Positions 1-5,182 of a stretch of DNA of 5,182 bases are shown piece by piece. Within the stretch, counting starts at the first letter, position 1. Each line of letters opens with the position of its first letter. The position numbers and the translations under genes were made by a program. Source of the stretch: Pseudomonadota bacterium (lineage in GTDB: Bacteria > Pseudomonadota > Gammaproteobacteria > Halothiobacillales > Halothiobacillaceae); NCBI GenBank assembly GCA_021795795.1, contig JAJYPA010000563.1:1-5182 (forward strand), in the 5' to 3' direction. The notes beneath the pieces were generated by a model. That model was not told where the DNA came from. It did not search any database and saw nothing but the letters and a program-made list of their open reading frames with translations.

Positions 1-327
1 GGTGACTTCCTCAACATCATCTGTGTTGCTGATCGCAATGCCTGCCTCCTCGTCGAACAGGTCGGTCAAGGTGGCCTGAGTCCCCTCGATTTGCGAAGTC
101 AGCAGGGCCTCCTTGCGAATAGCACTGTAGAGCAGCCAATCGACTGATGGAACAAGCCCCGACACCCCGGACAGCCGTGCCAGAGCCAGTTCGGCATGAC
201 GATTCAGGTCGATAAACGACCCTGGCTCCAGCGCCGGCTCAGTGGGCGGCAATGGGTGTGGCACAAAAGCTTGTACCAACTCGCCCAGTGTCGTGGTGGT
301 CACATAGCTACCTGCAGAACGATTCAT
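1..327 (-). CDS. Fic family protein, N-terminal part (runs off the left edge)
   Basis: The minus strand is open from position 327 to the window edge and gives the first 109 residues of a protein beginning MNRSAGSYV. The stretch around residues 64-91, including WLLYSAIRKEALLTSQIEGT and ending TLTDLF, is the signature of the Fic N-terminal domain. Residues T77-S-Q-I-E81-G82 fit the [ST]xxxE[GN] inhibitory motif of class II Fic proteins, whose glutamate blocks the ATP site. Fic enzymes transfer AMP or another nucleotide moiety to target hydroxyls. The catalytic HPFxxGNGR motif should lie outside the window, so activity cannot be judged. I chose the ATG at 327 over the one two codons upstream (333) because the AAAGGA ribosome-binding sequence sits about 7 bases before 327 but only 1 base before 333. 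The gene is more GC-rich than the central genes and may belong to the older background or to a separate island gene. Confidence 0.88.
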   Translation of the reverse strand, partial: MNRSAGSYVTTTTLGELVQAFVPHPLPPTEPALEPGSFIDLNRHAELALARLSGVSGLVPSVDWLLYSAIRKEALLTSQIEGTQATLTDLFDEEAGIAISNTDDVEEVT

Positions 328-335
328 TTGCATAT

Positions 336-363
336 CCTTTAATGGCTATGCCATCCATTAAGG
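336..363. repeat. Imperfect palindrome in the fic 5' region (candidate operator)
   Basis: CCTTTAATGG (336-345) and CCATTAAGG (355-363) are inverted copies with one extra T in the left arm. A smaller nested palindrome, ATGGC-TAT-GCCAT, lies at 342-354. The element ends 9 bases before the fic start at 327 and overlaps its possible -10 box. A dimeric repressor or an autoregulatory Fic partner could bind here; that is inference. Read on the plus strand, the hairpin is followed by CATTTTTTAATT and could act as a weak terminator, but no plus-strand gene ends here. Confidence 0.5.
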
Positions 364-386
364 CATTTTTTAATTGGCACGGTCAA
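357..386 (-). promoter_or_regulatory. Candidate sigma-70 promoter for the Fic gene
   Basis: On the minus strand a TTGACC -35-like hexamer (386-381) is followed, after 18 bases, by CTTAAT (362-357), a 4-of-6 match to the -10 consensus. The -10 box lies inside the right arm of the palindrome, so a bound repressor would block it. This rests on motif similarity only. Confidence 0.35.
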
Positions 387-907
387 TATTAAACGATACT
401 TTAATCTAAATCACTGTCCTCGCGGGTTGGCTGGCCAGTAGCACTTCTGCCAGAGGCCGACGTGAACCTGTGACGCTTTTCGCATAGATCCGCTTGCTGC
501 GAACATGCTTAACTGCATCTTATTGATTCCACCTTTTGCGAATATCTCGCGTTTTTTAAGTATCATCCTGAGCCACCCATCGGTGCCAACGACTATCGCC
601 ATCGCCTGACAAATAAGTTTCATCCTGGCCGCGCTGAGACTGTAGTCTTCCCACGAAGGGAGGGCGGCCTTGCCGATGGCCGATAGAAAGCTATAGAGTA
701 CCTTGAGGTGAAGGGCGGCAGCAGACTGGAAGCGGACGTTCGATTGCGCTAGCCTTGCTAGGTGTGGTGCGCGGTAAGATCAAGGAGTTGAAGTGGCAGC
801 GACAGTATGGCGAGAATGCGACAGAATGAAACGAAATTGGTTGCCATTAACGCTGTTACGCTTCGCTATTTAAATCGTTCATTAGCTTAATAAGAACCGG
901 GTAATAA
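387..907. other. Non-coding stretch between the divergent Fic and kinase genes
   Basis: I find no convincing gene here. The stretch holds one copy of the 27-bp repeat (716-742), a short palindrome AGACT-GT-AGTCT near 628-640, and a small CTAG-bounded palindrome near 749-761. A minus-strand frame stays open from about 780 to 411, but its only ATG starts give at most about 70 residues with no recognisable family and no good ribosome-binding site. A plus-strand frame ending at 829 (tail reading KELKWQRQYGENATE) could be the remnant of a lost gene, but I cannot identify it. The last 70 bases before the kinase are AT-richer and probably contain its promoter. No -35/-10 pair there is good enough to name. 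Confidence 0.5.
716..742 (+). repeat. 27-bp repeat, copy A (left of the kinase operon)
   Basis: The unit begins CGGCAGCAGACTGG and continues AAGCGGACGTTCG. It matches copy B (4402-4428) at 24 of 27 positions in the same orientation, and similarity stops sharply outside the 27 bases. The two copies bracket the kinase, phosphatase and HNH-GHKL genes. From memory, similar GGAAGCGGACGTT strings are common between Pseudomonas genes, so this may be a dispersed intergenic repeat and not a boundary of this module. Confidence 0.6.
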
Positions 908-2242
908 ATGTTCAAATTAACCAGTCTTGGTGTAATTGGAAGTGGAGGCTTTGGCACCGTTGACCTAGTTCAGAATGATGCTGGCCAGCAATTTGCCCGA
1001 AAGACGTTCTCGGTTAATCAGCCCCTGTCGCCCCACTTGCGTGAAAACGTGCTGAAGCGATTCAAGAAGGAGGTTCGGACCCAGGGAGGGATTAATAACA
1101 GAAACATTGTTCCTATTCTTTATCACGATTTGGAGACCTGGCCACCTTTCTATTTGATGCCTGTGGCGGTATCAGGATTGGATAATGACATTGCAAACAA
1201 AATGATGTTCTGTGGTAATTTTATTGTTGCGCTCAGCGACATTGTAGCGGGCCTCGAGAGCCTTCATTCCTTACACATCTATCATCGGGACCTAAAGCCA
1301 CAGAACGTTTTACGATTTAATGATCAGACGCAGGGTCCTGATTATTATGCAATCAGCGATTTCGGGCTGATTTCGATGCAAGAGTCTCAACTTTCAGTGC
1401 TGACCTCTACTGGAATGACCCGTGGTGCGGACAATTATACGGCGCCAGAAATAACTCAAGATCTTCGGTACGCTTCTATTCAGTCTGACATCTATTCGCT
1501 TGGCTGTATATTGCACGACTTTATTGGGCAGGAAATCCGCGTGCCGTGTAATGAGATACGTGAAAACTCCCCTTTTGGAGCGATTCTGCTGGGCTGCACT
1601 CGCAAGAATCCAAATCAGCGGTTCAAGTCTGCGCGCGCCGTGTTAGATGCTGTTTTAAGTGTTGACTTAGTTAACTCCGTACCGCCGACGCCACAGGCCG
1701 CAGATTTCATAGCTATGCTAGAGAGTGACCTAGCAACTGTACCTCAGTTTAGATGGAGGAATCTGGCAGACTTTCTTTACGGCGTAGCCACGCCGAATGA
1801 GGCCAGAGCGATATTCATGCGTCTCAATGAAAACTGTATAGAATTCATATGCCGCGTGGTGCCTATAGAAGCGAAGATTATTGGCCTATCTTTTACGGGC
1901 TGGGTTACTGAGTCTGCCTTCAATTTCGACTACTGCGATGGTTTAGCCAATCGCCTGGAAATGTTTTTTCAGGCCTTGGATGATTATGAGCTAAAAGCAT
2001 CTTGTCTAATGGCGCTTCTGGCGATGGGCACATCCCATAATCGCTGGTACGTTGAGCATAAATTTATTCGTTTGACTGGGGCTACTATGGATAGACTTCT
2101 TGCAGAAAGACTGGCAATTGAATTTCGTGTTGTTGATCGGTTGGTGTGTCGGCAGATTAGTCATTTGGAAATATCAATTGGAGTGAGTCGAACAGCCCTT
2201 CACCCACTTATTCAACTGGCGTTATCTCAGATCTGCGTATGA
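908..2242 (+). CDS. Hanks-type serine/threonine protein kinase with unassigned C-terminal domain
   Basis: This is a 444-residue cytosolic protein kinase that should transfer ATP phosphate to Ser/Thr of partner proteins. Every core motif is visible: Gly-loop GSGGFGTV (11-18), ATP-anchoring Lys32 in FARKTF, helix-C Glu55, catalytic loop YHRDLKPQN (125-133, Asp128), DFG (151-153), TAPE (178-181), SDIYSLG (193-199) and the late-lobe Arg238. It therefore looks active, and as an RD kinase it may be controlled through its activation loop (about 154-178, rich in Ser/Thr). The kinase domain starts almost at residue 1. Residues about 260-444 are a mainly helical-looking extension with no family I recognise, plausibly a sensor or substrate-docking domain. 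No membrane segment, PASTA or FHA region is seen. The start is fixed by in-frame TAA stops just upstream. Shine-Dalgarno pairing is poor, only GGG about 7 bases away. The stop overlaps the phosphatase start, so the two are one operon. Confidence 0.95.
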   Translation: MFKLTSLGVIGSGGFGTVDLVQNDAGQQFARKTFSVNQPLSPHLRENVLKRFKKEVRTQGGINNRNIVPILYHDLETWPPFYLMPVAVSGLDNDIANKMMFCGNFIVALSDIVAGLESLHSLHIYHRDLKPQNVLRFNDQTQGPDYYAISDFGLISMQESQLSVLTSTGMTRGADNYTAPEITQDLRYASIQSDIYSLGCILHDFIGQEIRVPCNEIRENSPFGAILLGCTRKNPNQRFKSARAVLDAVLSVDLVNSVPPTPQAADFIAMLESDLATVPQFRWRNLADFLYGVATPNEARAIFMRLNENCIEFICRVVPIEAKIIGLSFTGWVTESAFNFDYCDGLANRLEMFFQALDDYELKASCLMALLAMGTSHNRWYVEHKFIRLTGATMDRLLAERLAIEFRVVDRLVCRQISHLEISIGVSRTALHPLIQLALSQICV

Positions 2243-2961
2243 CTTTCCTTTATGCTAGTGTTAGCGAAAAAGGTCCTCGCCACTCAAACGAAGATGCTAT
2301 TGGTGTGTGGCGCCCAAGCGATGATTGCTTGCTGGCTGCAGTTGCTGACGGGCTTGGTGGTATGGGGGGAGGGAACATTGCCTCCGCAATAGCTATTGAG
2401 GTTATTGATAAAACGCTAGTACTCAACCCCAATCCGTCGAAAAACCTATTGCAGATCGCGGAACAGATACACAGAGAGATACTAATAAAACAATCAGAAA
2501 GTGATGATTTAAAAGCCATGGCAACTACTTTGTCAGCCGTCCATCTCTGCAAGGAAGCGTTGACGGGGGTACATTGTGGCGACACTAGGGTGATGATCGC
2601 GCGTGGACATGGTATTAAGCGCTTAACTCGCGACCATACCGATGTTGCACGATTTTTGGAGCAGGGAAAGATTACCAAGAGCGAGTACCTCGACTATCCA
2701 AGAAAAAACATTTTGTATAGCGCGCTTGGTGCTAAAAAAGAACCAAAGATACAGCTATTCCATTTTGGTATAGAACCCGGCGACTGGATTCTGTTGACGT
2801 CGGATGGTGTACATAGCCAAGTTTCAATGGCAGAATTCCGAAATATTGCAAATATCTCGACAACCCCTGACGAATACGTGATATTGTTGCGACATCTACT
2901 AGATAAAAAGTGCATAAGTGATAATTACAGCGCGGTTGTTGTTCATGCCGTAAACGATTAG
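2239..2961 (+). CDS. PP2C-family serine/threonine protein phosphatase
   Basis: This is a 240-residue, single-domain, metal-dependent phosphatase that removes phosphate from Ser/Thr. The family motifs appear in order: RHSNEDA (14-20, Asp19), VADGLGG (35-41, Asp37), MATTL (94-98), HCGDTR (112-117), LLTSDGV (185-191, Asp189) and SDNYSAVVV (227-235, Asp228). The metal-binding aspartates are all present, so it should be active. The length is that of the compact bacterial class seen with type VI secretion PppA and TerY-P phosphatases. No signal peptide or membrane segment is visible. Its ATG overlaps the kinase stop as ATGA and has no clear Shine-Dalgarno of its own, so translation is probably coupled to the kinase. 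The obvious role is to reverse the kinase. No secretion or tellurite-resistance gene is in view to place the pair in a known system. Confidence 0.95.
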   Translation: MTFLYASVSEKGPRHSNEDAIGVWRPSDDCLLAAVADGLGGMGGGNIASAIAIEVIDKTLVLNPNPSKNLLQIAEQIHREILIKQSESDDLKAMATTLSAVHLCKEALTGVHCGDTRVMIARGHGIKRLTRDHTDVARFLEQGKITKSEYLDYPRKNILYSALGAKKEPKIQLFHFGIEPGDWILLTSDGVHSQVSMAEFRNIANISTTPDEYVILLRHLLDKKCISDNYSAVVVHAVND

Positions 2962-3145
2962 CCGAGGCTTCTGTCGCTCTTTATATGTCACCCAAAAAAA
3001 TGGCATTGCGTTATTCCTGGTTGCCCGTGTTCTGAAAGGGAATACGATCATGCAACACACGCTTTGCGCGTACAATATTGTAAATGGTTCCGAAAAGACT
3101 TCTCTTTTCGCAAGCCTGATCAATTATGGCTTCTTCTTTCTTTGC
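2962..3145. other. Intergenic gap between convergent genes
   Basis: This gap separates the phosphatase stop from the HNH-GHKL stop. It contains one perfect stem-loop (3091-3110) and an A7 run (2994-3000) that reads as T7 on the minus strand but has no strong stem before it. I looked on the minus strand for an attC site that would make the HNH-GHKL gene an integron cassette and found none. Confidence 0.5.
3091..3110. terminator. Stem-loop between convergent genes (possible terminator)
   Basis: CGAAAAGA (3091-3098) pairs perfectly with TCTTTTCG (3103-3110) around a CTTC loop. It lies 130 bases past the phosphatase stop and 35 bases past the HNH-GHKL stop, where a shared transcript end would be expected. 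No U-run follows on either strand, so it is not a textbook intrinsic terminator. It could instead protect a 3' end. Confidence 0.3.
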
Positions 3146-4234
3146 TCACAGAGCAGAAGGCGTTTGATCATCAAAATTCATAATCTCCACCTGGTGGCCA
3201 AGCTTCTGGAGTTCTTTAACAACTTGCTCAGATAGTTCGTTACCAACCAAGATGATCCTCTTTCCTGAGTTTAAGATCTGTCCATTGCTGTTGCGAAAGC
3301 CGATTGCGTCGCTACAAGTCAAGTATTCTGGAAGAAGAACATAGATAGAATCGCAATCGGTCATCGTCTGCACTTGACGGTGAATTGTCTGCGCGCTTGC
3401 GCGGTCGAGTGTGATTGATATATTGCATGGTGTTGCCTCGGGTATATCCTCTGGCTTGCGTACCAGAGTTATGCGGTTCAGGTTTTTTCCAGAGCAATAC
3501 TTTGAATCTAATATGATCGTTGCTCCGTGTCTTTTCTGTAAAGCGGCCAGCGACGTAGAGCCACCTCTGCCACCACTTATACTAATTAGGGTTGTGCTGT
3601 CGAAGCGATTTCCATTGTCGATTAGTTCAATGCAAGTTGATCGAATATTGATTACTGCATTCGTAGCTTTCCCATGACTGAGCGCATTCCGAATAAGTTC
3701 AATAAGTGTATCACGTGTTGCGCGAGCTTGCATTTTTCCCCAGATTAGTTCTAGGCAGCTATTTCTTATAGCAGTACCGATGATCTGATTCTCTTCTCCT
3801 AAGGAGGTGATTTGTAAAGTTTGCTCCGGTAATGCAACTTCTTTTAAGTGACCTGGCGTTAGTTCGACGACGCGCCCAAGCGTATTAGAAAGGTTGGCGC
3901 GGAGTTCTGCGAATTTCTTCCACGTAAAAAGCATGTCCGCAGTATATGCATCCTCGTCGGTATCAATTATCTTCCCATGCTGGTAGCACATCCAGATACC
4001 ATTGGAGACATCTTCTAGTTGTTCTTTCGTCCTCATCGTGGATACACGACGTGCGCAACCTCCAGGCGCAGCAGCATAAATATGACAAGCCATTCCTGAG
4101 TTGCTAACGCCACTAGGCGACTCTGTACTTGGCCCTGTTGTTATCACAGTACAACCTGGGAAAGAACACATATAACCCGCTCTTTTTGCAAGAATCTCTT
4201 TAGTGGGAGAAGAAAAGTTTGCTCTGGTAGTCAT
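3146..4234 (-). CDS. HNH-like domain fused to GHKL ATPase domain protein
   Basis: This is a 362-residue two-part protein. Residues about 15-110 resemble the HNH nuclease fold: CSFPGC (Cys23, Cys28), ACHIYAAAPGG (His51), SNGIWMCYQHGKIIDTD (Asn78, Cys83, His86) and a closing WKKFAE. Family members usually read LCxxCHxxID where this one reads MCYQHGKIID. By that alignment His86 takes the second zinc-cysteine position and the usual last HNH histidine is Gly87, so cleavage is uncertain. Residues about 150-260 carry GHKL ATPase boxes: N-box ELIRNALSHG (179-188, Glu179, Asn183), G1 DNGNRF (206-211) and glycine-rich GGRGGSTSL (221-229). Residues 270-355 are an unassigned alpha/beta tail. GHKL ATPases of the MutL/MORC class act as ATP-driven clamps on nucleic acid. 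The start is supported by AGGG 8 bases upstream. The gene converges on the kinase-phosphatase operon and follows the peptidase cassette in the same direction. Confidence 0.82.
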   Translation of the reverse strand: MTTRANFSSPTKEILAKRAGYMCSFPGCTVITTGPSTESPSGVSNSGMACHIYAAAPGGCARRVSTMRTKEQLEDVSNGIWMCYQHGKIIDTDEDAYTADMLFTWKKFAELRANLSNTLGRVVELTPGHLKEVALPEQTLQITSLGEENQIIGTAIRNSCLELIWGKMQARATRDTLIELIRNALSHGKATNAVINIRSTCIELIDNGNRFDSTTLISISGGRGGSTSLAALQKRHGATIILDSKYCSGKNLNRITLVRKPEDIPEATPCNISITLDRASAQTIHRQVQTMTDCDSIYVLLPEYLTCSDAIGFRNSNGQILNSGKRIILVGNELSEQVVKELQKLGHQVEIMNFDDQTPSAL

Positions 4235-4358
4235 GCTGTGTGCCCTATAAGAGTTCAGTTGTTACAGATTTATGTGGAAAACAGTAGTTCATTCTCGTGC
4301 CGCTCTTGGTCAAAATGTTTGTTGTTGGCCTATATTAGCTATTTTATTGTTAGACGGG

Positions 4359-4426
4359 AATGTCCGGTTCCGCTGCCTTGGCGCCGTTTAGCCCTGATGA
4401 TCGGCAGCAGACTGGTAGCGGACATT
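4359..4426. repeat. Long imperfect inverted repeat upstream of the HNH-GHKL gene
   Basis: AATGTCCG (4359-4366) is complementary to CGGACATT (4419-4426). Inside these arms GCTGCC (4372-4377) pairs with GGCAGC (4403-4408). The right arm is the 27-bp repeat copy B, and the left arm is a diverged reverse copy. It sits between the attC and the HNH-GHKL start, so it would be in the leader of any transcript reading from the cassette into that gene. Confidence 0.55.
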
Positions 4427-4428
4427 TG
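4402..4428 (+). repeat. 27-bp repeat, copy B (right of the HNH-GHKL gene)
   Basis: The unit begins CGGCAGCAGACTGG and continues TAGCGGACATTTG. It is in the same orientation as copy A at 716-742, with three substitutions. It ends 2 bases from the attC site. The pair is spaced about 3.7 kb apart around the three-gene module. Confidence 0.6.
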
Positions 4429-4430
4429 CC

Positions 4431-4496
4431 CTTTAACGTCGAAATTCATCGGTGCATAGCGAAGCGGAGCATCCGAGTGAAATTGCCTTGTTATGT
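4431..4496 (-). other. attC: attC recombination site of the peptidase cassette
   Basis: Read on the minus strand, the 66-base site starts with core ACATAAC (4496-4490) and ends with core GTTAAAG (4437-4431), close to the RYYYAAC and GTTRRRY integron core sites. AATTTCACTCG and CGATGAATTTCG fold together with one extra C bulged out, as attC hairpins do. The centre, around CTCCGCTTCGC, makes the variable loop. The stop codon TAA of the peptidase lies inside the first core site, which is typical of integron cassettes. Both core sites deviate from consensus (a purine in a Y position; a final G instead of Y), so efficiency is uncertain. Recombination would fall between G4437 and T4436. Confidence 0.75.
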
Positions 4497-4923
4497 GTTC
4501 GTGACAGGCAAAAACCATCTTGCTTTGATACGGCCAAAATCTCTCCGCTTATTTGTTTTGATATTTTTCTTTGGGTCATATACGAACTCATCGCTTGATG
4601 TCCTTCGATAAACTACCCAATGCCATGTGCCCAAGTCTTCCTTGTAGTTTATGGCCAATATTGCCATTTCAGGAAGATTTTGAAAGCCATTAAATTGCCG
4701 CCTTTTATTCCCAAGTTCTATATCGAAATTTTTACCTAAATCTTTGAGATGTTTGGTTCCTGTATAAAATGTACCTGAATCATCAAAACCCAGCTGTTTT
4801 ACGGCTAACTCTCTTACACTGCTGTAGTCGGTACCTGCCAACATTGCGATACATGCTAATCCACAGCCAGTTGGGTCTCCTTGCTTTACTCTTCGCATTT
4901 TCCCGATTTCCTTCTATACATAA
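4437..4923 (-). mobile_element. Integron gene cassette (487 bp) carrying a C39-like peptidase
   Basis: The limits are the expected G/TT recombination points in the attI-like site (G4924/T4923) and at the attC end (G4437/T4436). The cassette holds one gene filling nearly all its length, with 25 bases ahead of the ATG and the stop inside attC. That is normal cassette economy. The next sequence in the array direction is the inverted repeat and then the HNH-GHKL gene, for which I see no attC of its own. Confidence 0.65.
4491..4898 (-). CDS. Stand-alone C39-like (papain-fold) cysteine peptidase
   Basis: This 135-residue protein has the layout of peptidase family C39. Gln6 and Cys12 lie in KQGDPTGCGLACIAMLAG (5-22), giving the oxyanion glutamine and catalytic cysteine. 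His93 is in TWHWVVY and Asp108 in FVYDP. C39 domains normally form the N-terminus of ABC exporters that trim bacteriocin leaders after a double glycine. Here the domain is alone, with no transmembrane or ATPase part and no signal peptide, so it is probably cytosolic and its substrate is unknown. The ATG is bounded by an in-frame TAG 15 bases upstream. AAGGA (about 10 bases away) or GGGA may serve as the ribosome site. The gene is AT-rich and sits in an integron cassette 19 bases from the attI-like core, so it would be expressed from an integron promoter or one inside attI. Other possible roles include toxin, immunity or anti-phage peptidase. Confidence 0.85.
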   Translation of the reverse strand: MRRVKQGDPTGCGLACIAMLAGTDYSSVRELAVKQLGFDDSGTFYTGTKHLKDLGKNFDIELGNKRRQFNGFQNLPEMAILAINYKEDLGTWHWVVYRRTSSDEFVYDPKKNIKTNKRRDFGRIKARWFLPVTNT

Positions 4924-4984
4924 CGTGAATTCGTCTGCACCGGGGCTACAGCATAACACTCGACATCGCCGTATAACATTTCTG
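4918..4984 (-). other. attI: Candidate attI integron insertion site
   Basis: On the minus strand three GTTATRY-type boxes occur: GTTATAC (4977-4971), GTTATGC (4957-4951) and GTTATGT (4924-4918). Their start-to-start spacings are 20 and 33 bases. This closely resembles, as I recall it, the class 1 attI layout of two integrase-binding direct repeats followed by the core GTTRRRY where cassettes enter. The surrounding sequence (AATGTTATACGG, then GTGTTATGC) also resembles attI1 in wording. The last box lies directly before the peptidase gene, as expected for a first cassette. The alternative is a degenerate attC of an earlier cassette, since CCCCGGTGCAGACGAATTCA before the core is attC-like, but I find no matching left half. 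Confidence 0.55.
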
Positions 4985-5182
4985 GATCTCCCCGGCTACA
5001 ACCGTCCTCCTTTTTTAATTCTACACCAATCCACCCGAATTTTAACGACCGCTTCCGCTGCGAAGGCGCCATTGACATAAAGGGCGTGAAGGTGACTTGT
5101 CAAATGCCAAGATGCTCCTTTCTGTCAATGGACAAGTGAAAGCGGCCTACCTGCCGAAAATGTCACCCGCGTCGTGGCCCTC
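4985..5182. other. Right-end non-coding stretch; no integrase visible
   Basis: An integrase gene reading away from the cassette (plus strand) would be expected to start here, but no frame shows a tyrosine-recombinase N-terminus. The sequence holds a 7-base direct repeat GGCTACA (4994-5000, also 4944-4950), a run of T at about 5011-5016, a compact GC-rich hairpin around CGCTTCCGCTGCGAAGGCG (5050-5068), and the nested inverted repeats described separately. The plus frame from ATG 5112 stays open to the edge but has no ribosome site and no recognisable product. Confidence 0.45.
5069..5137. repeat. Nested inverted repeats, possible insertion-sequence end
   Basis: CCATTGACATAAAGG (5069-5083) is an inverted copy of CCTTTCTGTCAATGG (5117-5131), 14 of 15 positions. 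Inside and beside it ACTTGTC (5095-5101) is inverted as GACAAGT (5131-5137). GGTGAC at 5091-5096 recurs inverted in TGTCACC (5161-5167). Clusters of short repeats containing TTGACA and GGTGACA are characteristic of IS21-type ends, as I remember them, but no transposase is in view. The TTGACA boxes could also be -35 elements, and the one at 5104-5099 on the minus strand points toward the cassette. Confidence 0.4.

Follow-up and report, generated by a model that had tools for sequence, protein, structure and literature searches.

A KKP-like kinase-PP2C pair beside a candidate HNH-GHKL effector: two putative mobile anti-phage modules on one gammaproteobacterial contig

Described precedents and the layout of the locus

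The closest described precedent for a mobile kinase and phosphatase module is KKP (PfkA-PfkB-PfpC), a prophage-encoded kinase-kinase-PP2C module with a role in phage defence (Guo et al. 2024, PMC11341870). KKP is mobile and largely prophage-borne, with P2 prophages among its carriers, and it also controls Pf lysogeny via phosphorylation of MvaU; the survey that traced it required PP2C-kinase-kinase triplets with genes of 900–1300 bp (PMC11341870). Stk2 is described in the same source as a single locus, the kinase (PMC11341870). Among nuclease-associated ATPases, GHKL proteins of the MutL/MORC type carry the GHKL domain followed by an S5 domain (PMC2292703).

The window, a stretch of 5,182 nucleotides from a member of the Halothiobacillaceae, encodes a Hanks-type Ser/Thr kinase (908-2242, + strand, 444 aa), a PP2C-type Ser/Thr phosphatase (2239-2961, + strand, 240 aa) and a protein in which an HNH domain is fused to a GHKL ATPase (3146-4234, − strand, 362 aa). 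In the ORF list, the kinase stop and PP2C start share an ATGA overlap, and the PP2C and HNH-GHKL genes are convergent with 184 bp between their stops; the first-pass annotation of intact, overlapping kinase and PP2C genes lying tail-to-tail with the HNH-GHKL gene is therefore borne out by the ORFs and catalytic residues. The three genes are alike in G+C (0.45–0.46). They are bracketed by an imperfect direct repeat on the + strand, the left copy (709-740) being identical to the right copy (4395-4426) at 27/32 positions, a score reached by 0/200 first-order random sequences, for which the maximum was 24. A promoter and terminator scan of the window gave signals no more than those in shuffles, and the window DNA had no match in plasmids. 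No phage families were matched among the six window ORFs by a Pfam scan; nor was a vWA (TerY) family, in agreement with the annotation, which saw none.

The kinase-PP2C pair

The kinase matches Pfam Pkinase at 90.9 bits (1.2e-25) and contains GSGGFG, K32, E55, HRDLKPQN (with the D128 named in the annotation), DFG (151–153) and APE (179–181), residues that are invariant or nearly so in a 39-sequence alignment. The kinase domain spans residues ~1–255 and is followed by an all-helical C-terminal domain of residues ~262–442 (model mean pLDDT 86). Searching Pfam up to E 1 returned kinase families only for the window kinase, Foldseek with the whole kinase model gave kinase domains among the matches listed, and the C-terminal part had no sequence match in the PDB; its profile is present in 12/15 distinct fetched kinase loci. 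The phosphatase matches Pfam PP2C_2 (57.4 bits, 1.9e-15) and the NCBIfam Stp1/IreP model at 155 bits, below its cut-off of 230, and D19 and the previously named D37 are present.

The pairing is conserved: PP2C lies directly downstream of the kinase in 14/15 fetched kinase loci, and the 15th stops at a contig edge. These loci span 4–20 kb and some are bounded by contig ends (one, L077, is 4.2 kb; another, L085, ends inside the kinase gene). The pair adjoins the portal gene on two P2-like prophage contigs (L076 and L077), is present in phages phiES15 and Flotzy, and occurs on three small Acinetobacter plasmids with BrnTA toxin-antitoxin genes nearby. Phage records with a match numbered 18 for the kinase and 24 for PP2C, their context being taken from phiES15 and Flotzy, with Listeria, Enterococcus and faecal records left out. 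The profile of alignment A2 led to 6 viral loci; scanning viral contigs with single kinase and PP2C sequences gave no relatives. The kinase family was present in 1/297 sampled genomes from the order of L006, 2/385 from its class and 0/369 from the class of L026, and nothing close to the kinase-PP2C DNA of Flotzy was found in E. coli genomes.

HNH proteins of another kind are seen near two of these pairs. A Pfam HNH protein (2451-3110) lies a few kb from the pair on Vibrio plasmid p251 (L048), beside AAA and restriction genes, and an annotated HNH endonuclease (L033 1-990) a few kb from the pair in Flotzy; neither matches the profile of the HNH-GHKL homologue alignment (A1).

Intact enzymes, overlapping genes, conserved pairing and carriage on prophages and plasmids thus characterize the couple, which may be regarded as KKP's one-kinase counterpart, carried by prophages, phages and small plasmids. 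Such a pair could not have entered the KKP survey, given its requirement for PP2C-kinase-kinase triplets and a gene length of 900–1300 bp (PMC11341870). By analogy with KKP, the couple would act as a two-gene toxin/antitoxin-type module in which PP2C holds the kinase and its substrates dephosphorylated; an infecting phage that disturbs PP2C, or the appearance of a ligand of the helical C-terminal domain, would trigger the kinase, which may then phosphorylate essential host or phage proteins and so abort the infection.

The HNH-GHKL protein and its neighbours

The third protein is ordered as an HNH domain, an RsbW/SpoIIAB-like GHKL ATPase and a C-terminal alpha/beta domain that is possibly STAS-like. 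The window protein matched no Pfam family above cut-off and had no full-length match in Pfam, PADLOC, NCBIfam or PHROGs; within the homologue alignment, HATPase_c matches 4/21 members (best 7.6e-6) and HNH_2 matches 2/21 (best 0.043). PADLOC HNH/CBASS effector models cover residues ~3–119, PHROG families of unknown function match residues 3–116, and PDB chains 9om4 (1.4e-9) and 8ysq (2.5e-6) match the HNH part, a region poorly modelled by AlphaFold (pLDDT <50 over 33–65 and 78–94). The SduA model of Shedu matches residues 4–105 only (2.4e-6), with the N-terminal part of the profile (15–108 of 326), and Pfam detects no DUF4263, the PD-(D/E)xK nuclease domain that defines Shedu. The GHKL part comprises residues 134–260 of the AlphaFold model, and its best structural matches are SpoIIAB/RsbW instead of the MutL/MORC-type proteins invoked earlier; the fusion of an HNH-like domain to a GHKL ATPase is itself upheld by the profile matches, PDB chains and model.

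Among the 21 homologues, N78, C83, H86, N183, D206 and G208 are invariant and C23, C28 and H51 nearly so; N183 and H51 had been singled out by the annotation. S308 is also invariant and is placed by the model at a helix start following a strand. An hhalign comparison with five HTH-HATPase-DUF4325 proteins gave a probability of 76.8 with a loose C-terminal alignment, which is suggestive of a STAS/DUF4325 identity for the tail.

HNH-GHKL is a rare family. The homologue profile led to 28 genome loci, of which 15 are full-length and 13 have the HNH part only in common, as does L002. With 1 viral locus from the same profile and phage L001, the full-length loci considered here number 17 (L014 and L015 extend to contig ends). 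A single-sequence scan of genome contigs gave no relatives, 122 plasmid records match the HNH part only with none covering 80%, and of the 5 phage records that match, one does so over 80%. Among 399 genomes from the order of L008, 2 have the full-length gene, these being known already, and one more has the HNH part only.

Part of the family has defence-gene or phage neighbours. The gene lies among phage genes at L001, L031 and L004. Elsewhere, neighbours matching PADLOC models with at least 200 bits are Avs2 (1546), PifA (629), pAgo_II (643), BovA (643), GajA (246, with GajB at 185, Gabija) and PDC-S25 (SIR2, 233). Such matches were given by 6/20 chosen neighbour proteins, from 5/14 loci scanned, and by 0/20 control ORFs (best 108 bits) from 10 places across 10 of the genomes concerned; at E 1e-10 the numbers were 8/20 and 2/20, in a comparison that is unblinded and has a soft control, as the neighbours were picked by eye and the controls were automatic ORFs. 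The 20 neighbours came from 14/17 loci (L001, L014 and L031 being left out) and include some second neighbours; the controls were the longest ORFs from 10/14 fetched control places, and some are perhaps not genes since they overlap on opposite strands. An AriA/OLD-like match at L003 (106 bits) was not counted because it falls within the control range. The conserved HNH and ATP-site residues are consistent with a nuclease in which ATP binding by the RsbW-like domain, perhaps with the C-terminal alpha/beta domain, would license DNA cleavage by HNH; the protein is directly testable as a stand-alone defence gene.

Two modules or one system

The reading we favour, with some confidence, is that the locus holds two adjacent but independent anti-phage modules, both mobile: a KKP-like kinase-PP2C variant and a stand-alone candidate HNH-GHKL effector, each with a presumed role in defence. 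Longest-contig sizes are in line with this: 43 distinct values are common to the 120 listed kinase clusters and 120 listed PP2C clusters, and HNH-GHKL clusters overlap in 1/22.

An unlikely alternative, the best of those remaining, is that maintenance of the prophage or plasmid (lysogeny, host nucleoid proteins) is the main task of the kinase-PP2C pair, with defence secondary and HNH-GHKL an unrelated neighbour. The presence of the pair in prophages, phages and plasmids and the governing of Pf lysogeny by KKP through MvaU would fit; however, KKP also defends (PMC11341870), the six window ORFs scanned with Pfam include no phage family, and BrnTA genes lie near the pair on the Acinetobacter plasmids.

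Somewhat less probable is the first-pass proposal that the three genes form one system: on sensing infection, the kinase would phosphorylate the HNH-GHKL effector, which PP2C keeps off. The HNH-GHKL gene was found in 0/15 fetched kinase loci, within the flank available, and the window kinase family in 0/17 fetched full-length HNH-GHKL loci, the whole genomes of 15 being scanned as well; moreover, the HNH-GHKL gene is on the opposite strand and its relatives come with their own defence and phage neighbours. Since HNH-GHKL homologues are almost never beside this kinase, the claim of a general phospho-controlled module largely fails by the annotation's own rule: the pair's coupling and anti-phage connection are supported, whereas the joint system mostly is not. 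Kinase, PP2C and HNH-GHKL homologues at 81, 85 and 71% identity all give 3667 bp as their longest contig, and one metagenomic contig of this length probably carries the same, diverged trio, a hint of joint inheritance. This contig, the direct repeat bracketing all three genes as one block and the HNH proteins near the p251 and Flotzy pairs speak against two modules; the first two, the similar G+C and the Burkholderia aenigmatica locus (L009), where ~3.6 kb separate the HNH-GHKL gene and a KKP-like module, favour one system.

In a narrow clade, a three-component phospho-relay is conceivable though improbable, with kinase and PP2C setting the phosphorylation of an HNH-RsbW-STAS-like effector (e.g. 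at Ser308); if true, parts of a sigma-factor partner switch merged with a nuclease would constitute a new defence circuit. Slightly more doubtful still is a switch in cis, in which the RsbW-like domain would phosphorylate Ser308 of its own STAS-like C-terminal domain and a PP2C would reset it, gating HNH. The SpoIIAB/RsbW matches, the invariant S308 and the hhalign result agree with such a switch, but the hhalign probability is moderate, the C-terminal alignment is loose, and tblastn with the window PP2C found PP2C in 0/17 HNH-GHKL loci. The divergent PP2C of L009 was detected by Pfam only and missed by tblastn, and therefore distant PP2Cs near other loci may be missed. Neutral cargo, with the genes retained solely because a mobile block carries them along, is very improbable: the rare HNH-GHKL family in varied settings and the flanking repeat would suit it, but all three frames are intact and their catalytic residues kept.

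In comparing the two-module reading with known systems, no title names the kinase-PP2C-HNH-GHKL set among the matches listed in open-licence literature (titles and abstract starts), as the annotation had held, although it left the precedent KKP uncited. The pair resembles KKP in having a Hanks kinase and a PF13672 PP2C in one operon, and its relatives share the mobile carriage of KKP, being found in prophages, phages and plasmids. It differs from KKP as described in having one kinase rather than two, in the order kinase-PP2C rather than PP2C-kinase-kinase, in a helical C-terminal domain without CSD or FHA match and in a kinase gene of 1335 bp, outside the survey filter (PMC11341870). The B. 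aenigmatica kinase (L009:2889-4067) has a CSD match at 6.7e-4, below the Pfam cut-off. Like Stk2 of Staphylococcus, the window kinase is a Hanks kinase with a putative tie to phage defence, but the PADLOC Stk2 match is limited to the kinase domain (64.9 bits), and defence-system HMM sets, which the annotation had proposed to compare, yield partial PADLOC matches (HNH effectors, Stk2 kinase domain) and none full-length for HNH-GHKL. The TerY-P triad differs by its vWA family, which Pfam did not match in the six window ORFs scanned.

The CBASS HNH-SAVED effector is Cap5, which, like the window protein, begins with this type of HNH domain; in the window protein, matches end near residue 119, an RsbW-like GHKL and alpha/beta tail replaces SAVED, and no CD-NTase (nucleotidyltransferase) is found among the window ORFs scanned (Pfam, PADLOC). 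No S5 family is matched by Pfam in the window protein or its aligned homologues, an unlisted fold being possible. N-box Asn and DxG are the motif names of Bergerat-fold GHKL, and this fold with both motifs is shared with SpoIIAB/RsbW; unlike those anti-sigma kinases, the window GHKL is fused to an HNH domain, and no sigma factor is found among the window ORFs scanned (Pfam). A known GHKL-PD-(D/E)xK fusion likewise joins a GHKL ATPase to a nuclease that it is hypothesised to control, whereas in the window protein the domain order is reversed, the nuclease is HNH and the GHKL is nearest SpoIIAB/RsbW. HNH with an RsbW-like ATPase represents a rare family, some members of which adjoin known defence genes.

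Association of the three genes

The first-pass annotation described a Hanks kinase (908-2242, +), an overlapping PP2C phosphatase (2239-2961, +) and an HNH-GHKL protein (3146-4234, -) and proposed them as one defence module. The three-gene observation was confirmed; conserved adjacency mostly was not, with the profile of 21 aligned HNH-GHKL homologues detecting this gene in none of the 15 fetched kinase loci within the flanks available. Other HNH proteins lie a few kb from the kinase-PP2C pair in Flotzy and a Vibrio plasmid. Among the 17 full-length HNH-GHKL loci (L001, L003-L016, L021 and L031; L014 and L015 run to contig ends), kinase-like genes were detected close by only at L009, and no kinase with the helical C-terminal domain was found nearby. 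A whole-genome kinase search of 16 genomes, 15 with full-length HNH-GHKL, gave matches at 1e-10 in two, covering the kinase domain only.

At L009 (Burkholderia aenigmatica, 2889-6359), genes for PP2C and two kinases, the last with a tail resembling CSD (6.7e-4, under the cut-off), follow the order of the kinase-kinase-phosphatase (KKP) module, about 3.6 kb from the HNH-GHKL homologue. On our own reading, and not from a Pfam match, the middle kinase appears to end in an FHA domain.

Clusters P0025 (kinase, 81%), P0144 (PP2C, 85%) and P0002 (HNH-GHKL, 71%) have the same longest contig size, 3667 bp, and one source; this length would accommodate the genes arranged as in the window, and the common values indicate that a similar trio probably lies on one contig. 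The window's HNH-GHKL cluster comprises 10 contigs of up to 106,846 bp, far above the largest for the kinase (10,678 bp) and PP2C (6,976 bp) clusters, which suggests, within the limits of 90% clustering, that HNH-GHKL copies exist without the pair. PP2C also occurs in Acidithiobacillus ferrivorans SS3 (P0145, 76%) and HNH-GHKL in A. ferriphilus (P0006, 62%); none of the 120 kinase clusters listed matches the SS3 contig size, thus the SS3 kinase may be absent, broken or merely unlisted.

An imperfect direct repeat (709-740 and 4395-4426, 27/32 identical) surrounds the block, and therefore the three genes may have entered together; with a second imperfect repeat (4359-4388 and 5044-5073, 77%), it possibly represents mobile-element remnants or a boundary. 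Joint function is weakly suggested.

The kinase-PP2C pair

A protein search (7996 candidates scored) returned 2318 kinase homologues, the 120 listed having 50-100% identity over 89-100% of the query, thereby indicating a sizeable family of kinases with the helical C-terminal domain. The 15 distinct loci fetched comprise two phages (phiES15 and Flotzy), four plasmids (all records at 1e-30: three Acinetobacter, one Vibrio), three genome contigs and six IMG/VR contigs. PP2C is directly 3' of the kinase in 14; in the other, L085, the contig edge falls inside the kinase gene. The helical domain is present in 12 of the 15 and absent from the phiES15, Flotzy and Vibrio kinases. An independent hint of pairing is that 43 distinct longest-contig sizes are common to the kinase and PP2C clusters (120 listed each). 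A portal gene adjoins the pair in L076 and L077, followed farther out in L076 by a gpP-like terminase gene. BrnT/BrnA toxin-antitoxin genes are close to the pair in each of three small Acinetobacter plasmids (L045, L046 and L047).

Neighbours of HNH-GHKL and window surroundings

The HNH-GHKL family is rare: of 2709 candidates scored from a 5.8-billion database, 22 passed E 1e-3, in a search that depends on common 5-residue words. Some of its members adjoin Avs2 (L016), PifA (L013), GajA-GajB (L006, with BovA second upstream), a class II pAgo (L005) and a SIR2 protein (L007). Others are phage-associated: the homologue is situated in packaging regions of Rhizobium phage RHph_N28_2 (L001, 5004-6071; flanked by the DUF2280 and terminase large subunit genes but encoded on the other strand) and of L031, and in L004 beside a phage lysozyme gene. 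At least 200 PADLOC bits were reached by 6 of 20 neighbours picked by eye, from 5 of 14 loci scanned, and by 0 of 20 ORFs at 10 control places; these controls are soft, with opposite-strand overlaps among them. In a P2-EC46 lysogenic conversion gene (L002, 488-1594), an HNH domain like this one is joined to a different C-terminus. Eleven frames of 344-399 aa (L050-L055, L057, L059-L061, L064) carry, in an order read by eye, HTH, GHKL-type ATPase motifs and DUF4325. Within the class searched, 22 of 143 genomes had a DUF4325 match.

The window opens with the start of a Fic/DOC-family gene (1-333, -; Fic_N 1e-18, PADLOC SoFic 58 bits), cut by the window edge and of 57% G+C versus 45-46% in the three genes. 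A 135-aa C39-peptidase-like protein (4491-4898, -; 6e-9) lies beyond them; no transporter family was found among the window ORFs scanned.

Comparison with known systems

The window most likely holds two neighbouring anti-phage modules: a variant of KKP-like type with two genes, and a candidate effector, HNH-RsbW-like and so far uncharacterised; we infer the defence role of either from relatives and neighbours. Kinase Stk of 933W excludes HK97. KKP is a mostly prophage-borne kinase-kinase-PP2C module whose toxic kinases are held in check by the phosphatase, inhibition of which by the T4 phage protein Gp59 triggers defence; Stk2 is described in the same paper's discussion (PMC11341870). The window pair is alike in design, but shares neither the two kinases, the gene order nor the CSD/FHA domains of KKP, and membership was therefore rejected. 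For HNH-GHKL, a GHKL ATPase joined to a defence nuclease is known from VcSduA (PMC12137116).
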